DNA of 64,000 nt from Paracoccus jeotgali (lineage in GTDB: Bacteria; Pseudomonadota; Alphaproteobacteria; Rhodobacterales; Rhodobacteraceae): positions 972,501 to 1,036,500 of the forward strand of contig NZ_CP025583.1 in assembly GCF_002865605.1 (NCBI RefSeq), written 5' to 3'. The notes under the pieces were generated by a model. That model had not been told where the DNA came from. It did no database searches and was given only the letters and a program-made list of their open reading frames with translations. Numbering within the stretch: the stretch's first letter is position 1; each line of letters starts with the position of its first letter. Positions 1-64,000 of the stretch are shown in pieces. The position numbers and the translations under genes are program-made.

Positions 1-984
1 CGCGCCCGATGGGAGGCCGAACAGGCCGCCCGCAAACAGGCCGCGGCAGAGGCGGAAGCGAAATCCGCTGAAGGGGCGGATCAGGCGCAGGGGCGCGAGG
101 CAGGCGATTCGCAGGCGGTGGCGCCCGAGGGTGGGCAGGCTGGCGCGGCGGGTGAAGCGGCTTCCAGCAACGCGGCTGCGGGCAAGGCCGACGAGGGCGA
201 TACTGTCGAGGGCGATCCTGCCACGGGCGGGACTGTTGAAGCTGCTGCTCCGCGAGAGGCGGTTAAGCCTGACGCTGCTGTGAGCCAGGCACTTAGCGAT
301 GACGCTGCGCCCGCCGAGGCGCCCGCTGGCGATGCTGCCGGCGCGGCCTCGGGCGAAGCTGCACCGGCCGAGCGGGTCGCGGCAGATACGCCGACCTCTG
401 ACGCCGCTTCGGCTGACAAGGGTAAGGCTGAAACGGCGGAGCCTGCTGACGCTGCCCGAGCGGAAGGCGAAGCCGACGAAGGTCGCAATGCGGGCGCTGC
501 CGAAGGTGGTGAACCCAAAACCGACGCCGCAGACGCTGGCAAATCCGCCGACGACACGGCCGAGGCTGGCCGATCTTCTGCCGACACTCCCGACGCTGAC
601 GCCGCGCAAGCGGCAGAGACCGAGACCTTCTATACCTTCCGCTGGCAACCCCGTCCGCGGGGGCAGCGGCCGGCGCAGAACGCTCGGCGGCAGGGGCGGC
701 GGGACGATGCGCCTGCGGCCACAGCCCCGCGCGGGCGCGGACCGAAGCCCGAGGGCGCGCGGGCAGAGGGCAAGCCGGGCGGCAAACCCGGTGGCAAGCC
801 GCAGCGTAGCGAGCGCGGCGACAAGGGCGACGCGCGTGGCGGCAAGCCCGGCCGGGGCAAGTTCGACCGCAACGAGCGCGACCAGAAGCCGAAAAGCTTC
901 ACCGCCCGCCCCCCGCGCAGCGAAAAACCGATCGACCCCGACAACCCCTTTGCCGTCCTCGCGGCGCTGAAGGACAAGAAATAG
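1..984 (+). CDS. C-terminal part of an Ala/Glu-rich, RG-rich basic-tailed protein (possibly helicase-related)
   Basis: The frame is open from base 1, so the 5' end lies outside the window; 327 codons are visible before the TAG. The start of the visible part is charged and probably helical (RWEAEQAARKQ). About 170 residues of Ala/Glu/Asp/Gly low complexity follow, then FYTFRWQPRPRG, then a basic Arg/Gly/Lys tail ending PFAVLAALKDKK. Rhodobacterial helicase-related (SUV3-like) proteins, as I remember them, end in a similar acidic-then-RG tail with an FYTF block. That match is from memory, and the helicase core is not in the window. The basic tail would suit RNA binding. Function is unproven; the coding frame itself is fairly certain. 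Confidence 0.55.
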   Translation, partial: RARWEAEQAARKQAAAEAEAKSAEGADQAQGREAGDSQAVAPEGGQAGAAGEAASSNAAAGKADEGDTVEGDPATGGTVEAAAPREAVKPDAAVSQALSDDAAPAEAPAGDAAGAASGEAAPAERVAADTPTSDAASADKGKAETAEPADAARAEGEADEGRNAGAAEGGEPKTDAADAGKSADDTAEAGRSSADTPDADAAQAAETETFYTFRWQPRPRGQRPAQNARRQGRRDDAPAATAPRGRGPKPEGARAEGKPGGKPGGKPQRSERGDKGDARGGKPGRGKFDRNERDQKPKSFTARPPRSEKPIDPDNPFAVLAALKDKK

Positions 985-1030
985 GGTCTCGGGCTAAGCC
1001 TCTGGCCAACGCCGAATGAAAACGACCCTC

Positions 1031-1059
1031 TGCCCGCCGCGTCCCTGACGCTGCGGGCA
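1031..1059 (+). terminator. Possible hairpin terminator after the first gene
   Basis: A 7-bp inverted repeat TGCCCGC/GCGGGCA (1031-1037 and 1053-1059) with a 15-base loop lies 46 bases after the stop at 984. It is followed by only a short T-rich stretch (TTTCC). The position fits a terminator, but the loop is long and there is no clear T-run. Confidence 0.3.
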
Positions 1060-1109
1060 TTTCCATTTGACGAGAGTCGGCTTGCCGTGCCGCGCGTCGC
1101 ATCAATCCG

Positions 1110-1295
1110 TCAGCCGAGGATGAGGTACCCGATCAGCAGAAAAAGGGCTGCCATCCCAATGGACTGTAGCCAAGTGCTGACCCGCCCGAGTTCAGCCGGC
1201 GCCTGCCAATGCCGTCGCAGAAGCCGCCGATATGCCCGCAGCACCCGCGCGACGGCTGCATGAAGAGAGGTCGGGGTTTCGTTGGGGTCGAGCAT
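1110..1295 (-). CDS. Small hypothetical protein with one C-terminal membrane segment
   Basis: A 61-residue frame. The N-terminal half is basic and helical (RVLRAYRRLLRRHW). The last 20 residues are hydrophobic (MAALFLLIGYLILG) and would make one membrane anchor. A weak purine stretch (AGGG) lies about 11 bases before the ATG. No family is recognised. It stands alone between the convergent end of the first gene and rpsD, which reads in the same direction. The tail-anchored pattern favours a real gene, but at this length in GC-rich DNA it could be chance. Confidence 0.35.
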   Translation of the reverse strand: MLDPNETPTSLHAAVARVLRAYRRLLRRHWQAPAELGRVSTWLQSIGMAALFLLIGYLILG

Positions 1296-1550
1296 GGGCG
1301 AACCCTATCACCGTCAGCGCCGAGGAAAACGAGATATTGAGGGTTCGGTGGTGTCAGTCGCGCCCAAATTCCAAGCGAGTCGCAACTCGGCGGGTGCCCG
1401 TGTAAGCACTTGACCGCAGCACCGCCAGACCCGCCACCAGTGCCACCTCCGACACAACGTCCCGCCGCAAGTTATCACTGCCCGGACCTGCCGAAGGCTC
1501 CGACGCAGCCGCCCCCGGACCAGCTAACGCGGCATACCCGCGCCCCCAAA
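1296..1550. other. Intergenic, nothing recognised
   Basis: About 250 bases between the small ORF and the rpsD terminator. Frames crossing it on the plus strand lack a ribosome binding site and run antisense into rpsD. I see no RNA gene, repeat or convincing promoter here. Confidence 0.5.
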
Positions 1551-1578
1551 GAAAAAGGGCCGCCCCGAAGGACGGCCC
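1551..1578 (-). terminator. Rho-independent terminator of rpsD
   Basis: An inverted repeat GGGCCG-x-CC / GG-x-CGGCCC (1557-1565 and 1570-1578) has a 4-base loop and one internal mismatch. Read on the minus strand, it is followed at once by TTTTTC. It lies 35 bases past the rpsD stop, as expected for an intrinsic terminator. Confidence 0.8.
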
Positions 1579-1613
1579 ATCTTCCCGAGCGCACAGAACC
1601 TCCGCGAAGCGGA

Positions 1614-2234
1614 TCAGTTCTTGGCGTAGTATTCGACGACCAGGTTCGGCTCCATCACGACGGCATAGGGCACGTCGCCCAGCATCGGGGTGCGCACGAA
1701 GGTCGCGGTCATCTTGTTGTGGTCGACTTCGAGATAGTCCGGCACGTCACGCTCGGCCAGCGCCACGGCTTCCATCACGATGGCCAGCTGACGCGAACGC
1801 TCGCGGATCGAGACGACGTCGCCTTCCTTGACGCGATAGGACGCGATGTTGACGCGCTTGCCGTTCACCTCGATATGGCCGTGGTTCACGAATTGACGGG
1901 CGGCAAAGATCGTGGGCACGAATTTCGCGCGATAGACGACGGCGTCCAGACGACGCTCGAGCAGGCCGATCAGGTTCTCGCCGGTATCGCCGCGCACACG
2001 CTCGGCCTCGCCATAGATGCGGCGGAACTGCTTTTCGGTCAGGTCACCGTAATAGCCCTTGAGCTTCTGCTTGGCGCGCAGCTGGGTGCCGAAGTCCGAC
2101 AGCTTCTGCTTGCGGCGCTGACCGTGCTGGCCGGGGCCATATTCGCGACGGTTGACCGGCGATTTCGCGCGGCCCCAGATGTTTTCGCCCATGCGGCGGT
2201 CGATCTTGTACTTGGCAGACGTGCGTTTGGTCAC
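1614..2234 (-). CDS. rpsD: 30S ribosomal protein S4
   Basis: Binds 16S rRNA early in 30S assembly. 206 residues, the usual length for alphaproteobacteria. The N-terminal S4 region ([22 protein letters not shown]) is followed by the S4 RNA-binding fold from about residue 95 ([30 protein letters not shown]). The start codon is GTG, seven bases after an AGGAG. The gene is alone, with its own near-consensus promoter, a leader of about 90 bases and a terminator. In many bacteria S4 represses its own synthesis; the leader here is structured enough to allow this, but that is inference. Confidence 0.97.
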
Positions 2235-2320
2235 GGCTGATCTCCTTTTGTGTGTTTCAAAAGGGCGTTGTCCTCTGGCATACGCCTGACAGGGTTCCCC
2301 TTGCGGGGTCCACCAACACC
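2235..2320 (-). promoter_or_regulatory. Structured 5' leader of rpsD with SD-sequestering hairpin
   Basis: Read on the minus strand, the leader can form: a closing helix GGUGUUG/CAACGCC (2314-2320 with 2264-2270); inside it CCCC-GCAA-GGGG (2297-2308), a GNRA tetraloop hairpin; and GGC-GUAU-GCC (2277-2286). A separate 7-bp hairpin CCUUUUG/CAAAAGG (2258-2264 with 2244-2250) takes up the 5' part of the Shine-Dalgarno. The closing helix and the SD hairpin share base 2264, so they could compete. This was judged by eye and not folded. It could be an r-protein autoregulatory leader. Confidence 0.5.
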
Positions 2321-2332
2321 AATGAAGCGGCG

Positions 2333-2360
2333 CTTATAGACCGCGCAGGGCTGGTGTCAA
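2333..2360 (-). promoter_or_regulatory. Sigma-70 promoter of rpsD
   Basis: On the minus strand, TTGACA (2355-2360) and TATAAG (2333-2338) are separated by 16 bases, close to consensus. Transcription would begin near 2326, giving a leader of about 90 bases. Confidence 0.75.
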
Positions 2361-2444
2361 CCGCCAATCCCGCCGCCAAGCGCGGCCTTGCCGACAGCCG
2401 GGGCTTGCGCTAACCGGGGCAGGCTGTTTCAACAAAGGCCCACC

Positions 2445-3797
2445 ATGCGTCTGACCCGATATTTCCTGCCCGTTCTCAAGGAAGACCCGAAAGAGGCGCA
2501 GATCGTCAGTCACCGGCTGATGCTGCGTGCGGGGATGATCAAGCAGCAGGCGGCGGGGATCTATTCCTGGCTGCCGCTTGGCTACAAGGTGCTGCGCCAG
2601 GTCGAGCAGATCGTGCACGAGGAACAGCAGCGCGCGGGCCATATTCCGCTGCTGATGCCGACGCTGCAATCGGCCGATCTGTGGCGCGAAAGCGGGCGTT
2701 ACGACGATTACGGCGAAGAGATGCTGCGCGTCACCGACCGCCACAAGCGCGACCTGCTATACGGTCCCACCAACGAGGAGATGATCACCGACATCTTCCG
2801 CAGCCATATCAACAGCTACAAGGATCTGCCGCTGACGCTCTACCACATCCAGTGGAAGTTCCGCGACGAGATCCGGCCGCGCTTCGGCGTCATGCGCGGG
2901 CGCGAGTTCCTGATGAAGGACGGCTATAACTTCGACCTGACCAAGGAAGCCGCGCTGCACGCCTATAACCGGCATCTGGTCAGCTATCTGCGCACCTATG
3001 AACGCATGGGCCTGCAGGCGATCCCGATGCGCGCCGATAGCGGTCCCATCGGCGGCGACGACACGCACGAGTTTCTGGTGCTGGCCGAGACCGGCGAATC
3101 CGAGGTCTTCTATGACAGCCAGATCGCCGATCTGCGCTTTGGCGACCGGCAGATCGACTATGACAGCGTCGAGGAATGTCAGGCGGTGCTGGACGAATTC
3201 ACCAGCCGCTATGCCCGCACCGACGAGACCCATGACGAATCCGTCTTCAACCAGATCCCCGAAGAGCGCCGCCGCAGCGCCCGCGGGATCGAGGTCGGGC
3301 AGATCTTCTATTTCGGCACCAAATATTCCGAACCGATGGGCGCCACGGTCGTCGGCCCCGACGGCGCGCGGGTGCCGGTGCACATGGGCAGCCACGGCAT
3401 CGGCGTCAGCCGCCTGCTGGGCGCCATCATCGAGGCCAGCCATGACGAGCGCGGCATCATCTGGCCCGAGGGCGTGACCCCCTTCCACGCCGGGATCGTG
3501 AACCTGAAACAGGGCGATCCGTCGGTCGACTCGGCGTGCGAGGCGCTGTATCGCGACCTGACGGCGAATGGGCTGGATGTGCTGTATGACGACCGCGACG
3601 AACGGGCGGGGGCGAAATTCGCCACCATGGACCTGATCGGGCTGCCCTGGCGCATCACGGTCGGCCCGCGCGGGCTGAAGACCAACACGGTGGAACTGAC
3701 CTGCCGCCGCACGGGTGAATCTCAAGAGATGTCGCCCTCCGAAGCGGTGGCGCGTTTGCAGGCGATCTATCAGCCGGTGTTCGACGCGGCGTTCTGA
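2445..3797 (+). CDS. proS: Prolyl-tRNA synthetase
   Basis: Charges tRNA-Pro with proline in the cytoplasm. 450 residues, the short alphaproteobacterial form without the large editing insertion between motifs 2 and 3. Class II motifs are visible: a motif 1 region ([13 protein letters not shown]), motif 2 ([21 protein letters not shown]) and motif 3 ([14 protein letters not shown]), then the anticodon-binding domain from about residue 350 ([17 protein letters not shown]). The start is the ATG beginning MRLTRYF, which matches the family; an in-frame start 19 codons earlier adds unrelated residues. Monocistronic, convergent with hisG. Confidence 0.96.
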
Positions 3798-3806
3798 ATG
3801 CGCGGC

Positions 3807-3825
3807 GGCGGGGCTTGGCCCCGCC
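3807..3825. terminator. GC hairpin between convergent proS and hisG
   Basis: A perfect 8-bp stem GGCGGGGC/GCCCCGCC with a 3-base loop lies 9 bases after the proS stop and 9 bases before the hisG stop. There is no T-run on either side, so it would be a weak terminator at best. Confidence 0.35.
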
Positions 3826-3834
3826 TGCCGGGGG

Positions 3835-4512
3835 CTACCCCTCGGCTGCCAGCCGCGCCGACAGGGCCGCGACGGCGTCCTGATCCGCCTTGTTCGAGGC
3901 GAACAGCGTCGCTTGGCTGGCATGGATCAGCGCGTCGGGCAGGATCTTCAGGTGGTTGGCGCGCAGGGTTTCGCCGCTGCTGGTGATGTCGGCAATCGCC
4001 TCGGCGGTCAGGTTGGCGACGGTGCCCTCGGTCGCGCCCTGGCTGTCGACAAGCTGATAGTCCGCGATTTCCTGTTCCGACAGGAAGGCCCGCACCAGCC
4101 GGTGATATTTCGTCGCGATCCGCAGCCGAAAGCCGTGATCGGCACGGAATTGCCGGGTGATCGCCGCCAGATCGTCCAGCGTCTCGCAGTCGCGCCAGCA
4201 GGCCGGCACCGCCAGCACCAGATCGGCATGGCCAAAGCCCATCGGCATCAGCGCCTGCACGTCCGACCGCCAGCCGGCCAGCTTTTCGCGCACCAGATCC
4301 GATCCGGTGACGCCCAGATCGATCCGGCCCGAGGCCAGTTCGCGCGGGATTTCGCCCGCCGACAGCAGCACCAGCGACAGATCCGCGCCCTCGACCCGGC
4401 CGGCATATTCGCGTTCGGACCCGCTGCGCGACAGGGTGATGCCGCGCTTGCCGAACCAGCGGAAGGTGTCGTCCATCAGCCGCCCCTTGGACGGCACGCC
4501 CAGTTTCAGCAC
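3835..4512 (-). CDS. hisG: ATP phosphoribosyltransferase, short-form catalytic subunit
   Basis: First step of histidine biosynthesis: ATP + PRPP to phosphoribosyl-ATP. 225 residues, the short HisG that lacks the C-terminal regulatory domain and depends on HisZ. Seen: N-terminal LGVPSKGRL, GVTGSDLV, and IATKYHRLVRAFL with GATEGTVANL in the PRPP-binding half. The start is GTG, four bases after GGAGG, and overlaps the hisZ stop by 7 bases. An ATG one base away lies in the hisZ frame. Third gene of hisS-hisZ-hisG. Because hisZ is frameshifted in this sequence, enzyme function depends on whether that lesion is real. Confidence 0.95.
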   Translation of the reverse strand: MLKLGVPSKGRLMDDTFRWFGKRGITLSRSGSEREYAGRVEGADLSLVLLSAGEIPRELASGRIDLGVTGSDLVREKLAGWRSDVQALMPMGFGHADLVLAVPACWRDCETLDDLAAITRQFRADHGFRLRIATKYHRLVRAFLSEQEIADYQLVDSQGATEGTVANLTAEAIADITSSGETLRANHLKILPDALIHASQATLFASNKADQDAVAALSARLAAEG

Positions 4513-5581
4513 ATTGCCTCCAGTTCCGCGATCAGGCCCGGGCGGATGATGCCGCCGACGGCGGGGATGGCGCGACCCGTGCCCAGGGACGCCCCCAGCT
4601 GCGCAGTCAGCGCGTCATAGCGCCCGCCCGAGGCGATGGGCGGCCAGTCAGGCTTTCCCGGCGCGGCAAAGCTGAAGGTCATGCCGTCGTAATATTCCAT
4701 CGTCGCGCGGCCGTGGCTGGCGTCAAAGCGGATCTGCGCCGGATCGATGCCGCGCGTCGCGATCCGGTCCAGCCGGTCGGCAAGCCGCGTCACCGCTGCA
4801 TCGATGGCGGGCATCTCGGCGGCGATGTCGCGTAGCTCGCGCAGCGCCTCGGGGGCGGGGCGGCGACGGCGAACAGGCGGTCGAGGCGCTTGGTCCACTC
4901 GGCGGGCAGGGGCGTTTCCTGCGCCTCGGCGTTCAGCAGCGCGATCCGCGCCTCCATCTGCGGGCCGGTGCGCAGGCCGGTCCAGGGCGCGTCGCTGGCG
5001 GGAAAGTCGCGCGGCGTCACCTGCGTCGAGAAGCGCTGCAGCAGCCGCGAAAACCGCCGCGGCCGCCAGACGTGATGCAGCAACGCGGCGCGGCGGGCAT
5101 CGGACAGGGGCAGGGCGCCCACGGCGTCCAGCAGGATGTCCATGTCGCCCATCACCGCGACCGGACTGTGCGGGGCCAGCAGGCGGTGGAACAGCGCAAA
5201 CAGCGCCGCGTCGGCGTCGGGATCGTCGGCAAAGACCTCGAAACCCGCCTGCAGATACTCGTTTTCGCGCGGGTGCGCGGGGCGAGTGTCGCCCTGATCC
5301 TGCTTTCGGAAGATCTCGCCCAGATAGCAGTAACGCGCGGGTTCCGCCCCGCCGGCCATGTGCATCCGCACCACGGGCACGGTGAAGTCGGGCCGCAGCA
5401 CCATCTCGCCCCGGACCGGGTCGGTTGTGACATAGGCGCGCGCGCGCATGTCCTCGCCATACAGATCCAGCAGCGTGCCCGCGTCGAGCAGGATGTCGGG
5501 CGCGACCTCGACCGCGCCTGCGGCACGGAACTCGGCCAGCAGGCGCTGACCGACGGCCTGCCGGTCGGATTTGCTTACCAT
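4506..5581 (-). pseudogene. hisZ: ATP phosphoribosyltransferase regulatory subunit HisZ, frameshifted
   Basis: A HisRS-like protein that activates and regulates short HisG. The first part, from [12 protein letters not shown], shows PVRGEMVLRPDFTVPV and ARYCYLGEIFRKQ and is intact to about residue 240. The reading frame then breaks in the G/C run at 4851-4860. The rest continues in another frame (EALRELRDIAAEMP, ASGGRYDALTAQLG, AIPAVGGIIRP) to the TGA at 4506. Adding one base restores exactly 358 codons plus stop, the expected length. The cause is either a one-base deletion or a homopolymer sequencing error. The ATG overlaps the hisS stop by 7 bases (ATGGTAA), and the stop overlaps hisG. Confidence 0.9.
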
Positions 5582-7062
5582 CGCGCCAGCATCTCGCGGA
5601 CGGCGGCGACCAGATCCTCGCGCGGGGCCTCGGTCTGGGCGGGCTGGGATTTCCATTCCTCGTGGCTGACCTCGGCCGCGAGGCGTGCGCCGAGGATCAG
5701 GTCCTTGATCTGGACCACGCCGCGCGCGGCCTCGTCCCCGCCCTGGATGACCGCCACCGGGGCGTTGCGCTTGTCGGCGTATTTCAACTGGTTGCCGAAG
5801 TTCTTGGGGTTGCCCAGATAGACCTCGGCCCGGATGCCGGTGTCGCGCAGCTCGGCCGCCATGGCGTGATAATCGGCCATGCGCTCGCGATCCATGACCG
5901 TGACCACCACCGGCCCGCGCGTGTCGCTGCCGCTGAGCCCCTTGGCGCGCAGCGCGGCCAGCAGACGGTCGACGCCGATGCTGACGCCGGTTGCTGGCAC
6001 CTTCTGGCCGGTGAAACGCTCGACCAGACCGTCATAGCGCCCGCCCCCGGCGACGCTGCCGAACTGCCGCTTGCGGCCCTTGTCGTCGAGGATCTCGAAG
6101 GTCAGTTCGGCCTCGAACACCGGGCCGGTATAATAGCCAAGGCCGCGCACGACCGAAGGGTCGATCACCGCCCGATCCTCGCCCACGCCAAGCGCCGAGA
6201 GCATGTCCGCGATCTGCGCCAGCTCGTCCACGCCTTCCGCGCCGATCTTGGACGCGCCGACCGCCGCGCGCAGATTGGCCAGCGTTTCCGCGTTATCGGC
6301 GCCTTTCGAGGTCATGAACGCCAGCAGCGGCTGGGTCTGCGTGTCATCCAGACCGACGCCCTCGATCATCGCACCGCTGTCATCCTTGCGGCCCACGGTC
6401 AGCAATTGCCGCACGCCATCCGCGCCGACCTTGTCGAGCTTGTCGATCTGGCGCAGCACGTCGTCGGCCTGATCGGGCCGGATATTCGCGGCTTCGAGCA
6501 CGCCGTTCAGCACCTTGCGATTGTTGATCCGCACGATGTAGTCGCCGCGCGCGATCCCCACCGCCTCGAGCGCATCGGCCAGCATCGCGCAAAGCTCGGC
6601 ATCGGCGGCGACCGAGGCGCTGCCGACGGTATCGGCATCGCATTGATAGAACTGCCGGAAGCGGCCGGGGCCGGGCTTTTCGTTGCGCCAGACCGGCCCC
6701 ATCGCATAGCGGCGATAGGGGCTGGGCAGGTCGTTGCGGAACTGCGCTGCGACCCGCGCAAGCGGCGCGGTCAGGTCATAGCGCAGCGCCAGCCAGTCGC
6801 CGCGCCCGCCGCCGGGGACGTCTTCCTCTTGCCAGGCGAAGACGCCGGCATTGGGACGGTCCACATCGGGCAGGAACTTGCCAAGCGCCTCGACGGATTC
6901 GATGGCCGAGGTTTCCAGCGGCTCGAACCCGTGCAGGTGATAGATCGCCGCGATGCGGTCCAGCATCGCCTTGCGTTCGGTCACGTCGGCGCCAAAATAA
7001 TCGCGGAAGCCCTTGGGCGTCTCGGCCCGGGGGCGGGGCGTTTTCTTCTTGTCCTGCGGCAT
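5575..7062 (-). CDS. hisS: Histidyl-tRNA synthetase
   Basis: Charges tRNA-His. 495 residues from [23 protein letters not shown]; the frame stays open much further upstream, but that part shows no homology and would run antisense through slyX. Motif 1 region at [10 protein letters not shown]; motif 2 with [23 protein letters not shown]; histidine-binding loop [11 protein letters not shown]; motif 3 [12 protein letters not shown] then [14 protein letters not shown]; anticodon domain at the C-terminus. AGGGA precedes the ATG by about 8 bases. It heads the hisS-hisZ-hisG operon, pairing the tRNA synthetase with the first biosynthetic step, and is divergent from slyX. Confidence 0.96.
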
Positions 7063-7109
7063 GGAAGCTGTCCCTGATCGTTGCAGGCGACTTAGCGGAG
7101 ATGGATGGA

Positions 7110-7313
7110 ATGAACAAGTTGCAGCCTCTGGAAGAGGCGATCGCGCATCTGACGCGGGTGGTCGAGGATCTGTCCGACGTCGTGGCGCGGCAGGAATCGG
7201 AGCTTGCGCGGATGCGCGCGCGGGTCGGGATGCTGCTGGAACGCGAGGCCGAACGCGAGGTGGCCGAGGGCAGCACCATCCCGCTGGGCGACCAGAAACC
7301 GCCGCATTGGTGA
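7110..7313 (+). CDS. slyX: SlyX family protein
   Basis: A 67-residue protein that is almost all coiled coil ([37 protein letters not shown]) and ends in the typical SlyX tail [10 protein letters not shown]. The molecular role of SlyX is not known. The ATG at 7110 is preferred over the one at 7101, because GGAG at 7097-7100 has correct spacing only for 7110. The gene diverges from hisS with under 50 bases between them. Confidence 0.85.
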
Positions 7314-7342
7314 TGGCGCGACAGGGCGCTTGCAGATTTTTC

Positions 7343-7386
7343 TTGCCCGGTGCGGCGAGTCGCGTATAAATAACCGAACGGTCGGT
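7343..7386 (+). promoter_or_regulatory. paa operon promoter with TetR-type operator
   Basis: TTGCCC (7343-7348), a 16-base spacer and TATAAA (7365-7370) form a good sigma-70 promoter. Immediately downstream lies a near-perfect palindrome ACCGA-ACGG-TCGGT (7373-7386), over the expected transcription start. The position and the ACCGA/TCGGT half-sites suit a TetR-family repressor such as PaaR, which releases DNA on binding phenylacetyl-CoA. The regulator gene is not in this window, so its identity is inference. Confidence 0.65.
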
Positions 7387-7427
7387 CAGTAATTCTGAAA
7401 CTGATCGGCGCCATGAAGGGAGAGAGC

Positions 7428-8633
7428 ATGGCCGAGGCATTCATCTGTGACGCAATCCGCACCCCCATCGGACGCTATGGCGGCGCGCTGTCGAGCGTTC
7501 GGGCCGACGATCTGGCCGCGGTGCCGCTGGCGGCGCTGATGGCGCGGAACCCGGATGTGGATTGGTCCAGTGTCGACGATCTGATCTATGGCTGCGCCAA
7601 CCAGGCGGGCGAGGATAACCGCAACGTGGCGCGCATGGCCGCCCTGCTGGCCGGGATGCCGGTCGATGTCCCGGGCACCACCGTCAACCGGCTTTGCGGC
7701 TCTGGCATGGATGCGGTCGGCATGGCCGCACGCGCGATCAGGTCCGGCGATTGCGACATGGTCATCGCCGGCGGGGTCGAGAGCATGTCGCGCGCCCCCT
7801 TCGTCATGCCCAAGGCCGACACCGCCTTCAGCCGCAGCAACGCGGTCTATGACACCACCATCGGCTGGCGCTTCGTCAATCCCCGGATGAAATCCGAATA
7901 CGGCGTCGATTCGATGCCCCAGACCGCCGACAACGTGGCCGAGGATTATGCCGTCAGCCGCGAGGATCAGGACGAATTCGCCGCCCGCAGCCAGGCGCGC
8001 TGGGCCGCCGCCGAACAGGCCGGACTGTTCCGCGACGAAATCACCCCCGTCACCATCCCGCAGCGCAAGAGCGATCCGATCGTCGTCGACACCGACGAAC
8101 ATCCGCGCCCCGGCACCACGGCTGAAAAGCTGTCAGGCCTGAAGGGCGTCAACGGGCCGGACAAGACCGTGACCGCCGGCAACGCCTCGGGCGTCAATGA
8201 CGGCGCCTGTGCACTGCTGATCGCCAGCCGCGAGGCGGCCGAGCGCAACGGGCTGACGCCCAAGGCTCGCATCGTGGCCATGGCGGCGGCTGGTGTGCAG
8301 CCGCGGATCATGGGCATCGGCCCGGCCCCGGCGGCCCGCAAAGTGCTGGAACGCGCCGGGCTGGAGCTGTCCCAGATGGACGTGATCGAGCTGAACGAGG
8401 CCTTCGCCAGCCAGTCGCTTGCGACACTTCGCGACCTCGGACTGCCCGACGATGCACCCCATGTTAACCCCAATGGCGGGGCCATCGCGTTGGGTCATCC
8501 GCTTGGCATGTCGGGCGCGCGGCTGGTCACCACGGCCATGTATCAGTTGCAGCGCAGCGGCGGGCGCTATGCCCTTTGCACCATGTGCATCGGCGTCGGC
8601 CAGGGCATCGCCATCATCATCGAACGCGTCTGA
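7428..8633 (+). CDS. paaJ: 3-oxoadipyl-CoA/3-oxo-5,6-dehydrosuberyl-CoA thiolase
   Basis: Removes acetyl-CoA units at the end of the phenylacetate pathway and also acts in beta-ketoadipate breakdown (the near-identical pcaF). 401 residues. The acyl-cysteine is C90 in [12 protein letters not shown]357 in [12 protein letters not shown] and C387 in [10 protein letters not shown] complete the active site. The start [15 protein letters not shown] follows AGGGAGAG; an ATG five codons earlier lacks such a site. First gene of the paa operon, 12 bases before paaA. The choice between PaaJ and PcaF rests on this location. Confidence 0.92.
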
Positions 8634-8645
8634 GGAGGAACTGCC

Positions 8646-9638
8646 ATGTATGCACAGCTCGTCAAATCCGAGGGCCAGAAATCGCGCGATGAGATGTCGC
8701 CCGAAGAACTGGCCTTTCAGGACCGCATCGACCGCGGCGAAAAGATCGAACCGAAAGAGTGGATGCCGGAAGGCTATCGCAAGACGCTGATCCGCCAGAT
8801 CGGCCAGCACGCCCATTCCGAAATCGTCGGCCAGCTGCCCGAGGGCAACTGGATCACCCGCGCCCCCACCCTGGAACGCAAGCAGATCCTGCTGGCCAAG
8901 GTGCAGGACGAGGCCGGGCACGGGCTGTATCTGTATTGTGCCGCCGAAACGCTTGGCGTCAGCCGTGACGAGCTGCTGGAAAAGCTGCATTCCGGGGACA
9001 TGAAGTATTCGTCCATCTTCAACTATCCGACGCTGACCTGGGCCGATATCGGCGCGGTTGGCTGGCTGGTCGATGGCGCGGCGATCATGAACCAGGTGCC
9101 GCTGCAGCGCACCAGCTATGGCCCCTATAGCCGGGCGATGATCCGCATCTGCAAGGAAGAAAGCTTTCACCAGCGTCAGGGCTATGACCTGCTGCGCCGG
9201 ATGATGCAGGGGACCGAGGCGCAAAAGCGCATGGTGCAGGACGCGCTGAACCGCTTCTGGTATCCGGCGCTGATGATGTTCGGCCCGTCCGACAAGGACT
9301 CGGTCCATTCGGCGCAGTCGATGGCGTGGAAGATCAAGATCAACACCAATGACGAACTGCGCCAGAAATTCGTCGATCAGACCGTGCCGCAGGCCGAATA
9401 TCTGGGCCTGACCATCCCCGACCCGAACCTGAAATGGAACGAGGAAAAGGGCGGCCACGACTTCAGCGAGCCGGACTGGTCCGAGTTCTTCGAGGTCATC
9501 AAGGGCAACGGTCCCTGCAACAAGGAACGTCTGGGCGCGCGCGTCAAGGCGTGGGACGACGGCGCATGGTATCGCGAGGCGATGATGGCCCATGCCCGCA
9601 AGCGTGCCGCACGCCGCACCAGCGTCGCCGCCGAATAA
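8646..9638 (+). CDS. paaA: 1,2-phenylacetyl-CoA epoxidase, catalytic subunit PaaA
   Basis: Di-iron oxygenase subunit that epoxidises the aromatic ring of phenylacetyl-CoA. 330 residues, normal length. A ferritin-like four-helix fold with ligand motifs DEAGH (ExxH) near residue 100 and [13 protein letters not shown] (ExxH) near residue 175. The CoA-pocket region ends with [16 protein letters not shown]. The ATG follows a strong GAGGAGGAA. Acts as a heterocomplex with PaaC and PaaB, fed with electrons by PaaE. Confidence 0.97.
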
Positions 9639-9718
9639 CGCAGCCGCAACGCTGCGCGTGACCGGGGGGCGGCGACGCTGCCCTTCCAAACTCAGCCAGG
9701 GCAAGGGGAGGATATCCG

Positions 9719-10003
9719 ATGTCCAGCGAATGGCCTCTGTACGAGGTGTTTATCCGGGGCCAGCACGGCCTCAACCACCGTCACGTCGGCAGTCTGCACG
9801 CCCCTGACGCCGAACTGGCGATCAAGCATGCCCGCGACGTCTATACCCGCCGCAACGAGGGCGTTAGCATCTGGGTCGTCAGATCGTCCGAGATCTCGGC
9901 CAGCAGCCCGTCGGAAAAGGGCCCGCTGTTCGAGCCGGCGAATGACAAGGTCTATCGCCACCCCACCTTCTACGACATCCCCGACGAAGTGGGGCATATG
10001 TGA
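9719..10003 (+). CDS. paaB: 1,2-phenylacetyl-CoA epoxidase subunit PaaB
   Basis: Small subunit that bridges PaaAC heterodimers in the epoxidase complex. 94 residues, normal length. Recognised by WPLYEVFIRGQHGLNHRHVGSLHA at the start and YRHPTFYDIPDEVGHM at the end. The stop TGA overlaps the paaC start by one base, so the two are translationally coupled. AGGGGAGG lies about 9 bases upstream of the ATG. Confidence 0.96.
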   Translation: MSSEWPLYEVFIRGQHGLNHRHVGSLHAPDAELAIKHARDVYTRRNEGVSIWVVRSSEISASSPSEKGPLFEPANDKVYRHPTFYDIPDEVGHM

Positions 10004-10851
10004 TGCCGTCGCTTCCCGATGTCATGACCCCCGACGCAGCCCGTCTGGCGGCCCGGCAGGCGAATGAGGGCAGCGGCCACGCGCCCGCGCCCGACGCCGA
10101 TCAGGACGCGCTGTTCGAGTTCCTGCTGCGGATGGGCGACAACGCCCTGATCCTCGGCCATCGCAATTCCGAATGGTGCGGCCACGGTCCGGTGCTCGAG
10201 GAGGATATCGCGCTGGCCAACATGGCGCTCGACCTGATCGGGCAGACCTCGCTGTGGCTGGGGCTGGCCGGCGAGGTCGAGGGTAAGGGCCGCTCGGCCG
10301 ACGATCTGGCCTATCTGCGCGACGCCTGGGATTTCCGCAACCTGCTGCTGGTCGAACGCCCCAACGGCGATTTCGCGGCGACGCTGATGCGGCAGTTCCT
10401 GTTCGACGCCTTCCATTATCACCAGCTGACCGGGCTGCTGAAATCCGCGGATCAGCGCGTGGCAGATATTGCCGCCAAGGCGTTGAAAGAGGTCAGCTAT
10501 CATCTGGAACGCTCGGCGGAACAGGTGATCGCGCTGGGTGACGGCACGACCGAAAGCCACCGCCGGATGCAGGATGCGCTGGACGATCAGTGGAACTACG
10601 CGCTCGAGATGTTCCTCAGCGACGAGACCGACAAGGCGATGGCCGATGCCGGCGTGGCGCCCGATCCGGCCAGCCTGCGCGCGGCCTGGGACGATACCGT
10701 GACCTCGGTCCTGACCGAGGCGACGCTGACCATCCCCGACAGCACCTATGTTCAGAAGGGCGGCAAGCAGGGCACCCATACCGAGCATCTGGGCTTTATC
10801 CTCGCCGAGATGCAGTTCCTGCAGCGGGCCTATCCCGGCGCGAGCTGGTAG
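10003..10851 (+). CDS. paaC: 1,2-phenylacetyl-CoA epoxidase, structural subunit PaaC
   Basis: Ferritin-like partner of PaaA; keeps the fold but is structural. 282 residues from the ATG overlapping the paaB stop (TGATG). Seen: NALILGHRNSEWCGHGPVLEEDIALANMALDLIGQ, LLVERPNGDFAATLMRQFLFDAFHY, and the C-terminal GKQGTHTEHLGFILAEMQFLQRAYPGASW typical of PaaC. A GTG one codon earlier is also possible. Confidence 0.95.
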   Translation: MPSLPDVMTPDAARLAARQANEGSGHAPAPDADQDALFEFLLRMGDNALILGHRNSEWCGHGPVLEEDIALANMALDLIGQTSLWLGLAGEVEGKGRSADDLAYLRDAWDFRNLLLVERPNGDFAATLMRQFLFDAFHYHQLTGLLKSADQRVADIAAKALKEVSYHLERSAEQVIALGDGTTESHRRMQDALDDQWNYALEMFLSDETDKAMADAGVAPDPASLRAAWDDTVTSVLTEATLTIPDSTYVQKGGKQGTHTEHLGFILAEMQFLQRAYPGASW

Positions 10852-10852
10852 G

Positions 10853-11365
10853 ATGCGCGCCGCCGTCTCGCAGATCTGGGACTGGCTGTCCGAGGTGCCG
10901 GACCCGGAAATCCCGGTGATCTCGCTGACCGATCTGGGGATCATCCGCGATGTGGAGTGGCAGGACGACACGCTGGTCGTCACCGTCACGCCCACCTATT
11001 CGGGCTGCCCCGCCACCGCGGTGATCAACCTCGATATCGAGAACCACCTGCGCGCCAAGGGGATCGAGAAGCTGCGGCTGGAACGCCGGCTGGCGCCGCC
11101 CTGGACGACCGACTGGATCAGTCAGGAAGGCCGCGACAAGCTGCGCGACTACGGCATCGCGCCGCCCATCGACGGGACCGCGCCCGATGGCGACGTCGCC
11201 GGGCGGATCACCGCGCTGACCGGGCAGGGCAACCTGACCGTGCCGTGCCCGCGCTGCGGGTCGAACCAGACGCGGCGCGTCAGCCAGTTCGGATCGACGC
11301 CCTGCAAGGCAAGCTGGGTCTGCAACGCCTGCCTGGAACCCTTTGACTATTTCAAATGCCATTAG
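10853..11365 (+). CDS. paaD: Phenylacetate epoxidase Fe-S maturation protein PaaD
   Basis: 170 residues. The N-terminal MIP18/SufT-like (DUF59) domain shows VPDPEIPVISLTDLGIIRD and TPTYSGCPAT. The C-terminal zinc-ribbon-like part has CPRCG (about residue 128) and CNAC (about residue 158). PaaD is needed for an active epoxidase and is thought to help assemble the Fe-S or di-iron centres. The start ATG at 10853 is one base after the paaC stop; longer in-frame reading upstream lies inside paaC. Confidence 0.94.
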   Translation: MRAAVSQIWDWLSEVPDPEIPVISLTDLGIIRDVEWQDDTLVVTVTPTYSGCPATAVINLDIENHLRAKGIEKLRLERRLAPPWTTDWISQEGRDKLRDYGIAPPIDGTAPDGDVAGRITALTGQGNLTVPCPRCGSNQTRRVSQFGSTPCKASWVCNACLEPFDYFKCH

Positions 11366-11375
11366 AGGAACCGTC

Positions 11376-12452
11376 ATGGCTCGATTCCTGCCTCTTGAAG
11401 TCACCGATATCCGCCGTGACACCCGCGACGCTGTCGTGGTCACCCTGAAGCCTCAGCCCGAGGATGCGGAGAAGTTCAACTTCACCCAAGGCCAGTACCT
11501 GACCTTTCGCCGCGAATTCGACGGCGAAGAGCTGCGCCGGTCCTATTCGATCTGCGCGGGTCTCGATGACGGCGTGCTGCGCGTGGGCATCAAGCGCGTC
11601 GACGGCGGCGCATTCTCGACCTGGGCGAATGAGGAACTCGCGCCGGGGATGGAGCTGCACGCCATGCCGCCGATGGGGCGGTTCCACACCGACCTCGACC
11701 CCCAGGCCAGCCGGCAATACCTGGCCGTCGCCGCCGGGTCGGGGATCACGCCGGTCCTGTCGATCATCCGCACGACGCTGGCGCGAGAGCCGAAAAGCCG
11801 GGTGACGCTGGTCTATGCCAACCGCGCCGTCAGCTCGATCATGTTCCGAGAAGAGCTGGAAGACCTTAAGAACACCTATCTGGGCCGGCTGTCGATCATC
11901 CATGTACTGAAATCCGAGGGGCAGGAGATCGACCTGTTCACCGGCCGCATCGACGCCGAAAAGATGCAGGCGCTGTTCGACAACTGGATCGACCCGGCCA
12001 GCATCGACACCGCCTTCATCTGCGGGCCCGAAGGCATGATGCTGACCGTCTCGGACAGCCTGCGCAAGGCGGGGCTGGATGACAGCCAGATCAAGTTCGA
12101 GCTGTTCGCCTCGGGCCAGCCGGGCCGGGCGCGCAAGCGCGCGGTCAGCAAGGACACCGCCGACACCGGCGTCAGCACCGAGGCCGTGGTGACGCTGGAC
12201 GGCGCGACCCGGACCTTCCAGATGCCGAAACAGGGGCAAAGCCTGCTCGAGGCCGCGCTGGCCGCCGATCTGGACGCGCCCTTCGCCTGCAAGGCCGGCG
12301 TCTGCTCGACCTGCCGCGCCAAGGTGCTGGAAGGCGAGGCCGAGATGGCCGTCAACCACGCGCTGGAGGATTACGAGGTCGCGCAGGGTTATGTGCTGAC
12401 CTGTCAATGCTATCCGCTGACCGACCGTATCGTCGTCAGCTATGACGAATAA
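11376..12452 (+). CDS. paaE: Phenylacetyl-CoA epoxidase reductase PaaE
   Basis: NADPH-dependent electron donor to the epoxidase. 358 residues. FAD-binding domain with RRSYSICAG (about 54-62), NAD(P)-binding domain with AAGSGITPVLSII and FICGPEGMM, then a plant-type [2Fe-2S] domain with C305, C310, C313 and C343. The start MARFLPLEV follows AGAGGAA. Ten bases separate it from the next gene, so it is co-transcribed. Confidence 0.96.
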   Translation: MARFLPLEVTDIRRDTRDAVVVTLKPQPEDAEKFNFTQGQYLTFRREFDGEELRRSYSICAGLDDGVLRVGIKRVDGGAFSTWANEELAPGMELHAMPPMGRFHTDLDPQASRQYLAVAAGSGITPVLSIIRTTLAREPKSRVTLVYANRAVSSIMFREELEDLKNTYLGRLSIIHVLKSEGQEIDLFTGRIDAEKMQALFDNWIDPASIDTAFICGPEGMMLTVSDSLRKAGLDDSQIKFELFASGQPGRARKRAVSKDTADTGVSTEAVVTLDGATRTFQMPKQGQSLLEAALAADLDAPFACKAGVCSTCRAKVLEGEAEMAVNHALEDYEVAQGYVLTCQCYPLTDRIVVSYDE

Positions 12453-12461
12453 GGGGCAGCC

Positions 12462-13214
12462 ATGACCGAGATGAATATCGACGATTATCTGGCCCAGGGC
12501 GGGAAACTGACCTCTCCGGCCAATGTCCCGCCGCGCTACCGGGGCGAGCTGATGCGGCTGATGGCGTCCTTCGTGGACAGCGAACTGGCGGGGGCGGCGG
12601 GCTTTGCCGACACGATCAACGACGCGCCCGGCATCCGCAACCGCATCGCCGCGGCCCGGATCACCCAGCAAAAGCTGGAACATGCGGGCAAGGTGCTGGC
12701 GGTGATGGGCGAATTCGGCGCCGATATGGCGCGCTATGACCGCCGCCACGACTGGGCCGCGCGGATGGACCGCGACGCCGACCTCGCCCCCGCCCGCCAC
12801 GGCGACGACATGCGGCTGTCGGTGTTCCACTATCCGATCCAGGGCTATGGCGACGCGGTGGTGATGAACGTGCTGATGGGGCTTGCGACCATCGTGCAGC
12901 TCGATGAGCTGAAAGCCTCCAGCTATACGCCCTTGGCCGAGGTGTTCCGCGACATCGCCCCGCGCGAGGCCCGCCATGTCGAGCTGGGCCTGAACGGTCT
13001 GCGCGAGATCCTGACCACGGACGAAGGCCGCGCCGAGGCCGCGCGATCGGTCGAATACTGGCGGCCGCGGGTCGAGGCGAGCTTTGGCAAGGCGGCCTCG
13101 AAACGCTATGAGACGCTGTCGCGCTTTGGCCTGCGTCATCATCCCAACGAAGAACTGCGCGAGACCTGGGCGCAGCGGGTCCGCGACCTGCTGATGCCGA
13201 TGGGGCTTGCCTGA
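12462..13214 (+). CDS. Additional PaaA/PaaC-family ferritin-like protein in the paa operon
   Basis: 250 residues, helical. It resembles phenylacetic acid catabolic proteins of the ferritin-like superfamily but is neither PaaA nor PaaC, both of which are present upstream. The second helix pair has an ExxH motif at E169-H172 (PREARHVELG) with another acid at E150. In the first pair E41, E73 and H74 occur, but not with ExxH spacing, so a complete di-iron site is doubtful. It lies 9 bases after paaE and 11 before paaZ, so it belongs to the operon. Role unknown; a structural or protective partner of the epoxidase is a guess. Confidence 0.8.
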   Translation: MTEMNIDDYLAQGGKLTSPANVPPRYRGELMRLMASFVDSELAGAAGFADTINDAPGIRNRIAAARITQQKLEHAGKVLAVMGEFGADMARYDRRHDWAARMDRDADLAPARHGDDMRLSVFHYPIQGYGDAVVMNVLMGLATIVQLDELKASSYTPLAEVFRDIAPREARHVELGLNGLREILTTDEGRAEAARSVEYWRPRVEASFGKAASKRYETLSRFGLRHHPNEELRETWAQRVRDLLMPMGLA

Positions 13215-13225
13215 AAGGACCGGAC

Positions 13226-15274
13226 ATGAACATTCAAACCCAGCCTCGGCTGTTGCAATCCTATGTCTGCGGGCAATGGCGGACCGGCAGCCGCGACGGC
13301 AAGCCGCTGCTGAACGCGGCGACCGGCGAGGTCGTGGCCCTGATCGACGCCAGCGGATTCGCGCATGCCGAGACGCTCGATTACGGGCGCAGCAAGGGCG
13401 GTCCGGCGCTGCGCGCGCTGACCACCCATCAACGCGCGCTGATGCTGAAGGAAATCGGCCTGAAGCTGCTGGACATGAAGGAGGATTTCTACGCCGAAAG
13501 CCTGTGGACCGGGGCCACCCGCGCCGATGGCTGGGTCGATATCGAGGGCGGCATCGGCACGCTGCTGACGATGGCCTCGAAAGCCCGGCGCGAGCTGCCG
13601 AACGTCCATGTCATCCCCGACGGCCCGGTCGAGAAGCTGTCGCAAGATGACAGCTTTTCCGCACAGCACATCCTGTCGCCGATGGAAGGGGTGGCGATCC
13701 ACATCAACGCCTTCAACTTCCCGGTCTGGGGGATGCTGGAAAAGATCGCGCCGAACCTGATCGCCGGGATGCCCGCGATCGTGAAACCGGCCAGCCAGAC
13801 TGCCTATCTGACCGAGCTGATGGTGCGCCGCATCATCGACATGGACATCCTGCCCGAAGGCGCGCTGCAGCTTGTCGCAGGTTCGGCGGGCGATCTGCTG
13901 GACCATGTGACCTGTCAGGACGTCGTGACCTTTACCGGCTCGGCCGAGACCGGGCGGAGGCTGCGCACCTCGCCCGCGATCATCGAGAACTCGGTCCGCT
14001 TCACGATGGAGGCCGACAGCCTGAACGCCTCGATCCTGGGCAGCGATGCCGGGCCGGGCAGCGAAGAGTTCGACCTGTTCATCCGCGAGATCCAGCGCGA
14101 GATGACCAGCAAGGCCGGGCAGAAATGCACCGCCATCCGTCGCGCCATCCTGCCCGCGCAGCATGTCGACGCCGCCATCGCCGCGCTGTCGGAACGTCTG
14201 GGCAAGACCGTCACCGGCGACCCGGCCGACAAGCAGACCCGCATGGGGCCGCTCGCCAGCCTCGACCAGCGCGAGGAGGTGCGCGACCGCATCGCCGAAT
14301 TGCAGCGCAGCGCGCGCATCGTGCTGGGCGACCCGGATGAGGTGCAGGTCGGCTCTGGCGACACCAAGCGCGGCGCCTTCGTCAACCCGGTGGTGATGCT
14401 GGCCGAAGACCCCGCACAGGCCGCCGCCCATGATGTTGAAGCGTTCGGCCCGGTCGTCACGCTGATGCCTTACGAGAGCAACGAGCAGGCCGTGTCGTTG
14501 GCGCGGCAGGGCAAGGGCTCGCTGGTGGCCTCGGTCTTTACCAACAGCAACGAGGTCGCGCATGATCTGGTGCTGGGGATCGCGTCCTATCACGGCCGCG
14601 TGATGATCGGTAACCGGAAGAGCGCCAAGTCATCGACCGGGCATGGCAGCCCGCTGGCCCCGCTGATCCATGGCGGCCCCGGCCGCGCGGGTGGTGGCGA
14701 GGAGTTGGGCGGCATGCGCGCGGTCAAGCACTACATGCAGCGCAGCGCGATCCAGGGCCCGCCCGAACTGCTGACCGCCGTCACCGGCATCTGGTCGGAC
14801 GGTGCCGACGCGCAGCAGGGGCAGCACCCCTTCCGCAAGCCGGTGTCGGAACTGCGACTGGGCGACCAGATCGTCACCCCCGCCCGCGAGGTGACGCAGG
14901 AGGATGTCGAGCATTTCGCCCATTTCACCGGCGACACCTTCTATGCGCATATGGACAGCGAGGCCGCCAAGGCGAACCCCTTCTTCGACGACCGGGTGGC
15001 GCATGGCTATCTGATCGCGTCCTTCGCGGCGGGGCTGTTCGTCGATCCCGATCCGGGCCCGGTGCTGGCCAATTACGGCGTCGACAATCTGCGCTTCCTG
15101 ATCCCGGTGTATTTCGGCGACACGCTGCAGGTCCGCCTGACCTGCAAGGAGATCAATCCGCGCGAGAACGCCGAACATGCCGAGGTGCGGTGGGATTGCC
15201 GGGTGACCAACCAGAAGGACGAGGTCGTGGCGCAGTATGACGTGCTGACCATGGTCGCCAAGGAATGGCCGTAA
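13226..15274 (+). CDS. paaZ: Oxepin-CoA hydrolase / 3-oxo-5,6-dehydrosuberyl-CoA semialdehyde dehydrogenase PaaZ
   Basis: Bifunctional ring-opening enzyme, 682 residues. The aldehyde dehydrogenase domain covers about 1-520, with catalytic C301 (AGQKCTAIRR), E262 (TMEADSLNAS) and INAFNFPVWGM. The MaoC-type hydratase domain runs from about 535, with D570 and H575 (FTGDTFYAHMD) and HGYLIASF. Both active sites look complete. Last gene of the paa operon. paaG, paaH and paaK, needed for the whole pathway, are not in the window. Confidence 0.96.
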   Translation: MNIQTQPRLLQSYVCGQWRTGSRDGKPLLNAATGEVVALIDASGFAHAETLDYGRSKGGPALRALTTHQRALMLKEIGLKLLDMKEDFYAESLWTGATRADGWVDIEGGIGTLLTMASKARRELPNVHVIPDGPVEKLSQDDSFSAQHILSPMEGVAIHINAFNFPVWGMLEKIAPNLIAGMPAIVKPASQTAYLTELMVRRIIDMDILPEGALQLVAGSAGDLLDHVTCQDVVTFTGSAETGRRLRTSPAIIENSVRFTMEADSLNASILGSDAGPGSEEFDLFIREIQREMTSKAGQKCTAIRRAILPAQHVDAAIAALSERLGKTVTGDPADKQTRMGPLASLDQREEVRDRIAELQRSARIVLGDPDEVQVGSGDTKRGAFVNPVVMLAEDPAQAAAHDVEAFGPVVTLMPYESNEQAVSLARQGKGSLVASVFTNSNEVAHDLVLGIASYHGRVMIGNRKSAKSSTGHGSPLAPLIHGGPGRAGGGEELGGMRAVKHYMQRSAIQGPPELLTAVTGIWSDGADAQQGQHPFRKPVSELRLGDQIVTPAREVTQEDVEHFAHFTGDTFYAHMDSEAAKANPFFDDRVAHGYLIASFAAGLFVDPDPGPVLANYGVDNLRFLIPVYFGDTLQVRLTCKEINPRENAEHAEVRWDCRVTNQKDEVVAQYDVLTMVAKEWP

Positions 15275-15294
15275 GCTGAACGCGCCTTGCAATG

Positions 15295-15324
15295 AAAAAA
15301 GGCCCCGCGTTCGCGGGGCCTTTT
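15295..15324. terminator. Bidirectional terminator between paaZ and the Bax-inhibitor gene
   Basis: A perfect stem GGCCCCGC/GCGGGGCC (15301-15308 and 15313-15320) with a 4-base loop, preceded by six A and followed by four T. It sits 20 bases after paaZ and just past the convergent gene, so it can stop both. Confidence 0.9.
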
Positions 15325-15341
15325 GCGTCATGTCGTCAGGA

Positions 15342-16091
15342 TCAGCGGTTGTCGCCCATGAACTGCAGCAGGAACATGAACATGTTCAGGAAATCCAGAT
15401 ACAGGTTCAGCGCGCCCATGATGGCGGCCTTGCCCAGGAAATCCGCGTTCGAGTTCGCAAGCTCAAGATAGGTGTTCTTGATCCGCTGCGTGTCAAAGGC
15501 GGTCAGCCCGGCAAAGATCAGCACGCCGATGACCGAGATCGCGAACTGCATCGCGCCCGACTGCAGGAAGATGTTGACGATCGAGGCCACGATCAGCCCG
15601 ATCAGCCCCATCAGCAGGAACGAACCCATCCCCGACAGGTCACGCTTGGTCGTGTAGCCATAGATCGACAAGCCAGCAAAAGCGGCGGCCGTGGCGACGA
15701 AGGTGGTGGTGATCGAGATGCCGGTATAGCGCAGGAAGATCCAGCTGAGCGACATGCCCATCAGCATGGCAAAGCCATAGAAGATCGCGGTCGCGGCCTG
15801 GGTCGACAGGCGATAGACGGCCGCGCCGAAGGCGAAGACCACCAGCAGGGGCGCGAACATCAGCACCCATTTCAGCGGCGTGGTATAAATCAGGCGACCG
15901 ATCTCGGTCAGGGTCCCGTTCTGAACGGCCAGCTGGTTCAGCCCGAACGCCGCCGCTGCCGTCACCAGCATCGCCGTCGCCATCAGGCCATAGACCTTGT
16001 TCATATGCTCGCGCAGACCCACATCGATATCCGCGCGGGTCGCGGCACCCGTCCGGCCATGCGCCCGGCGCAGGGTATCGTATTCAGCCAT
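15342..16091 (-). CDS. Bax inhibitor-1 family membrane protein (YbhL/YccA-like)
   Basis: 249 residues with seven predicted membrane segments. After a polar N-terminus (MAEYDTLRRAHGR) come alternating hydrophobic helices. The family signature appears near the end (FAGLTAFDTQRIKNTYLELA), followed by GALNLYLDFLNMFMFLLQFMGDNR. Bacterial members are thought to act as pH-sensitive calcium leak channels or to bind FtsH-type proteases. The start is placed at the ATG with GGAGAGA nine bases upstream; the frame stays open for 25 more codons without a better site. Confidence 0.9.
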   Translation of the reverse strand: MAEYDTLRRAHGRTGAATRADIDVGLREHMNKVYGLMATAMLVTAAAAFGLNQLAVQNGTLTEIGRLIYTTPLKWVLMFAPLLVVFAFGAAVYRLSTQAATAIFYGFAMLMGMSLSWIFLRYTGISITTTFVATAAAFAGLSIYGYTTKRDLSGMGSFLLMGLIGLIVASIVNIFLQSGAMQFAISVIGVLIFAGLTAFDTQRIKNTYLELANSNADFLGKAAIMGALNLYLDFLNMFMFLLQFMGDNR

Positions 16092-16145
16092 CAATCTCTC
16101 CATCACTGATGTTGGCGGTGCGTCGGCACCAGAAACTGTCTCGCA

Positions 16146-16174
16146 TATATTGGCGCGTTCGGCCACGTTTTCAA
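16146..16174 (-). promoter_or_regulatory. Possible promoter of the Bax-inhibitor gene
   Basis: On the minus strand, TTGAAA (16169-16174) and AATATA (16146-16151) are 17 bases apart, about 55 bases before the ATG. The TTGAAA and CCAATAT pattern has some likeness to alphaproteobacterial RpoH promoters. A small GGTGC/GCACC hairpin lies in the short leader. Confidence 0.3.
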
Positions 16175-16586
16175 CGTATCCTTGCTGAAAATGCGCGTCA
16201 TCGGATCAGGTATCGCGGCGTCAGCGATACGCGCTTAGGCTGAAACCAGCGGCGGGGCGGGTCGCAGCGCAGTCGACGACAGTCGCCATGGGCGCCGCAT
16301 TGGCCGAATGGCATGGACAGCGTTCAGAAAATTCCGCCGAACCGGCGCCCGCCGCAGCACGTCGGCAGGTAACAGCCGGAAATGCCCGAATTTAGCCGTG
16401 ATTCGCGAAAACAGCGAAACGAGCGGCTTGCGAGGACGCGAAAAACGTCGCAACATCACACGCAGGACGCGAGAGGCGGTTTTTTACCTGTCCTTTTGGA
16501 CAACTCTAGCGTGTCAGGCCTATTTGCAGGTCGCCACGAGCCGTTTTCAAGGTGTATTACTAGCATAGATTGAATGAGGTGTTTTG
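16175..16586. other. Long divergent intergenic region with a dyad
   Basis: About 410 bases before the XRE gene, locally less GC-rich than the flanks, notably near 16470-16580. No frame here has a convincing start. One perfect dyad, TGTCC-TTTT-GGACA at 16489-16502, lies about 85 bases upstream of the XRE start. It could be the operator of that regulator or a small hairpin. Nothing else is recognised. Confidence 0.45.
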
Positions 16587-16946
16587 ATGAAGCATGAAGT
16601 GGATGTGCATGTTGGCACACGAATTCGTCATCGCCGGTGGTTGATCGGCATGACACAGCAGCAGCTTGCGGATCAGGTGGGGATCAAGTTCCAGCAGATC
16701 CAGAAATACGAGACCGGCGCGAATCGGGTGTCGGCGTCGCGTCTTTGGGACATCGCCAAGGCGCTGGATGTCCCGGTCAGCTTCTTCTTTGAAGGGCTCA
16801 GCGACGGGCGCGCGCAGGCGGGTGTGGATGACGATATCCTCGCCAACAAGGAGGCGCTGCAACTGATCCGCGCCTATTACGCCATGCCCGAGGCGCAGCG
16901 CCGCCAGATCTTCGAACTGGCCCGGGTGCTGTCCCACGCCGCCTGA
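16587..16946 (+). CDS. XRE-family helix-turn-helix transcriptional regulator
   Basis: 119 residues. The N-terminal Cro/C1 helix-turn-helix is clear at about 10-65 (GTRIRHRRWLIGMTQQQLADQVGIKFQQIQKYETG, then SASRLWDIAKALDVPVSFFF). The C-terminal half (EALQLIRAYYAMPEAQRRQIFELARVL) is a helical tail common to small rhodobacterial XRE proteins. The ATG is eight bases after GAGG. Target unknown; the dyad at 16489 is a candidate autoregulatory site. Confidence 0.9.
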   Translation: MKHEVDVHVGTRIRHRRWLIGMTQQQLADQVGIKFQQIQKYETGANRVSASRLWDIAKALDVPVSFFFEGLSDGRAQAGVDDDILANKEALQLIRAYYAMPEAQRRQIFELARVLSHAA

Positions 16947-17010
16947 ACAGGCGACTGTTCCGCCCCCGTGTTCCGCGTTAAGAGAGGCGCGGAACAGGTC
17001 GGGGACAGCT

Positions 17011-17847
17011 ATGGATCAGGACGACATCTTTGCCACGGCAGCGGCGATGGCGGACGCGGCGCGGCGCGCCACGCTGCCCTTGTTCCGCAGCGCCGATCTG
17101 CGCCCAGACAACAAGCTGACGACGGGTTTCGACCCGGTGACGCGCGCCGACCGCGAGGCCGAACAGGCCATGCGCGCGGTGCTGGCGCAGCGTCGGCCGG
17201 ATGACGCGATCATGGGCGAAGAGTTCGGCGACACCCCCGGCACCAGCGGGCTGACCTGGGTTCTGGACCCCATCGACGGGACGCGGGCCTTCATCTCGGG
17301 CGCGCCCAGCTGGGGGACGCTGATCGGGCTGATGGATGCCAGCGGCCCGGTCTATGGCATGATCGACCAGCCCTTTACCGGCGAGCGGTTCGAGGGCGGT
17401 CTCGGGCGCGGGCGGCTGGTCTCGGCCCTGGGCGAGCGGGCGCTTGGCGTGCGGCGTGGGGTTGCGCTGGCGCAGGCGACGCTGCTGTCCACCTTCCCCG
17501 AGATCGGGACCGCGCAGGAATATGACGGCTTCCGCCGCGTGTCCGACAGCGTCAGGCTGACGCGCTATGGGCTGGACTGCTATGCCTATGCGCTGCTGTC
17601 CATCGGTCAGGTCGATCTGGTGATCGAGGCCGGGTTGCACAGCTATGACGTGGCCGGGCCGATTGCGGTCGTGCAGGCTGCGGGCGGTGTGGTCACCGAC
17701 TGGCAGGGCGGGCCGGCGCATCACGGCGGGCAGATCGTGGCCGCAGCGACGCCCGAATTGCACGCGCAGGCGCTGGCGCTGTTGCAGGGCGAGGCGGGCC
17801 GGCTGGAAAGCGCAACACTTTACCCCATCGAGCGGGAGGGTTCATGA
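17011..17847 (+). CDS. hisN: Histidinol-phosphatase, inositol monophosphatase family
   Basis: 278 residues. IMPase metal-binding motifs: GEEFG (about residues 69-73), WVLDPIDGTRAFISG (about residues 89-103) and a C-terminal SYDVAGPIAVVQAAGG. The TRAFISG variant is typical of HisN-type histidinol-phosphate phosphatases rather than SuhB. If so, it performs the eighth step of histidine synthesis. It overlaps mgtE by 4 bases (ATGA). A general IMPase or CysQ-like role cannot be excluded. Confidence 0.85.
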   Translation: MDQDDIFATAAAMADAARRATLPLFRSADLRPDNKLTTGFDPVTRADREAEQAMRAVLAQRRPDDAIMGEEFGDTPGTSGLTWVLDPIDGTRAFISGAPSWGTLIGLMDASGPVYGMIDQPFTGERFEGGLGRGRLVSALGERALGVRRGVALAQATLLSTFPEIGTAQEYDGFRRVSDSVRLTRYGLDCYAYALLSIGQVDLVIEAGLHSYDVAGPIAVVQAAGGVVTDWQGGPAHHGGQIVAAATPELHAQALALLQGEAGRLESATLYPIEREGS

Positions 17848-19307
17848 ACGACGACCAGAACCGGCCCGACCCGACGACGCCCGACCCCAGCCGCGACATG
17901 CGCCCCGGTCTCACCCGACCGGACCCCGCCGATCCGCGCCCGCCCGAGGACAATTCCGGCGAGGATTTCGTCCCGCCGCGCGAATTGTTCGACCAGGTGC
18001 TCGACGCCATCGAGGCGGGCGATCAGGACCGGCTGGACACGCTGCTGGAACCGATGCACGCCGCCGACGTCGCGGATGTGATCGAGAACCTGTCGCCCGC
18101 CCGGCGGCGGCAATTCCTGACACTGTGGTCGGGCGAGATCGACGGCGACATCCTGTCCGAGATCGACGAGGCGATCCGGGACGAGGTGGTGCTGCAGCTT
18201 CCGCGATCCGTCCTTGCCGATGCCGTGCGCGAGATGGACAGCGACGACATCGTCGACCTGATCGAGGATCTGGACGAGCCCGAACAGCGCGAGGTGCTGG
18301 CGGCGCTGGACGATTCCGACCGCGCGGCGGTCGAGCAGTCGCTGACCTATCCGGAATATTCCGCCGGGCGGATGATGCAGTCCGAGGTGGTGACCGCGCC
18401 CGAGCACTGGACCGTCGGCGACGCCATCGACCATCTGCGCAACGAGGACGATCTGCCCGACCAGTTCTATCACGTCGTGCTGGTCGATCCGCGCCGCCGC
18501 CCGCTGGGCTATGTGGCACTTGGCCGGCTGCTGTCCTCGCCCCGCACAGCGATGCTGCGCGACATCACCGAGGACAGCTTTCGCCCGATCAGCGCCCTCG
18601 CGAAAGAGGCCGACGTCGCCTATGCCTTCAACCAGTATCACCTGATCTCTGAACCGGTGGTCGACGAACATGACCGGCTGGTCGGCGTCATCACCATCGA
18701 CGACGCGATGGAGGTTCTGGACGACGAGCATGAAGAGGACATCCTGCTGCTGGCCGGTGTCAGCGAGGAATCCTCGATTGCCGACAGCGTGGTGGAAACC
18801 GTCCGGCAGCGCGCGCCCTGGCTGACCGTCAACATCTTCACCGCGCTCATGGCAGCGACGGTGATCTCGCTCTTCGAAGGGGCGATTGCGCGGCTGGTGG
18901 CGCTGGCGGTGCTGATGCCGATTGTGGCCTCGATGGGTGGCAATGCGGGCACGCAGACGCTGACGGTGGTGGTGCGGGGTCTGGCGACGAAAAGCCTGAC
19001 GACGGCCAATACCTGGCGCATCATCCGGCGCGAGGCCGTGGTCGGCATGGTCAATGGCGCCATGTTCGCGGTGATGATGGGGGCGGTCGCCTATATCTGG
19101 TTCCGCGATCCGGGGCTGAGCGCGGTCATAGCGGTCGCGATGGTGGTCAACCTGACCGTTGCCGCGGTGGGCGGGGTGCTGGTGCCGCTGACGCTGAACA
19201 AGCTGGGGGCCGATCCGGCGCTGGCCTCGCCGACATTCGTCACGACTGTCACCGATGTGGTGGGGTTTTTCGCCTTCCTCGGGATGGCGCAGTCCTTCCT
19301 GCTATAG
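17844..19307 (+). CDS. mgtE: Magnesium transporter MgtE
   Basis: 487 residues. After an extra Pro/Asp-rich N-terminus come the MgtE N domain (about 50-160, superhelical, DAADVADVIENLSP-like repeats) and two CBS domains (about 165-290; SEPVVDEHDRLVGVITIDDAMEVL). Five membrane helices follow from about 325 (LTVNIFTALMAATVISLFEG, MPIVASMGGNAGTQTLTVVVRGL). The GNAGTQ motif belongs to the magnesium pore. It shares an ATGA overlap with hisN, with GGGAGGG upstream. Confidence 0.95.
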   Translation: MNDDQNRPDPTTPDPSRDMRPGLTRPDPADPRPPEDNSGEDFVPPRELFDQVLDAIEAGDQDRLDTLLEPMHAADVADVIENLSPARRRQFLTLWSGEIDGDILSEIDEAIRDEVVLQLPRSVLADAVREMDSDDIVDLIEDLDEPEQREVLAALDDSDRAAVEQSLTYPEYSAGRMMQSEVVTAPEHWTVGDAIDHLRNEDDLPDQFYHVVLVDPRRRPLGYVALGRLLSSPRTAMLRDITEDSFRPISALAKEADVAYAFNQYHLISEPVVDEHDRLVGVITIDDAMEVLDDEHEEDILLLAGVSEESSIADSVVETVRQRAPWLTVNIFTALMAATVISLFEGAIARLVALAVLMPIVASMGGNAGTQTLTVVVRGLATKSLTTANTWRIIRREAVVGMVNGAMFAVMMGAVAYIWFRDPGLSAVIAVAMVVNLTVAAVGGVLVPLTLNKLGADPALASPTFVTTVTDVVGFFAFLGMAQSFLL

Positions 19308-19470
19308 CCCCGGCCGGTCGCGCGGAAAAAAGCCGCTCGTTAACCAAAGAATCGTTGATCGGGGCGGTGTTCTCCCTCAGGTTGTTCACCACGAGCCTGA
19401 TGATACAAGATCTGGTAAGAACCACTGGGTTTTCGCAACAGACGTTCAGGGGCAGGGACCGCAAACAGGC

Positions 19471-19501
19471 GCATCCCGTCCGCAGCACGCGGGCGGGATG
19501 C
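19471..19501 (-). terminator. Hairpin downstream of prpE
   Basis: A 13-base inverted repeat (19471-19483 and 19489-19501) with one G-T wobble and a 5-base loop begins 11 bases past the prpE stop. On the minus strand the following bases are GCCTGTTTGC, only slightly T-rich. It is likely the prpE transcript end. The rest of 19308-19470 shows nothing recognised. Confidence 0.55.
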
Positions 19502-19512
19502 TACCCCCGCAA

Positions 19513-21399
19513 TCACGCCCCGCGCGCGCCGGACAGCGCCTGTCCGATTTCGTCCAGAACCGCCGGATCGTCGATGGTCGCGGGCATCCGGTAATCCTTG
19601 CCATCCGCAATACTGGTCATGGTCGCGCGCAGGATCTTGCCCGACCGCGTCTTGGGGAGGCGGTCGACGACCAGCACGCGGCGGAAGGCCGCGACCGGGC
19701 CGATCGCCTCGCGCACCATCCGCACCACCTCGCCGGCGACCTGTTCGGGCGTCGAGGTCACGCCCTTTTTCAGGCAGACAAAACCGAGCGGGGATTGGCC
19801 TTTCAGATCGTCGGCCACGCCGATCACGGCACATTCGGCGACATCGGGGTGGCGGGACAGCACCTCCTCCATCGCGCCGGTCGAGAGGCGGTGACCGGCC
19901 ACGTTGATCACGTCATCGGTGCGGGCCATGACATAAAGATAGCCGTCCTCGTCCAGATAACCCGCGTCGCCGGTCTCGTAATAGCCGGGGAAGCGCGAGA
20001 GGTAGGAGGACCGAAACCGATCCTCGGCGTTCCACAGCGTCTGCAGCGTGCCGGGGGGCAGGGGCAGCTTGATCGCGATGGCGCCGAGCGTGCCGGCGGG
20101 CACCGGCTCGCCCCCCTCGTCCAGCACCTGGATGTCATAACCCGGCATGGCCACGGTGGGGCTGCCCAGCTTGATCGGCAATTCCTCGATCCCCAAGGGG
20201 TTCGCGGCGATCGCCCAGCCGGTTTCGGTCTGCCACCAATGGTCGATCACCGGCACGCCCAGATGTTTCTGCGCCCATTCGATGGTGTCGGGGTCGGCGC
20301 GTTCGCCGGCCAGAAACAGCGCCTGCAGATCATGCAGCTTGTAGCGGCGGATATATTCGCCGTCCGGGTCTTCGCGGCGGATGGCGCGGATCGCTGTGGG
20401 GGCGGTGAAAAAGCTCTTGATCCGGTTGTTCTGGATGGTGCGCCAGAAGACCCCGGCATGGGGGGTGCCGACGGGTTTGCCCTCGAACACCACGGTCTGC
20501 GCGCCCACGATCAGCGGACCATAGCAGATATAGCTGTGCCCCACGACCCAGCCCACATCCGAGGCGGCCCAGAAGCGGTCGCCGGCCTCGATCCGGTAGA
20601 TGTTCTTCATCGACCAGGCCAGCGCCACCAGATGCCCGGCGGTGCCGCGCACCACGCCCTTGGGCTGGCCCGTCGTCCCCGAGGTATAGAGGATATAGGC
20701 TGGGTGGTTGCCCTCGACCGGGACGCAATCGACCGGCTCGATCCCGTATTGGAAGCCATACCAGTTGAAGTCGCGGCCCTCGATCAGCTGCGCGACCTCT
20801 TCCTCGCGCTGGAAGATGACGCAGAAATCGGGCTTGTGGCTGGCCAGGTCGATGGCCTTGTCGAGCAGCGGCTTGTAATGGACGACCCGCCCCGGCTCCA
20901 GCCCCGCCGAGGCGGCGATGATGGCGCGGGGCTGCGCGTCGTCGATGCGGACCGCGAGTTCATGGGCGGCAAAGCCGCCGAAGACGACGGAATGGATCGC
21001 GCCCAGTCGGGTGCATGCCAGCATCGCCTCGATCGCCTGCGGGATCATTGGCATGTAGATGATGACCCGGTCGCCCTTTTCGATGCCCTTGGCCCGCAGC
21101 GCACCGGCCAGCGTCGCCACCCGGCGCTGCAGCTCGGCAAAGGTGATGCCCTTGGTCGCGTTGGTGATCGGGCTGTCGTGATAGATGGCGATCTGCTCGC
21201 CGCGCCCGGCCTCGACATGGCGGTCGACGGCGTTCCAGCAGGTGTTCACCAGCCCGTCGGAAAACCATTCATAGATCGGCGCCTTTTCGTCAAAGAGCGC
21301 GCGCGAGGGCGGGCGGAACCAGTCGATGGCCTCGGCGGCCTGCATCCAGAAGGCTTCGGGATCGGCCTTCCATTCGTCATAGACGTCCTGATAGCGCAT
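19513..21399 (-). CDS. prpE: Propionyl-CoA synthetase
   Basis: Activates propionate to propionyl-CoA via an acyl-adenylate. 628 residues, normal for PrpE. It belongs to the acetyl-CoA synthetase family: ATP-binding YILYTSGTTGQPKGVVR (about 245-260), HWWQTETGW, YYETGDAGYLDEDGYLYVMARTDDVINVAGHRLS, and the acetylatable lysine in LPKTRSGKILRATM near residue 590. The start MRYQDVYDEWK is 7-13 bases after a G-rich SD. That SD is buried in a long hairpin, described separately. maeB lies just upstream in the same direction. Confidence 0.95.
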   Translation of the reverse strand: MRYQDVYDEWKADPEAFWMQAAEAIDWFRPPSRALFDEKAPIYEWFSDGLVNTCWNAVDRHVEAGRGEQIAIYHDSPITNATKGITFAELQRRVATLAGALRAKGIEKGDRVIIYMPMIPQAIEAMLACTRLGAIHSVVFGGFAAHELAVRIDDAQPRAIIAASAGLEPGRVVHYKPLLDKAIDLASHKPDFCVIFQREEEVAQLIEGRDFNWYGFQYGIEPVDCVPVEGNHPAYILYTSGTTGQPKGVVRGTAGHLVALAWSMKNIYRIEAGDRFWAASDVGWVVGHSYICYGPLIVGAQTVVFEGKPVGTPHAGVFWRTIQNNRIKSFFTAPTAIRAIRREDPDGEYIRRYKLHDLQALFLAGERADPDTIEWAQKHLGVPVIDHWWQTETGWAIAANPLGIEELPIKLGSPTVAMPGYDIQVLDEGGEPVPAGTLGAIAIKLPLPPGTLQTLWNAEDRFRSSYLSRFPGYYETGDAGYLDEDGYLYVMARTDDVINVAGHRLSTGAMEEVLSRHPDVAECAVIGVADDLKGQSPLGFVCLKKGVTSTPEQVAGEVVRMVREAIGPVAAFRRVLVVDRLPKTRSGKILRATMTSIADGKDYRMPATIDDPAVLDEIGQALSGARGA

Positions 21400-21401
21400 G
21401 T

Positions 21402-21471
21402 CGCGGTCTCCCCCCTGCTACGACGTTGTTACGCGACTTGGGCAACATCACGCAACAACGGGGAGACCGCG
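21402..21471 (-). promoter_or_regulatory. Long SD-sequestering hairpin immediately before prpE
   Basis: A perfect 12-base inverted repeat CGCGGTCTCCCC (21402-21413) / GGGGAGACCGCG (21460-21471) encloses a second repeat CGTTGTT (21424-21430) / AACAACG (21454-21460). Further in lies a small TTG/CAA pair. On the prpE transcript the 3' arm is GGGGAGACCGCG, which contains the only plausible Shine-Dalgarno and ends 2 bases before the AUG. The 5' arm would hide it. This suggests translational control or attenuation; no folding was run. Confidence 0.65.
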
Positions 21472-21499
21472 GCGCCGGTCTGCGACAGATGGTCGCCGG

Positions 21500-23779
21500 T
21501 CAGCCGTAATGGGCGACCGGCGTGCCGGCGATGGCGGACATGTTCAGCAATCCCCGCGCGGTGATCGAGGCGGTGACGATATGGGCGCGGTTGCCCATGC
21601 CCATCAGGATCGGCCCGACCTCTAGCCCGTTGGCCTTCTGCTTCAGGATGTTGCGCACGCCGGATGCGGTGTCGGTGCCGGAAAAGATCAGCACATTCGC
21701 CGCCCCTTCCAGCCGCGAGGCGGGCAGCAGGCGGGACCGGATTTCGGGGTCGAGCGCGGCATCGACATGCATCTCGCCCTCGAAATTGAAATCGACGCCG
21801 CGTTCTTCCAGAATCCGCAGCGCCGCCCGCATCCGCTGGCCGGAATCGGTGTCAAGGTTGCCGAACTGCGAGTGGCTGCACAGCGCGACATGCGGCTCCA
21901 GCCCGAAGCGGCGGACATGGCGCGCCGCCCCGATGGCCGACAGCGCGATCTGTTCCGGCGTCGGCTGGTTGTTGACCTGCGTGTCGGCGATGAACAGCGG
22001 GCCGTCTTCCAGGATCATCATCGACAGCGCGCCCTGCGCCGACAGCCCGTCGCGGCCAAGCACGTTGGTGATATAGTTCAAATGCCAGCTATATTGCCCG
22101 AAGGTGCCGCAGATCAGGCTGTCGGCCTCGCCCCGGTGAACCATAACGGAACCGATGGCGGTGGTGTTGGTCCGCATGATGGCGCGCGCCAGATCCGGGG
22201 TCACGCCGCGCCGGGCCATCAGCTCGTGATAGGTCTCCCAATATTCGCGATAGCGGGGGTCATTTTCGGGGTTCACGATCTGGAAATCGACCTCGGGCCG
22301 GATCGGCAGGCCGGCGCGTTCGGCGCGCATCTCGATCACCTCGGGGCGGCCGATCAGGATCGGCAGATCAGTGGTCTCTTCGAGCATGGCGTTGGCGGCG
22401 CGCAGCACGCGCTCGTCCTCGCCCTCGGCGAAGACGATGCGCCGCTGCGCCTGGGCCGAAGCCTCGAAGACCGGCCGCATGATCATGGCCGAGCGGAAGA
22501 CCGAACTGTCGAGCTTGCGCTTGTAGGCGTCGATATCGTCCAAGGGCCGGGTCGCCACGCCCGACTCCATCGCGGCGCGGGCCACGGCGGTCGAGACGAC
22601 ACCGATCAGGCGCGGATCGAAGGGTTTGGGGATCAGGTAGTCCCGGCCGAAGGTCAGCTTTTCGCCGCTATAGGCCGCTGCCGCCTCGGCCGCCGTCGTG
22701 GCGCGGGCCAGGGCGGCAATGCCCTCGATGCAGGCGATCTGCATCTCGTCATTGATCTGCGTCGCGCCCACATCCAGCGCGCCGCGGAAGATGAAGGGGA
22801 AACACAGCACGTTGTTGACCTGATTCGGATAATCGCTGCGCCCGGTGGCGATGACCGCGTCGGGGGCCACCTCGCGGACCAGTTCGGGCATGATCTCGGG
22901 CGTCGGGTTCGCCAGCGCGAATATGATCGGACGCGGCGCCATCCGCGCCACCATCTCTTGCGTCAGAACGCCGGGGCCGGACAGGCCCAGGAACAGATCG
23001 GCGCCCTCGATCACCTCGCCCAGGCTGCGCTTGTCGCTGTCCTGCGCATAGGCGGCCTTTTGCGGGTTCATGTCCTCGGCCCGGCCCTGATAGACCAGCC
23101 CGTGAATGTCGCACAGCCAGACATTCTCGCGCTTGACGCCCAGCTTCAGCAGCATGTTCAGACAGGCGATCCCCGCCGCACCACCCCCGGCCGAGACGAC
23201 GCGCAGATCCTCCCACCGCTTGCCGGTGACGCGCAGCGCATTGGTCGCGGCCGCGCCCACCACGATGGCGGTGCCGTGCTGGTCGTCGTGGAAAACCGGA
23301 ATATTCATCCGCTCGCGGCAGAGCTTTTCGACGATAAAGCAGTCCGGCGCCTTTATATCCTCAAGATTGATCGCGCCGAAGCTGGGCTCAAGGCTTTGCA
23401 CGATGGCCGCCAGCTTTTCGGGGTCGTCCTCGGCCACCTCAAGATCGAAGCAGTCGATATTGGCGAATTTCTTGAACAGAACCGCCTTGCCCTCCATCAC
23501 CGGCTTGGACGCAAGCGGGCCGATATTGCCCAGACCCAGAACGGCAGTGCCGTTTGACACCACCGCGACCAGGTTCCCGCGCGCGGTATAGCGCGCCGCA
23601 TCGGCCGGGTTGGCCTTGATCTCAAGGCAGGCTTCGGCCACGCCGGGGCTATAGGCGCGGGCCAGATCGCGGCCATTCGCCAGCGGCTTGGTCGCCCGCA
23701 CCTCGAGTTTTCCCGGGCGCGGAAATTCGTGATACTCCAGCGCCGATAACCGGGCCTTGTCCTGCCGCTGCTCATCCAT
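21500..23779 (-). CDS. maeB: NADP-dependent malic enzyme with phosphotransacetylase-like domain
   Basis: Oxidative decarboxylation of malate to pyruvate, giving NADPH. 759 residues, the large MaeB type. The malic enzyme part is about 1-420 (YSPGVAEACLEI, VSNGTAVLGLGNIG, FGAINLEDIKAPDCF, HDDQHGTAIV, SAGGGAAGIACLN). A C-terminal phosphate-acetyltransferase-like domain of about 430-759 (IVFAEGEDERVLRAA, NILKQKANGLEVGPILMGMG) is regulatory in known members. The start MDEQRQDKARLS has GGGGGAC upstream; another ATG 13 codons earlier is possible. It could be co-transcribed with prpE. Confidence 0.95.
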   Translation of the reverse strand: MDEQRQDKARLSALEYHEFPRPGKLEVRATKPLANGRDLARAYSPGVAEACLEIKANPADAARYTARGNLVAVVSNGTAVLGLGNIGPLASKPVMEGKAVLFKKFANIDCFDLEVAEDDPEKLAAIVQSLEPSFGAINLEDIKAPDCFIVEKLCRERMNIPVFHDDQHGTAIVVGAAATNALRVTGKRWEDLRVVSAGGGAAGIACLNMLLKLGVKRENVWLCDIHGLVYQGRAEDMNPQKAAYAQDSDKRSLGEVIEGADLFLGLSGPGVLTQEMVARMAPRPIIFALANPTPEIMPELVREVAPDAVIATGRSDYPNQVNNVLCFPFIFRGALDVGATQINDEMQIACIEGIAALARATTAAEAAAAYSGEKLTFGRDYLIPKPFDPRLIGVVSTAVARAAMESGVATRPLDDIDAYKRKLDSSVFRSAMIMRPVFEASAQAQRRIVFAEGEDERVLRAANAMLEETTDLPILIGRPEVIEMRAERAGLPIRPEVDFQIVNPENDPRYREYWETYHELMARRGVTPDLARAIMRTNTTAIGSVMVHRGEADSLICGTFGQYSWHLNYITNVLGRDGLSAQGALSMMILEDGPLFIADTQVNNQPTPEQIALSAIGAARHVRRFGLEPHVALCSHSQFGNLDTDSGQRMRAALRILEERGVDFNFEGEMHVDAALDPEIRSRLLPASRLEGAANVLIFSGTDTASGVRNILKQKANGLEVGPILMGMGNRAHIVTASITARGLLNMSAIAGTPVAHYG

Positions 23780-23936
23780 GTCTGTCCCCCAAGACCCTTC
23801 GCGGCGCCTCTGCCGCATGTAGTTCAGCGTTAAACCATTTTTTGCGGCACTTAAAGCGGTCCCGTTTCGCGGCCAGCTTGCATCAGGTGCCGGGCGAGCG
23901 CAAAGTCGGCGCAGCCCACCAGACCCGGAGACCGCC

Positions 23937-24335
23937 ATGTCGCTTCTTGATGCCGCCCGAGAGGTCCGCGAGGCCGCCTATGCCCCCTATTCCCGCTTCA
24001 AGGTCGGGGCGGCGGTGCGGGGCCGGTCGGGCGAGGTCTATCGGGGCTGCAACGTGGAAAACGTGGCCTATCCCGAGGGTACCTGCGCCGAAGCCGGCGC
24101 CATCGCGGCCATGGTCGCGGCCGGCGAGACCGAGCTGATCGAGGTCGCCGTCATCGCCGATTCGCCGGAACCCGTGCCCCCCTGCGGTGGCTGCCGGCAG
24201 AAACTCGCCGAGTTCGGACGGGCCGAGACGCCGGTCCTGCTCGCCACGACCGAGGGCGCCACCATCGCCACCACCATCGGCGAGCTTCTGCCCGGCCGGT
24301 TCGAGGCGGCGCATATGGGCGCGGGCGGCGCATGA
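23937..24335 (+). CDS. cdd: Cytidine deaminase
   Basis: Deaminates cytidine and deoxycytidine to uridine forms. 132 residues, the homotetrameric short type. Zinc motifs: CAEAGAIAAM (TCAE, catalytic Glu) and PPCGGCRQKLAEF. N-terminal YAPYSRFKVGAAV and the substrate motif GCNVENVAYPEG are intact. First gene of a five-gene nucleoside operon. Its stop overlaps deoA by 4 bases (ATGA). Confidence 0.96.
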   Translation: MSLLDAAREVREAAYAPYSRFKVGAAVRGRSGEVYRGCNVENVAYPEGTCAEAGAIAAMVAAGETELIEVAVIADSPEPVPPCGGCRQKLAEFGRAETPVLLATTEGATIATTIGELLPGRFEAAHMGAGGA

Positions 24336-25663
24336 CCGGCGCGGGCTTCGATCCGCGCCCCATAATCGCGCTGCTGCGGGACGGGCAGGGGCTGGATGCG
24401 GGCGATGCGGGACGGATCGCGGCAGGGCTGGCCGATGGCGGCGTCACCGACGCGCAAGCCGCCGCGTTCGCCATGGCGGTGCTGCTGCGCGGGCTGAGCA
24501 CCGATCAGCGCGTGGCGCTGACGCTCGCCATGCGCGGCAGCGGTCAGGTGCTGCGGTGGGATCTGCCGGGGCCGGTGCTCGACAAGCACTCGACCGGCGG
24601 GATCGGCGATGTGACCTCGCTGATCCTTGCGCCGCTGCTGGCCGCCTGCGGGGCGTATGTGCCGATGATCTCGGGCCGGGGGCTGGGCCATACCGGCGGC
24701 ACGCTGGACAAGCTGGAGGCGATTCCCGGCTGGCGCGCCACGCTATCGACGGCCGAGTTCCGCGATCAGGTCCGCGAGATCGGCTGCGCCATCGTCGCGG
24801 CCTCGGATGAGTTGGCCCCCGCCGACCGCCGGCTCTATGCGATCCGGGACGAGGCCGCCTGCGTCGAATCCATCGATCTCATCACTGCCTCGATCCTGTC
24901 GAAGAAGCTGGCCGAGGGGCTGGACGGGCTGGTTCTCGACGTCAAATCCGGCTCCGGCGCGTTCCTGGGCGGTGCAGAGGCCGCGACGGCGCTCGCCGCC
25001 TCGCTGGTGACCACGGCCGAGGCCGCCGGATGTCCGACGACGGCGCTGGTGACCGACATGGACCAGCCGCTGGCGCGCGCCGCAGGAAACGCTGTCGAGG
25101 TCCGCGCCGCCATCGACTGCCTGCGCGGCGAGGCGTCGGCCCTGCGCGACCTGACGCTGGCCCTCGCGGCCGAGGCGCTGTCGCTTGCGGGGCGCGCGGA
25201 TGCAATGGCCGAGGTGACGGCGGCGCTCGATTCCGGCCGCGCGGCCGAGATATTCGCACGCATGATCGCCGGACAAGACGGCCCGGCGGATCTCCTCGAC
25301 GCACCCGACCGACATCTGGTCCAGGCACCCGTGATCCGTCCCGTGCCCACGCCCGCCGGAGGCTTCGTCGCCTCGATCGACACCCGCGCCTTGGGTCAGG
25401 CGGCCCTTGGCCTCGGCGCCGGTCGCCAGCGTGCCGGCGAGCAGATCGACCACCGCACCGGCCTCTCGGACCTGCTGCGGACTGCCGAGGCTGCGGACGG
25501 CCCGCTGGCGATGGTCCACGCCGCGAGCGAGGCGCAGGCCGAGCGTGCGATCGCAGCCGTTCAGGCCGCCTATCGTCTGACCCCCGATGCGCCGCAACGT
25601 CAGCCGCTGATCCTCGACCGCATCGCAAGTGCCGGCATGGCGGCCGCCGTGCCACCGGGTTAA
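24332..25663 (+). CDS. deoA: Thymidine phosphorylase
   Basis: Phosphorolysis of thymidine to thymine and deoxyribose-1-phosphate. 443 residues, usual length. Signature DKHSTGGIGDVTSLILAPLLAACG (phosphate site) near residue 85, then GRGLGHTGGTLDKLEAIPG, and KSGSGAFLGG around 205. Directly coupled to cdd by ATGA overlap. Its product feeds deoB downstream. Confidence 0.96.
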   Translation: MTGAGFDPRPIIALLRDGQGLDAGDAGRIAAGLADGGVTDAQAAAFAMAVLLRGLSTDQRVALTLAMRGSGQVLRWDLPGPVLDKHSTGGIGDVTSLILAPLLAACGAYVPMISGRGLGHTGGTLDKLEAIPGWRATLSTAEFRDQVREIGCAIVAASDELAPADRRLYAIRDEAACVESIDLITASILSKKLAEGLDGLVLDVKSGSGAFLGGAEAATALAASLVTTAEAAGCPTTALVTDMDQPLARAAGNAVEVRAAIDCLRGEASALRDLTLALAAEALSLAGRADAMAEVTAALDSGRAAEIFARMIAGQDGPADLLDAPDRHLVQAPVIRPVPTPAGGFVASIDTRALGQAALGLGAGRQRAGEQIDHRTGLSDLLRTAEAADGPLAMVHAASEAQAERAIAAVQAAYRLTPDAPQRQPLILDRIASAGMAAAVPPG

Positions 25664-25694
25664 ATCTCGCCTGCCTCATCGAAAGCCATTCGCC

Positions 25695-26873
25695 ATGCCC
25701 CGCGCCTTTCTGATCGTCATGGACTCCGTCGGGATCGGCGGCGCGCCCGATGCCGACCGCTTCTTCAATGACGGCCGCCCCGATACCGGCGCGAACACGC
25801 TGGCTCACATCGCAGCGCAGCATCAGTTGCACATGCCGCATCTGGACCGGCTGGGCCTTGGCGCGGCGGTGCAACTCGCCTCGGGCCAGACCGCGCCCGG
25901 CCTGACCGCCACACCCCACGGGCTGTGGGGGGCCGCGACCGAGGTGTCGTCGGGCAAGGACACCCCCTCGGGCCATTGGGAACTCGCCTGCGTGCCGGTC
26001 CCGTGGGACTGGCATTACTTCCCCGACCGCACCCCCGCCTTTCCACCCGAACTGACGCAGCGCGTCTGCGACCTTGCCGGGACCGATGGCATTCTGGGCA
26101 ACATCCATGCCTCGGGCACGGTGATCCTCGACCAGCTCGGCGCCGAGCATCTGCGGACGCTCTGGCCCATCTGCTACACCTCGGCCGACAGCGTCTTCCA
26201 GATCGCCGCCCATGAAGAGGCGTTCGGTCTGGACCGTCTGCTGGCCCTGTGCGAAGGCATCGCCCCCGTGCTGCACGCGATGAAGGTCGGCCGCGTCATC
26301 GCCCGCCCCTTCACCGGCACCCCCGGCGCCTTCACCCGCACGCCGAACCGCCGCGACTATGCCATCGCGCCGCCCGAACCCACGATCTTGGACATCGCTG
26401 CAAAGGCCGGGCGCGAGACCAACGCTATCGGCAAGATCGGCGACATCTTCAGCCATCGCGGCATCAACCGGCTTTACAAGGGCGCCTCGGACGCCGATCT
26501 GGCCGAGCATCTGGTGCAGCTGACCGCGACCGCCGCCGAAGGCAGCCTGACCTTCGCCAATTTCGTCGAGTTCGACAGCCTTTATGGTCACCGCCGCGAC
26601 TCCGCCGGTTATGCCCGCCATCTGGAGTGGTTCGACGGGATCGCCGGACGCGCCATGGCCGGATTGCGGCCCGGGGACCTGATGATCTTCACCGCCGATC
26701 ACGGAAATGACCCGACCTGGACCGGCACCGATCACACGCGAGAACGCGTGCCCGTTTTGGCCGCAGGGACCGCCCCGAAAGCCATCTTGCAGGTCGGGTT
26801 CTCCGATGTCGGCGCCAGCATTCTGGACCATCTGGGACTGCCGCCCGCCGGGCATGGAAACAGCTTCCTCTGA
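25695..26873 (+). CDS. deoB: Phosphopentomutase
   Basis: Converts (deoxy)ribose-1-phosphate to the 5-phosphate. 392 residues from MPRAFLIVMDSVGIGGAPDA. Alkaline-phosphatase-superfamily metal sites are seen: D at VMDSVG, then DTGANTLAH, SGKDTPSGHWE, NFVEFDSLYGHRRD and FTADHGNDPTW. The frame is open upstream inside deoA, but this ATG matches the family and follows the deoA stop by 31 bases. Confidence 0.96.
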   Translation: MPRAFLIVMDSVGIGGAPDADRFFNDGRPDTGANTLAHIAAQHQLHMPHLDRLGLGAAVQLASGQTAPGLTATPHGLWGAATEVSSGKDTPSGHWELACVPVPWDWHYFPDRTPAFPPELTQRVCDLAGTDGILGNIHASGTVILDQLGAEHLRTLWPICYTSADSVFQIAAHEEAFGLDRLLALCEGIAPVLHAMKVGRVIARPFTGTPGAFTRTPNRRDYAIAPPEPTILDIAAKAGRETNAIGKIGDIFSHRGINRLYKGASDADLAEHLVQLTATAAEGSLTFANFVEFDSLYGHRRDSAGYARHLEWFDGIAGRAMAGLRPGDLMIFTADHGNDPTWTGTDHTRERVPVLAAGTAPKAILQVGFSDVGASILDHLGLPPAGHGNSFL

Positions 26874-26907
26874 CCTCCTTTCCCTCGATTCGCAGGATCA
26901 TCTTCCG

Positions 26908-27888
26908 ATGAAAGAGCTAAAAAAGGTTGAACTTCATCTGCATCTGGAAGGCGCCGCGCCGCCTGCCTTCGTGCGCGGCCTGGCAGCCGAGAAGCGGGTG
27001 GATCTGGGGCATATCTTCGACCGGAACGGCAACTACAGGTTTAGCGATTTCAACGACTTCCTGCGCGTTTATGAAGCTGCCACCTCGGTCATCACGACAC
27101 CCGCGGATTACGCCCGGCTGCTGCGCGAGGTGTTGGAAAACTGCGCTGAAGAAGGCGCGATCTATGTCGAATTGTTCGTATCTCCGGAATTCTGCGGCGG
27201 CGGCGACCTCTCCGCCTGGCGCGACTATCTGGCCGCCATGACCGAAACCGCCCGCGAGAGGGAGGCGCAGGGCATCGCCAGCCGCGCGATCCTGACCGCC
27301 ATCCGCCATTTCGGGCCGCAACGCGCCCGCCGGACCGCTCTCTGCGCCGCGGAGACCGGTCATGCCGACGGCAGCGGCTGGGTCACCGGCTTTGGCATGG
27401 GTGGCGACGAAGCCTTTGGCAAGGCAACGGATTTCGCCTGGAGCTTCGACTGCGCCCGCGAGGCGGGCCTTGGCCTGACCTGCCATGCCGGCGAGTGGGG
27501 CGGCCCGCATTCCGTCCGCGAGGCGCTGGAACTCGGCGTCAGCCGGATCGGCCACGGCGTCCGCGCGATCGAGGACCCGGACCTGGTCCGCGAACTGGTC
27601 CACCGCGAGACGGTTCTCGAGGTCTGCCCCGGCTCGAACATCGCGCTCGGCCTCTATCCTGACTGGCCCTCGCACCCGGTGGCGAGGCTCGCGGATGCCG
27701 GCGTCCGGCTGACCATCTCGACCGACGACCCGCCATTCTTCCACACCACGCTTTCGCAGGAATATGAACGGCTTGCCGACGCTTTTGCATGGAGTGAGCG
27801 AGAGTTCGCCCGGCTGAATCTGACGGCCGCCGAGGCCGCCTTCTGCGACGACGCGACCCGACAGCGCCTGCGGGCCGCCTTTCGCTGA
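26908..27888 (+). CDS. add: Adenosine deaminase
   Basis: Deaminates adenosine and deoxyadenosine to inosine forms. 326 residues from [16 protein letters not shown], where HLHLEG carries the zinc-binding histidines. Then [16 protein letters not shown] (zinc His and catalytic Glu), [12 protein letters not shown] (His), and [11 protein letters not shown] (zinc Asp). The upstream extension of the frame lies inside deoB and is rejected. It adds purine salvage to the pyrimidine functions of the operon. Confidence 0.95.
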
Positions 27889-27946
27889 GAACTGGACAGC
27901 CCGGCCGCGGGCCTGTACCCGAACCGAAACCGAAACGGAGCGCCCG

Positions 27947-28582
27947 ATGACCCCGCAGCATCTGACCATCGTCAAGCACCCTCTGGTCCAGCACAAGCTG
28001 ACGCTGATGCGGGACAAATCCACCTCGACCGGCAGTTTTCGCCAGCTTCTGCGCGAGATCAGCCTGCTGCTGGCCTATGAGGTGACGCGCGAGCTGCCGC
28101 TGACGACGCGGCGGATCGACACGCCGATGCAGCAGATGGACTCGCCGGTGATCGAGGGCAAAAAGCTGGCTCTGGTGTCGATCCTGCGGGCCGGAAACGG
28201 GCTGATGGACGGGATTCTCGAGCTGATTCCGTCCGCGCGGGTCGGCTTCGTGGGCCTCTATCGCGACCCGAAGACGCTGCAGCCGGTGCAGTATTATTGC
28301 AAGCTTCCCAGCGGCTTGGACGAGCGGATGACGATTGCCGTAGACCCGATGCTGGCGACCGGAAACTCATCCGTCGCGGCCATCGATCTGCTGAAAGAGG
28401 CGGGGGCGGTCAATATCCGCTTCCTCTGCCTGCTGGCCGCGCCCGACGGTGTGCAGCGCATGCAGGACGCCCACCCCGATGTCCAGATCGTGACCGCCTC
28501 GCTGGACGAAGGGCTTGATGAGAAAGGTTATATCGTTCCGGGCCTGGGTGACGCCGGGGACCGGATGTTCGGCACGAAATAG
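27947..28582 (+). CDS. upp: Uracil phosphoribosyltransferase
   Basis: Makes UMP from uracil and PRPP. 211 residues, normal length. Start [62 protein letters not shown]-binding loop [24 protein letters not shown]-terminal [17 protein letters not shown]. The usual TGG at the PRPP loop is TGN here (LATGNS). Last gene of the salvage operon; 58 bases separate it from add. Confidence 0.95.
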
Positions 28583-28645
28583 TCTTTACCGGTTCGTAAC
28601 CCGCGCCGCGTTACAACCGCCGAAGCGATTGATTCGGGTGGGCTG

Positions 28646-29623
28646 ATGCGGCGTATGTTTCTGATCTGGGTTCTGTGTCTCTGGCCGTCGCTCGGTGCGG
28701 CCGCAGAGACCGGGCCTCGCGAGCTGCCCCCCGGCGATTTCAGCGGCGCGCAATATATCGACAGTCAGGGCTGCGTCTACCTGCGCGATGGGCGGCATTG
28801 GCGGCCGCGGCTCGATCCGGACGGGCAGCCGGTCTGCGGTTTTCCGCCCAGCCGCTCGGCGTGGCACTCACCGGATGGGGGCGCTGGGGCTGATGGTCTG
28901 GCAGGGATTGAGCAGGATCTTGCCGTCAGTATCGCAACCGCCGGGCTGATGACGCCGCCGCAGAGGCGCGCAGACGCTTTGCCTGTTGCGACGTCAGCAG
29001 GCGCGAGCAGCGGCGATGGGATCGCCGAGCAGCTCGCGCGGGCGTCCGTTAGCAGCGGAGTGTTGGCGCGGCAGGCGGCCCGGCCGAATGTGATGAGCAG
29101 CCGGCTCTGCGAGTTGCTAGGCCTCTCGGACGCGTCGCCGACCGGGGCGACCTCGTTCGCCGATCCGACTGGCGGTCATTGCTCCGGCGGCGGCGTTCCG
29201 TTGACGCTGCAAAAGCGTGCTCAGGCGTCGACGGCAGCGGCGGCGCCGCGTGCTGAAAGCGGCGCGAAGGCGGGCGATGGCCTGCCTCCGAAGCCCCGGT
29301 CCGCACGGGCTGATGCGGAGGCGTCGCCGGCTCAGCGCCAGCAGCTCGCCGCCAAAACTTCACGGCAGAGCCGCCCGCCTACGCCGCGACCCGAAATTCC
29401 GGCGACTGCGCGATATGTGCAGGTCGGAAGTTTCAACGAAGACGGGGTCGCGGCGGCCATCGCGGCCTTGCACCGCCTCGGTTATCCCGTCGCGCGGCAG
29501 GTGAAGGAGGGAGAATCCGGTCGCAGGATCGTCCTCGCCGGACCGTTCGCAAGCCGCGAGCGTCTGATCTCTGCACTCGACCGCCTGCGGCGGGCGGGGT
29601 TTGGCCAGGCGATGGCGCGGTAG
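28646..29623 (+). CDS. Secreted SPOR-domain protein
   Basis: 325 residues. An N-terminal signal peptide (MRRMFLIWVLCLWPSLGAAAE) precedes a short conserved-looking block DFSGAQYIDSQGCVYLRDGRHWRPRLD. A long low-complexity Ala/Ser/Pro linker follows, then a C-terminal SPOR fold from about 245 (ARYVQVGSFNEDGVAAAIAALHRLGYPVARQ, GRRIVLAGPFASRERLISALDRLRRAGF). SPOR domains bind denuded septal glycan strands, so a periplasmic, division-site role is likely. Codon use in the linker is slightly less biased than in the neighbours. Convergent with the TonB-like gene. Confidence 0.85.
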   Translation: MRRMFLIWVLCLWPSLGAAAETGPRELPPGDFSGAQYIDSQGCVYLRDGRHWRPRLDPDGQPVCGFPPSRSAWHSPDGGAGADGLAGIEQDLAVSIATAGLMTPPQRRADALPVATSAGASSGDGIAEQLARASVSSGVLARQAARPNVMSSRLCELLGLSDASPTGATSFADPTGGHCSGGGVPLTLQKRAQASTAAAAPRAESGAKAGDGLPPKPRSARADAEASPAQRQQLAAKTSRQSRPPTPRPEIPATARYVQVGSFNEDGVAAAIAALHRLGYPVARQVKEGESGRRIVLAGPFASRERLISALDRLRRAGFGQAMAR

Positions 29624-29690
29624 AGTAGGATGGCTTGGCAGCAGGCTTCGTGTCAGCGACGGACTGACCAGCTACGTGCCGCTTCAGACG

Positions 29691-30749
29691 TCAGCGCAGA
29701 TCGACGCTGGCGATGCCGGTCAGCAGAAGGCTCTGATCGACGTCGGCGGCGAGGGCGTCGAAGAACGCGCTCGCCTCGTCGCCCGCGTGTTCCCTTACGC
29801 TGTCCAGTCGCTGTGGAGTTGCCAAGGTGATGAGGAGTTGTCTCGTATCACGCGGCTCGCGGAGGCGCGCCAGCGGCACGTCGAAGCTGATTGCCCCGGT
29901 TGACCGGGTGAGAAAACCGCTGAGATCATGGACGATGCCGTTTTCATCGATCAGCAGCAGGTTTGCGAACAAACCGCCTGCTTCGGCGATCTGACCCTGC
30001 AGCGTATCTCCCGACGCAATCGCCGGCGACGCCAGCGTCAGCCCCAAAGCCGGCAGCGGATAGTCCGGTCCTTGCCTCAGAAACGCCACCGCCGGGCACT
30101 GTCGCGGGTCGAGCAGCAGTGTCTCGGTCGCAGCGAGACCCTCGATGCCGTCGACGAGGCGGTCTCGCACGGCGGACAGTCCTCGATCATTCGCCGAGAG
30201 CAGGCTGATCGTCAGTTCATCCTCATTCCGCAGAAGCGGCAGCGCCAGCAGGCAGGGATCGGAGGTCTCGGCGCGGATGCGTGTGACAAGTTCGTTGAAG
30301 TCCTGGTTGTCTCGGGGCGGGTTAAGAGAGGACGTCGGGCGAGAGAGGGTGCTTTCGTCAAAGCCGTCGCTTGATGAGTTGACCGCCTCGGTTCCCCCCT
30401 TGGCGTTGCTGTCCGAGGGCGCTGCTTCTGCGATCGGTAGAGTTCCGGCGGGCGTCAGAGGAAGTTCGTAAGGAACCGGCAGTAGCGCCTCGCCAGCGAC
30501 CGGACTGGATGGCGCGTCGGGCGCGCCAACGACGCTGGTCAGCGTCTGGGCTGGGACCGCGGGAAGCTCGACTATTTCTGGTGCCGGGACCGTCGCGATC
30601 TCGATCAGCGGCGGGTGCGTCAAATGCGTCGGCTCCGTCCGCCACGGCCCCGGTTGCCAGACCAGCCACGCCAGCCCCAGCCCGTGGATCAGCAGCGACC
30701 CGAGGGTCGCGCCGATCCAGCCTTTAGCTTCGGGCCGTGCCCCGATCAT
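29691..30749 (-). CDS. TonB-like energy-transducer protein with kinase-related periplasmic domain
   Basis: 352 residues. One N-terminal membrane helix (12-31, GSLLIHGLGLAWLVWQ) carries the SxxxH pair (S18, H22) that in TonB contacts ExbBD. A Pro/Glu/Val-rich linker (45-110) follows. There is no recognisable TonB C-terminal fold. Instead residues 150-352 form a domain with PCLLA at C166, QCPA at C218, LLLIDENGIVHDLSG and LLITLATPQ, which resembles the periplasmic part of the kinase encoded upstream. The ATG follows GGAGGAG and overlaps the preceding exbD by 4 bases. Last gene of the ExbBD operon. Confidence 0.8.
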   Translation of the reverse strand: MIGARPEAKGWIGATLGSLLIHGLGLAWLVWQPGPWRTEPTHLTHPPLIEIATVPAPEIVELPAVPAQTLTSVVGAPDAPSSPVAGEALLPVPYELPLTPAGTLPIAEAAPSDSNAKGGTEAVNSSSDGFDESTLSRPTSSLNPPRDNQDFNELVTRIRAETSDPCLLALPLLRNEDELTISLLSANDRGLSAVRDRLVDGIEGLAATETLLLDPRQCPAVAFLRQGPDYPLPALGLTLASPAIASGDTLQGQIAEAGGLFANLLLIDENGIVHDLSGFLTRSTGAISFDVPLARLREPRDTRQLLITLATPQRLDSVREHAGDEASAFFDALAADVDQSLLLTGIASVDLR

Positions 30750-31147
30750 GGCTCCTCCGGCTGGTTCAGCGTGACCAGTTGCAGCGTCAGCCCGCTCAGC
30801 GCGGGGTGGGCCAGGGCCTCGACCAGCAGCCGCGCCGGAGCGGCGCGGTCGATCATCACGTGCAGGACCGGTTCGCCGTCGGGCGGCAGCGCCGATGGCA
30901 GCAGTTCCGGCGAGACCTCGCGTCCGTCGAGACGCCATTGCCCGTCAGCCTCGATCTGCAGGACCGGATGCGGCAGGTTCGACAGCGGCAGGCGCGACGT
31001 GGTCGCCAGTCGCGTGTCGCTTTCGGGCGGCGGCAACTGCCCGACCAGCATGAAGAAGAACAGCAGCAGCAGCACGATGTTCACGATCGGCAGCGAGTGA
31101 TCGAGGCGTCCGCGCTCGCGCCGGCGGCGGGGCAGGTCGAGCGCCAC
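30746..31147 (-). CDS. ExbD/TolR family protein with Asn in place of the membrane Asp
   Basis: 133 residues with a basic cytoplasmic N-terminus, one membrane helix (20-36) and a periplasmic domain. In ExbD/TolR the helix begins with P-x-x-D. Here it reads LPIVNIVLLLLFFFM, so N23 stands where the proton-carrying Asp should be. The GTG start lies one base after the stop of the other exbD, and the end overlaps the TonB-like gene (ATGA). It would probably form a heterodimer with the Asp-containing ExbD from the neighbouring gene. Confidence 0.85.
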   Translation of the reverse strand: MALDLPRRRRERGRLDHSLPIVNIVLLLLFFFMLVGQLPPPESDTRLATTSRLPLSNLPHPVLQIEADGQWRLDGREVSPELLPSALPPDGEPVLHVMIDRAAPARLLVEALAHPALSGLTLQLVTLNQPEEP

Positions 31148-31148
31148 G

Positions 31149-31604
31149 CTAGAACCCGCCCTCGGCCACGGTGACCGTCACGCCGTCCAGTGCGGCGAGC
31201 GTCTGCAGCACCGTCACCAGTCGCTGGACCGGCACCTCGTCCCGCAGCAGGATCAGCACATCCGTCGTCCCCTGCGCCTCCAGCGCCCCGGCAAGCGCAT
31301 CAAGCCGGTCGGGCGCAAAACGCTGCCCGCTGACCTGAATCGCGCCGTTTTCCTGCAGCGTCCAGATGACCGTGCGGCGAATGTCGGTGCCCTGCCGATC
31401 CTGCGTGCCCGCCGTCGCCCCGATCACGCCGCCGGCGCGGATGTCGAGCAGCGAATATGAGGTGATGTGAGAGGTCAGCATGAAGAAGATCAGCAGCTGG
31501 AACATGACATCGGCCAGCGGCGTCATCGAGAAGCGATAGCGCCGGTTGCGCCGCGGCAGCACGATGCCCGGACGCCGCGCGTGGGCCGAAACCGGCGCCG
31601 CCAC
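31149..31604 (-). CDS. exbD: ExbD/TolR family protein (Asp-containing)
   Basis: 151 residues from a GTG 2 bases after the exbB stop. N-terminal RRNRRYRFSMTPLADVMFQLLIFFM: the motif TPLAD with D32 matches the essential proton-path Asp of E. coli ExbD (D25). The periplasmic domain continues to LAALDGVTVTVAEGGF. The frame is open far upstream inside exbB, but that part is not ExbD-like. The only nearby ATG would begin within the helix, so GTG is chosen. Confidence 0.88.
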   Translation of the reverse strand: MAAPVSAHARRPGIVLPRRNRRYRFSMTPLADVMFQLLIFFMLTSHITSYSLLDIRAGGVIGATAGTQDRQGTDIRRTVIWTLQENGAIQVSGQRFAPDRLDALAGALEAQGTTDVLILLRDEVPVQRLVTVLQTLAALDGVTVTVAEGGF

Positions 31605-31606
31605 GC

Positions 31607-32257
31607 TCAGCCCCGCGTCTGGTCGACGCGCCCGTGGATCGCGGCCGAGATCACCATCTCGATCGTCTGGCGCTCGTCGTCGATACGCCCTTCGAGCCAG
31701 GCGGCGATGAAATAGGCGACAAGCGCGATGGCCAGCCCCGCCGCCGTCGTGGTCAGCGCCGTCCAGATGCCCGATGCCAGCAGGCGCGGATCGGCGGCGG
31801 CCTGACTGGCGGCGAGGTTGCCGAAGGCGTCGATCATGCCCACCACCGTCCCCAACAGCCCCAGCATCGGCGCCATCTGCACCACCGCCTCGAGCAGGCG
31901 CATGCGGCTGCCCATCCGCGTCAGCTCGATCAGCGCCGCCTGCCGGGCCAGTTCTTCGCCGTAGAACGGCTGCTCGGGGCGGGCGCGCAGACCGGACATC
32001 ACCGCCGCCAGCACCCGCGCCAGCACAGAGGGATCGGCGGCCGCAGCGCTTTGCGCCACGTCGGGGCGGCCGCTCAGCCAGTCGTTCAGGATCGCCTCGG
32101 CCTGCCGGTTCCGGCCCAGACCCATGCGGCGAAACTGCGCGAGCTTGAAGATTGCGACCGTCACCGTCAGCACCGACAGCCCGGCCAGCGCGGCAAAGAT
32201 CAGCACCGTCGGCCAGGGCAGCGCGGCCATACCGCTCAGATCGAGGCCGCCGCTCAC
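31607..32257 (-). CDS. exbB: ExbB/TolQ/MotA-type proton channel protein
   Basis: 216 residues from a GTG overlapping the upstream stop (GTGA). Three membrane segments: near 15-35 (LPWPTVLIFAALAGLSVLTVTVA), near 120-140 (QMAPMLGLLGTVVGMIDAF) and near 160-185 (ALTTTAAGLAIALVAYFIAAW). The GLLGTVVGM and TALTTTAAGLAIA stretches are the conserved pore-lining regions. The cytoplasmic loop and tail (EGRIDDERQTIEM) are typical. With the two ExbD proteins it should form an inner-membrane proton-driven motor. Confidence 0.92.
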   Translation of the reverse strand: MSGGLDLSGMAALPWPTVLIFAALAGLSVLTVTVAIFKLAQFRRMGLGRNRQAEAILNDWLSGRPDVAQSAAAADPSVLARVLAAVMSGLRARPEQPFYGEELARQAALIELTRMGSRMRLLEAVVQMAPMLGLLGTVVGMIDAFGNLAASQAAADPRLLASGIWTALTTTAAGLAIALVAYFIAAWLEGRIDDERQTIEMVISAAIHGRVDQTRG

Positions 32258-32754
32258 AATCCGAACTCGATGCCGCTGCGGTTGCGGGTCGCGAGGCCGC
32301 CGAGGCAGTCGTCGCGGCGGTCGCTGCCATCCTCGGCGCGGCACTCGGCCACGTCGTTGACGACGATGCGGCCGATGCGGCTGCAGTCGGTGCCGGGGAT
32401 GTCGAACAGCGCGACCTTGGTCTTGCCAGCCATAAGGGCGCCGAAATCCAGCACCGGCAGCGCGGTCACCGCGCCCTTATCGTCAAAAATCGCGATCTGC
32501 CATGCGGCGCGCGAGAGGGCCTGCGGCAGGTGGTTGACGGCCACCACGGTCAGACGGCAGCTGTCGGGGTCGGCACGTGCGATCTCGTTCAGCTCCAGCA
32601 CCAGACCGGGCGCGGCGGCAGGGACGCCGGGCGCCATGTCCTGCGCGGCGAGCGGGTTTGCCAGCAGGGCCGCCACAAGCCCCGCCAAGAGACGGTTGCG
32701 ACGCGGGTGGTCGGTCGCTGGTCCAGTGGTGGCTGTCTCGGTGGCGGGGGTCAT
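32254..32754 (-). CDS. Small exported protein of the kinase/ExbBD locus
   Basis: 166 residues from MTPATETATTGP. An N-terminal hydrophobic stretch preceded by PRRNR (LLAGLVAALLANPLAAQD) looks like a signal peptide cleaved after AAQ or nearby. The mature part has a beta-rich pattern with four cysteines (DSCRLTVVAVNH, GTDCSRIGRIVV, VAECRAEDG, RDDCLGG). No family is recognised. It couples to exbB by GTGA overlap and lies 112 bases after the kinase gene. A periplasmic partner of the kinase or the TonB-like protein is a reasonable guess. Confidence 0.75.
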   Translation of the reverse strand: MTPATETATTGPATDHPRRNRLLAGLVAALLANPLAAQDMAPGVPAAAPGLVLELNEIARADPDSCRLTVVAVNHLPQALSRAAWQIAIFDDKGAVTALPVLDFGALMAGKTKVALFDIPGTDCSRIGRIVVNDVAECRAEDGSDRRDDCLGGLATRNRSGIEFGL

Positions 32755-32866
32755 TTGCGGCTCCGGAAAGGGGGCGTTCGTGGCCAGAATGGCGGAAATC
32801 AGGCGGTTATCAACCTTAATGCGAGTGGGTCTGTGGTTGCGGCAGAAGGTGTGGCGGGCCGACCCG

Positions 32867-34867
32867 TCAGGGCGTCGGTTCAGGCGCAGCGGCATCGATC
32901 TGAACCGGGACAAGCGTCGCCGCGGCGTTCTGCGCGGCGGGCATCACCTCCTCCAGCAGCGCGGGCATCAGGCGCTCGGCAGAGGCAGCGGTGGGTGCGG
33001 CGGCGAGGGTCAGGGGCGGGGCCTCGGTCGCCAGCGCCAGCAGCAGCCATACGCCCTGATCGGCGTCCTCGGTGGGCAGGTTGATGGCGGCCTGGGCGGT
33101 GCGCACCCCCTGCGGATCGGTCAGCGATTGCGCTGTCAGGTCATAGGCCGACCCGTCCGGCGCGATCAGCGCCAGCCACAGATTGCGGGCCGACAAGCCG
33201 GGCACGCTGAGATTCAGCGCGAACCCGTCAGGCGTGGCCATGGCCTGCGCGCTCAGTTCCGGGGGTGTCGCGGCGCGACCGGCAAGCTGCGAAACCAGAT
33301 CCAGCACCGGGCATTGCGCGGGGCTGACCCGATACGCGGCGATGCTGGGGCGGGTCTGGAAGGCGGCCTCGAAGGGGTCGAGGATGCGGGCCGGCGGGAT
33401 GGGCGCGGGTGAAAAGACGGCAAGCGTCCCGGCCTGCGGCCCCGCCTCGACCCGTTGCGCAAGCGCGCAGGGGCCGAGGTCGAGTTCGGCGAGGAAGCCG
33501 TCGCGGGTGCGGGTGTCGCGGGCAGGCAGGGCGGTCGTGCCCGGTGGCGCTGCTTCCGCCGGCGGCGGGGGTGGCGGGATCGGGCGCAGCGTCATCCAGC
33601 CGAGGCCGGCAGCCGCGATCAGCACGACGCTTGCGGCCAGCAGGAAGGGGCCGCGCCCGGGGGATGCGGGGGGACCGGGCGCAGCGTCGGCTCCCGTCTC
33701 GACCGCCCCCGGCGCTTCGCCCGGCTCACCCGCTGCCACGCCTGCATCGCGCAGCACGGTCAGCGGCTTTGCGGCGCTGCTCGCCTCGGCCCCGGACTGC
33801 CATAGCGGCAGGCGGTAGCGCGCTGGGATCAGCATCGGGTCGTCCAGCATCTGGATCACCCGGCCCATATCGGCGGGCCGCGCCGCGGGGTCGGGCTCCA
33901 GCATGTGCTGCAGCAGCGGAAACAGCCGGTGCGAGACCCCGTCGAGCGGCGGGATCTGACGCCGCGCGGCCGAAGCGGTGGCCACCGAATCGCCCATCTC
34001 GATGGCCCGCCCCCGGATGATCGCGACCATCAGCAGCGCCAGCCCATAGATATCGGTGCGCGGGCCGATCAGCGCCGGATCATCGCCCAGTTGCTCGGGC
34101 GCGATATATTTGTATTTACCGGCAAAACGGCCATCGAGGCCATCGCCCAGCTCGGTCGAGCGGGCGATGCCGAAATCGATCAGCACGGCCTCTTCCACGC
34201 TGTCATGGCGCAGGATGACGTTGTCCGGCGACAGGTCGCGATGGGTCACCCCGCAGTCATGGGCGCGCGCCAACCCCTGCGCCAGCCGCCGCAGCAGCCG
34301 CCGCGCATCGTCGTCGGGCATCGGCACGCCGTCGCGCAGGCGGGCGCCCAGATGCGTGCCCTCGACGAATTCCATGATCAGGCAATAGCGGCCAAGCCCC
34401 TGATCCAGAACGAAGTTGTGATAGCTGACGATGGCCTCGTGGCGCAGCTGGACCAGCACCCGCGCCTCGCGGCGGAACATCTCGATGATGTCGCGGTCGC
34501 GGGCGAGTTCGGTCAGGATCACCTTGACCGCCACCGGATCGCCGGTGAACAGGTTGACGGCGCGATAGACCTCGCCCATGCCGCCGGTGCTGATCATCTC
34601 TTCGATGCGGTAGTTGTTGTTGATCAGCGTCCCCCGTTCGACAAGCCGGGCCCCCGGTGCGGCAAGGGGCGCGGCGAGTTCCGCCAGCACCGTCGGCTGC
34701 GCGGGCGGCAGGCCGAACTGCGTCAGCGGCGGGCGGGGCGGCTGCGTGTGACCGGCCAGTATCGTCTCGCCCAACCGGCCCGAGATGCGGGTGCGCGCGT
34801 CGGGTTCGGGAAAAGCCTGCGCGGCCGGGGGCAGGGTGGCGGGGCGGGGCCTGCGGTCGTCATCCAT
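32867..34867 (-). CDS. Transmembrane Ser/Thr protein kinase with periplasmic domain
   Basis: 666 residues. A Pro-rich N-terminus precedes a Hanks-type kinase domain at about 86-350: G-loop STGGMGEVY (93-101), K115 in VAVKV, HRDLSPDN (209-216), DFGIA (231-235), APEQL. All catalytic residues are present. One membrane helix (407-426) leads to a Pro-rich stretch and a periplasmic region with C467 (PCALA) and C519 (QCP), then WLALIAPDGSAYDLTA and GVWLLLALATEAPP. That region resembles the C-terminal half of the TonB-like protein. The ATG overlaps the PP2C stop by 8 bases. Confidence 0.93.
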   Translation of the reverse strand: MDDDRRPRPATLPPAAQAFPEPDARTRISGRLGETILAGHTQPPRPPLTQFGLPPAQPTVLAELAAPLAAPGARLVERGTLINNNYRIEEMISTGGMGEVYRAVNLFTGDPVAVKVILTELARDRDIIEMFRREARVLVQLRHEAIVSYHNFVLDQGLGRYCLIMEFVEGTHLGARLRDGVPMPDDDARRLLRRLAQGLARAHDCGVTHRDLSPDNVILRHDSVEEAVLIDFGIARSTELGDGLDGRFAGKYKYIAPEQLGDDPALIGPRTDIYGLALLMVAIIRGRAIEMGDSVATASAARRQIPPLDGVSHRLFPLLQHMLEPDPAARPADMGRVIQMLDDPMLIPARYRLPLWQSGAEASSAAKPLTVLRDAGVAAGEPGEAPGAVETGADAAPGPPASPGRGPFLLAASVVLIAAAGLGWMTLRPIPPPPPPAEAAPPGTTALPARDTRTRDGFLAELDLGPCALAQRVEAGPQAGTLAVFSPAPIPPARILDPFEAAFQTRPSIAAYRVSPAQCPVLDLVSQLAGRAATPPELSAQAMATPDGFALNLSVPGLSARNLWLALIAPDGSAYDLTAQSLTDPQGVRTAQAAINLPTEDADQGVWLLLALATEAPPLTLAAAPTAASAERLMPALLEEVMPAAQNAAATLVPVQIDAAAPEPTP

Positions 34868-35624
34868 GGTCCGCCCCCTCGGGCGCGCGCTGCGCGCAAT
34901 CGAGCACCAGCACCGTCACGTTATCCACGGCCCCCCGCAGCAGGGTCAGCGCCACCAGCCGGTCGACGCTGCCGCCGGGGTCGCGGCCCGAATCCAGCAC
35001 CTCGGCGATCTCGTCATCGGCCAGATGCTCGGTCAGCCCGTCCGAGCAGATGAGAAAGCGGTCGCCCGGCTGCACGGTGCTGCCGGAAAATTCCGGCGCC
35101 AGATTCGGGCCGATGCCCACGGCGCGGGTCAGCACGTTGCGGCGCGGGAACTCGCGCGCCTGTGCAGGCGTCAGGTCGCCGCGTTCGACCATGGCCGCGA
35201 CCTCGCTGTGATCGCGGGTCATGCGGCGCATCTGCCCCGCGCGCAGGCGATAGATGCGGCTGTCGCCGACCCAGGCGCAGGTCAGCTCGGTCCCGAAGAC
35301 CATCAGCGCGGCGATGGTGCTGCCGGCCATGTCAAGGTCATGTTCCGCGATATGGGACCTGATCCGCAGATGCGCGCGATGCAGCCTTTCGCTGACCCGC
35401 CGTCGCTGATCGCTGGCCGAGACCGGCATCCCCAGCGCCGTCATCTCGCTGGTCACGATCTCGCTGGCGACATCGCCCGCCGCATAGCCGCCCATGCCGT
35501 CGGCCACCACCCACAGCCCGTATTGGGGCAGGCAGGCGTGGCTGTCCTCGTTCTGGCGGCGGACGCAGCCCTGATGGCTGCGGGCGGCGGCGCGATAGAC
35601 CAGGGCCTCGGCGGTGTCGGTCAT
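34860..35624 (-). CDS. PP2C-family Ser/Thr protein phosphatase
   Basis: 254 residues from MTDTAEALVYRA. PP2C metal motifs in order: RRQNEDS (D27), VVADGMGGYAAGDVAS (D42), SRIYRLRAGQM, ICSDGLTEHL and AVDNVTVLVL. Cytosolic, bacterial PppA/PrpC type. It should reverse phosphorylation by the kinase gene it overlaps. A 48-codon upstream extension of the frame shows no homology and is not used. First gene of the kinase-ExbBD operon. Confidence 0.93.
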   Translation of the reverse strand: MTDTAEALVYRAAARSHQGCVRRQNEDSHACLPQYGLWVVADGMGGYAAGDVASEIVTSEMTALGMPVSASDQRRRVSERLHRAHLRIRSHIAEHDLDMAGSTIAALMVFGTELTCAWVGDSRIYRLRAGQMRRMTRDHSEVAAMVERGDLTPAQAREFPRRNVLTRAVGIGPNLAPEFSGSTVQPGDRFLICSDGLTEHLADDEIAEVLDSGRDPGGSVDRLVALTLLRGAVDNVTVLVLDCAQRAPEGADHG

Positions 35625-35746
35625 GGCCGGGCATCCCCCCGGCGCGCGGACGGGTGCGACGGGCCGGGGGGCCGCATGCGCTGATCCGGTGCGGGTTGTC
35701 GGGTCTGAATGTCCATGTCCGGCAGGATCACAGGTGAAGTATTCCG

Positions 35747-35779
35747 CGCCAAGCCTATCCCAACCCACCCCGCTTGGCG
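35747..35779 (-). terminator. Hairpin after the autotransporter gene
   Basis: A perfect 8-bp stem CGCCAAGC/GCTTGGCG (35747-35754 and 35772-35779) with a 17-base loop begins 7 bases beyond the autotransporter stop. No T-run follows. It may separate the autotransporter transcript from the PP2C operon. Confidence 0.35.
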
Positions 35780-35786
35780 ATCTGTG

Positions 35787-38700
35787 TCAGAACTGAAAGC
35801 GGAACTGCGCCGTCACGCCGACGCTGTCGATGGCATCGCCGAACCGCCCATCGACCCGGGCCGAGGTCGACAGCTGCCGCGCCTTGCCCCAACGCCCCGG
35901 CGCCAGCACCTTGACGTAGTTCGCCCCCAGACTGACCTCGCCAAACTCCTTGAGGATCTCGGAACGCATGATCTGGGTGTCGAAGCCCGCCAACTCGTCA
36001 TTATACAGCCGCGAGACGGCGTCATCGGCGAAATCGCGGTAATAGGTCGCGGTGGCGAAGGCCTGGAGGGCGGCGTTCTGCTCCATGAACAGAAACGGCT
36101 TGCTGATCGAGGCGCCGAAGAAGCCGACCTTGCGCTCGCTGTCGTCGAAGGACATCAGGAACCCGTCCTCGAAGCTGATATTGTCGGTGCTGTAACGCGA
36201 CCAGGCAAAGCCCGCGGTGGGGGCGATGCTCCAGCCGCTTTCGCCCATCGGCATGGTATAGCTGACCGAGCCGGACAGGGTAAAACCGTCGCTGCTGAAA
36301 TCCGGGTCCGCGATGCCAAGCCCGCTGCCGGTGATGGCGCGGTTCTCGATCTGAAACGTGGTGCGCTCTTTGCGCAGTTGCAGGTCGGCCACCCAGCGGT
36401 CCTTGCTGGCGGTCGCGTACAGCCCGCCATAGCTCTGGGTGAAATCGGTCGTGGTGACGCTGGCGATGGCGCCGGTGGTGGCCTGCGAATCGGTGCCGTT
36501 GATGGCCCGGATCGGCTGGTCGGATTCGCCCTTGTTGACCCCCATCAGCACGCCAAAGCTGGTGTCCCAGCCGCCGAAACGGGCGTCGAAACAGCTAAGG
36601 TCGATGCCGCCCTGCATGCCGTAGTAATTTGCGGTCACCTCGTTTTCCAGCACGCTGACGCGGTTGTCGGTCAGTCCGGTCAGGGTGGCGCGCCCGCCGG
36701 TCGCGCGGCCCCAGCCGCCGGTGCCGCAGGGCTTGTCCGCGCTGTCGGTCACAAGGCCCGAGACATAGGGGCTTGTCGGGCGGTTCACGACCGAGCCGAT
36801 CAGCGACTGCACCAGCGTGATATTGGCGAACATCGCGCCGATGGCGGGGTTCAGCTGGCTGACCAGCGTCAGATTGCCGCTCTGCCGGTCGCGGTCGACG
36901 GAGTAGACGATCCGCTCGGACGCGGTCGAAATCGGGTCGAAGGAATAGGCGAAGTCGTTGCCCGTGCCGAACCGGCGGTCGAGGGTCAGCAGCGTGATCC
37001 GCTCTCCGGTCGTGGCGGCGACCTGATCCGAGAGGTTCTGAAAGCCGAAATGCAGCCGCCCCGTCACCGGCCCGCCGCTGACCGCGATCCGGTCGGCGCG
37101 GCGGTTGCCGGTGTCGATGTCCATACGGATGTCGTTCTCGCCCGACAGCCCGGCCACGGTCAGCACGGTCTCGGTGCTAGCGTCCGACAGATCGACCAGC
37201 CCGCCCTGCGCGCCCTGCAGCGAACCCGCAACCTTCGCTCCCGCGCCCGAGGCGCGCAGCGTGCCCGCGTTCTGCAGCGGGGCCTGCAGGGTGCCTGCAA
37301 GGCTCAGCGTCGCGTCCCGCCCGATGCTGGCCGCGCCCGCCGTCACGCTATTCCCCGCCGCCAGCGCCAGATCGGCATTGGCCGCCAGCGTCCCACCGAT
37401 CCGCAGCCCGTCGCCCAAGGTCAGCCGCCCGGAGTCAAACCGCAGATCGCCCGAGACGCGGCCCGCGACCTCGGCCACGCCGCCGCGAATGGTCAGCCGC
37501 CCGTCCAGCGTGCCGGTCTGACCATAGCTGCCGCTTGTGATCACATCGCTCTCCAGCCGCCCGGCCAGCGTCATCGACGCGCTCTGCTGGTTGATCGTCC
37601 CGCCCTGCGCGGTCACGCGGGCCTCGCGCCCCACCTCGAACCCGCCGGTCCCGCTGCCGGCGGTGTTGCGGATCTGGCCGGTGACCAGCAGATCCTGACC
37701 AAAGCTCAGCCGGCCGCCGTAATTGGTCACGTTGCCGTCGATCCGCCCGCCAAGCGCGGTCACGCCGCTCTGCCGTGTGATCACATCGCCGGTGATCGTG
37801 CCGGTGCCGTCAAGCTGCCCGCCATTGACGACCCGCCCGGCAATCTGCCCGTTCTGCAGGCCGACCCGCCCGGTATTCGTCAGCGCCGCATCCAGCCGCC
37901 CGGCCAGCGCCAAGTCGCCCGCATTGTCGATCGCGGCCTCTGAACTCAGCCGCTGCCCCGCACCGACACGCAGGATGCCGCCTTGCTGGTTTTCCAGCAC
38001 GCCTGCGGCCAGCGCGCCATCGACCTCGAGCGAGCCCGAGTTGATCAGCGTCCCGACGCTGCCGCCGATCAGCGCCAGCCCGCGATTGCCGAGCCTGCCG
38101 GTGATGCTGCCCTGACCCTCGACGCGGCCGCCATTCGACAGCCCGCCCTCGATCAGCCCGCCGTCGAGCATGACGAGGCCCATCTGCGCGTTCCGCACCG
38201 TGCCGGTCAGCGTGCCGGACAGGCGCAACTCGCGATCATTGGCGACTTCGGCGGAGGTCAGGCGGTCGCCGTCGCGGACGATGACCGTGCCGCCGATATT
38301 GGTCAGCCCGTCCGCGACAAGATCGCTATTCGTGGTCAACACACCGCTATTGGTGACCGCGCCGGTCCGCCCGCCAATCGTCGCGCGACCGACGTTGTTC
38401 AGCGTCCCGGTGATGCGCCCCGTGCCTTCGACCGCGCCGAGATTCTCGACGCTGCCTCGGATCAGCCCGTCCGTCAGCACCATCCGCCCGGCGGCCTCGT
38501 TCTGCACCGGTGCGGCGAGTTCGCCGTTAATGACGAACTGGCCCCCGGTAACCCGCACGGCGGCGGCCGACACACGCGCGCCGGGTTCGATGGTAAAGCG
38601 GCCATCGCTGGTCAGTTGGTTCACGTTGCGCAGGTTGGCCTGGCTGTCCTCACCATTCTCGATCAGGAAATTGCCGCGATTGGTGATGTCATACCCCGCC

Positions 38701-38894
38701 GCGTCCAGATCGGCGCGGACCGTCACCCGTCCGGGCCGCTCGTTCACCAGATCCTGCGTCAGGACGGAATCGCTGTCATAGACCAGCCTTCCGATATTAA
38801 TCAGCGGCTCGGCCAGAACGGGCAGAGACAGCAGCGAAATCAACGCCGTGCTGCCCAGAAGCAAAGGCGCGAGGCGGGCGGGGAATGCGGTCAT
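35787..38894 (-). CDS. Autotransporter (type Va) with repetitive beta-helical passenger
   Basis: 1035 residues. Signal peptide about 1-28 (LLLGSTALISLLSLPVLAEP). The passenger, about 30-740, is rich in short Asn/Gly repeats (LTNTGRVGLQNGQIAGRVVNGGQLDGTGTI and variants), typical of a right-handed beta helix; no catalytic motif was noticed. The beta-barrel, about 760-1035, has alternating aromatic strands and ends FRFQF with the terminal Phe expected for BAM recognition. It looks intact. No protease site or RGD motif is obvious, so adhesion or surface display is the likeliest role. Confidence 0.92.
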   Translation of the reverse strand: MTAFPARLAPLLLGSTALISLLSLPVLAEPLINIGRLVYDSDSVLTQDLVNERPGRVTVRADLDAAGYDITNRGNFLIENGEDSQANLRNVNQLTSDGRFTIEPGARVSAAAVRVTGGQFVINGELAAPVQNEAAGRMVLTDGLIRGSVENLGAVEGTGRITGTLNNVGRATIGGRTGAVTNSGVLTTNSDLVADGLTNIGGTVIVRDGDRLTSAEVANDRELRLSGTLTGTVRNAQMGLVMLDGGLIEGGLSNGGRVEGQGSITGRLGNRGLALIGGSVGTLINSGSLEVDGALAAGVLENQQGGILRVGAGQRLSSEAAIDNAGDLALAGRLDAALTNTGRVGLQNGQIAGRVVNGGQLDGTGTITGDVITRQSGVTALGGRIDGNVTNYGGRLSFGQDLLVTGQIRNTAGSGTGGFEVGREARVTAQGGTINQQSASMTLAGRLESDVITSGSYGQTGTLDGRLTIRGGVAEVAGRVSGDLRFDSGRLTLGDGLRIGGTLAANADLALAAGNSVTAGAASIGRDATLSLAGTLQAPLQNAGTLRASGAGAKVAGSLQGAQGGLVDLSDASTETVLTVAGLSGENDIRMDIDTGNRRADRIAVSGGPVTGRLHFGFQNLSDQVAATTGERITLLTLDRRFGTGNDFAYSFDPISTASERIVYSVDRDRQSGNLTLVSQLNPAIGAMFANITLVQSLIGSVVNRPTSPYVSGLVTDSADKPCGTGGWGRATGGRATLTGLTDNRVSVLENEVTANYYGMQGGIDLSCFDARFGGWDTSFGVLMGVNKGESDQPIRAINGTDSQATTGAIASVTTTDFTQSYGGLYATASKDRWVADLQLRKERTTFQIENRAITGSGLGIADPDFSSDGFTLSGSVSYTMPMGESGWSIAPTAGFAWSRYSTDNISFEDGFLMSFDDSERKVGFFGASISKPFLFMEQNAALQAFATATYYRDFADDAVSRLYNDELAGFDTQIMRSEILKEFGEVSLGANYVKVLAPGRWGKARQLSTSARVDGRFGDAIDSVGVTAQFRFQF

Positions 38895-38991
38895 GGGCGG
38901 GCTCGCTCGTCTCGGCTGAAGCTGTTCAAGGCCAGTATCGCCAAGGTGCAGCAGATCACAAGAGGTTTACCTGTGGTTGCGCCGCCAGCGC

Positions 38992-40110
38992 CTAGCGGCT
39001 GGCGCCAGAACCGAGGCCGCCGAGCAGGCTGGGGTCGATGCGCGGCGCGGTTGGCGCGGCGGGTGGCGCGGGCGGCGCGGCGCGGGCGGGGGCGGTTCGG
39101 GCGCGGGTTGCGGCGGGCGCGGCGGCGCGGGCAGGGGTGCTGCGGGCAGGTGCGGCGATGGGGGCGGGGCAGCTTATGCCCTCGGCATCGGCGAGGCGGC
39201 GGAACAGCGTCACATCGGGCACCGGCTCGGCCTGAGGCGCGCCGGGCAAGGCGAGATAGCGGCGCAGCGCCGCCAGCGTGCCCGCGCCCCATTGCCCGTC
39301 CACCGCGCCGCCATAGCAGCCAGCGAGCTGCAGCTCGGTCTGGATCGCCGCTGCCAGCCGGTCCTGCGGCGGGTCAAAGCGGCCGCGTTGCAGCAAAAGC
39401 TGGAACAGGCTGGGGTCGATCTCGCGCACCCGCTCGCGGTCGGCGCGGGGGATGCCGGTCTCGGCTGGCTGCCGGGGCGCGATCAGGATAGCCACCTCGC
39501 CCACAACAAGCGCCGGCTCTGGCTGGCCGGGCTTGCGCGGCGGGGCGGGCAGGCGCGCGGTGGCGAGCGCGTCGGCGGGCGCGGTGCGGGCCGTGATGAT
39601 CGGCGCGGGTCCATCGGCCGCGGCGAGGCCGGGCGGCAGCGCGGCGATGACTGCGCCGGGTTTGGGCGCGGCGGTGCTGCGGGCGGTGACGGTCACCTGC
39701 GGGCGCGGCGGGGGGGCGATCAGGCGCAGCCCTTCCGCCAGCAGCAGCGCCAGCCGTTCGCCCTCGGGGCTGGCGGCGGCACGCGCGGCGAGGTCGGCGA
39801 TTTGGCCGCTGTCGCACTCGCCCTTCTGCGGGGCGAGCAGCCAGACGGGGCCGGAAATGCTCTCGCGGATCTTGTCCGGCGTTGGCGAGCCCGCAGGCCA
39901 GTCGCAGTTGTTCAGCACGACGATCACCGGCCGCTGCGGCGGCATCCCGGGCCGAGGCGTGATTGGGAAGGTCAGATCCGTATCATTCGGGGGCTGGTCG
40001 AGATGGATCAGCCGTGCCACCTCCGGCGTCGCGCCTTGCGCCGCAGCGCCGCCCGGCGCGATCAGCGCCAGGGACAGCAGGGCCAAGAGGGCAAGTTCCG
40101 TGCGCATCAT
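38992..40110 (-). CDS. Exported Pro/Ala-rich protein with peptidoglycan-binding-like domain
   Basis: 372 residues. A signal peptide (LALLALLSLALIAPGGAAAQG) is followed by a conserved-looking block VIVVLNNCDWPAGSPTPDKIRESISGPVWLLAP. A long Pro/Ala linker precedes a region near 255-300 (AAIQTELQLAGCYGGAVDGQWGAGTLAALRRYLAL) that matches the peptidoglycan-binding_1 pattern. The tail is Ala/Pro/Arg rich. The start ATG follows GGAAG; neighbouring GTG and ATG codons are also possible. It may belong functionally with the envelope locus downstream. Confidence 0.75.
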   Translation of the reverse strand: MMRTELALLALLSLALIAPGGAAAQGATPEVARLIHLDQPPNDTDLTFPITPRPGMPPQRPVIVVLNNCDWPAGSPTPDKIRESISGPVWLLAPQKGECDSGQIADLAARAAASPEGERLALLLAEGLRLIAPPPRPQVTVTARSTAAPKPGAVIAALPPGLAAADGPAPIITARTAPADALATARLPAPPRKPGQPEPALVVGEVAILIAPRQPAETGIPRADRERVREIDPSLFQLLLQRGRFDPPQDRLAAAIQTELQLAGCYGGAVDGQWGAGTLAALRRYLALPGAPQAEPVPDVTLFRRLADAEGISCPAPIAAPARSTPARAAAPAATRARTAPARAAPPAPPAAPTAPRIDPSLLGGLGSGASR

Positions 40111-40172
40111 CACCACTTCCGCAAGGCTTGTCCGATGCTAGCAGACCCTCGCGCCCCCGCGAAGGCCCCGCG

Positions 40173-41255
40173 TCAGCCGGCGCTGTCCGCGCTGTCGCCC
40201 ACGCGGCGGTTCCAGCGGATCGACGACCACAGCGACACCCCGATCAGCGCCGCCCCGCCCAGACCCGTCACGACCTCGGGGATGTGGAACAGCGATTGCA
40301 GGAACATGATGATCGACAGCGCGATGATGGCATAGAAGGCCCCGTGTTCCAGATAGCGGTATTGCGTCAGCGTCCCCTGCTCGACCAGCATGATGGTCAT
40401 CGAACGCACATACATCGCCCCGATCCCCAGCCCGATGGCGATGACGAACAGGTTCTGGCTAAGCGCAAAGGCCCCGATGACGCCGTCAAAGCTGAAGGAG
40501 GCGTCCAGCACCTCGAGATAGAGAAACGCCCCCAGCCCGCCCTTGGCTGCGCCGGACAGCATCTGCTGGCTGTGATCCAGAAGCCCGCCCACCACCTCGA
40601 CCAGCAGGAAGGTCAGCAGTCCCCAGATCGCCGCGCGGAAGAAGACCTGCGAATCCTCGGGCCGCAGGAAGCGCGAGAAGATCAGCACGGTGACAAGCAC
40701 CACCGCGACCTCGATCCCGCGGATGCCGGAATAGCGCTGCATCGTCGCTTCGATCCACTGCACCCAATGGACGTCCTTTTCATGGTCGAAGAAGAAGCTG
40801 AGCCCGACCATCATCAGGAAGCTGCCGCCAAAGGCCGCGATGGGCAGATGCGCGTCGCGCATGATCGCGGCGTAATCGGCGGGCTTCGACGCCGCCAGCA
40901 CCAGCGCCTGCCACGGCCCGATCCCGGCGGCGATGACCACGATCAGCAGCGGAAAGATGACCCGCATCCCGAAGACCGCGATGACGATGCCCCAGGTCAG
41001 AAAGCGGTGCTGCCAGACCGGCGACATGGACTTGAGCTTGTTGGCGTTCACGATGGCATTGTCGAAGGACAGCGAGATTTCGAGCACCGCCAGCACCGCG
41101 CAGATGAAGAAGACCGAGAGCATCCCGCCCATGGTCCCCGTCATCTGCCAGCCCAGAGCCGCGCCGAGCGCAAGCCCGATCAGCGTGACGATGAACGCCC
41201 ATTTGAAATAATGCAGCATCCCCTTGCCAGAGGCAGCAGCGTTGTCGGTCTGCAT
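40173..41255 (-). CDS. DUF475 family integral membrane protein (TerC-like)
   Basis: 360 residues with about nine hydrophobic segments. Two related acidic motifs lie in the membrane region: LEISLSFDNAIVNANKL (about residue 62) and LEVLDASFSFDGVIGAFALS (about residue 255). This is the TerC-superfamily double E/D-x-x-S-F-D pattern thought to bind metal ions. Members are linked to tellurite resistance and manganese or general metal export. GGGGAG precedes the ATG. Function here is inferred from the fold only. Confidence 0.88.
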   Translation of the reverse strand: MQTDNAAASGKGMLHYFKWAFIVTLIGLALGAALGWQMTGTMGGMLSVFFICAVLAVLEISLSFDNAIVNANKLKSMSPVWQHRFLTWGIVIAVFGMRVIFPLLIVVIAAGIGPWQALVLAASKPADYAAIMRDAHLPIAAFGGSFLMMVGLSFFFDHEKDVHWVQWIEATMQRYSGIRGIEVAVVLVTVLIFSRFLRPEDSQVFFRAAIWGLLTFLLVEVVGGLLDHSQQMLSGAAKGGLGAFLYLEVLDASFSFDGVIGAFALSQNLFVIAIGLGIGAMYVRSMTIMLVEQGTLTQYRYLEHGAFYAIIALSIIMFLQSLFHIPEVVTGLGGAALIGVSLWSSIRWNRRVGDSADSAG

Positions 41256-41300
41256 GGCAGACTCCCCGAAGCGGCGGGTGATAGGTAAGTGCCGACATCA

Positions 41301-41320
41301 CGAATGTGCCGCCACATTCG
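41301..41320. promoter_or_regulatory. Short perfect hairpin upstream of the DUF475 gene
   Basis: CGAATGTG (41301-41308) and CACATTCG (41313-41320) form an 8-bp stem with a 4-base loop, 46 bases before the DUF475 ATG. No T-run follows on the minus strand, so a terminator for opgC is less likely than a DNA operator or leader element. The remaining 41321-41542 shows nothing recognised. Confidence 0.35.
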
Positions 41321-41542
41321 CCAGAGGGGCCCGGTCACCAAATCTGCTGCCGGGGCCGGTGGGGCCGGGCAGGTGGTCGGAAACTGGCGAAAACAGGCGC
41401 GGATTTCAAGGGGGGTCTGGCGGCGAGACGCGGCGGACCCTGCGTCCTGCGGCGATGGCGCAACAGGGGGCGAGGCCGTCAGGTCCGGTGGATTGGCGAG
41501 GCGTAACGCTCGCCGCCGCTGCCCCGGCAGCGGCTGCCCGTC

Positions 41543-42673
41543 TCAGCCGGCCAGTTCGACCTTCGCCGCCCGCCGCGCCTTGCGCCGCGCATAAGCCGCG
41601 GCACCCACGCCGACCAGCCACAGCGCCGCCAGCGTCCACAGATCGACCGCCAGCCGCCGTCCCCAAGGCGTCGGGCCGGGGGTGTTCATCAGCGCATCGC
41701 CCAGCACCGACAGCAGCACGCAGCCGACAAAGCTGATCAGCCCGCCGCGCCCGATCAGCGCCATGGCTCGGCCCGCGCCGGTCCCCGCCAGACGCGCCAT
41801 CGGCTGCGCCAGCGGCACCGCGACGATCCAGGATGCGGCGAGGATGGCGATGAATCGCACCTCGTCCAGCGACCATTTGTCGACCGGCCCGACAAGCTGC
41901 CAAAGCTGCTTCGACAGCGCCTTGGCCTCGGGGCCATAGCGCCACAGCTGCGCCATCGCCAGCGAATACAGCAGGATGACACAGGCGGTGACGGTCAGCG
42001 TCCGGCGGTGCCGCAACAGGACCGGCATGAACTGCTCGCGGAACAGCCCCATCGCGATCCCGGCATGAAACAGCGCCTGCCAGCCGAAGGGGTTGAACAG
42101 CAGCCCGCCCGAGGCGCGCTGATTGGGCAGCATCGCGTTCAGCGGCACCGCAAAGGCCCAGACCGCGACCGAGCCGATGGCGAAAGCCAGCGGCCAGCGC
42201 CGCATCAGCGGCACGGTCAGCGGCACCACCGCCAGCAGCAGCACATACAGCGCCAGCACATCCATCAGGTTCGGCTGCATATACAGCGTGGCCAGCGTCA
42301 CCACATAGCCCAGCGGAAACTCGACGATCCAGCGGGCATATTCGGACCAGACGGCGGTGTGGGGCAGTCCGGCCTCGAACAGCCCGCGCGACAGCAGCGC
42401 CAGCAGGACGCTGCCCGCGATCAGCGCCAGCCAGACCTGGATCGCGCGGCGGAAAAACCGCCATTGCGCGGCGCGGATGCCCTGCCGCGTCTCGATCCCC
42501 AGCCAGACCAGCCCGACCAGAAAGCCCGAGAGCAGCACGAACAGCTCGGCCGCGTCGAAGATGGCGAAGTTCGACAGCGTCACCTGCCGCAGCACGCTGA
42601 TCGGCATGTGATCGAGCATGATCGCGATCAGCGCATAGCCGCGCAGCATGTCGAGGGCGACGATCCGCTTCAT
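41543..42673 (-). CDS. opgC: OpgC family protein (periplasmic glucan succinylation)
   Basis: 376 residues, about ten membrane segments, acyltransferase-3-like. Start MKRIVALDMLRGYALIAIMLDHMPISVL and LFVLLSGFLVGLVW mark the OpgC group. It adds succinyl (or similar) groups to osmoregulated periplasmic glucans from the cytoplasmic side. It overlaps opgH by 4 bases (ATGA). Third gene of opgG-opgH-opgC. Confidence 0.9.
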   Translation of the reverse strand: MKRIVALDMLRGYALIAIMLDHMPISVLRQVTLSNFAIFDAAELFVLLSGFLVGLVWLGIETRQGIRAAQWRFFRRAIQVWLALIAGSVLLALLSRGLFEAGLPHTAVWSEYARWIVEFPLGYVVTLATLYMQPNLMDVLALYVLLLAVVPLTVPLMRRWPLAFAIGSVAVWAFAVPLNAMLPNQRASGGLLFNPFGWQALFHAGIAMGLFREQFMPVLLRHRRTLTVTACVILLYSLAMAQLWRYGPEAKALSKQLWQLVGPVDKWSLDEVRFIAILAASWIVAVPLAQPMARLAGTGAGRAMALIGRGGLISFVGCVLLSVLGDALMNTPGPTPWGRRLAVDLWTLAALWLVGVGAAAYARRKARRAAKVELAG

Positions 42674-44823
42674 TGCGGCAAGCGCGCCCAGGCATCCAGC
42701 AGCGCGGCATCGCCCAGCAGGGCGGCGCGTTCCGGCCCATCTAGAAAGGACAGCGCCTGCGCCTGATCGCGGGCGACCGCGATCTTGGCCGCGGCCGAGA
42801 CGGCGGGCAGGCGCTCTGCCACCGGGCGTTCGGGCTGCGGCGGGATCAGCGCCACATAGCTGTCCCGCGCCGCCGCGTCGCGGCCAAGGGTCAGGGTGGC
42901 ATTGCCGCTGTGGCGCAAATGGCGGGCATGGGTGGTCGCGGCCGACAGGATGCGCGGCGGGTCACGCTCTTCCGGGGTCAGCAGCAGGCCCGCCGCCCGC
43001 GCCCAACGGCCGAGGACGGCAGAGGCGCTCCACCGCGAGGTCAGCGGCGCGAGGATCAGCCCGGCGAGGATCGGCGACAGCCAGACAAGCTGGCCGGGCG
43101 ACAGGTAAGCCAGCACTGCCGTCACCAGAACCCCCGCCGCGACATGGATCGCGTGCCGGCGCAGGACCACGCCCCAGGGCGGCATGACACCCTTGCGGAC
43201 CTGACTTTCCCAGCCGGAGCTGCGGCCCAGCAGGATCTCGGCGATCTGACGGGTCTGAATCAGCATCTGCACCGGCGCGATCAGGGCCGACATCACGACC
43301 TCGAACAACGCGCTCGCGGTGACGCGGGTGCGCCCGCCTGCATCGCGCGCCAGAGGCCGCCGCCACGCCCGCCAGATCGAGATCGCCTTGGGCAGCAGCA
43401 GCAGCGCCGCCGAGGCCGCCAGCAGCCACACCATGCGCCGGGCGTCAAAGGTCGGCCAGTCGGGAAAAAGCTGGTAGGTGGCGGGGAAATAGACCGGGCT
43501 CGACAGGATCACATTGGCGGTCAGGATCAGCCCGACAAGGATCAGCGCCATCCAGATCGGGCTCATCAGAAAGCCGAGGATGCCGATGGCGAAATGCACC
43601 CGGCTGATGGCGGTGAAGCCGCGCGCGCCGATCACGCGCAGATGCTGCAGATTGCCCTGCGCCCAACGCCGCTCGCGGATCGCCATGTCCAGAAGCGTGG
43701 GCGGGCAGCCCTCATAGCTGCCGCGCAGATCCCAGTCGAGCCGCACCTTCCAGCCCGCCCGGCGCAGCAGCGCGGCCTCGACAAAGTCATGCGACATCAC
43801 CGTGCCGCCCCAGGGCGGGCGGCCGGTCAGTTCCGGCAGGCCGCAGCACTCGGCAAAGGCGGTGATGCGGATCAGCGCGTTATGGCCCCAGAAATTGCCG
43901 TTATCGCCTGACCATGCGGCGACGCCGCGGGCGATGGCGGGGCCATATATGCGGCCCGCGAACTGGACGACGCGGGCAAAGATGGTCTGGCCCTGCACCA
44001 GCATCGGCACGGTCTGGATCAGCGCCAGCGCCGGATCGGCCCAGAGCCGCGCCGAAAGCTGGCGCACGACATTGCCGCTGACCACGCTGTCGGCGTCCAG
44101 CACCAGCATGTGATCGTAACGCCCGCCCCAGCGGCGGATGAACTCGGCGATGTTGCCGGCCTTGCGTCCGGTGTGGTCCAGCCGGCGGCGATACCAGACC
44201 GGCACGGGCGAGCGGGCGCGCAGCCGCGACAGCGTCAGCGCCTCGGCCGCCAGCAGGTCGGGGTCGCGGCTGTCGGACAGCACGAAGATCTCGGTCCGGT
44301 CCGCCATGCCCTCGGCCGCGATCTCGTCGGCCAGCGCGGCCAGGATCGCCATGCTGTCGGCGGGGTCTTCGTGATAGATCGGCATGACCACGACCAGCCG
44401 CGCCTGACCATCGTCGCGCGGCGTTTCCGGTTGCCGCGCCAGAAGCCCCGCCACCATCGACGAAAAGCTGAAGCCGATCCAGGCAAAGGTAACGGTGAAC
44501 AGCGCCAGCAGCACATATTGCATGGGCTGGATCTGGGTGCCGAAGGCCGACCACATCTGCCACGCCCCCAGCGCGCTGATCGCCAGCGCGCCGCCAAAGG
44601 CCAGCAGCCGGGCCAGCATCACCTCGGGCGCGGGGGCGCGAAAGCCGGGGCCGGGGGGCGGCGGGGCGGTAAAATCCTGCACCGGCATCGGCAGCGGGGA
44701 TTCGCGCGGGGTGGCGGGCAGGTCTGTGCCGGAATCGGGGACGACATCCGCGCCCGGCGCAGGGGCGGGATCGGCGGCGCGCGCCAGCCCGGTTGGCTGG
44801 CTGTCGGAAAGGGGCGCGGGCAC
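42670..44823 (-). CDS. opgH: Glucans biosynthesis glucosyltransferase OpgH
   Basis: Inner-membrane GT2 glucosyltransferase that builds and exports the beta-glucan backbone from UDP-glucose. 717 residues. Processive GT2 motifs: VVVMPIYHEDPADS, VLDADSVVSGN (DxD), SHDFVEAALLRRAGW, and RRWAQGNLQHLRV (the QxxRW-type region reads RERRWAQGN). Several membrane helices flank these. GTG start, 4 bases after opgG. Confidence 0.94.
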   Translation of the reverse strand: MPAPLSDSQPTGLARAADPAPAPGADVVPDSGTDLPATPRESPLPMPVQDFTAPPPPGPGFRAPAPEVMLARLLAFGGALAISALGAWQMWSAFGTQIQPMQYVLLALFTVTFAWIGFSFSSMVAGLLARQPETPRDDGQARLVVVMPIYHEDPADSMAILAALADEIAAEGMADRTEIFVLSDSRDPDLLAAEALTLSRLRARSPVPVWYRRRLDHTGRKAGNIAEFIRRWGGRYDHMLVLDADSVVSGNVVRQLSARLWADPALALIQTVPMLVQGQTIFARVVQFAGRIYGPAIARGVAAWSGDNGNFWGHNALIRITAFAECCGLPELTGRPPWGGTVMSHDFVEAALLRRAGWKVRLDWDLRGSYEGCPPTLLDMAIRERRWAQGNLQHLRVIGARGFTAISRVHFAIGILGFLMSPIWMALILVGLILTANVILSSPVYFPATYQLFPDWPTFDARRMVWLLAASAALLLLPKAISIWRAWRRPLARDAGGRTRVTASALFEVVMSALIAPVQMLIQTRQIAEILLGRSSGWESQVRKGVMPPWGVVLRRHAIHVAAGVLVTAVLAYLSPGQLVWLSPILAGLILAPLTSRWSASAVLGRWARAAGLLLTPEERDPPRILSAATTHARHLRHSGNATLTLGRDAAARDSYVALIPPQPERPVAERLPAVSAAAKIAVARDQAQALSFLDGPERAALLGDAALLDAWARLPQ

Positions 44824-44827
44824 GCGA

Positions 44828-46378
44828 TCAGCCCTCGGACCAGCGGAACAGCCAGCTTTCGGACAGCGCCACCTCGGCCGCCGTGATCTCGGCCCGCAGG
44901 TCGGCCACCAGCGCGCCGTTGGGGCGATATTCGAACGCCAGACGCATCAGCCCCTGTTCCGGCAGCCGCAGCAGATAGGAATGGTCGATGCTGCCGGCCG
45001 AGGCGGTGACATTCGGCACCGGATCGTCGCGCCCGACAAAGGGGGCGAGGTCGAAATCGACGAAAAAGCTGCGCACGCCCTTGCCGTTGATCGACCGGCC
45101 CGAGCGCGTGGCCACCACCTTGGCCAGCGGCCGGTCCGGCACAACCTGCGTCCCAAAGGACTGGACATAGGCGAAATCTGCGCGTTCCCCGGCCAGAAGC
45201 GGCGCGGCGGGCTGCCAGAAACTGACGATATTGTCGTGAAACTCGCTGTCGACCGGGATCTCGATCAGCGTCACCGTGCCCTTGCCCCAATCGCCCACCG
45301 GGTCGATCCATGCCGAGGGGCGGCGTTCGTAATGCGCCTCGGCATCCTGATAATCGTCAAAGCTGCGGGAGCGCTGGATCAGCCCGAAGCCGCGCGGGTC
45401 TTCATCGACAAAGGCCGAGATCTGCAGCTTGGCCGGGTTGCCAAGCGCGCGCCACAGCCATTGCCCGGCGCCGGTCTGCATCTGCAAGCCGTCGCTGTCA
45501 TGGACGGCGGGGCGATAGTCGTCCTGCCCGGCCCCGTCGCCCGGCCCGAACCAGAACATCGAGGTCAGGGGCGCCACGCCAAAGCGTTCCAGCTTGCGCC
45601 GCGCAAACAGGGCGACGCGGGTGGTGACCAGCGTCTCGCGGCCGGGGGCGAGGATGAATTCATAGCCGCCGGCGACCGATTTGCTGTCCAGCAGCGCCTG
45701 AATGGTGACATGGCCGGTGCGCGGATCGGGGTCGTGCAGCCAGAACTCGCGGAAGACGGGAAACTCCTCGCCCTCGGGGCTGCCGGTGCCGATGGCAAGG
45801 CCGCGGCCCGACAGGCCATAGCGGTTGTCGCGGCCCAGCACGCGGAAATAGGATGCGCCCTGAAACACCGCCATTTCATCCAGCACATCGGGCCGGTTCA
45901 GCGCGTGGCGGACTCGAAAGCCGGACCAGCCCATCTGGTCGGGCGGGGTCTGCGCGGCCTCGGGCGGGAAATGCGCGGCGTCGAATTCCAGCATGGCGGG
46001 ATCGAAGGGCACCGGCTGGGGCACGCCGTCGCGGACCAGGTTCATCCGCACCGGCTCGTGAAAGATCATCCCCGGCGGCAACAGATCAAGGCCAAAGCCC
46101 GCGATGCCCTTCCACGGATCGGCTTCGCGCCGGAAGCGAATGGCGCGATACTGGTCATAGCCAAGATCCTTGAACGTCCCGGTCAGCGGCGCCGAAGGGT
46201 TCTTCCAGTCTCGCGCCGACAGGCTGGCGGCGATCGCGGCCACGCTTTCAAAGCCGAAGGGCGGTTGCTGCACGACCTCTTCGGCGGCGGGTTCGGGCAG
46301 GCTTTGGCCGAACGCCGCCGATGTCCGCGCAAGCGCCAGAACCGCCGGAACCGAGCCAAGGAAAAGACGACGTTTCAC
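44828..46378 (-). CDS. opgG: Periplasmic glucan biosynthesis protein OpgG/OpgD
   Basis: 516 residues. The N-terminus KRRLFLGSVPAVLALA is a twin-arginine signal (RRxFL), as in OpgD of E. coli. The mature protein shows MdoG-family blocks: FGFESVAAIAASLSA, YDQYRAIRFR, SSYFRVLGRDNRYGLSGRGLAIGTG and RPSAWIDPVGDWGKGTVTLIEIP. It acts in the periplasm on the nascent glucan. GTG start; the SD is weak. First gene of the opg operon. Confidence 0.93.
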   Translation of the reverse strand: MKRRLFLGSVPAVLALARTSAAFGQSLPEPAAEEVVQQPPFGFESVAAIAASLSARDWKNPSAPLTGTFKDLGYDQYRAIRFRREADPWKGIAGFGLDLLPPGMIFHEPVRMNLVRDGVPQPVPFDPAMLEFDAAHFPPEAAQTPPDQMGWSGFRVRHALNRPDVLDEMAVFQGASYFRVLGRDNRYGLSGRGLAIGTGSPEGEEFPVFREFWLHDPDPRTGHVTIQALLDSKSVAGGYEFILAPGRETLVTTRVALFARRKLERFGVAPLTSMFWFGPGDGAGQDDYRPAVHDSDGLQMQTGAGQWLWRALGNPAKLQISAFVDEDPRGFGLIQRSRSFDDYQDAEAHYERRPSAWIDPVGDWGKGTVTLIEIPVDSEFHDNIVSFWQPAAPLLAGERADFAYVQSFGTQVVPDRPLAKVVATRSGRSINGKGVRSFFVDFDLAPFVGRDDPVPNVTASAGSIDHSYLLRLPEQGLMRLAFEYRPNGALVADLRAEITAAEVALSESWLFRWSEG

Positions 46379-46565
46379 CGAGACATACCCGCAGAGAGGA
46401 ATCTGTCAGCCTGTTAAGTCATCCGCGCGAAAACGGCAAGAAATCCCGAAGGATGCGGGCGAAGATGCGCCCATCGCGAGGGCGTGAGCGGAAAGGCCCG
46501 CAGGCGCGGCTGTGTCCGCGCCAGCGGCGGGGCAGGGGTTACGCGCCGAGGACCCCCTTCACCGC

Positions 46566-47090
46566 TCAGCGCAGCCGCGACGGCGGCGTCGGCCGCATCG
46601 ACAGCACGATCAGCGCCACGCCATTGGCCATCAGCTCCAACCCCAGCACCACGCCCAGGCTGCGGGCGAGGAAGCCCGGCACCCCGGTCAGCACCGCCGC
46701 CCCCAGCAGCAGCGAGACGACGCCCGCCGCGATGATGACCAGAAACAGTGGGTCCTGCCGCAACTGGCGCGAGAACCACAGCTTGGCGACACCCGATATC
46801 AGCAGCAGCACGCCCAGCAGGGTCCGCAGGAATGACCCCTCGGCGAAAGAGCCGAACAGCAGCAAAAGCCCCATGCTCAGCGCCGCCGCAGCCCCGATCC
46901 CGGTCCCCAGCCGGACCCGCATCCCGCTCGATTGCCAGGCCGAATAACCCTGCAAGGCGCCCACGATCACCAGCGCCCAGCCGGTCAGCGTCGTCGCCGC
47001 GACCGAGGCGGAAAGCGGGTTGAACACCGCCAGCAGCCCCGCAATGACCGACAGGACCCCCACGAAAATCCGCGTCATCGAGGGCTTCAT
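46566..47090 (-). CDS. HdeD-family (DUF308) membrane protein
   Basis: 174 residues with six evenly spaced hydrophobic helices (RIFVGVLSVIAGLLAVFNP, TLTGWALVIVGALQGYSAW, LRTLLGVLLLISGVAKLWF, VLGLELMANGVALIVLSM). This is the DUF308 repeat pattern found in acid-resistance protein HdeD. The start ATG has GGAGG eight bases upstream. The real function in this lineage is unknown; envelope stress is often proposed. The gap 46379-46565 before opgG holds nothing recognised. Confidence 0.85.
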   Translation of the reverse strand: MKPSMTRIFVGVLSVIAGLLAVFNPLSASVAATTLTGWALVIVGALQGYSAWQSSGMRVRLGTGIGAAAALSMGLLLLFGSFAEGSFLRTLLGVLLLISGVAKLWFSRQLRQDPLFLVIIAAGVVSLLLGAAVLTGVPGFLARSLGVVLGLELMANGVALIVLSMRPTPPSRLR

Positions 47091-47192
47091 GTCCGGCCTC
47101 CAGCCGCCTTGCGGCACCGGAGTTGCCCGTGGCCTGTCAGCCCGCCCCTGTCGCCTGCCATCATGCTCATCCGTTCACCCCCTCTTTGCCCG

Positions 47193-48743
47193 TTACAGCA
47201 GCCACTCGACCGGCAGCACGCCGATGACGACCAGCGCGATCTGTTGAAACCACGTCGCCTCGGGCTCTTCCTGATAGACGACCATCGTGCCATCCGGCGC
47301 GCGTTCGCGCCAGATCATCTTGTTTTCCGGCGTCAGGGCCGGGCGATAGCTGACCTGCTCGACCTGCCCGTCGAAATTGCGGCTGACCCGCTCGGCCAGC
47401 GTCGGGCTGTCGATCAGGAAGCCCATCTCGCAATTCAGCGTGGCCGAGCGCGGATCGAAATTGAACGAGCCGATGAAGATGCGCTGGCCGTCGACGGCAA
47501 AGGTCTTGGCGTGCAGGCTGGCACCCGAGAGACCGAAGGGGTTGATCTGCAACTCGCGTTCCGACGTCATCTCGCCGCGCAGCTTCAGCTCGTAAAGCTG
47601 CACGCCCGCCTCGAGCAGGGCGCGGCGATAGCGGGAATAGCCGGCATGGACCATCAGCACATCGGTGGTGTTGAGCGCGTTGGTCAGGATCGAGACCTTG
47701 ACCCCCGACCGCGCCAGATCGCCGAACACCTTCGTCCCCTGCCGCCCCGGCACGAAATAGGCGGACACGAGGTCGAGCCGGCTTTCGATGCCGCCCAGAA
47801 TCTCGGCCAGCCGGGTGATCATCAACTGGTCGCGGGTGGCGGTGCCCAGCCCCTTGACCGGATCGTCGGCGACAAGCTGGACCTCGGTCCACTCGATATT
47901 CGCGGCGTTTTCGGCATAGCGCTCGGCGCTGTTGCGGAACTCGTCCAGCAGGGTCGCGGCCTCGGCGCTGTCGCGGACCTGATCGACGCGGGCGCGAAAG
48001 CCATCGGCATCGCCCTGACCGCGAATGATGGTGGCCACGTCGAAAACCGATGCGCTGTTCCAGTAGTCGTCGAACATCGCGGCGGTTTCCGGCACGATCT
48101 GCCCGGTCGCCAGCGCGTCCATGTCGACATAGAACGCCTCGGGTCCGACCTGGAAATAGTCATTGCCGATATTGCGCCCGCCGATGATCGCCGCCGCACC
48201 GTCGACGATGAAGGATTTGTTGTGCATCCGCCGGTTCATGCGGAAGAAATCGAAGCTGTAGCCCAGCAGCTTGGGACGCCGCAGCATGGAGGGGTTGAAC
48301 AGCCGGATCTCGAAATTCTCCTGCGCGTTCAGGGCGGCCATATAGGGGTCCAGCCCCGGCACGCCGTTATCGTCCAGAAGCAGCCGCACCCGCACCCCGC
48401 GCGCCGCCGCCTGCTGCAGGGCGTTCAGCAGCAGAATCCCCGAGGTGTCGTCCTGCCAGATATAATACTGCGCGTCGATCGAGGCCTGCGCCGCCGCCGC
48501 CAAGGACAGCCGGCTCGCCAGCGCATCATGCCCGCTTTGCAGCGGCAGAACGCCCGATTTGCCGGGATGGGTGGCCATGCCCTCGGCCATCAGCCGGCCG
48601 AGCAGGGTCGAGTTGTCGGCGGGGATCGCGGTCGAGGCGGGCCGGGTTGAGATATCGGGCGTGTGAAAGATCAGCCGCGCCACCACGATGGCCAGCGCCA
48701 CCACGACGACCAGCACCGCGACCAGCTTCACCGCCCCCAGCAT
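47193..48743 (-). CDS. Phospholipase D family protein (cardiolipin-synthase-like)
   Basis: 516 residues from MLGAVKLVAVLVVVVALAIVVA, an N-terminal membrane anchor. Two HKD motifs: HNKSFIVDGAAAIIGGRN (about residue 205) and HAKTFAVDGQRIFIGSFNFD (about residue 415). Both have the H-x-K-x4-D pattern, so the active site is complete. DAQYYIWQDDTSG and NRRMHNK are typical of ClsC-like PLD proteins anchored in the inner membrane. The exact substrate is not known. The frame is open upstream, but this ATG has GAGGG and begins the anchor. Confidence 0.9.
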   Translation of the reverse strand: MLGAVKLVAVLVVVVALAIVVARLIFHTPDISTRPASTAIPADNSTLLGRLMAEGMATHPGKSGVLPLQSGHDALASRLSLAAAAQASIDAQYYIWQDDTSGILLLNALQQAAARGVRVRLLLDDNGVPGLDPYMAALNAQENFEIRLFNPSMLRRPKLLGYSFDFFRMNRRMHNKSFIVDGAAAIIGGRNIGNDYFQVGPEAFYVDMDALATGQIVPETAAMFDDYWNSASVFDVATIIRGQGDADGFRARVDQVRDSAEAATLLDEFRNSAERYAENAANIEWTEVQLVADDPVKGLGTATRDQLMITRLAEILGGIESRLDLVSAYFVPGRQGTKVFGDLARSGVKVSILTNALNTTDVLMVHAGYSRYRRALLEAGVQLYELKLRGEMTSERELQINPFGLSGASLHAKTFAVDGQRIFIGSFNFDPRSATLNCEMGFLIDSPTLAERVSRNFDGQVEQVSYRPALTPENKMIWRERAPDGTMVVYQEEPEATWFQQIALVVIGVLPVEWLL

Positions 48744-48997
48744 CGCACCCTCACCCGTCCTGCCATGCTGTCCCCTTTTCTTTGGCCGCGTCAGACCGCG
48801 CGGTTTCGGCATGGTGGCGCAGGAAAGGCCGAAGGTGCAAGGGATTTGGCCGATGGAAGCGCTTGCGGCGATCCAAAGTGTCACCCCTGCCGCAGCCGCG
48901 CTGCGCGGCTTTTCCATTGACCAAAGGCAGGTTTCGCAGCGAGGCTGGAATGACCGACCGTCCTCAACCCTATGCCCCACAACCACGGAGAGACCGC

Positions 48998-50359
48998 ATG
49001 ACCTGCCTTCGCTCTGCCGCAAGATCCGTGACGATGGGGGCGCTGACGATGGGGGCGCTGCTGGTCGGCGCCGCCTCTGCCCAGGAACCGGAGACGGAGA
49101 CGACGATCTTCCGAAATGTCCGCATCTTCGACGGCACGCAGCCGACGCTGTCGCCGCCCTCGGACGTGCTGGTGCGGGGCAATGTGATCGAGACGATCTC
49201 GACCGATCCGATCGAGGCTGAGGGCGAGGCCACTGTGATCGACGGCGACGGCAGGACGCTGATGCCGGGGATGATCGACGCGTATACGCATATCGTCATG
49301 TCCACCATCCCGATCTCGACCATGATGACCGCCGATCCCAACTATGTCGCCCTGATCAGCGGGCAGGCGGCCGAGGGAATGCTGATGCGCGGCTTTACCT
49401 CGGCGCGCGATCTGGCGGGGCCGACCTTTGGCCTCAAGCGCGCCATCGACGAAGGGGTGATCCCGGGGCCGCGGATCTGGCCGTCGGGCGCGATGATCTC
49501 GCAGACCTCGGGGCATGGCGATTACCGCACCGTCCACGACATTCCGCAAAGCTATAACGAGCCGCTCTACACCACCGACCGGCAGGGCTTTTCCGCCATT
49601 GCCGACGGCCGCGCCGAGGTGCTGCGCCGCGTGCGCGAGCAGTTGATGCGCGGCGCCAGCCAGATCAAGCTGGCGGCCGGGGGCGGGGTGGCGTCCGACT
49701 ACGACCCCTTGGATGTCAGCCAGTTCACCGAGGACGAGCTGCGCGCCGCCGTCGAGGCCGCCGAGGATTGGGGCACCTATGTCACCGTCCACGCCTATAC
49801 CCCCGACGCCGTCCAGACCGCGATCGGCGCCGGGGTGAAGGTGATCGACCACGGCCAGCTTCTGGACGAGAAAACGGTCGAGATGATGGCCGAAAAGGGC
49901 GTCTGGTGGAGCATGCAGCCCTTTCTCGACGACGAGGACTCGGTCCCCTTCCCCGAAGGCTCGCCCAACCGCGCCAAGCAGCTCGAAATGACGAACGGCA
50001 CCGACACCGCCTATGGGCTGGCCAAGAAGCACGGCGTCAACCTGGCCTGGGGCACCGATACGCTGTTCGACCCCAAGCTGGCGGCGCGGCAGGGCGCGCA
50101 GCTGGCCAAGATGGTGCGCTGGTTCGAGCCGGCCGAGGTTCTGAAGATGGCGACCCATGACAACGCCCAGCTTCTGGCGCTGTCCGGCAAGCGCAGCCCC
50201 TATGCGGGCGAGCTGGGGGTGGTGAAACAGGGCGCGCTGGCCGACCTGCTGCTGATCGACGGCGACCCGCTGAGCGACATCGACCTGATCGCCGACCCCG
50301 CCAATCTGGTGGTGATCATGAAGGATGGCGAGGTGTTCAAGAACGAACTGGCGGAGTGA
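48998..50359 (+). CDS. Exported amidohydrolase family protein with altered HxH motif
   Basis: 453 residues. Signal peptide about 1-28 (MGALLVGAASAQE). Metal-dependent hydrolase core: GMIDAYTHIVMS at 93-104, where the usual first histidine of HxH is Tyr96 and only H98 remains; IKLAAGGGVAS with the bridging Lys; VTVHAYTPDAV; VIDHGQLLD; and LAWGTDTLFD with the catalytic Asp. It resembles exported Xaa-Pro/Xaa-Arg dipeptidase-like amidohydrolases. CGGAGAGA precedes the ATG. The upstream 48744-48997, divergent from the PLD gene, shows nothing recognised. Confidence 0.88.
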   Translation: MTCLRSAARSVTMGALTMGALLVGAASAQEPETETTIFRNVRIFDGTQPTLSPPSDVLVRGNVIETISTDPIEAEGEATVIDGDGRTLMPGMIDAYTHIVMSTIPISTMMTADPNYVALISGQAAEGMLMRGFTSARDLAGPTFGLKRAIDEGVIPGPRIWPSGAMISQTSGHGDYRTVHDIPQSYNEPLYTTDRQGFSAIADGRAEVLRRVREQLMRGASQIKLAAGGGVASDYDPLDVSQFTEDELRAAVEAAEDWGTYVTVHAYTPDAVQTAIGAGVKVIDHGQLLDEKTVEMMAEKGVWWSMQPFLDDEDSVPFPEGSPNRAKQLEMTNGTDTAYGLAKKHGVNLAWGTDTLFDPKLAARQGAQLAKMVRWFEPAEVLKMATHDNAQLLALSGKRSPYAGELGVVKQGALADLLLIDGDPLSDIDLIADPANLVVIMKDGEVFKNELAE

Positions 50360-50553
50360 CCGGGGGCGTTGGCGCGTCGGCGGCTGCTAAGGGCGCAGCA
50401 TGATGCGCGGCGCTTGATGCGCTGGAAGAAGGAACGCTGACGCTGCTGCAATTCGCGGGCGGTTGGGATTGGCAGCAGTTCACGGTTTCCGACGTCACAT
50501 AGCCCGCCCAACGCTGCTGCTCGTGCTGCGGCACAGGTGCAGGTGCGACACTC

Positions 50554-51554
50554 CTACCCCTTCTCCCTCTCCCGCCGCGCCTCGACACGCTCCACCTCTT
50601 CACGCGCGGCTTCGGCCAAGGCGACGCGGGCGGGGCGGGGATGTCGCCCTCGCCGGCGGGCCAGCCTTCGCGTTGCAGGCGGCGGTCGCCGTCGGTTTCC
50701 TCGGTCTGGTCGTGGATCAGATGCACCTCGGTCGGGAAGGGCATGTCGATGCCAGCCTTCAGCAGGGCGCGCTGCACCGCGCCGATGACGCGGCCCTTGA
50801 CGTGGACGACGCTGGTGCGTTCCGGCGCGGTCCACCAGCGCAGGCGGATGGTGTTCTGATAGGCGTCGATGCCATAGGGAAAGGCTTCGGTCCTCGGCTC
50901 GCGCAGCACGCCCTCGCATTCGTTCGCGGCCGCGACCATGATCTCGATGGCGCGGTCCCAGTCGTCGGCGCAACCGATGCCGACGTCGTATTCCGAGCGT
51001 CGCACCTCGTAGGCGGTATTGACCGTCACATTGCCGGTATAGATCGTGGCGTTGGGGATGATCACGCGCCGGCCGTCATAGGTCTTGATGAAGGTCGCGC
51101 GGGTCTCGATATCCTCGACCGTGCCCTCATACCCCGCGACCTCGATCTGGTCGCCGATGCGGAAGGGCTGGCGCAGCAGGATCAGCACGCCCGAGAGCAG
51201 GTTCTGCAAAATGTCCTTGAACGCGAAACCGATGGCGACCGACCCGATGCCCAGCCCCGACAGCAGATCGCCCGGCTTGAGCGAGGGCAGCACGATGGTC
51301 GCGGCCAGCAGGAAGCCCACGATCAGCACCGCCCACCGGACCATCGCCGCGCCCACGACGGCCAGGGCGGGCCGCCCGCGATAATGGATCGCACGGCGCG
51401 TGGCGTATTCGAGGCTGCGCGCGACCACCCATGTCAGCACCAGCAGCAGCGCCGCCGCGAACAGGTTCGGCAGAAGGTCCACGAAACCGTTGAACCAGCC
51501 CTGGATCTTCAGCCAGAGGCCGCTGATATCGTCCTGCAGGTCGCCCTGATCCAT
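50554..51554 (-). pseudogene. Small-conductance mechanosensitive channel (MscS), frameshifted near the C-terminus
   Basis: MscS core: three membrane helices, pore helix LSGLGIGSVAIGFAFKDILQNLLSG, beta domain PFRIGDQIEVAGYEGTVEDIETRATFIKTYDGRRVIIPNA, and C-terminal domain to about residue 305. At the G/C run 50628-50640 the frame changes. The other frame continues VALAEAAREEVERVEARRE and stops at 50554, giving 333 codons if one base is added. Read as written, the protein runs on with a Ser/Pro tail to 50337 and overlaps the end of the convergent amidohydrolase gene, which is implausible. The channel core is unaffected, so the protein may still work. Confidence 0.85.
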
Positions 51555-52114
51555 CCGTCCTCATCTCTGCCGTTGTGTCGAGCCTGCCATTCTGCGGCGG
51601 GTGGGGCGAAACATCAATGCCGTGTTCGCTGCGTGGCGGGACGGAAAGGGCAGAGAGGATAGGCGCGCAAGCCGCTATCGTCAAGGTTGTGCGGCTGCCT
51701 CGTTAACCGATTTGTCTTGACGTGGGCTGTCTTGGGGACAGAACATGGTGGGGACATATCGTCGGAATCGACCCGTGGGATCATCATGCAAGACTGCATG
51801 GCCGCCAGGCAAGATCGCGTCGCACGCGAGGCGTTGCCGGGCGCTGAGTTTTGGCAGTCCCGTCATCCTGAACCCACCGCAGACGGCTGGACATGGCGTT
51901 CCGCCGCGGGATGCGGGTCGCAGGGTTTTAACGAGTATTAATTTTAACCAGTGAACCCGGTGCGGCGTCAAACCCGCACCGGGCCCGATCAGCACCGGCC
52001 CTCGCCGTCGCTGCGCCCCCGTCATCACCGCAGACCCCGAAAACCCGGCATTTACATGCGGCAGGACTTCGTGTCACTTCCGTCCTGCGGGCCGCCCCCG
52101 CACGGAGGTCTGTC
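51555..52114. other. 560-base intergenic region with a 10-bp hairpin
   Basis: No frame here has both a ribosome binding site and recognisable homology. An AT-rich patch (51925-51950) contains three TTAA tetranucleotides. A perfect 10-bp inverted repeat CCCGGTGCGG/CCGCACCGGG (51956-51965 and 51974-51983, 8-base loop) follows. GGAGGT for the next gene is at 52104-52109. Promoters for the divergent mscS and yetF-like genes must lie here, but I cannot place them with confidence. Confidence 0.5.
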
Positions 52115-52642
52115 ATGTTCTTCAACAGCTGGTACGACCTGCTGCGCCTGGTGATCGTGGGCAGCTTTGCCTATGCCGGGCTGATCATGATCCTGCAGAC
52201 GACCGGCAAGCGGACGCTGGCGAAGATGAACGCCTTTGATCTGGTGGTCACGGTCGCCTTCGGTTCGACCTTCGCCTCGGCGATCCTCAACAAGGATGTG
52301 TCGCTCTCCGAGGCCCTGGCCGCCTTTGCCCTGCTTTGCGGCCTGCAATATTGCGTCACCTTCCTGTCTGTCCGGTCCGAGCGGTTCCAGGATCTCATCA
52401 AGGCCGAGCCGCGGCTGCTATTTCACCGCGGCCGCTTCCTCGAGGCTGCGATGCGGGACGAGCGGGTGACGAAAGAGGAGATCCTCGCCACCATGCGCAG
52501 CGCCGGTGTCGCCGACCTGAGCGGCGTCGACGCGGTCGTGCTGGAAACCGACGGCTCGTTCAGCGTCGTCAGGGGGGGCACGCCGGGGCCGATGGGGACG
52601 ATGGCGAATGTGAACGGCGCGGACGACGCGGGCGATGCGTGA
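52115..52642 (+). CDS. YetF/YcaP-like DUF421 membrane protein
   Basis: 175 residues. The first half has two or three hydrophobic segments (LVIVGSFAYAGLIMILQ, then DLVVTVAFGSTFASAIL, EALAAFALLCGLQY) and the signature GKRTLAKMNAFDLVV. The C-terminal cytoplasmic DUF421 part shows LLFHRGRFLEAAMRDERVTKEEILATMR. Bacillus homologues (YetF, YdfS) are spore membrane proteins; the role in alphaproteobacteria is unknown. Strong GGAGGT before the ATG. Confidence 0.9.
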   Translation: MFFNSWYDLLRLVIVGSFAYAGLIMILQTTGKRTLAKMNAFDLVVTVAFGSTFASAILNKDVSLSEALAAFALLCGLQYCVTFLSVRSERFQDLIKAEPRLLFHRGRFLEAAMRDERVTKEEILATMRSAGVADLSGVDAVVLETDGSFSVVRGGTPGPMGTMANVNGADDAGDA

Positions 52643-52719
52643 GCGATGCGCAACCGGATACCGCCCGGCGGCGTTGCGCCGGTGACGCAGGCTGACAGGA
52701 CAGGACCGGAACACCCAAG

Positions 52720-53796
52720 ATGATGCTGACGGTCCTGACCTTGCTGCTTTGGCTGCTGGCGCTGATCCTGATGGCGGTGACGCTGCTGCCGATGCTGGGG
52801 ACCAAGTCGGGCATCATCCGGATGATGGATTTCCCGCGCCTGCAGATCGCCTTTGCCGCCGCCGCGGTGCTGGTTATGGCCGCCGCCACGCCGATGCCGG
52901 GCCGGGTGCTGATCCCGCTCGCGATGCTGGCGGTCTGCGGCTATCAGCTTTGGCGCATCCTGCCCTATACGATCCTCGCGCGGACCGAGCTGAGGCTGGC
53001 GCCGAATGCCGAGGACGCCGTCCGCATCCTGTCCGTCAATGTGCTGATGGAGAATGACCGCCACGCCGATCTGGCCGGGATCATCGCGGATTTCGACCCC
53101 CATATCCTGCTGCTGATGGAGACGGACGAGGCCTGGGTCTCGGCCCTCGAACCGCTGCTGGCACGGTATGAGACGGTCATCCGAGAGCCGCGCGACGATC
53201 ATTACGGCATGATCTTCGCCACGCGCCTGCAGGTCGACGAGGCGCGGGTCATGCACCTGACCGTGGACGAGACCCCGTCGATCTTTGCGCAACTGAACGA
53301 CCCCCAAGGCCGCTGCTTCCGCTTTGTCGGCCTGCACCCCAAGCCCCCGCTGCCGGGCGAAGGCACCGAGGATCGCGACGCGCAGATCCTTTACGCCGCC
53401 CGCTTTGCCCGCAAGGCGAATGTGCCGCTGGTCGCCACGGGCGATTTCAACGACGTCGCCTGGTCCGACACCTCGCAGACCTTCAAGCATGTCGGCCGCT
53501 ACCTCGACCCGCGTATCGGCCGGGGTCTTTACGCCAGTTTTGACGCGACAAAACCCTATCTGCGCTTTCCCATCGACCAGTTCTATGTCTCGCGCGAGGT
53601 GGCGGTGGTGTCGCTGAAACGGCTGAGCTTCTTCGGTTCCGACCACTTCCCCATGGCCGCGACGGTGCGTTTCGACGCAAATCTGGCCGAGACGCTGAAC
53701 GAGGCGCCTCGCCAGATCTCGGACGAGGAAGAGGCGCTGATCAAGCAATCCGTCGACCGCACCCGTGACGAGTTGGGGCATGTGAAGCTGAACTGA
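52720..53796 (+). CDS. Membrane-anchored endonuclease/exonuclease/phosphatase family protein
   Basis: 358 residues. Three N-terminal hydrophobic helices (about 2-22, 44-58 and 62-80) anchor the protein. An EEP hydrolase domain begins near 100: RILSVNVLMEN, ILLLMETDEAW (metal Glu), FVGLHPKPP (His), VATGDFNDVAWS (GDFN), SFFGSDHFPMAATV (catalytic SDH). All signature residues are present. The substrate (nucleic acid, lipid or sugar phosphate) cannot be told. It may form a unit with the yetF-like gene 77 bases upstream. Confidence 0.9.
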   Translation: MMLTVLTLLLWLLALILMAVTLLPMLGTKSGIIRMMDFPRLQIAFAAAAVLVMAAATPMPGRVLIPLAMLAVCGYQLWRILPYTILARTELRLAPNAEDAVRILSVNVLMENDRHADLAGIIADFDPHILLLMETDEAWVSALEPLLARYETVIREPRDDHYGMIFATRLQVDEARVMHLTVDETPSIFAQLNDPQGRCFRFVGLHPKPPLPGEGTEDRDAQILYAARFARKANVPLVATGDFNDVAWSDTSQTFKHVGRYLDPRIGRGLYASFDATKPYLRFPIDQFYVSREVAVVSLKRLSFFGSDHFPMAATVRFDANLAETLNEAPRQISDEEEALIKQSVDRTRDELGHVKLN

Positions 53797-53875
53797 CAAG
53801 CCGGGGTGAGGGGGAGAGGCGGTGCAAGACCGCAAGCCGGAACGGCGTTCCCTCAGCGACGTCTCGGGCGAGGAC

Positions 53876-53896
53876 AGGCCCGGTCAGACCGGACCT
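53876..53896. terminator. Palindromic hairpin between convergent genes
   Basis: AGG-x-CCGGT-CAG-ACCGG-x-CCT forms a stem with one mismatch and a 3-base loop, 10 bases past the ABC ATPase gene and 80 past the EEP gene. No T-run on either strand. Confidence 0.3.
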
Positions 53897-53905
53897 GAAG
53901 CCTGC

Positions 53906-54694
53906 TCAGACCGTGCCGCCGAGGCTTTCCTCCAGCGCCACCAGCTCTTGCCCGCCGGCCATTAGATCCTGCAGCTCTTCCGGCGTGATCTCGCCGCGCA
54001 TCGCCGTCCCCAGCGTCTGGCCGCGGTTCAGCACCGTGAAGCGGTCGCCCACCGCCATCGCGTGGCGGACGTTGTGGGTGATGAACACCACCGCGACCCC
54101 CTGCTTGCGGACCTTGTCGATGGTCGCCAGCACATTCGCCGTCTGGCGGACGCCAAGCGCGCTTGTCGGCTCGTCAAGGATCAGCACCTTCGCTCCGAAA
54201 TGCACCGCGCGCGAGATCGCCACCGTCTGCCGCTCGCCGCCCGACAGGGTGCCCACGGCCTGATCGGCGCTGCGCAGGTTGATGCCCATGCGCCGCATCT
54301 CGTCCATCGTCACCTTGTTGGCGAAGCCATGGTCGAAGAACTTGAAGATGCCGAACTTCTTCTGCGGCTCGTTGCCCATGAAAAAATTGCGGCTGACCGA
54401 CATCAGCGGGATCATCGCCAGATGCTGGTGGACGGTGGCGATCCCGGCGCTGATGGCATCGCGGGGGCAGGTGAAATTCATCGCCTTGCCCTCGAACAGG
54501 ATCTCGCCGCCGGTGGGCTTGTGAACGCCCGACATGGTCTTAATGAAGGTCGATTTGCCGGCGCCGTTGTCGCCCAACAGGCAGTGACATTCGCCGGGAA
54601 AGATGTCGACCGAGACACCGGCAAGGGCGATGACGCTGCCGAAATGCTTTTCGATCCTGGACATCTGGATGATCGGTGCGGTGTGCGATCCCAT
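53906..54694 (-). CDS. Sugar ABC transporter ATP-binding protein
   Basis: 262 residues, a single ATPase domain as in FrcA rather than the double domain of RbsA. Walker A GDNGAGKST (about residues 41-49), Q-loop TVHQHLAMIPLM, signature LSGGERQTVAI, Walker B VLILDEPTSALG, H-loop FITHNVRHA. The start MGSHTAPIIQMSRIEKHFG overlaps the permease stop by one base (TGATG). It powers import with the permease and binding protein upstream. Confidence 0.94.
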   Translation of the reverse strand: MGSHTAPIIQMSRIEKHFGSVIALAGVSVDIFPGECHCLLGDNGAGKSTFIKTMSGVHKPTGGEILFEGKAMNFTCPRDAISAGIATVHQHLAMIPLMSVSRNFFMGNEPQKKFGIFKFFDHGFANKVTMDEMRRMGINLRSADQAVGTLSGGERQTVAISRAVHFGAKVLILDEPTSALGVRQTANVLATIDKVRKQGVAVVFITHNVRHAMAVGDRFTVLNRGQTLGTAMRGEITPEELQDLMAGGQELVALEESLGGTV

Positions 54695-55818
54695 CAGCGT
54701 TCTCCCGTGATGATGCGGCGGATATTGGTGTTCAGGATGACGGCCCCCAGCAGGATGACCCCCAGAAACACCCGGAACAGCGAGCTTTCGACATTGGCAA
54801 AGAACAGCCCCTGCTGGACCACGCCGAAGATCAGCGCGCCCAGCGCGGCCCCGATGACCGAGCCATAGCCGCCGGTCAGCAGCGCACCCCCGATGACGAC
54901 GGCGATGATCGCCTCGAATTCCTTCAGCAGGCCGCGATCCGCACCGGCCGAGCCGAACTCCATCACCTGGCAGATGGCGAAGACGGTGGCGCAGAAGGCG
55001 GTGAACATGAACATCAGGATCTTGACCTTGGCGACCGGCACGCCCGAATTGCGCGCCGCCTCGGGGTCGCCGCCAGAGGCGAAGATCCAGTTGCCGAACT
55101 TGGTCCGGGTCAGCAGGACATGGCCGAACACGACCAGCGCCAGCGCCCAGACGATCAGCATGGGGATGCCGTCGACGACCGGCTCTCCGGCGCGGGCGCC
55201 GCGGTCGAAGACGCCGATCAGACCCGCATCGGCAAGCCAGCGAAACAGTCCGCCCAGGATCTTGCCCCCGAACAGCGCGCCCAGCCAGTCCCCTTCGGCC
55301 GCGTCGCGGATGCCGCCGATGATGGTCTTGCGCTCGATGGTCTGGGGCAGAAAGATCGTCAGCCCGCGCAGGATGAACAGAAACGCCAGCGTCACGATGA
55401 AGCTGGGCAGCCCGGTGCGGACCACGATCCAGCCGTTCAAGGCGCCGATGGTCACGCAGATGGCGAAAGTCACCAGGATCGCGGCCCACATCGGCCAGCC
55501 CATCGTCACCCCGAAGATCGCGACCAGCATCCCCGCAAAGCCGATCATCGAGCCGACCGACAGATCGAATTCGCCCGCGATCATCAGCAGGCAGGCACCG
55601 ACCGCGATGACCATGAACTGCGCCGAGACGACAGACCAGTTCATGATCCCCTGGCTGCTGAACATGCCGCTGTCAAAGGCGAACAGCAGGAAAAAGGTGA
55701 ATACCGCGATGGTGCCGACGATGCCGCCCAGTTCCGGCCGGATCAGCGCCTTGCGAAACGGTGAGATTTTCTTGACGCGCTCGTCCTGCAGCGGACTGGC
55801 TTGCGTTGCGTCGCCCAT
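54694..55818 (-). CDS. Sugar ABC transporter permease (RbsC/FrcC family)
   Basis: 374 residues with about ten membrane segments. Family marks: AGEFDLSVGSMIGFAGM, GLNGW-type loop IGALNGWIVVRTGLPSFIVTLAFLFILRG, and the C-terminal EAA-like region (FEAIIAVVIGGALLTGGYGSVIGAALGALIFGVVQQGL). Typical of carbohydrate uptake 2 (CUT2) importers. One-base overlap with the ATPase gene; 65 bases after the binding-protein gene. Confidence 0.94.
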   Translation of the reverse strand: MGDATQASPLQDERVKKISPFRKALIRPELGGIVGTIAVFTFFLLFAFDSGMFSSQGIMNWSVVSAQFMVIAVGACLLMIAGEFDLSVGSMIGFAGMLVAIFGVTMGWPMWAAILVTFAICVTIGALNGWIVVRTGLPSFIVTLAFLFILRGLTIFLPQTIERKTIIGGIRDAAEGDWLGALFGGKILGGLFRWLADAGLIGVFDRGARAGEPVVDGIPMLIVWALALVVFGHVLLTRTKFGNWIFASGGDPEAARNSGVPVAKVKILMFMFTAFCATVFAICQVMEFGSAGADRGLLKEFEAIIAVVIGGALLTGGYGSVIGAALGALIFGVVQQGLFFANVESSLFRVFLGVILLGAVILNTNIRRIITGER

Positions 55819-55883
55819 TTGCGCGCTCCTGACATGCTAACGGTTTCAGGGGCCGGGCCGGTCAGGGCCCGACCGTTCTGCAA

Positions 55884-56822
55884 TCAGCGATACTCGCCCG
55901 CGAATTCCTCGATCAGGTCCAGGTTCTCGGCGGTGACGAAGCCGGGGCCGGCATTGACGTTGTTGCCCGGCAGCACGCCATAGCGGTGGTAATTGGTCAT
56001 GAAGACCACCGGCAGATAGCCCTGCAGGAAGGGCTGCTGGTCGATGCCCCACTTGATGACGCCGGACTTGATGCCCTTGACGATCTCGTCACCCAGATCG
56101 AACGTGCCGAAATAGATGTCGCCCGCCATGCCGTTTTCTTCCAGCGCCAGCAGGGTCGGATCGGCAGAGATCGGGCCGAGGGTCAGGATCGCCTGGGTGT
56201 CGGGATTGGCCGACAGATAGGCCATCACCCGGTTCTTGATCTCGGCCGGGTCGATACCGCTGTCCAGCATGGACGAGCCGAGCTCGATCCCCAGCCCGTC
56301 GGCAAAGCCCTGACAGCGCTGCGCCAGCGTTGGCTGCTGGATCGCATGGTTCACGCACAGGAACGAGCCGATCCCGTCATCCTTGGCGCGCTGCCCGGCA
56401 GCAAGGCCTGCGTCATATTCGGGCTGGCCAATATACATCAGTGCGCCCAGCTCGCGCGCCTGCTCGCCGGTGCCGGTGTTCATGATAATGACATCGACGC
56501 CCGACGCGACCGCATCCTTGATCGGCTGCTGCAGCACGTCGTAATCGGCAAGCGTCGTGATGATGCCGTTCGGACCGGATGCGGCGGCCTGCTCGATGAT
56601 GCGGGCCATGTCGGCGATGTCGCCGGTGGGCGGGTTGCGATACTCGACCTCGACCCCCATCTGCTCGCCGGCCAGGGCGATCGCGTTCTTGATGGTGTTC
56701 CACCAGCTGTCGCTGTCGGGCGCGTGGCTGACGAGGACGTATTTCTCGCCATCCGCCATCGCGGTCAGCGGCAATGGGGCTATCGCTGCGGCGACGGCCA
56801 GTGTCTTCAGGATCTTTTTCAT
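55884..56822 (-). CDS. Periplasmic sugar/cyclitol-binding protein of the ABC transporter
   Basis: 312 residues. Signal peptide MKKILKTLAVAAAIAPLPLTAMADG. A type-I periplasmic binding fold follows (VLVSHAPDSDSWWNTIKNAIALAGEQMGVEVEYRNPPTGDIADMARIIEQ, GVDVIIMNTG, GDIYFGTFDLGDEIVKGIKSG, IDQQPFLQGYLPV). Related to ribose- and rhizopine/inositol-type binding proteins. Given the iol genes nearby, myo-inositol or a derivative is the likely ligand; this is inference. Promoter region carries the 16-bp LacI palindrome. Confidence 0.92.
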   Translation of the reverse strand: MKKILKTLAVAAAIAPLPLTAMADGEKYVLVSHAPDSDSWWNTIKNAIALAGEQMGVEVEYRNPPTGDIADMARIIEQAAASGPNGIITTLADYDVLQQPIKDAVASGVDVIIMNTGTGEQARELGALMYIGQPEYDAGLAAGQRAKDDGIGSFLCVNHAIQQPTLAQRCQGFADGLGIELGSSMLDSGIDPAEIKNRVMAYLSANPDTQAILTLGPISADPTLLALEENGMAGDIYFGTFDLGDEIVKGIKSGVIKWGIDQQPFLQGYLPVVFMTNYHRYGVLPGNNVNAGPGFVTAENLDLIEEFAGEYR

Positions 56823-56902
56823 GGTTCCTCCCTGATTCGCTACTCGTGGACGGTTGCAGTGGTGCACTTTCGCCCGATCATGGAAGCACAGCGCGAGCGA
56901 TA

Positions 56903-56918
56903 TTGCAACCGGTTGCAA
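56903..56918. promoter_or_regulatory. LacI-family operator, copy 1
   Basis: A perfect 16-bp palindrome TTGCAACCGGTTGCAA with the central CG typical of LacI/GalR operators. It sits between the divergent transporter operon and the lacI-type gene, so it can control both. The same 16 bases recur at 61217. Confidence 0.85.
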
Positions 56919-56987
56919 AAACACAGCGCCGATCTAAATTGACAGGGCGCCCGGATTGCACGAAGCGCGAGCGGCACAGGAGGCGTG

Positions 56988-57995
56988 ATGGCCGTCACAT
57001 TGAAAGAGGTTGCGGAACATGCCGGGGTCAGCCGTTCGGCGGTCTCGCGCACCTTCACGCCCGGCGCGTCGGTCAGCGACAAGACCCGCCGCAAGGTCGA
57101 GAAATCGGCCCGCGAGCTGGGTTACAGCCCGAATGCGCTCGCCTCGTCCCTGACCACGGGCCGGACCAAGCTGATCGGGCTGATCTCGAACAACTTCCAC
57201 AACCCGGTGTTTCTGACCGTCTTCGACCAGTTCACGCGGGGGCTGCAGAACCGCGGTCTGCGGCCATTGCTGGTCAACCTGACGGATGAGACCGACCCCG
57301 CGGCCTCGGTCCGGATGCTGCGGCAATATTCGGTCGATGCGGTGATCGTTGCGTCGTCGACGCTGTCGCCGGCCTTCTCGCAGGCGTTTCACGATGCGCG
57401 GATGCCCGTGGTCAATTCCTTTGGCCGGTTTTCCAGCGCACCCGATTTTCACATCGTCGGGATCGACAACGTCGAGTGCGGGCGGATGGCGGCGCGGACG
57501 CTGGTCGCGCGCGGCTACAGCCACGTGGGCTTTCTGGGCGGGCCGGAACACGCGACCTCGACGCAGGACCGGATGGCGGGTTTTCTGGCCGAGTTGCAGG
57601 CCCACCCTTCGGTCCGCGTCACCACCAGCTTTGCCGCCGCGTACAGCTTTGACGCGGGTCGCGAAGAGATGACGCGCCTGCTGCAGCAACCTTATGCCCA
57701 AGCCTATTTCTGCGGCGACGACGTGCTGTCCATCGGGGCCATGTCGGCCATCGCCGATGCCGGTCTTTCGGTGCCGGGGGACATCGGCATCATCGGCCTG
57801 AACGATATGGAGATTGCCGGCTGGGCCAATATTGCGCTGACGACGATCCGGCAGCCAATCACCGAAATCGTCGAATCCTCGATAGAACTGGTCGTGGCCA
57901 TGCTGGACAAGCCCGACCGCTACCCCGAGGCGCGGATTTTCCCCTGCCGGCTGATCGAGCGAAAGACGCTTCGGCCGCTGCCGCCCGAGGGATAG
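56988..57995 (+). CDS. LacI-family transcriptional regulator
   Basis: 335 residues. N-terminal helix-turn-helix and hinge: TLKEVAEHAGVSRSAVSRTFTPGASVSDKTRRKVEKSARELGYSPNALASSL. The periplasmic-binding-protein-like effector domain follows (LIGLISNNFHNPVFLTVFDQFTRGL, VVNSFGRFSSAPDFHIVGIDNVECGRMAARTL, ELGIIGLND-type IGIIGLNDMEIAGWANIALTTIRQP). AGGAGG lies 5 bases before the ATG; an adjacent GTG is less likely. Expected to bind TTGCAACCGGTTGCAA and to sense an inositol pathway compound. Confidence 0.95.
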   Translation: MAVTLKEVAEHAGVSRSAVSRTFTPGASVSDKTRRKVEKSARELGYSPNALASSLTTGRTKLIGLISNNFHNPVFLTVFDQFTRGLQNRGLRPLLVNLTDETDPAASVRMLRQYSVDAVIVASSTLSPAFSQAFHDARMPVVNSFGRFSSAPDFHIVGIDNVECGRMAARTLVARGYSHVGFLGGPEHATSTQDRMAGFLAELQAHPSVRVTTSFAAAYSFDAGREEMTRLLQQPYAQAYFCGDDVLSIGAMSAIADAGLSVPGDIGIIGLNDMEIAGWANIALTTIRQPITEIVESSIELVVAMLDKPDRYPEARIFPCRLIERKTLRPLPPEG

Positions 57996-57999
57996 GAAC

Positions 58000-58021
58000 G
58001 CGACCGCCCGGCGGCGGTCGC
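58000..58021. terminator. Hairpin between convergent lacI-type and dehydrogenase genes
   Basis: A perfect 9-bp stem GCGACCGCC/GGCGGTCGC with loop CGGC lies between the two stops (57995 and 58031). It has no T-run, but its position suits a bidirectional terminator. Confidence 0.5.
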
Positions 58022-58030
58022 GCAGGCGCC

Positions 58031-59164
58031 TTAGCGAAAGATCGACGGGCGCGCGTCCTTCCAGGCCCCGTTTTCGCGGGCCGAGGCGACCGCGGCATGA
58101 ACGGCGGCCATGGACCGCACGCCGTCCTGCGCCAGTGGCAGCCCGTCGCGGATCTCGCCCGAAATCGCATCGGCCAGATCGCAATAGATGTTCGCAACGG
58201 CGAGGGGGAAGCCCTCGGGATGGGCGATGGCAACCCGGCTGAGCCGCTGCGCGTCTTCATGCAGCCTGCCTTCGCCCTTTTCGATAATCTGCGTCCGCCG
58301 GCCGAGGGGCGTATAGACCAGCTGGTTCGGCTGCTCTGACGTCCAGCGCAGCCCGCCCGTCTCGCCAAAGACCTGAATGTCGAACCCGTGCTGACGCCCG
58401 ATCGCCACCGATGAGGTCCAGAGCCGCCCCACCGCGCCGCCTTCCATGCGGAAATTCACCATCGCGTCGTCTTCAAGCTGCCGGCTGGAAATCGTCGAGG
58501 CGAAATCGGCCGAGAGGCTTTCCACCTGATCGTCGGCGATGAAGCTGGCCATATGCAGCGCGTGGATGCCGCAATCGGCGAACTGGCCTGAAATCCCCGC
58601 CTGCGCCGGATCATAACGCCAGCGGACGCGGGGGTTGTCCGCATCCGTGGCGTCGCCGTGGTGCCCGTGGCTGAAATTGGTGACCACCAGCCGGATCTTG
58701 CCCAACTCGCCATTGCGCACCATCGCGCGCGCTTGACGGACCATGGGATAGGCCGAGTAGCAATAATTCACGGCGCAGATCTTGCCGCTGCGCGCGGCGA
58801 TTTCGACAATCGCCTCGCCTTCCTCGACGGTCATGGTCATCGGCTTTTCGCACAGCACGTTGAAGCCGGCCTCGAGGAACGCCTTGGTGATCTCGAAATG
58901 CGTCGCATTGGGCGTGGCCACGGTCACCAGATCGACGCGATCCTCGCGCCCACGCTCGCCCGCCAGCATGTCTTGCCAGCTGCCATAGGCGCGGTCGGGC
59001 GCGATGCCCAGCTGCGTGCCGTAGTCGCGGCCGATCTCGGCCCGGTGATCAAGGGCCCCTGCGACGAAATCAAAGCGCCCGTCGGCGCGTGCGCCCAGGC
59101 GATGCGCGGGCCCGATCTGGCTGCCTTCGCCGCCGCCGATCATGCCCCATCCAAGTCTTTTCAT
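58031..59164 (-). CDS. Gfo/Idh/MocA family oxidoreductase
   Basis: 377 residues. Rossmann fold at the start (GWGMIGGGEGSQIGPAHR), then VDLVTVATPNATHFEITKAFLEAGFNVLCEKPMTMT with the catalytic-region EKP motif, and NYCYSAYPMVRQARAMVRNGELG. C-terminal alpha/beta domain with GISGQFADCGIHALHMASF (active-site D/H). Likely an NAD(P)-dependent inositol, scyllo-inosose or related sugar dehydrogenase. Twelve bases downstream of the IolE-like gene, so it is in that operon. Confidence 0.92.
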   Translation of the reverse strand: MKRLGWGMIGGGEGSQIGPAHRLGARADGRFDFVAGALDHRAEIGRDYGTQLGIAPDRAYGSWQDMLAGERGREDRVDLVTVATPNATHFEITKAFLEAGFNVLCEKPMTMTVEEGEAIVEIAARSGKICAVNYCYSAYPMVRQARAMVRNGELGKIRLVVTNFSHGHHGDATDADNPRVRWRYDPAQAGISGQFADCGIHALHMASFIADDQVESLSADFASTISSRQLEDDAMVNFRMEGGAVGRLWTSSVAIGRQHGFDIQVFGETGGLRWTSEQPNQLVYTPLGRRTQIIEKGEGRLHEDAQRLSRVAIAHPEGFPLAVANIYCDLADAISGEIRDGLPLAQDGVRSMAAVHAAVASARENGAWKDARPSIFR

Positions 59165-59175
59165 GTTGCTGCCTT

Positions 59176-60069
59176 CTACTTGAAGCCGATGGATTCGAGG
59201 TATTCCCGGTTGTCGCGGCTATCTTCCATCGGCGTGACATCCAGCGTCGGATCGCAGTCCTGTTCGACCGTGCACCAGCCCTGATATCCCGCATCCAGCA
59301 ACACCTGCCGCACCGCCGGGAAATCGACGTCGCCCTGACCCAGCTTGCAGAAGATGCCTTGCCCGCAGGCGTCATAGAAGCCGGTCCGGTTCTCGATGGC
59401 CGCGGCCTTGACGGCCGAGTCTATGTCCTTAAAGTGCATGTAGGAGATGCGATCGATGTGCCGTTTCATGAAGGCCACGGGATCGTAGCCGGCATAGGAA
59501 TGGTGGCCGGTGTCGAAGCAGATTTTCAGGATGCTCTCGTCAACCTCGTCCAGCAGCCGCTCGAGCTCCGGCTCGAAATCCATGAAACCTGCGGCATGGG
59601 CGTGAATGCCGACGGTCAGGCCATATTCCTCGGCCCCGATGCGGGCTGATTCCGCGATGCGGTCGCGATAGGCCTGCCATTCGGGCTTTTCCATCTGCTC
59701 GGCCTCGCCGTCGCGTCCGGCGGTCGGCGCGCGCCGGGGCGAGATCGAATCGATCAGCACCAGATGCTGCGCCCCATGCGCCTTTAGCGCCCGCGCGGTC
59801 CGGTGGGTGGCGTCCAGCACATCCGCCCACGCGTCGGGGTCGTGATAAGGGCGAAAGACGACGCCGCCGATCAGCTCCAGCCCGTTTTCGGCCAGGGCAT
59901 CGCCCAGAATGGCGGGATCTTCGGGCATGAACCCGACCGGACCCAGCTCGATCCCCTTGTATCCGGCCTCGGCACATTCTTTCAGAACCTGACGCCAATC
60001 GGGGTTGCGCGGGTCCGAGGCGAACTCGACACCCCAACTGCAGGGCGCGTTTCCGATACGAATGCTCAT
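59176..60069 (-). CDS. IolE-like sugar isomerase/epimerase-fold protein (TIM barrel)
   Basis: 297 residues of the xylose-isomerase-like TIM barrel group. Start IGNAPCSWGVEFASDPRNPDW, then GYKGIELGPVGFMPED; metal-site blocks VGIHAHAAGFMDFEPELERLL, KICFDTGHHSYAG, YMHFKDIDS, and WCTVEQDCDP. Resembles 2-keto-myo-inositol dehydratase (IolE) and inosose isomerases (IolI). Which one cannot be settled here. Lies between two dehydrogenase genes, 18 and 11 bases away. Confidence 0.88.
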   Translation of the reverse strand: MSIRIGNAPCSWGVEFASDPRNPDWRQVLKECAEAGYKGIELGPVGFMPEDPAILGDALAENGLELIGGVVFRPYHDPDAWADVLDATHRTARALKAHGAQHLVLIDSISPRRAPTAGRDGEAEQMEKPEWQAYRDRIAESARIGAEEYGLTVGIHAHAAGFMDFEPELERLLDEVDESILKICFDTGHHSYAGYDPVAFMKRHIDRISYMHFKDIDSAVKAAAIENRTGFYDACGQGIFCKLGQGDVDFPAVRQVLLDAGYQGWCTVEQDCDPTLDVTPMEDSRDNREYLESIGFK

Positions 60070-60087
60070 CTGCTTGTCTCTCCCTGT

Positions 60088-61191
60088 CTAGATGTCGCCA
60101 ACGTCGACCCAGCGACGCTGTTCTGAGGATTCCAGTGCGGCATGGACCACCTGCGCGACCTCCAGCCCGTCGCGGAAGGTCGGCCAGACCGGCTTGCCGG
60201 TTTCGATGGCCTGCAGGAAATCGCGGGCCTCGATGATGATCTGATCCTGATAGCCGGTGCCGTGACCTGGCCCCTGACAGAATGCCTGATAGTCGGGATG
60301 GGCGGGGCCGGTCAGGATGCGGGTAAAGCCGCGCGTGGCCTCGTCCCCCTCGCTGCGATACAGCCACAGCGAGTTCTGGTCTTCCTGATCGAAACGGATC
60401 GCGCCCCTGGTGCCGGTGACCTCATAGGCATAACCCATTTTGCGACCGGTCGCGATGCGCGAGAAATACATCTGCCCCATCGCGCCGCTGTCGAAGCGGA
60501 CCATCATCTGGGCGTGATCGTCATTGGTGACCGCACCGCCGGGCCGGCTGGCGTGGACGGTCTCGACCTCGGCCATGACACTTTTGATCGGTCCGATCAG
60601 CGCAAGCGCGCCGTTGATCATGTGCGGGGCCAGATCGCCCATCGTGCCGTTGGCGGTGCCGTCGGTCCGCCAACTGGCCGGTGCGTCGGGATCGGCATAG
60701 AAATCCTCGGTATGTTCGCCGCGGAACATGGTCACATCGCCGATGACCCCGTCGGCGATCAACTGGCGTGCGAACTGGCTGGCCGGGGTGCGGATATAGT
60801 TGAAGCCGACCATGTTGGGCTGGCCCGAGGCCAGAGCCGCGGCCACCATCGCCCGGCTGTCGGCGAGTGACGCGCCCAGCGGCTTTTCGCAGAAGACCGG
60901 CTTTCCCGCCGCAAAGGCGGCCTCGGCGATCTGGCGATGGGTCTGTTGCGGCGTGGCGATGATGATGGCCTCGACCGCGTCATCATGGACAAGTTTGCGC
61001 CAGTCATCCGTGGCGCGGCCAAATCCGTATTGCTGCCGATACTGTTCCGCCGTCTCGGGGCGCGAGGCGCAGATCATCTCGAGCCGCGGGCGCAGCGTCG
61101 TTGCGAACACGGCCCCGACCGCGGCCATGGCCACGGAATGCGCCTTGCCCATATATCCGCCGCCCAGCACACCGATCCCGATTTCCCGCAA
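60088..61191 (-). CDS. Gfo/Idh/MocA family dehydrogenase (probable inositol dehydrogenase)
   Basis: 367 residues. Rossmann start IGIGVLGGGYMGKAHSVAMAAVG, AIIIATPQQTHRQIAEAAFAAGKPVFCEKPLGASL, NYIRTPASQFARQLIADGVIGDV, and GTMGDLAPHMINGALALIGP with the active-site D/H pair. The best start is TTG at 61189-61191, with AGGGAGGG seven bases upstream. The in-frame start at 61263 would put the LacI operator inside the coding sequence and adds a non-homologous leader. First gene of the three-gene dehydrogenase/IolE-like operon, divergent from iolD. Confidence 0.9.
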   Translation of the reverse strand: MREIGIGVLGGGYMGKAHSVAMAAVGAVFATTLRPRLEMICASRPETAEQYRQQYGFGRATDDWRKLVHDDAVEAIIIATPQQTHRQIAEAAFAAGKPVFCEKPLGASLADSRAMVAAALASGQPNMVGFNYIRTPASQFARQLIADGVIGDVTMFRGEHTEDFYADPDAPASWRTDGTANGTMGDLAPHMINGALALIGPIKSVMAEVETVHASRPGGAVTNDDHAQMMVRFDSGAMGQMYFSRIATGRKMGYAYEVTGTRGAIRFDQEDQNSLWLYRSEGDEATRGFTRILTGPAHPDYQAFCQGPGHGTGYQDQIIIEARDFLQAIETGKPVWPTFRDGLEVAQVVHAALESSEQRRWVDVGDI

Positions 61192-61216
61192 TGCCGTCCC
61201 TCCCTGAAAATTAGAA

Positions 61217-61232
61217 TTGCAACCGGTTGCAA
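61217..61232. promoter_or_regulatory. LacI-family operator, copy 2
   Basis: The same perfect palindrome TTGCAACCGGTTGCAA as at 56903, here between divergent inositol dehydrogenase and iolD genes. It is followed by TTTGTAAC. It would let the LacI-type protein control both catabolic operons. Confidence 0.85.
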
Positions 61233-61305
61233 AATTTGTAACCTTGGAATCGACGAGCCGCAAGATGCAATCACGACTTCAAAACAATTGGCGAGGCGCT
61301 GCACC

Positions 61306-63171
61306 ATGACGCAGGACACCATCACACTGACCACGGCGCAGGCCATCATCCGCTGGCTGGCGAACCAGTATATCAAGATCGACGGCACCCAGCATCGCAT
61401 CTGCGGGGGCGGCTTCGGGATCTTTGGTCATGGCAACGTGACCTGTCTGGGCGAGGCGCTGAACTCCGTCCGGCAGGAACTGCCGCTGTATCGCGGGCAG
61501 AACGAGACCGGCATGGGCTTTGCCGCCGCCGGTTACGCCAAGCAGTGGTTGCGGCAGCGGTTCATGTTCTGCACGGCGTCCGCGGGGCCGGGGACGTCGA
61601 ACCTGGTGACCAGTGCCGCGCTTGCGCACGCCAACCGGCTGCCGCTGCTGCTGCTGTGCGGCGACACCTTTGTCACACGGCTGCCCGATCCGGTGCTGCA
61701 GCAGATGGAGAATTTCGGCGACCCGACCTTTGGCGTGAACGATGCCTTCAAGCCGGTCACGCGCTATTGGGACCGCATCAGCCATCCGGCGCAGATCCTG
61801 CAATCCCTGCCGAATGCGCTGGCGACCATGCTGGACCCGGCCGATTGCGGGCCGGCCTTTCTGGGGTTGCCGCAGGATGTGCAGGGCTGGACCTATGACT
61901 ATCCGTCCAGCTTCTTCGACGGCAAGCTGCACCGCATCCGCCGCCAGCACGCGGACGCGGACGAACTTGCCGAGGCCGCGGCCCTGCTGCGCAGCGCAAA
62001 GCGCCCCATGATCATCGCGGGCGGCGGCGTGCAGTATTCCCGCGCCGTCACCGAACTGACCGATTTCGCCGAGGCGCATGACATTCCCGTCGTCGAAACC
62101 ATCGCCGGGCGCGCCAATCTGCGGGCGACCCATCCGCTGAACATCGGCCCCATCGGCGTCACCGGGTCCGACAGCGCCAACGCCATCGCAGCCAAGGCCG
62201 ATGTCGTTCTGGCGGTTGGCACGAGGCTGCAGGATTTCACCACCGGGTCATGGACCGCCTTTGCGCCGGATGCCCGCATCATCGGCATCAACGCGGCGCG
62301 GCATGACGCGATGAAGCACGTCTCGGTGCCCGTGGTCGGCGACGCAAGGCTGTCGCTGACAGCGCTGGGGCAGGGGGCGGGGGACTACCGCGCGCCGCGC
62401 GACTGGGTCGAGTCCGCGCAGCAGCAGCGGGGGCAGTGGGATGATTACGTCGCCGACAATATCCGGCCGGGGAACCGCCTGAATTCCTACGCGCAGGTGA
62501 TAGGCGTCGTGAACGCGCATTGCGACAGCCGCGACCGGATCGTGGCGGCCGCCGGTGGCTTGCCGGCCGAAGTCACCGCCAACTGGCGTACGCTAGAACC
62601 CGGCACCGTGGATGTCGAGTTCGGCTTCAGCTGCATGGGCTATGAGATCGCGGGCGCATGGGGCGCGCGCATCGCCCAATACCAGCAGGAACCCGATCGC
62701 GACACCATCACCTTTTGCGGGGACGGGTCCTATCTGATGCTGAACTCGGACCTCTATTCCTCGGTCCTCAGCAACCGCAAGCTGATCGTTCTGTTGCTGG
62801 ACAATGGCGGCTTCGCGGTCATCAACAAGCTGCAGAACAACACCGGCAACGAGAGCTTCAACAACCTGCTCGAAGATTGCCCGACCATCGAAAATCCCTT
62901 CCGCGTCGATTTCGTCGCCCATGCCGCCGCGATGGGCGCCGAGGCCGAGCGGGTCGAGAACCCCGCCGAACTGGCCGAGGCGTTTAAACGCGCCAAGGCC
63001 AGCGACAAGACCTATGTGATCGTCATGGATGTCGACGCCTATGACGGCTGGACCACGCAAGGCCATGCCTGGTGGGAGGTCGGCACCCCCCACGCCTCGG
63101 ACGATGCGCGGGTGCGGCAGGGACATCTGGATCAGGAAGCCGGGCGTGACGCGCAGCGGAGGGGGGTCTGA
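61306..63171 (+). CDS. iolD: 3D-(3,5/4)-trihydroxycyclohexane-1,2-dione hydrolase
   Basis: ThDP-dependent ring-opening step of myo-inositol catabolism. 621 residues, family length. N-terminal ThDP pyrimidine domain (FGIFGHGNVTCLGEAL, RGQNETGMGFAAAGYAKQ, with Glu), central domain (RPMIIAGGGVQYSRAV), and C-terminal ThDP/Mg site (ITFCGDGSYLMLNSDLYSSVLSNRKLIVLLLDNGGFAVINKLQ: GDG...N). The ATG at 61306 starts MTQDTITLTTAQAIIRWL; upstream reading crosses the operator and is rejected. Its stop overlaps iolC by one base. Confidence 0.96.
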   Translation: MTQDTITLTTAQAIIRWLANQYIKIDGTQHRICGGGFGIFGHGNVTCLGEALNSVRQELPLYRGQNETGMGFAAAGYAKQWLRQRFMFCTASAGPGTSNLVTSAALAHANRLPLLLLCGDTFVTRLPDPVLQQMENFGDPTFGVNDAFKPVTRYWDRISHPAQILQSLPNALATMLDPADCGPAFLGLPQDVQGWTYDYPSSFFDGKLHRIRRQHADADELAEAAALLRSAKRPMIIAGGGVQYSRAVTELTDFAEAHDIPVVETIAGRANLRATHPLNIGPIGVTGSDSANAIAAKADVVLAVGTRLQDFTTGSWTAFAPDARIIGINAARHDAMKHVSVPVVGDARLSLTALGQGAGDYRAPRDWVESAQQQRGQWDDYVADNIRPGNRLNSYAQVIGVVNAHCDSRDRIVAAAGGLPAEVTANWRTLEPGTVDVEFGFSCMGYEIAGAWGARIAQYQQEPDRDTITFCGDGSYLMLNSDLYSSVLSNRKLIVLLLDNGGFAVINKLQNNTGNESFNNLLEDCPTIENPFRVDFVAHAAAMGAEAERVENPAELAEAFKRAKASDKTYVIVMDVDAYDGWTTQGHAWWEVGTPHASDDARVRQGHLDQEAGRDAQRRGV

Positions 63172-64000
63172 TGCAGGACCTGATCGCGGCGGTCGCCAAG
63201 CGCCGTTTCGTGGTGCTGGGGCGTGCGGGTATGGACCTGTTCGCCGATCCGCCCGGCACCAAATCCGAAACTGCCGAGACCTTCCGTGCCGATCTGGGCG
63301 GGTCTTCGGCCAATATCTGCGTCGGGCTGGTCAAGCTGGGTTGCGAGGCCGCACTCGTCACCTCGGTCTCGGATGACGCGGTGGGCCGCTTCGCGACCAA
63401 CAGGCTGTCCCATTACGGCGTCGACACGCGTTATCTGCGGGTGCTGGGCGGCGAATATCGCCTGTCGCTCGCGGTCTATGAAAGCTGCATCGAGAATTTC
63501 CAGAACGTCATCTATCGCAACAACGCCGTCGATTTCCAGATGACCAATGACGATGTTGACCGGGTCGATTACGCCGCCTATGGCGCCTTGATCACCGCCG
63601 GCACCGTCTTTGCCGCCGAGCCATCGCGCTCGGCCAGCTTTCGCGCCTTTGCCCGCGCCAGATCGGCAGGCCTGCCGGTCATCTTCGACATCGACTATCG
63701 CCCCTATTCTTGGGCCTCGGCCGACGAAGCCGCCCGCGTCCTGTCCCGCGCCGGTGCCGAAAGCGACATGATCGTGGGCAACGACGAAGAGTTCGGCTTC
63801 ATGGCCGGCGGGATCGACAAGGGGCTGGACAAAGCCCGCGAACTGGCTTCGCAGGGCAAGCTGGTCGTCTACAAGATGGGCGAGGCGGGGGCAGTGACCT
63901 TTTCCGGCGGGCAAGAGATCCGGACCGGGATCTATCCCGTCACCGCGCTGAAACCGAACGGCGCCGGCGACAGCTTTCTGGCGGGGATGCTCGCCAGCCT
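63171..64000 (+). CDS. iolC: 5-dehydro-2-deoxygluconokinase, 3' end outside the window
   Basis: PfkB-family kinase acting after IolD and IolB in inositol breakdown. 276 codons visible. RFVVLGRAGMDLFADPPGT and ADLGGSSANICVGLVKLG mark the substrate side. The catalytic anion-hole motif NGAGDSFLAGMLASL lies at the very end of the window, so about 50 or more residues are missing. AGGGGGG lies a few bases before the ATG, which overlaps the iolD stop (TGATG). Confidence 0.94.
   Translation, partial: MQDLIAAVAKRRFVVLGRAGMDLFADPPGTKSETAETFRADLGGSSANICVGLVKLGCEAALVTSVSDDAVGRFATNRLSHYGVDTRYLRVLGGEYRLSLAVYESCIENFQNVIYRNNAVDFQMTNDDVDRVDYAAYGALITAGTVFAAEPSRSASFRAFARARSAGLPVIFDIDYRPYSWASADEAARVLSRAGAESDMIVGNDEEFGFMAGGIDKGLDKARELASQGKLVVYKMGEAGAVTFSGGQEIRTGIYPVTALKPNGAGDSFLAGMLAS

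Follow-up and report, generated by a model that had tools for sequence, protein, structure and literature searches.

The locus described here is probably, though by no means certainly, what remains of a Rhodobacterales T6SS locus after loss of the secretion machine, namely its regulatory part and its envelope input, with an ExbBD/TonB-like unit providing the input of a PpkA-type kinase. It lies in a 64,000-nt stretch of the Paracoccus jeotgali genome (the window, to which all coordinates without a locus name refer). We regard it as a new variant in which a proton motor supplies the input to a PpkA/PppA-type pathway, here minus its T6SS. For the switching on of PpkA outside Pseudomonas and Serratia, the locus offers a concrete and genetically tractable candidate, the clue being a domain common to the kinase and the TonB-like protein.

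Gene content of the locus

The first-pass annotation had listed seven minus-strand genes with named domains. All of them were present, and five passed Pfam cut-offs. They encode a PP2C phosphatase, PppA-type by context (P0007, 34860-35624; PF00481 and PF13672 over cut-off, PP2C 51.5 bits), a transmembrane Ser/Thr kinase, PpkA-type by context (P0006, 32867-34867; Pkinase 126.4 bits), a small exported protein with a signal-like N-terminus by eye (P0005, 32254-32754), an ExbB-type proton-channel subunit (P0004, 31607-32257; MotA_ExbB 95.3 bits), two ExbD proteins, ExbD1 (31149-31604; ExbD 49.9 bits) and ExbD2 (30746-31147; ExbD 30.9 bits), and a TonB-like protein (P0001, 29691-30749) made up of a TM segment with SxxxH, a Pro-rich linker and a C-terminal domain. 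The small protein and the TonB-like protein were without any Pfam family match over cut-offs. Only three of the six junctions overlapped (by 8, 4 and 4 bases), not most of them as had been annotated; the coordinates give gaps of 112, 2 and 1 bases at the other three, and the widest gap, 112 bases, was as claimed. MotA/ExbB-family genes occurred at four places in the genome, this locus among them. A SPOR-domain protein encoded on the plus strand (28646-29623) faces the end of the TonB-like gene.

The unit exceeds these seven genes. An autotransporter (P0008, 35787-38894, minus strand; TIGR01414 over cut-off), which is a constant partner of the module, and a member of a caspase/peptidoglycan-binding-like family (P0009, 38992-40116, minus strand) are further members. 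All nine frames were open in the window, with catalytic residues intact. P0009 was assigned to its family by its C-terminal domain, and a caspase domain was not recognised in it: PF00656 was unmatched and the peptidoglycan-binding match was weak. The relative of P0009 in locus L042 has PF00656.

Kinase, phosphatase and their T6SS context in relatives

Relatives were represented by 64 loci, collected with one TonB-like alignment pattern and one genome per species, a set in which distant forms were possibly missed. All 64 belonged to Rhodobacterales according to titles and tree labels.

The kinase comprised a kinase domain (residues 86-332) and, from hydropathy, a probable TM segment at approximately 409-427, followed from approximately residue 452 by a C-terminal domain that the TM segment would place in the periplasm. 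The Lys, HRD and DFG residues of the kinase were invariant in 52 of 52 rows, and the metal-binding Asp/Gly motifs of the PP2C were invariant in 53 of 53 rows (window included in both). A Hanks kinase with a TM segment and a C-terminal domain, adjoining a PP2C, has the architecture of the PpkA/PppA pair. Pairs of this type are also encoded with TagF, TssM and other T6SS genes; the T6SS families searched for were unmatched in the window's genome, whereas a PP2C was found in 52 relatives and had TagF or TssM within 1.5 kb in 45 of them. It is because of these T6SS neighbours in relatives that we name the PP2C and the kinase a PppA/PpkA-type pair, by gene context; in the window the label denotes descent, not a working T6SS regulator.

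Profiles detected T6SS genes inside the fetched stretch in 51 of the 64 relatives, a count that leaves out four rows whose sole T6SS label, TssL, stood on a short OmpA-like protein. In L041 and L042, the genes beyond the PP2C were TagF, TssM (IcmF), TssL (DotU-OmpA) and TssK (VasE) by Pfam. The fullest order was autotransporter-TssK-TssL-TssM-TagF-PP2C-kinase, facing TonB-like-ExbD2-ExbD1-ExbB-small protein. Six T6SS-type loci, picked for a nearby autotransporter, showed the first half of this order, the autotransporter being inverted in one. The far side of the module carried caspase (PF00656) and M23 peptidase genes (L042:2454-6182) and a DUF1036 gene (L043:6084-6533), and all three were frequent neighbours of the module in relatives. 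Some of the 13 relatives without T6SS genes in the stretch were short or cut contigs. In five of the 13 (L060, L069, L076, L092 and L098) the autotransporter was directly beside the PP2C, as in the window.

Motor subunits and TonB-like anchor

The MotA_ExbB and ExbD families were matched over cut-off, and the membrane Asp was found in ExbD1 only. The ExbB membrane Thr residues 137, 170 and 171 were invariant in 64 of 64 rows, and the ExbD1 membrane Asp (residue 32) was kept in 64 of 64. The same site of ExbD2 (residue 23) was Asn in 62 of 63 readable rows (Ser in L046; L038 was unreadable), and both residues fell at Pfam profile position 15 when counted from the match starts. In Escherichia coli ExbD, the membrane Asp is the essential proton carrier. 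If ExbD1 and ExbD2 pair, the mixed pair would have one protonatable site, and nature would here provide an experiment on whether one such Asp is enough for an ExbD pair to function.

The SxxxH anchor reported for the TonB-like protein was present, as SLLIH inside its single strongly hydrophobic segment. Among 65 readable TonB-like anchors, 49 had SxxxH and 62 had a His within the segment. No TonB family matched the C-terminal domain of P0001 or of 11 aligned relatives, and the model obtained was of a sandwich type instead. Thus, the name "TonB-like" is apt for the anchor but not for the C-terminal domain, which had no TonB_C match. The small protein had four Cys residues that were invariant in 11 of 11 aligned sequences. 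An assignment to Zorya (ZorAB) was rejected: ExbB reached at most 20.2 bits with ZorA models and both ExbD proteins were without a PADLOC model match. In the PADLOC scan of the kinase, 25 of 33 families were among the matches listed.

A domain common to the kinase and the TonB-like protein

Homology was found between the C-terminal parts of the kinase (K domain, 32867-33514, minus strand) and of the TonB-like protein (T domain, 29691-30305, minus strand). When 11 TonB-like and 9 kinase C-terminal sequences were aligned with hhalign, the probability was 99.65% (E = 5e-25, 200 columns); it was 99.6% in a repeat with 56 and 39 sequences, whereas five further families from the locus scored no higher than 2.5%. 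The AlphaFold2 models (pLDDT 94.5 for the T domain and 92.1 for the K domain) had an identical order of helices and strands, with an alpha/beta lobe followed by an Ig-like beta-sandwich. Both domains have, at corresponding sites, a Cys and a Gln-Cys pair that are invariant or near-invariant. The likeness of the two C-terminal parts had first been noticed by eye; BLASTP of the TonB-like/kinase pair did not detect it. A kinase hit was present in 51 relatives; of these kinases, 48 were matched by the TonB-like profile and 49 by the kinase-domain profile. Those of L060 and L069, matched by neither, were cut by the end of the stretch. Comparison of the K and T domains with Pfam gave no convincing family, only stray hits. 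In one further genome (G004, L033:8142-10292), the same domain was fused to an apparent murein endopeptidase of the MepA type, to judge from its sequence; given this fusion, the domain may be in wider use as a module of the envelope.

Gene linkage in Rhodobacterales

ExbB, ExbD1 and ExbD2 accompanied the TonB-like gene in 63 of the 64 relatives, the exception (L066) being a contig end, and all five motor-side genes were found in 60. The small protein was present in 60 relatives, the PP2C in 52, the caspase/peptidoglycan-binding-like family in 52 and the kinase in 51. Three relatives had motor genes without a small-protein hit, and 13 had no kinase hit in the stretch, in some cases owing to a contig end. 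The co-occurrence of these genes was far beyond chance. The first-pass annotation had made its idea of one system depend on the genes staying together in related genomes and on a contact or shared fold between the kinase and the TonB-like protein. Linkage and shared fold were checked: the linkage (63 and 60 of 64) and the homology with matching models left the idea unrefuted, and together they support one co-inherited envelope system. The kinase was downstream of the TonB-like gene and faced it in 46 of 51 relatives; in the window and in Paracoccus aurantiacus (L037), the two genes run in one direction.

Co-inheritance was analyzed in 198 genomes of the family, that of the window included, and the module was called from a TonB-like hit with E < 1e-70, a cut of our own choosing. 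Such a hit was found in 11 of the 198 genomes, TssC in 44 and both in 10 (Fisher test, P = 1.1e-6, a value that overstates independence because the genomes are related). The sole genome with the module and without TssC was that of the window. TonB-like hits of any strength were found in 15 genomes, the additional four being kinases, a MepA-like protein or a fragment. The autotransporter family was found in 12 of the 198 genomes, and 10 of these were among the 11 with the module (P = 3.5e-14, also overstated by kinship). The two autotransporter-only genomes (G121 and G131) both had a PP2C and a K-domain kinase, with no TonB-like hit. In G149 the kinase side was approximately 140 kb from the ExbBD/motor side. 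This separation and the composition of G121 and G131 indicate that the kinase and the motor are separable. G056 had the motor and the autotransporter, with no kinase hit. In G131 (L034:7356-19841), the autotransporter, PP2C and K-domain kinase face a second PP2C-TagF-TssM-TssL set, and no TonB-like module was found.

Comparison with known systems and proposed mechanism

In the cited parts of two papers (PMC6082577; PMC10482370), the described PpkA inputs are lineage-specific: TagQRST, restricted to Pseudomonas, and RtkS in Serratia, where it binds the periplasmic domain of PpkA. The cited part of a review has the action of Agrobacterium PpkA promoted by an unknown protein (PMC10482370). The envelope part acts upstream of the kinase in the PpkA/PppA pathways described in the cited part of PMC6082577.

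Like the TagQRST-PpkA-PppA-Fha pathway of P. aeruginosa, the locus has a membrane Ser/Thr kinase with a periplasmic domain, a PP2C and an envelope unit, with TagF and TssM as neighbours (here in relatives). It differs in its envelope unit, which is ExbB/ExbD/ExbD/TonB-like, apparently in place of TagQR with the ABC-transporter-like TagST (ABC-transporter families had no match among ten window proteins scanned), in an arm that bears a relative of the kinase periplasmic domain, and in that FHA and the T6SS were unmatched in this genome. With RtkS-PpkA of Serratia marcescens it shares a small exported cysteine-bearing protein near the kinase and phosphatase, the two being likened by description, not by sequence. 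RtkS needs DsbA according to the cited part of PMC6082577, and the cited parts of the literature mention no ExbBD unit for RtkS-PpkA, whereas the locus has one. ExbB and ExbD families, a membrane Asp (in ExbD1), the Thr residues and SxxxH are common to the locus and the ExbB-ExbD-TonB and TolQ-TolR-TolA systems; unlike these, it has no recognisable TonB C-terminal domain, is linked to a kinase and has two ExbD paralogues, one of them without the Asp. The Agrobacterium tumefaciens PpkA is likewise alphaproteobacterial; its target there is TssL (PMC3953482, in the part cited), whereas TssL (DotU) was unmatched in the genome of the window.

The best reading of these comparisons would make the ExbBD/TonB-like unit the counterpart of TagQRST in Pseudomonas and RtkS in Serratia. 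Since the module stands in the position expected of a lineage-specific input, and since its arm bears a domain related to the periplasmic one of the kinase, we place the motor upstream of the kinase. The direction of signalling, the binding of partners and the target are what we infer from this placement. The complex of ExbB, ExbD1 and ExbD2, driven by the proton gradient, would move or load the TonB-like arm, which carries the T domain, related to the periplasmic K domain of the kinase. These two domains would most likely bind a common partner, or each other; candidates for a common partner are the cysteine-rich small protein, the autotransporter and the peptidoglycan-binding caspase-family protein. 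Handover of the partner driven by the motor, or pairing of the arm with the kinase, would then switch the kinase on or off. The output would be T6SS assembly where the T6SS is intact, and another target, possibly linked to the autotransporter, in the genome of the window, where TssC, TssK, TssL, TssM and FHA are unmatched. A bolder form of this model, which we put forward only tentatively, is a portable, proton-powered trans-envelope device in which a TonB-like arm, driven by an asymmetric motor of ExbB, ExbD1 (Asp) and ExbD2 (Asn), bears a copy of the PpkA sensor domain, as decoy or as partner, and so couples the surface autotransporter to the cytoplasmic Ser/Thr kinase; it would trigger the T6SS where one is present and serve another output where it is absent.

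The opposite direction, in which the kinase and phosphatase tune an ExbBD-TonB-like motor doing mechanical work on the outer membrane or the autotransporter, appears unlikely. The retained ExbBD residues and SxxxH anchor suit such a motor, as does the autotransporter, which is a very constant partner; however, the TonB-like protein matches the kinase periplasmic domain instead of having a recognisable TonB C-terminal domain, and the upstream position of the envelope part in the PpkA pathways of PMC6082577 (cited part) makes it likelier that the motor feeds the kinase than that the kinase regulates the motor. For the same reason, and because the kinase pair is of the T6SS PpkA/PppA type by context, the stand-alone "phosphorylation-controlled motor" of the first reading was not upheld.

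We consider it quite improbable that the ExbBD-TonB-like unit serves the T6SS as an accessory, mechanical or acting on the cell wall, that, with the neighbouring M23 peptidase and the peptidoglycan-binding caspase, opens the wall for the secretion channel, the kinase and TonB-like domains binding one site common to both, on the wall or the T6SS. In many relatives the module does adjoin genes for the M23 peptidase, the caspase/peptidoglycan-binding family and DUF1036, and the apparent MepA-like protein of G004 bears the same domain; nevertheless, the module is kept in the genome of the window, which gave no T6SS match, and at loci lacking this T6SS block.

Lack of T6SS matches and persistence of the module

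At the sensitivity of family searches, IcmF_C, VipB, IcmF-related, VasE, DotU and FHA had no match in the genome of the window, which is listed as 100% complete. Each of these searches gave a signal in the control E. coli; the IcmF_C signal was weak even in a relative, so the other families carry the weight of the absence. The genome keeps the module and the autotransporter despite the lack of a T6SS match. Whole-genome searches for TssC at 20 loci (mostly picked for non-obvious adjacent T6SS genes, plus two positive checks) were positive in 18 and negative in L069 (a MAG) and L070 (Rhodobacter viridis). TssC was present elsewhere in four of five further relatives without the block (L060, L076, L092 and L098, not L069). 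The genome of the window was the only complete case here with the autotransporter-PP2C arrangement and no T6SS match.

ExbB, ExbD1 and TonB-like sequences were placed in a tree of 65 rows by a quick method. Loci in which the autotransporter adjoins the PP2C occupied three places in it: the window, L060/L069, and a group with L032, L076, L092 and L098. The tree gave a count of four changes, L099 among them; the contig of L099 stops before its arrangement could be judged. The window was sister to P. aurantiacus (support 100), which keeps TssM at that position, and its branch was longer than that of its sister (0.43 vs. 0.13).

Selection on the module was estimated by simple NG86, with some dS values high. 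The dN/dS of module genes was 0.20-0.47 in L060/L069 (both without a T6SS block in the stretch), 0.08-0.34 in L076/L098 (also without the block), 0.18-0.36 in the window/P. aurantiacus and 0.16-0.33 in R. aestuarii/R. viridis; T6SS-linked pairs gave 0.04-0.12 (L075/L077) and 0.04-0.29 (L079/L081). Thus, selection on the module persists, and it may be weaker without the T6SS. The tendency to higher dN/dS where the block is absent may count against retention of the module as an input after loss of the secretion machine. That the module is a functionless relic of the lost T6SS, as the unmatched T6SS core and FHA, the longer branch, the unrecognised caspase domain and the raised dN/dS might suggest, is very unlikely, given nine open frames with intact catalytic residues, close full-length relatives (a kinase of 668 aa with 93% identity in the periplasmic region and TonB-like proteins of 352 aa with 86-89% identity to that of the window), dN/dS below 0.5 even in L060/L069, and an arrangement that recurs in separate lineages. 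On the retained-input reading, it seems that the checkpoint of a secretion system can survive after the system itself has gone.

The direction of change was shown in one lineage by the decaying T6SS of R. viridis (L070:13378-20572), in which the PP2C is followed by TagF fragments, one DotU+IcmF frame, a shortened TssK and then the autotransporter. The dN/dS of the remaining TssM and TssK parts was low (0.14 and 0.09, respectively), which indicates that this decay is probably recent.
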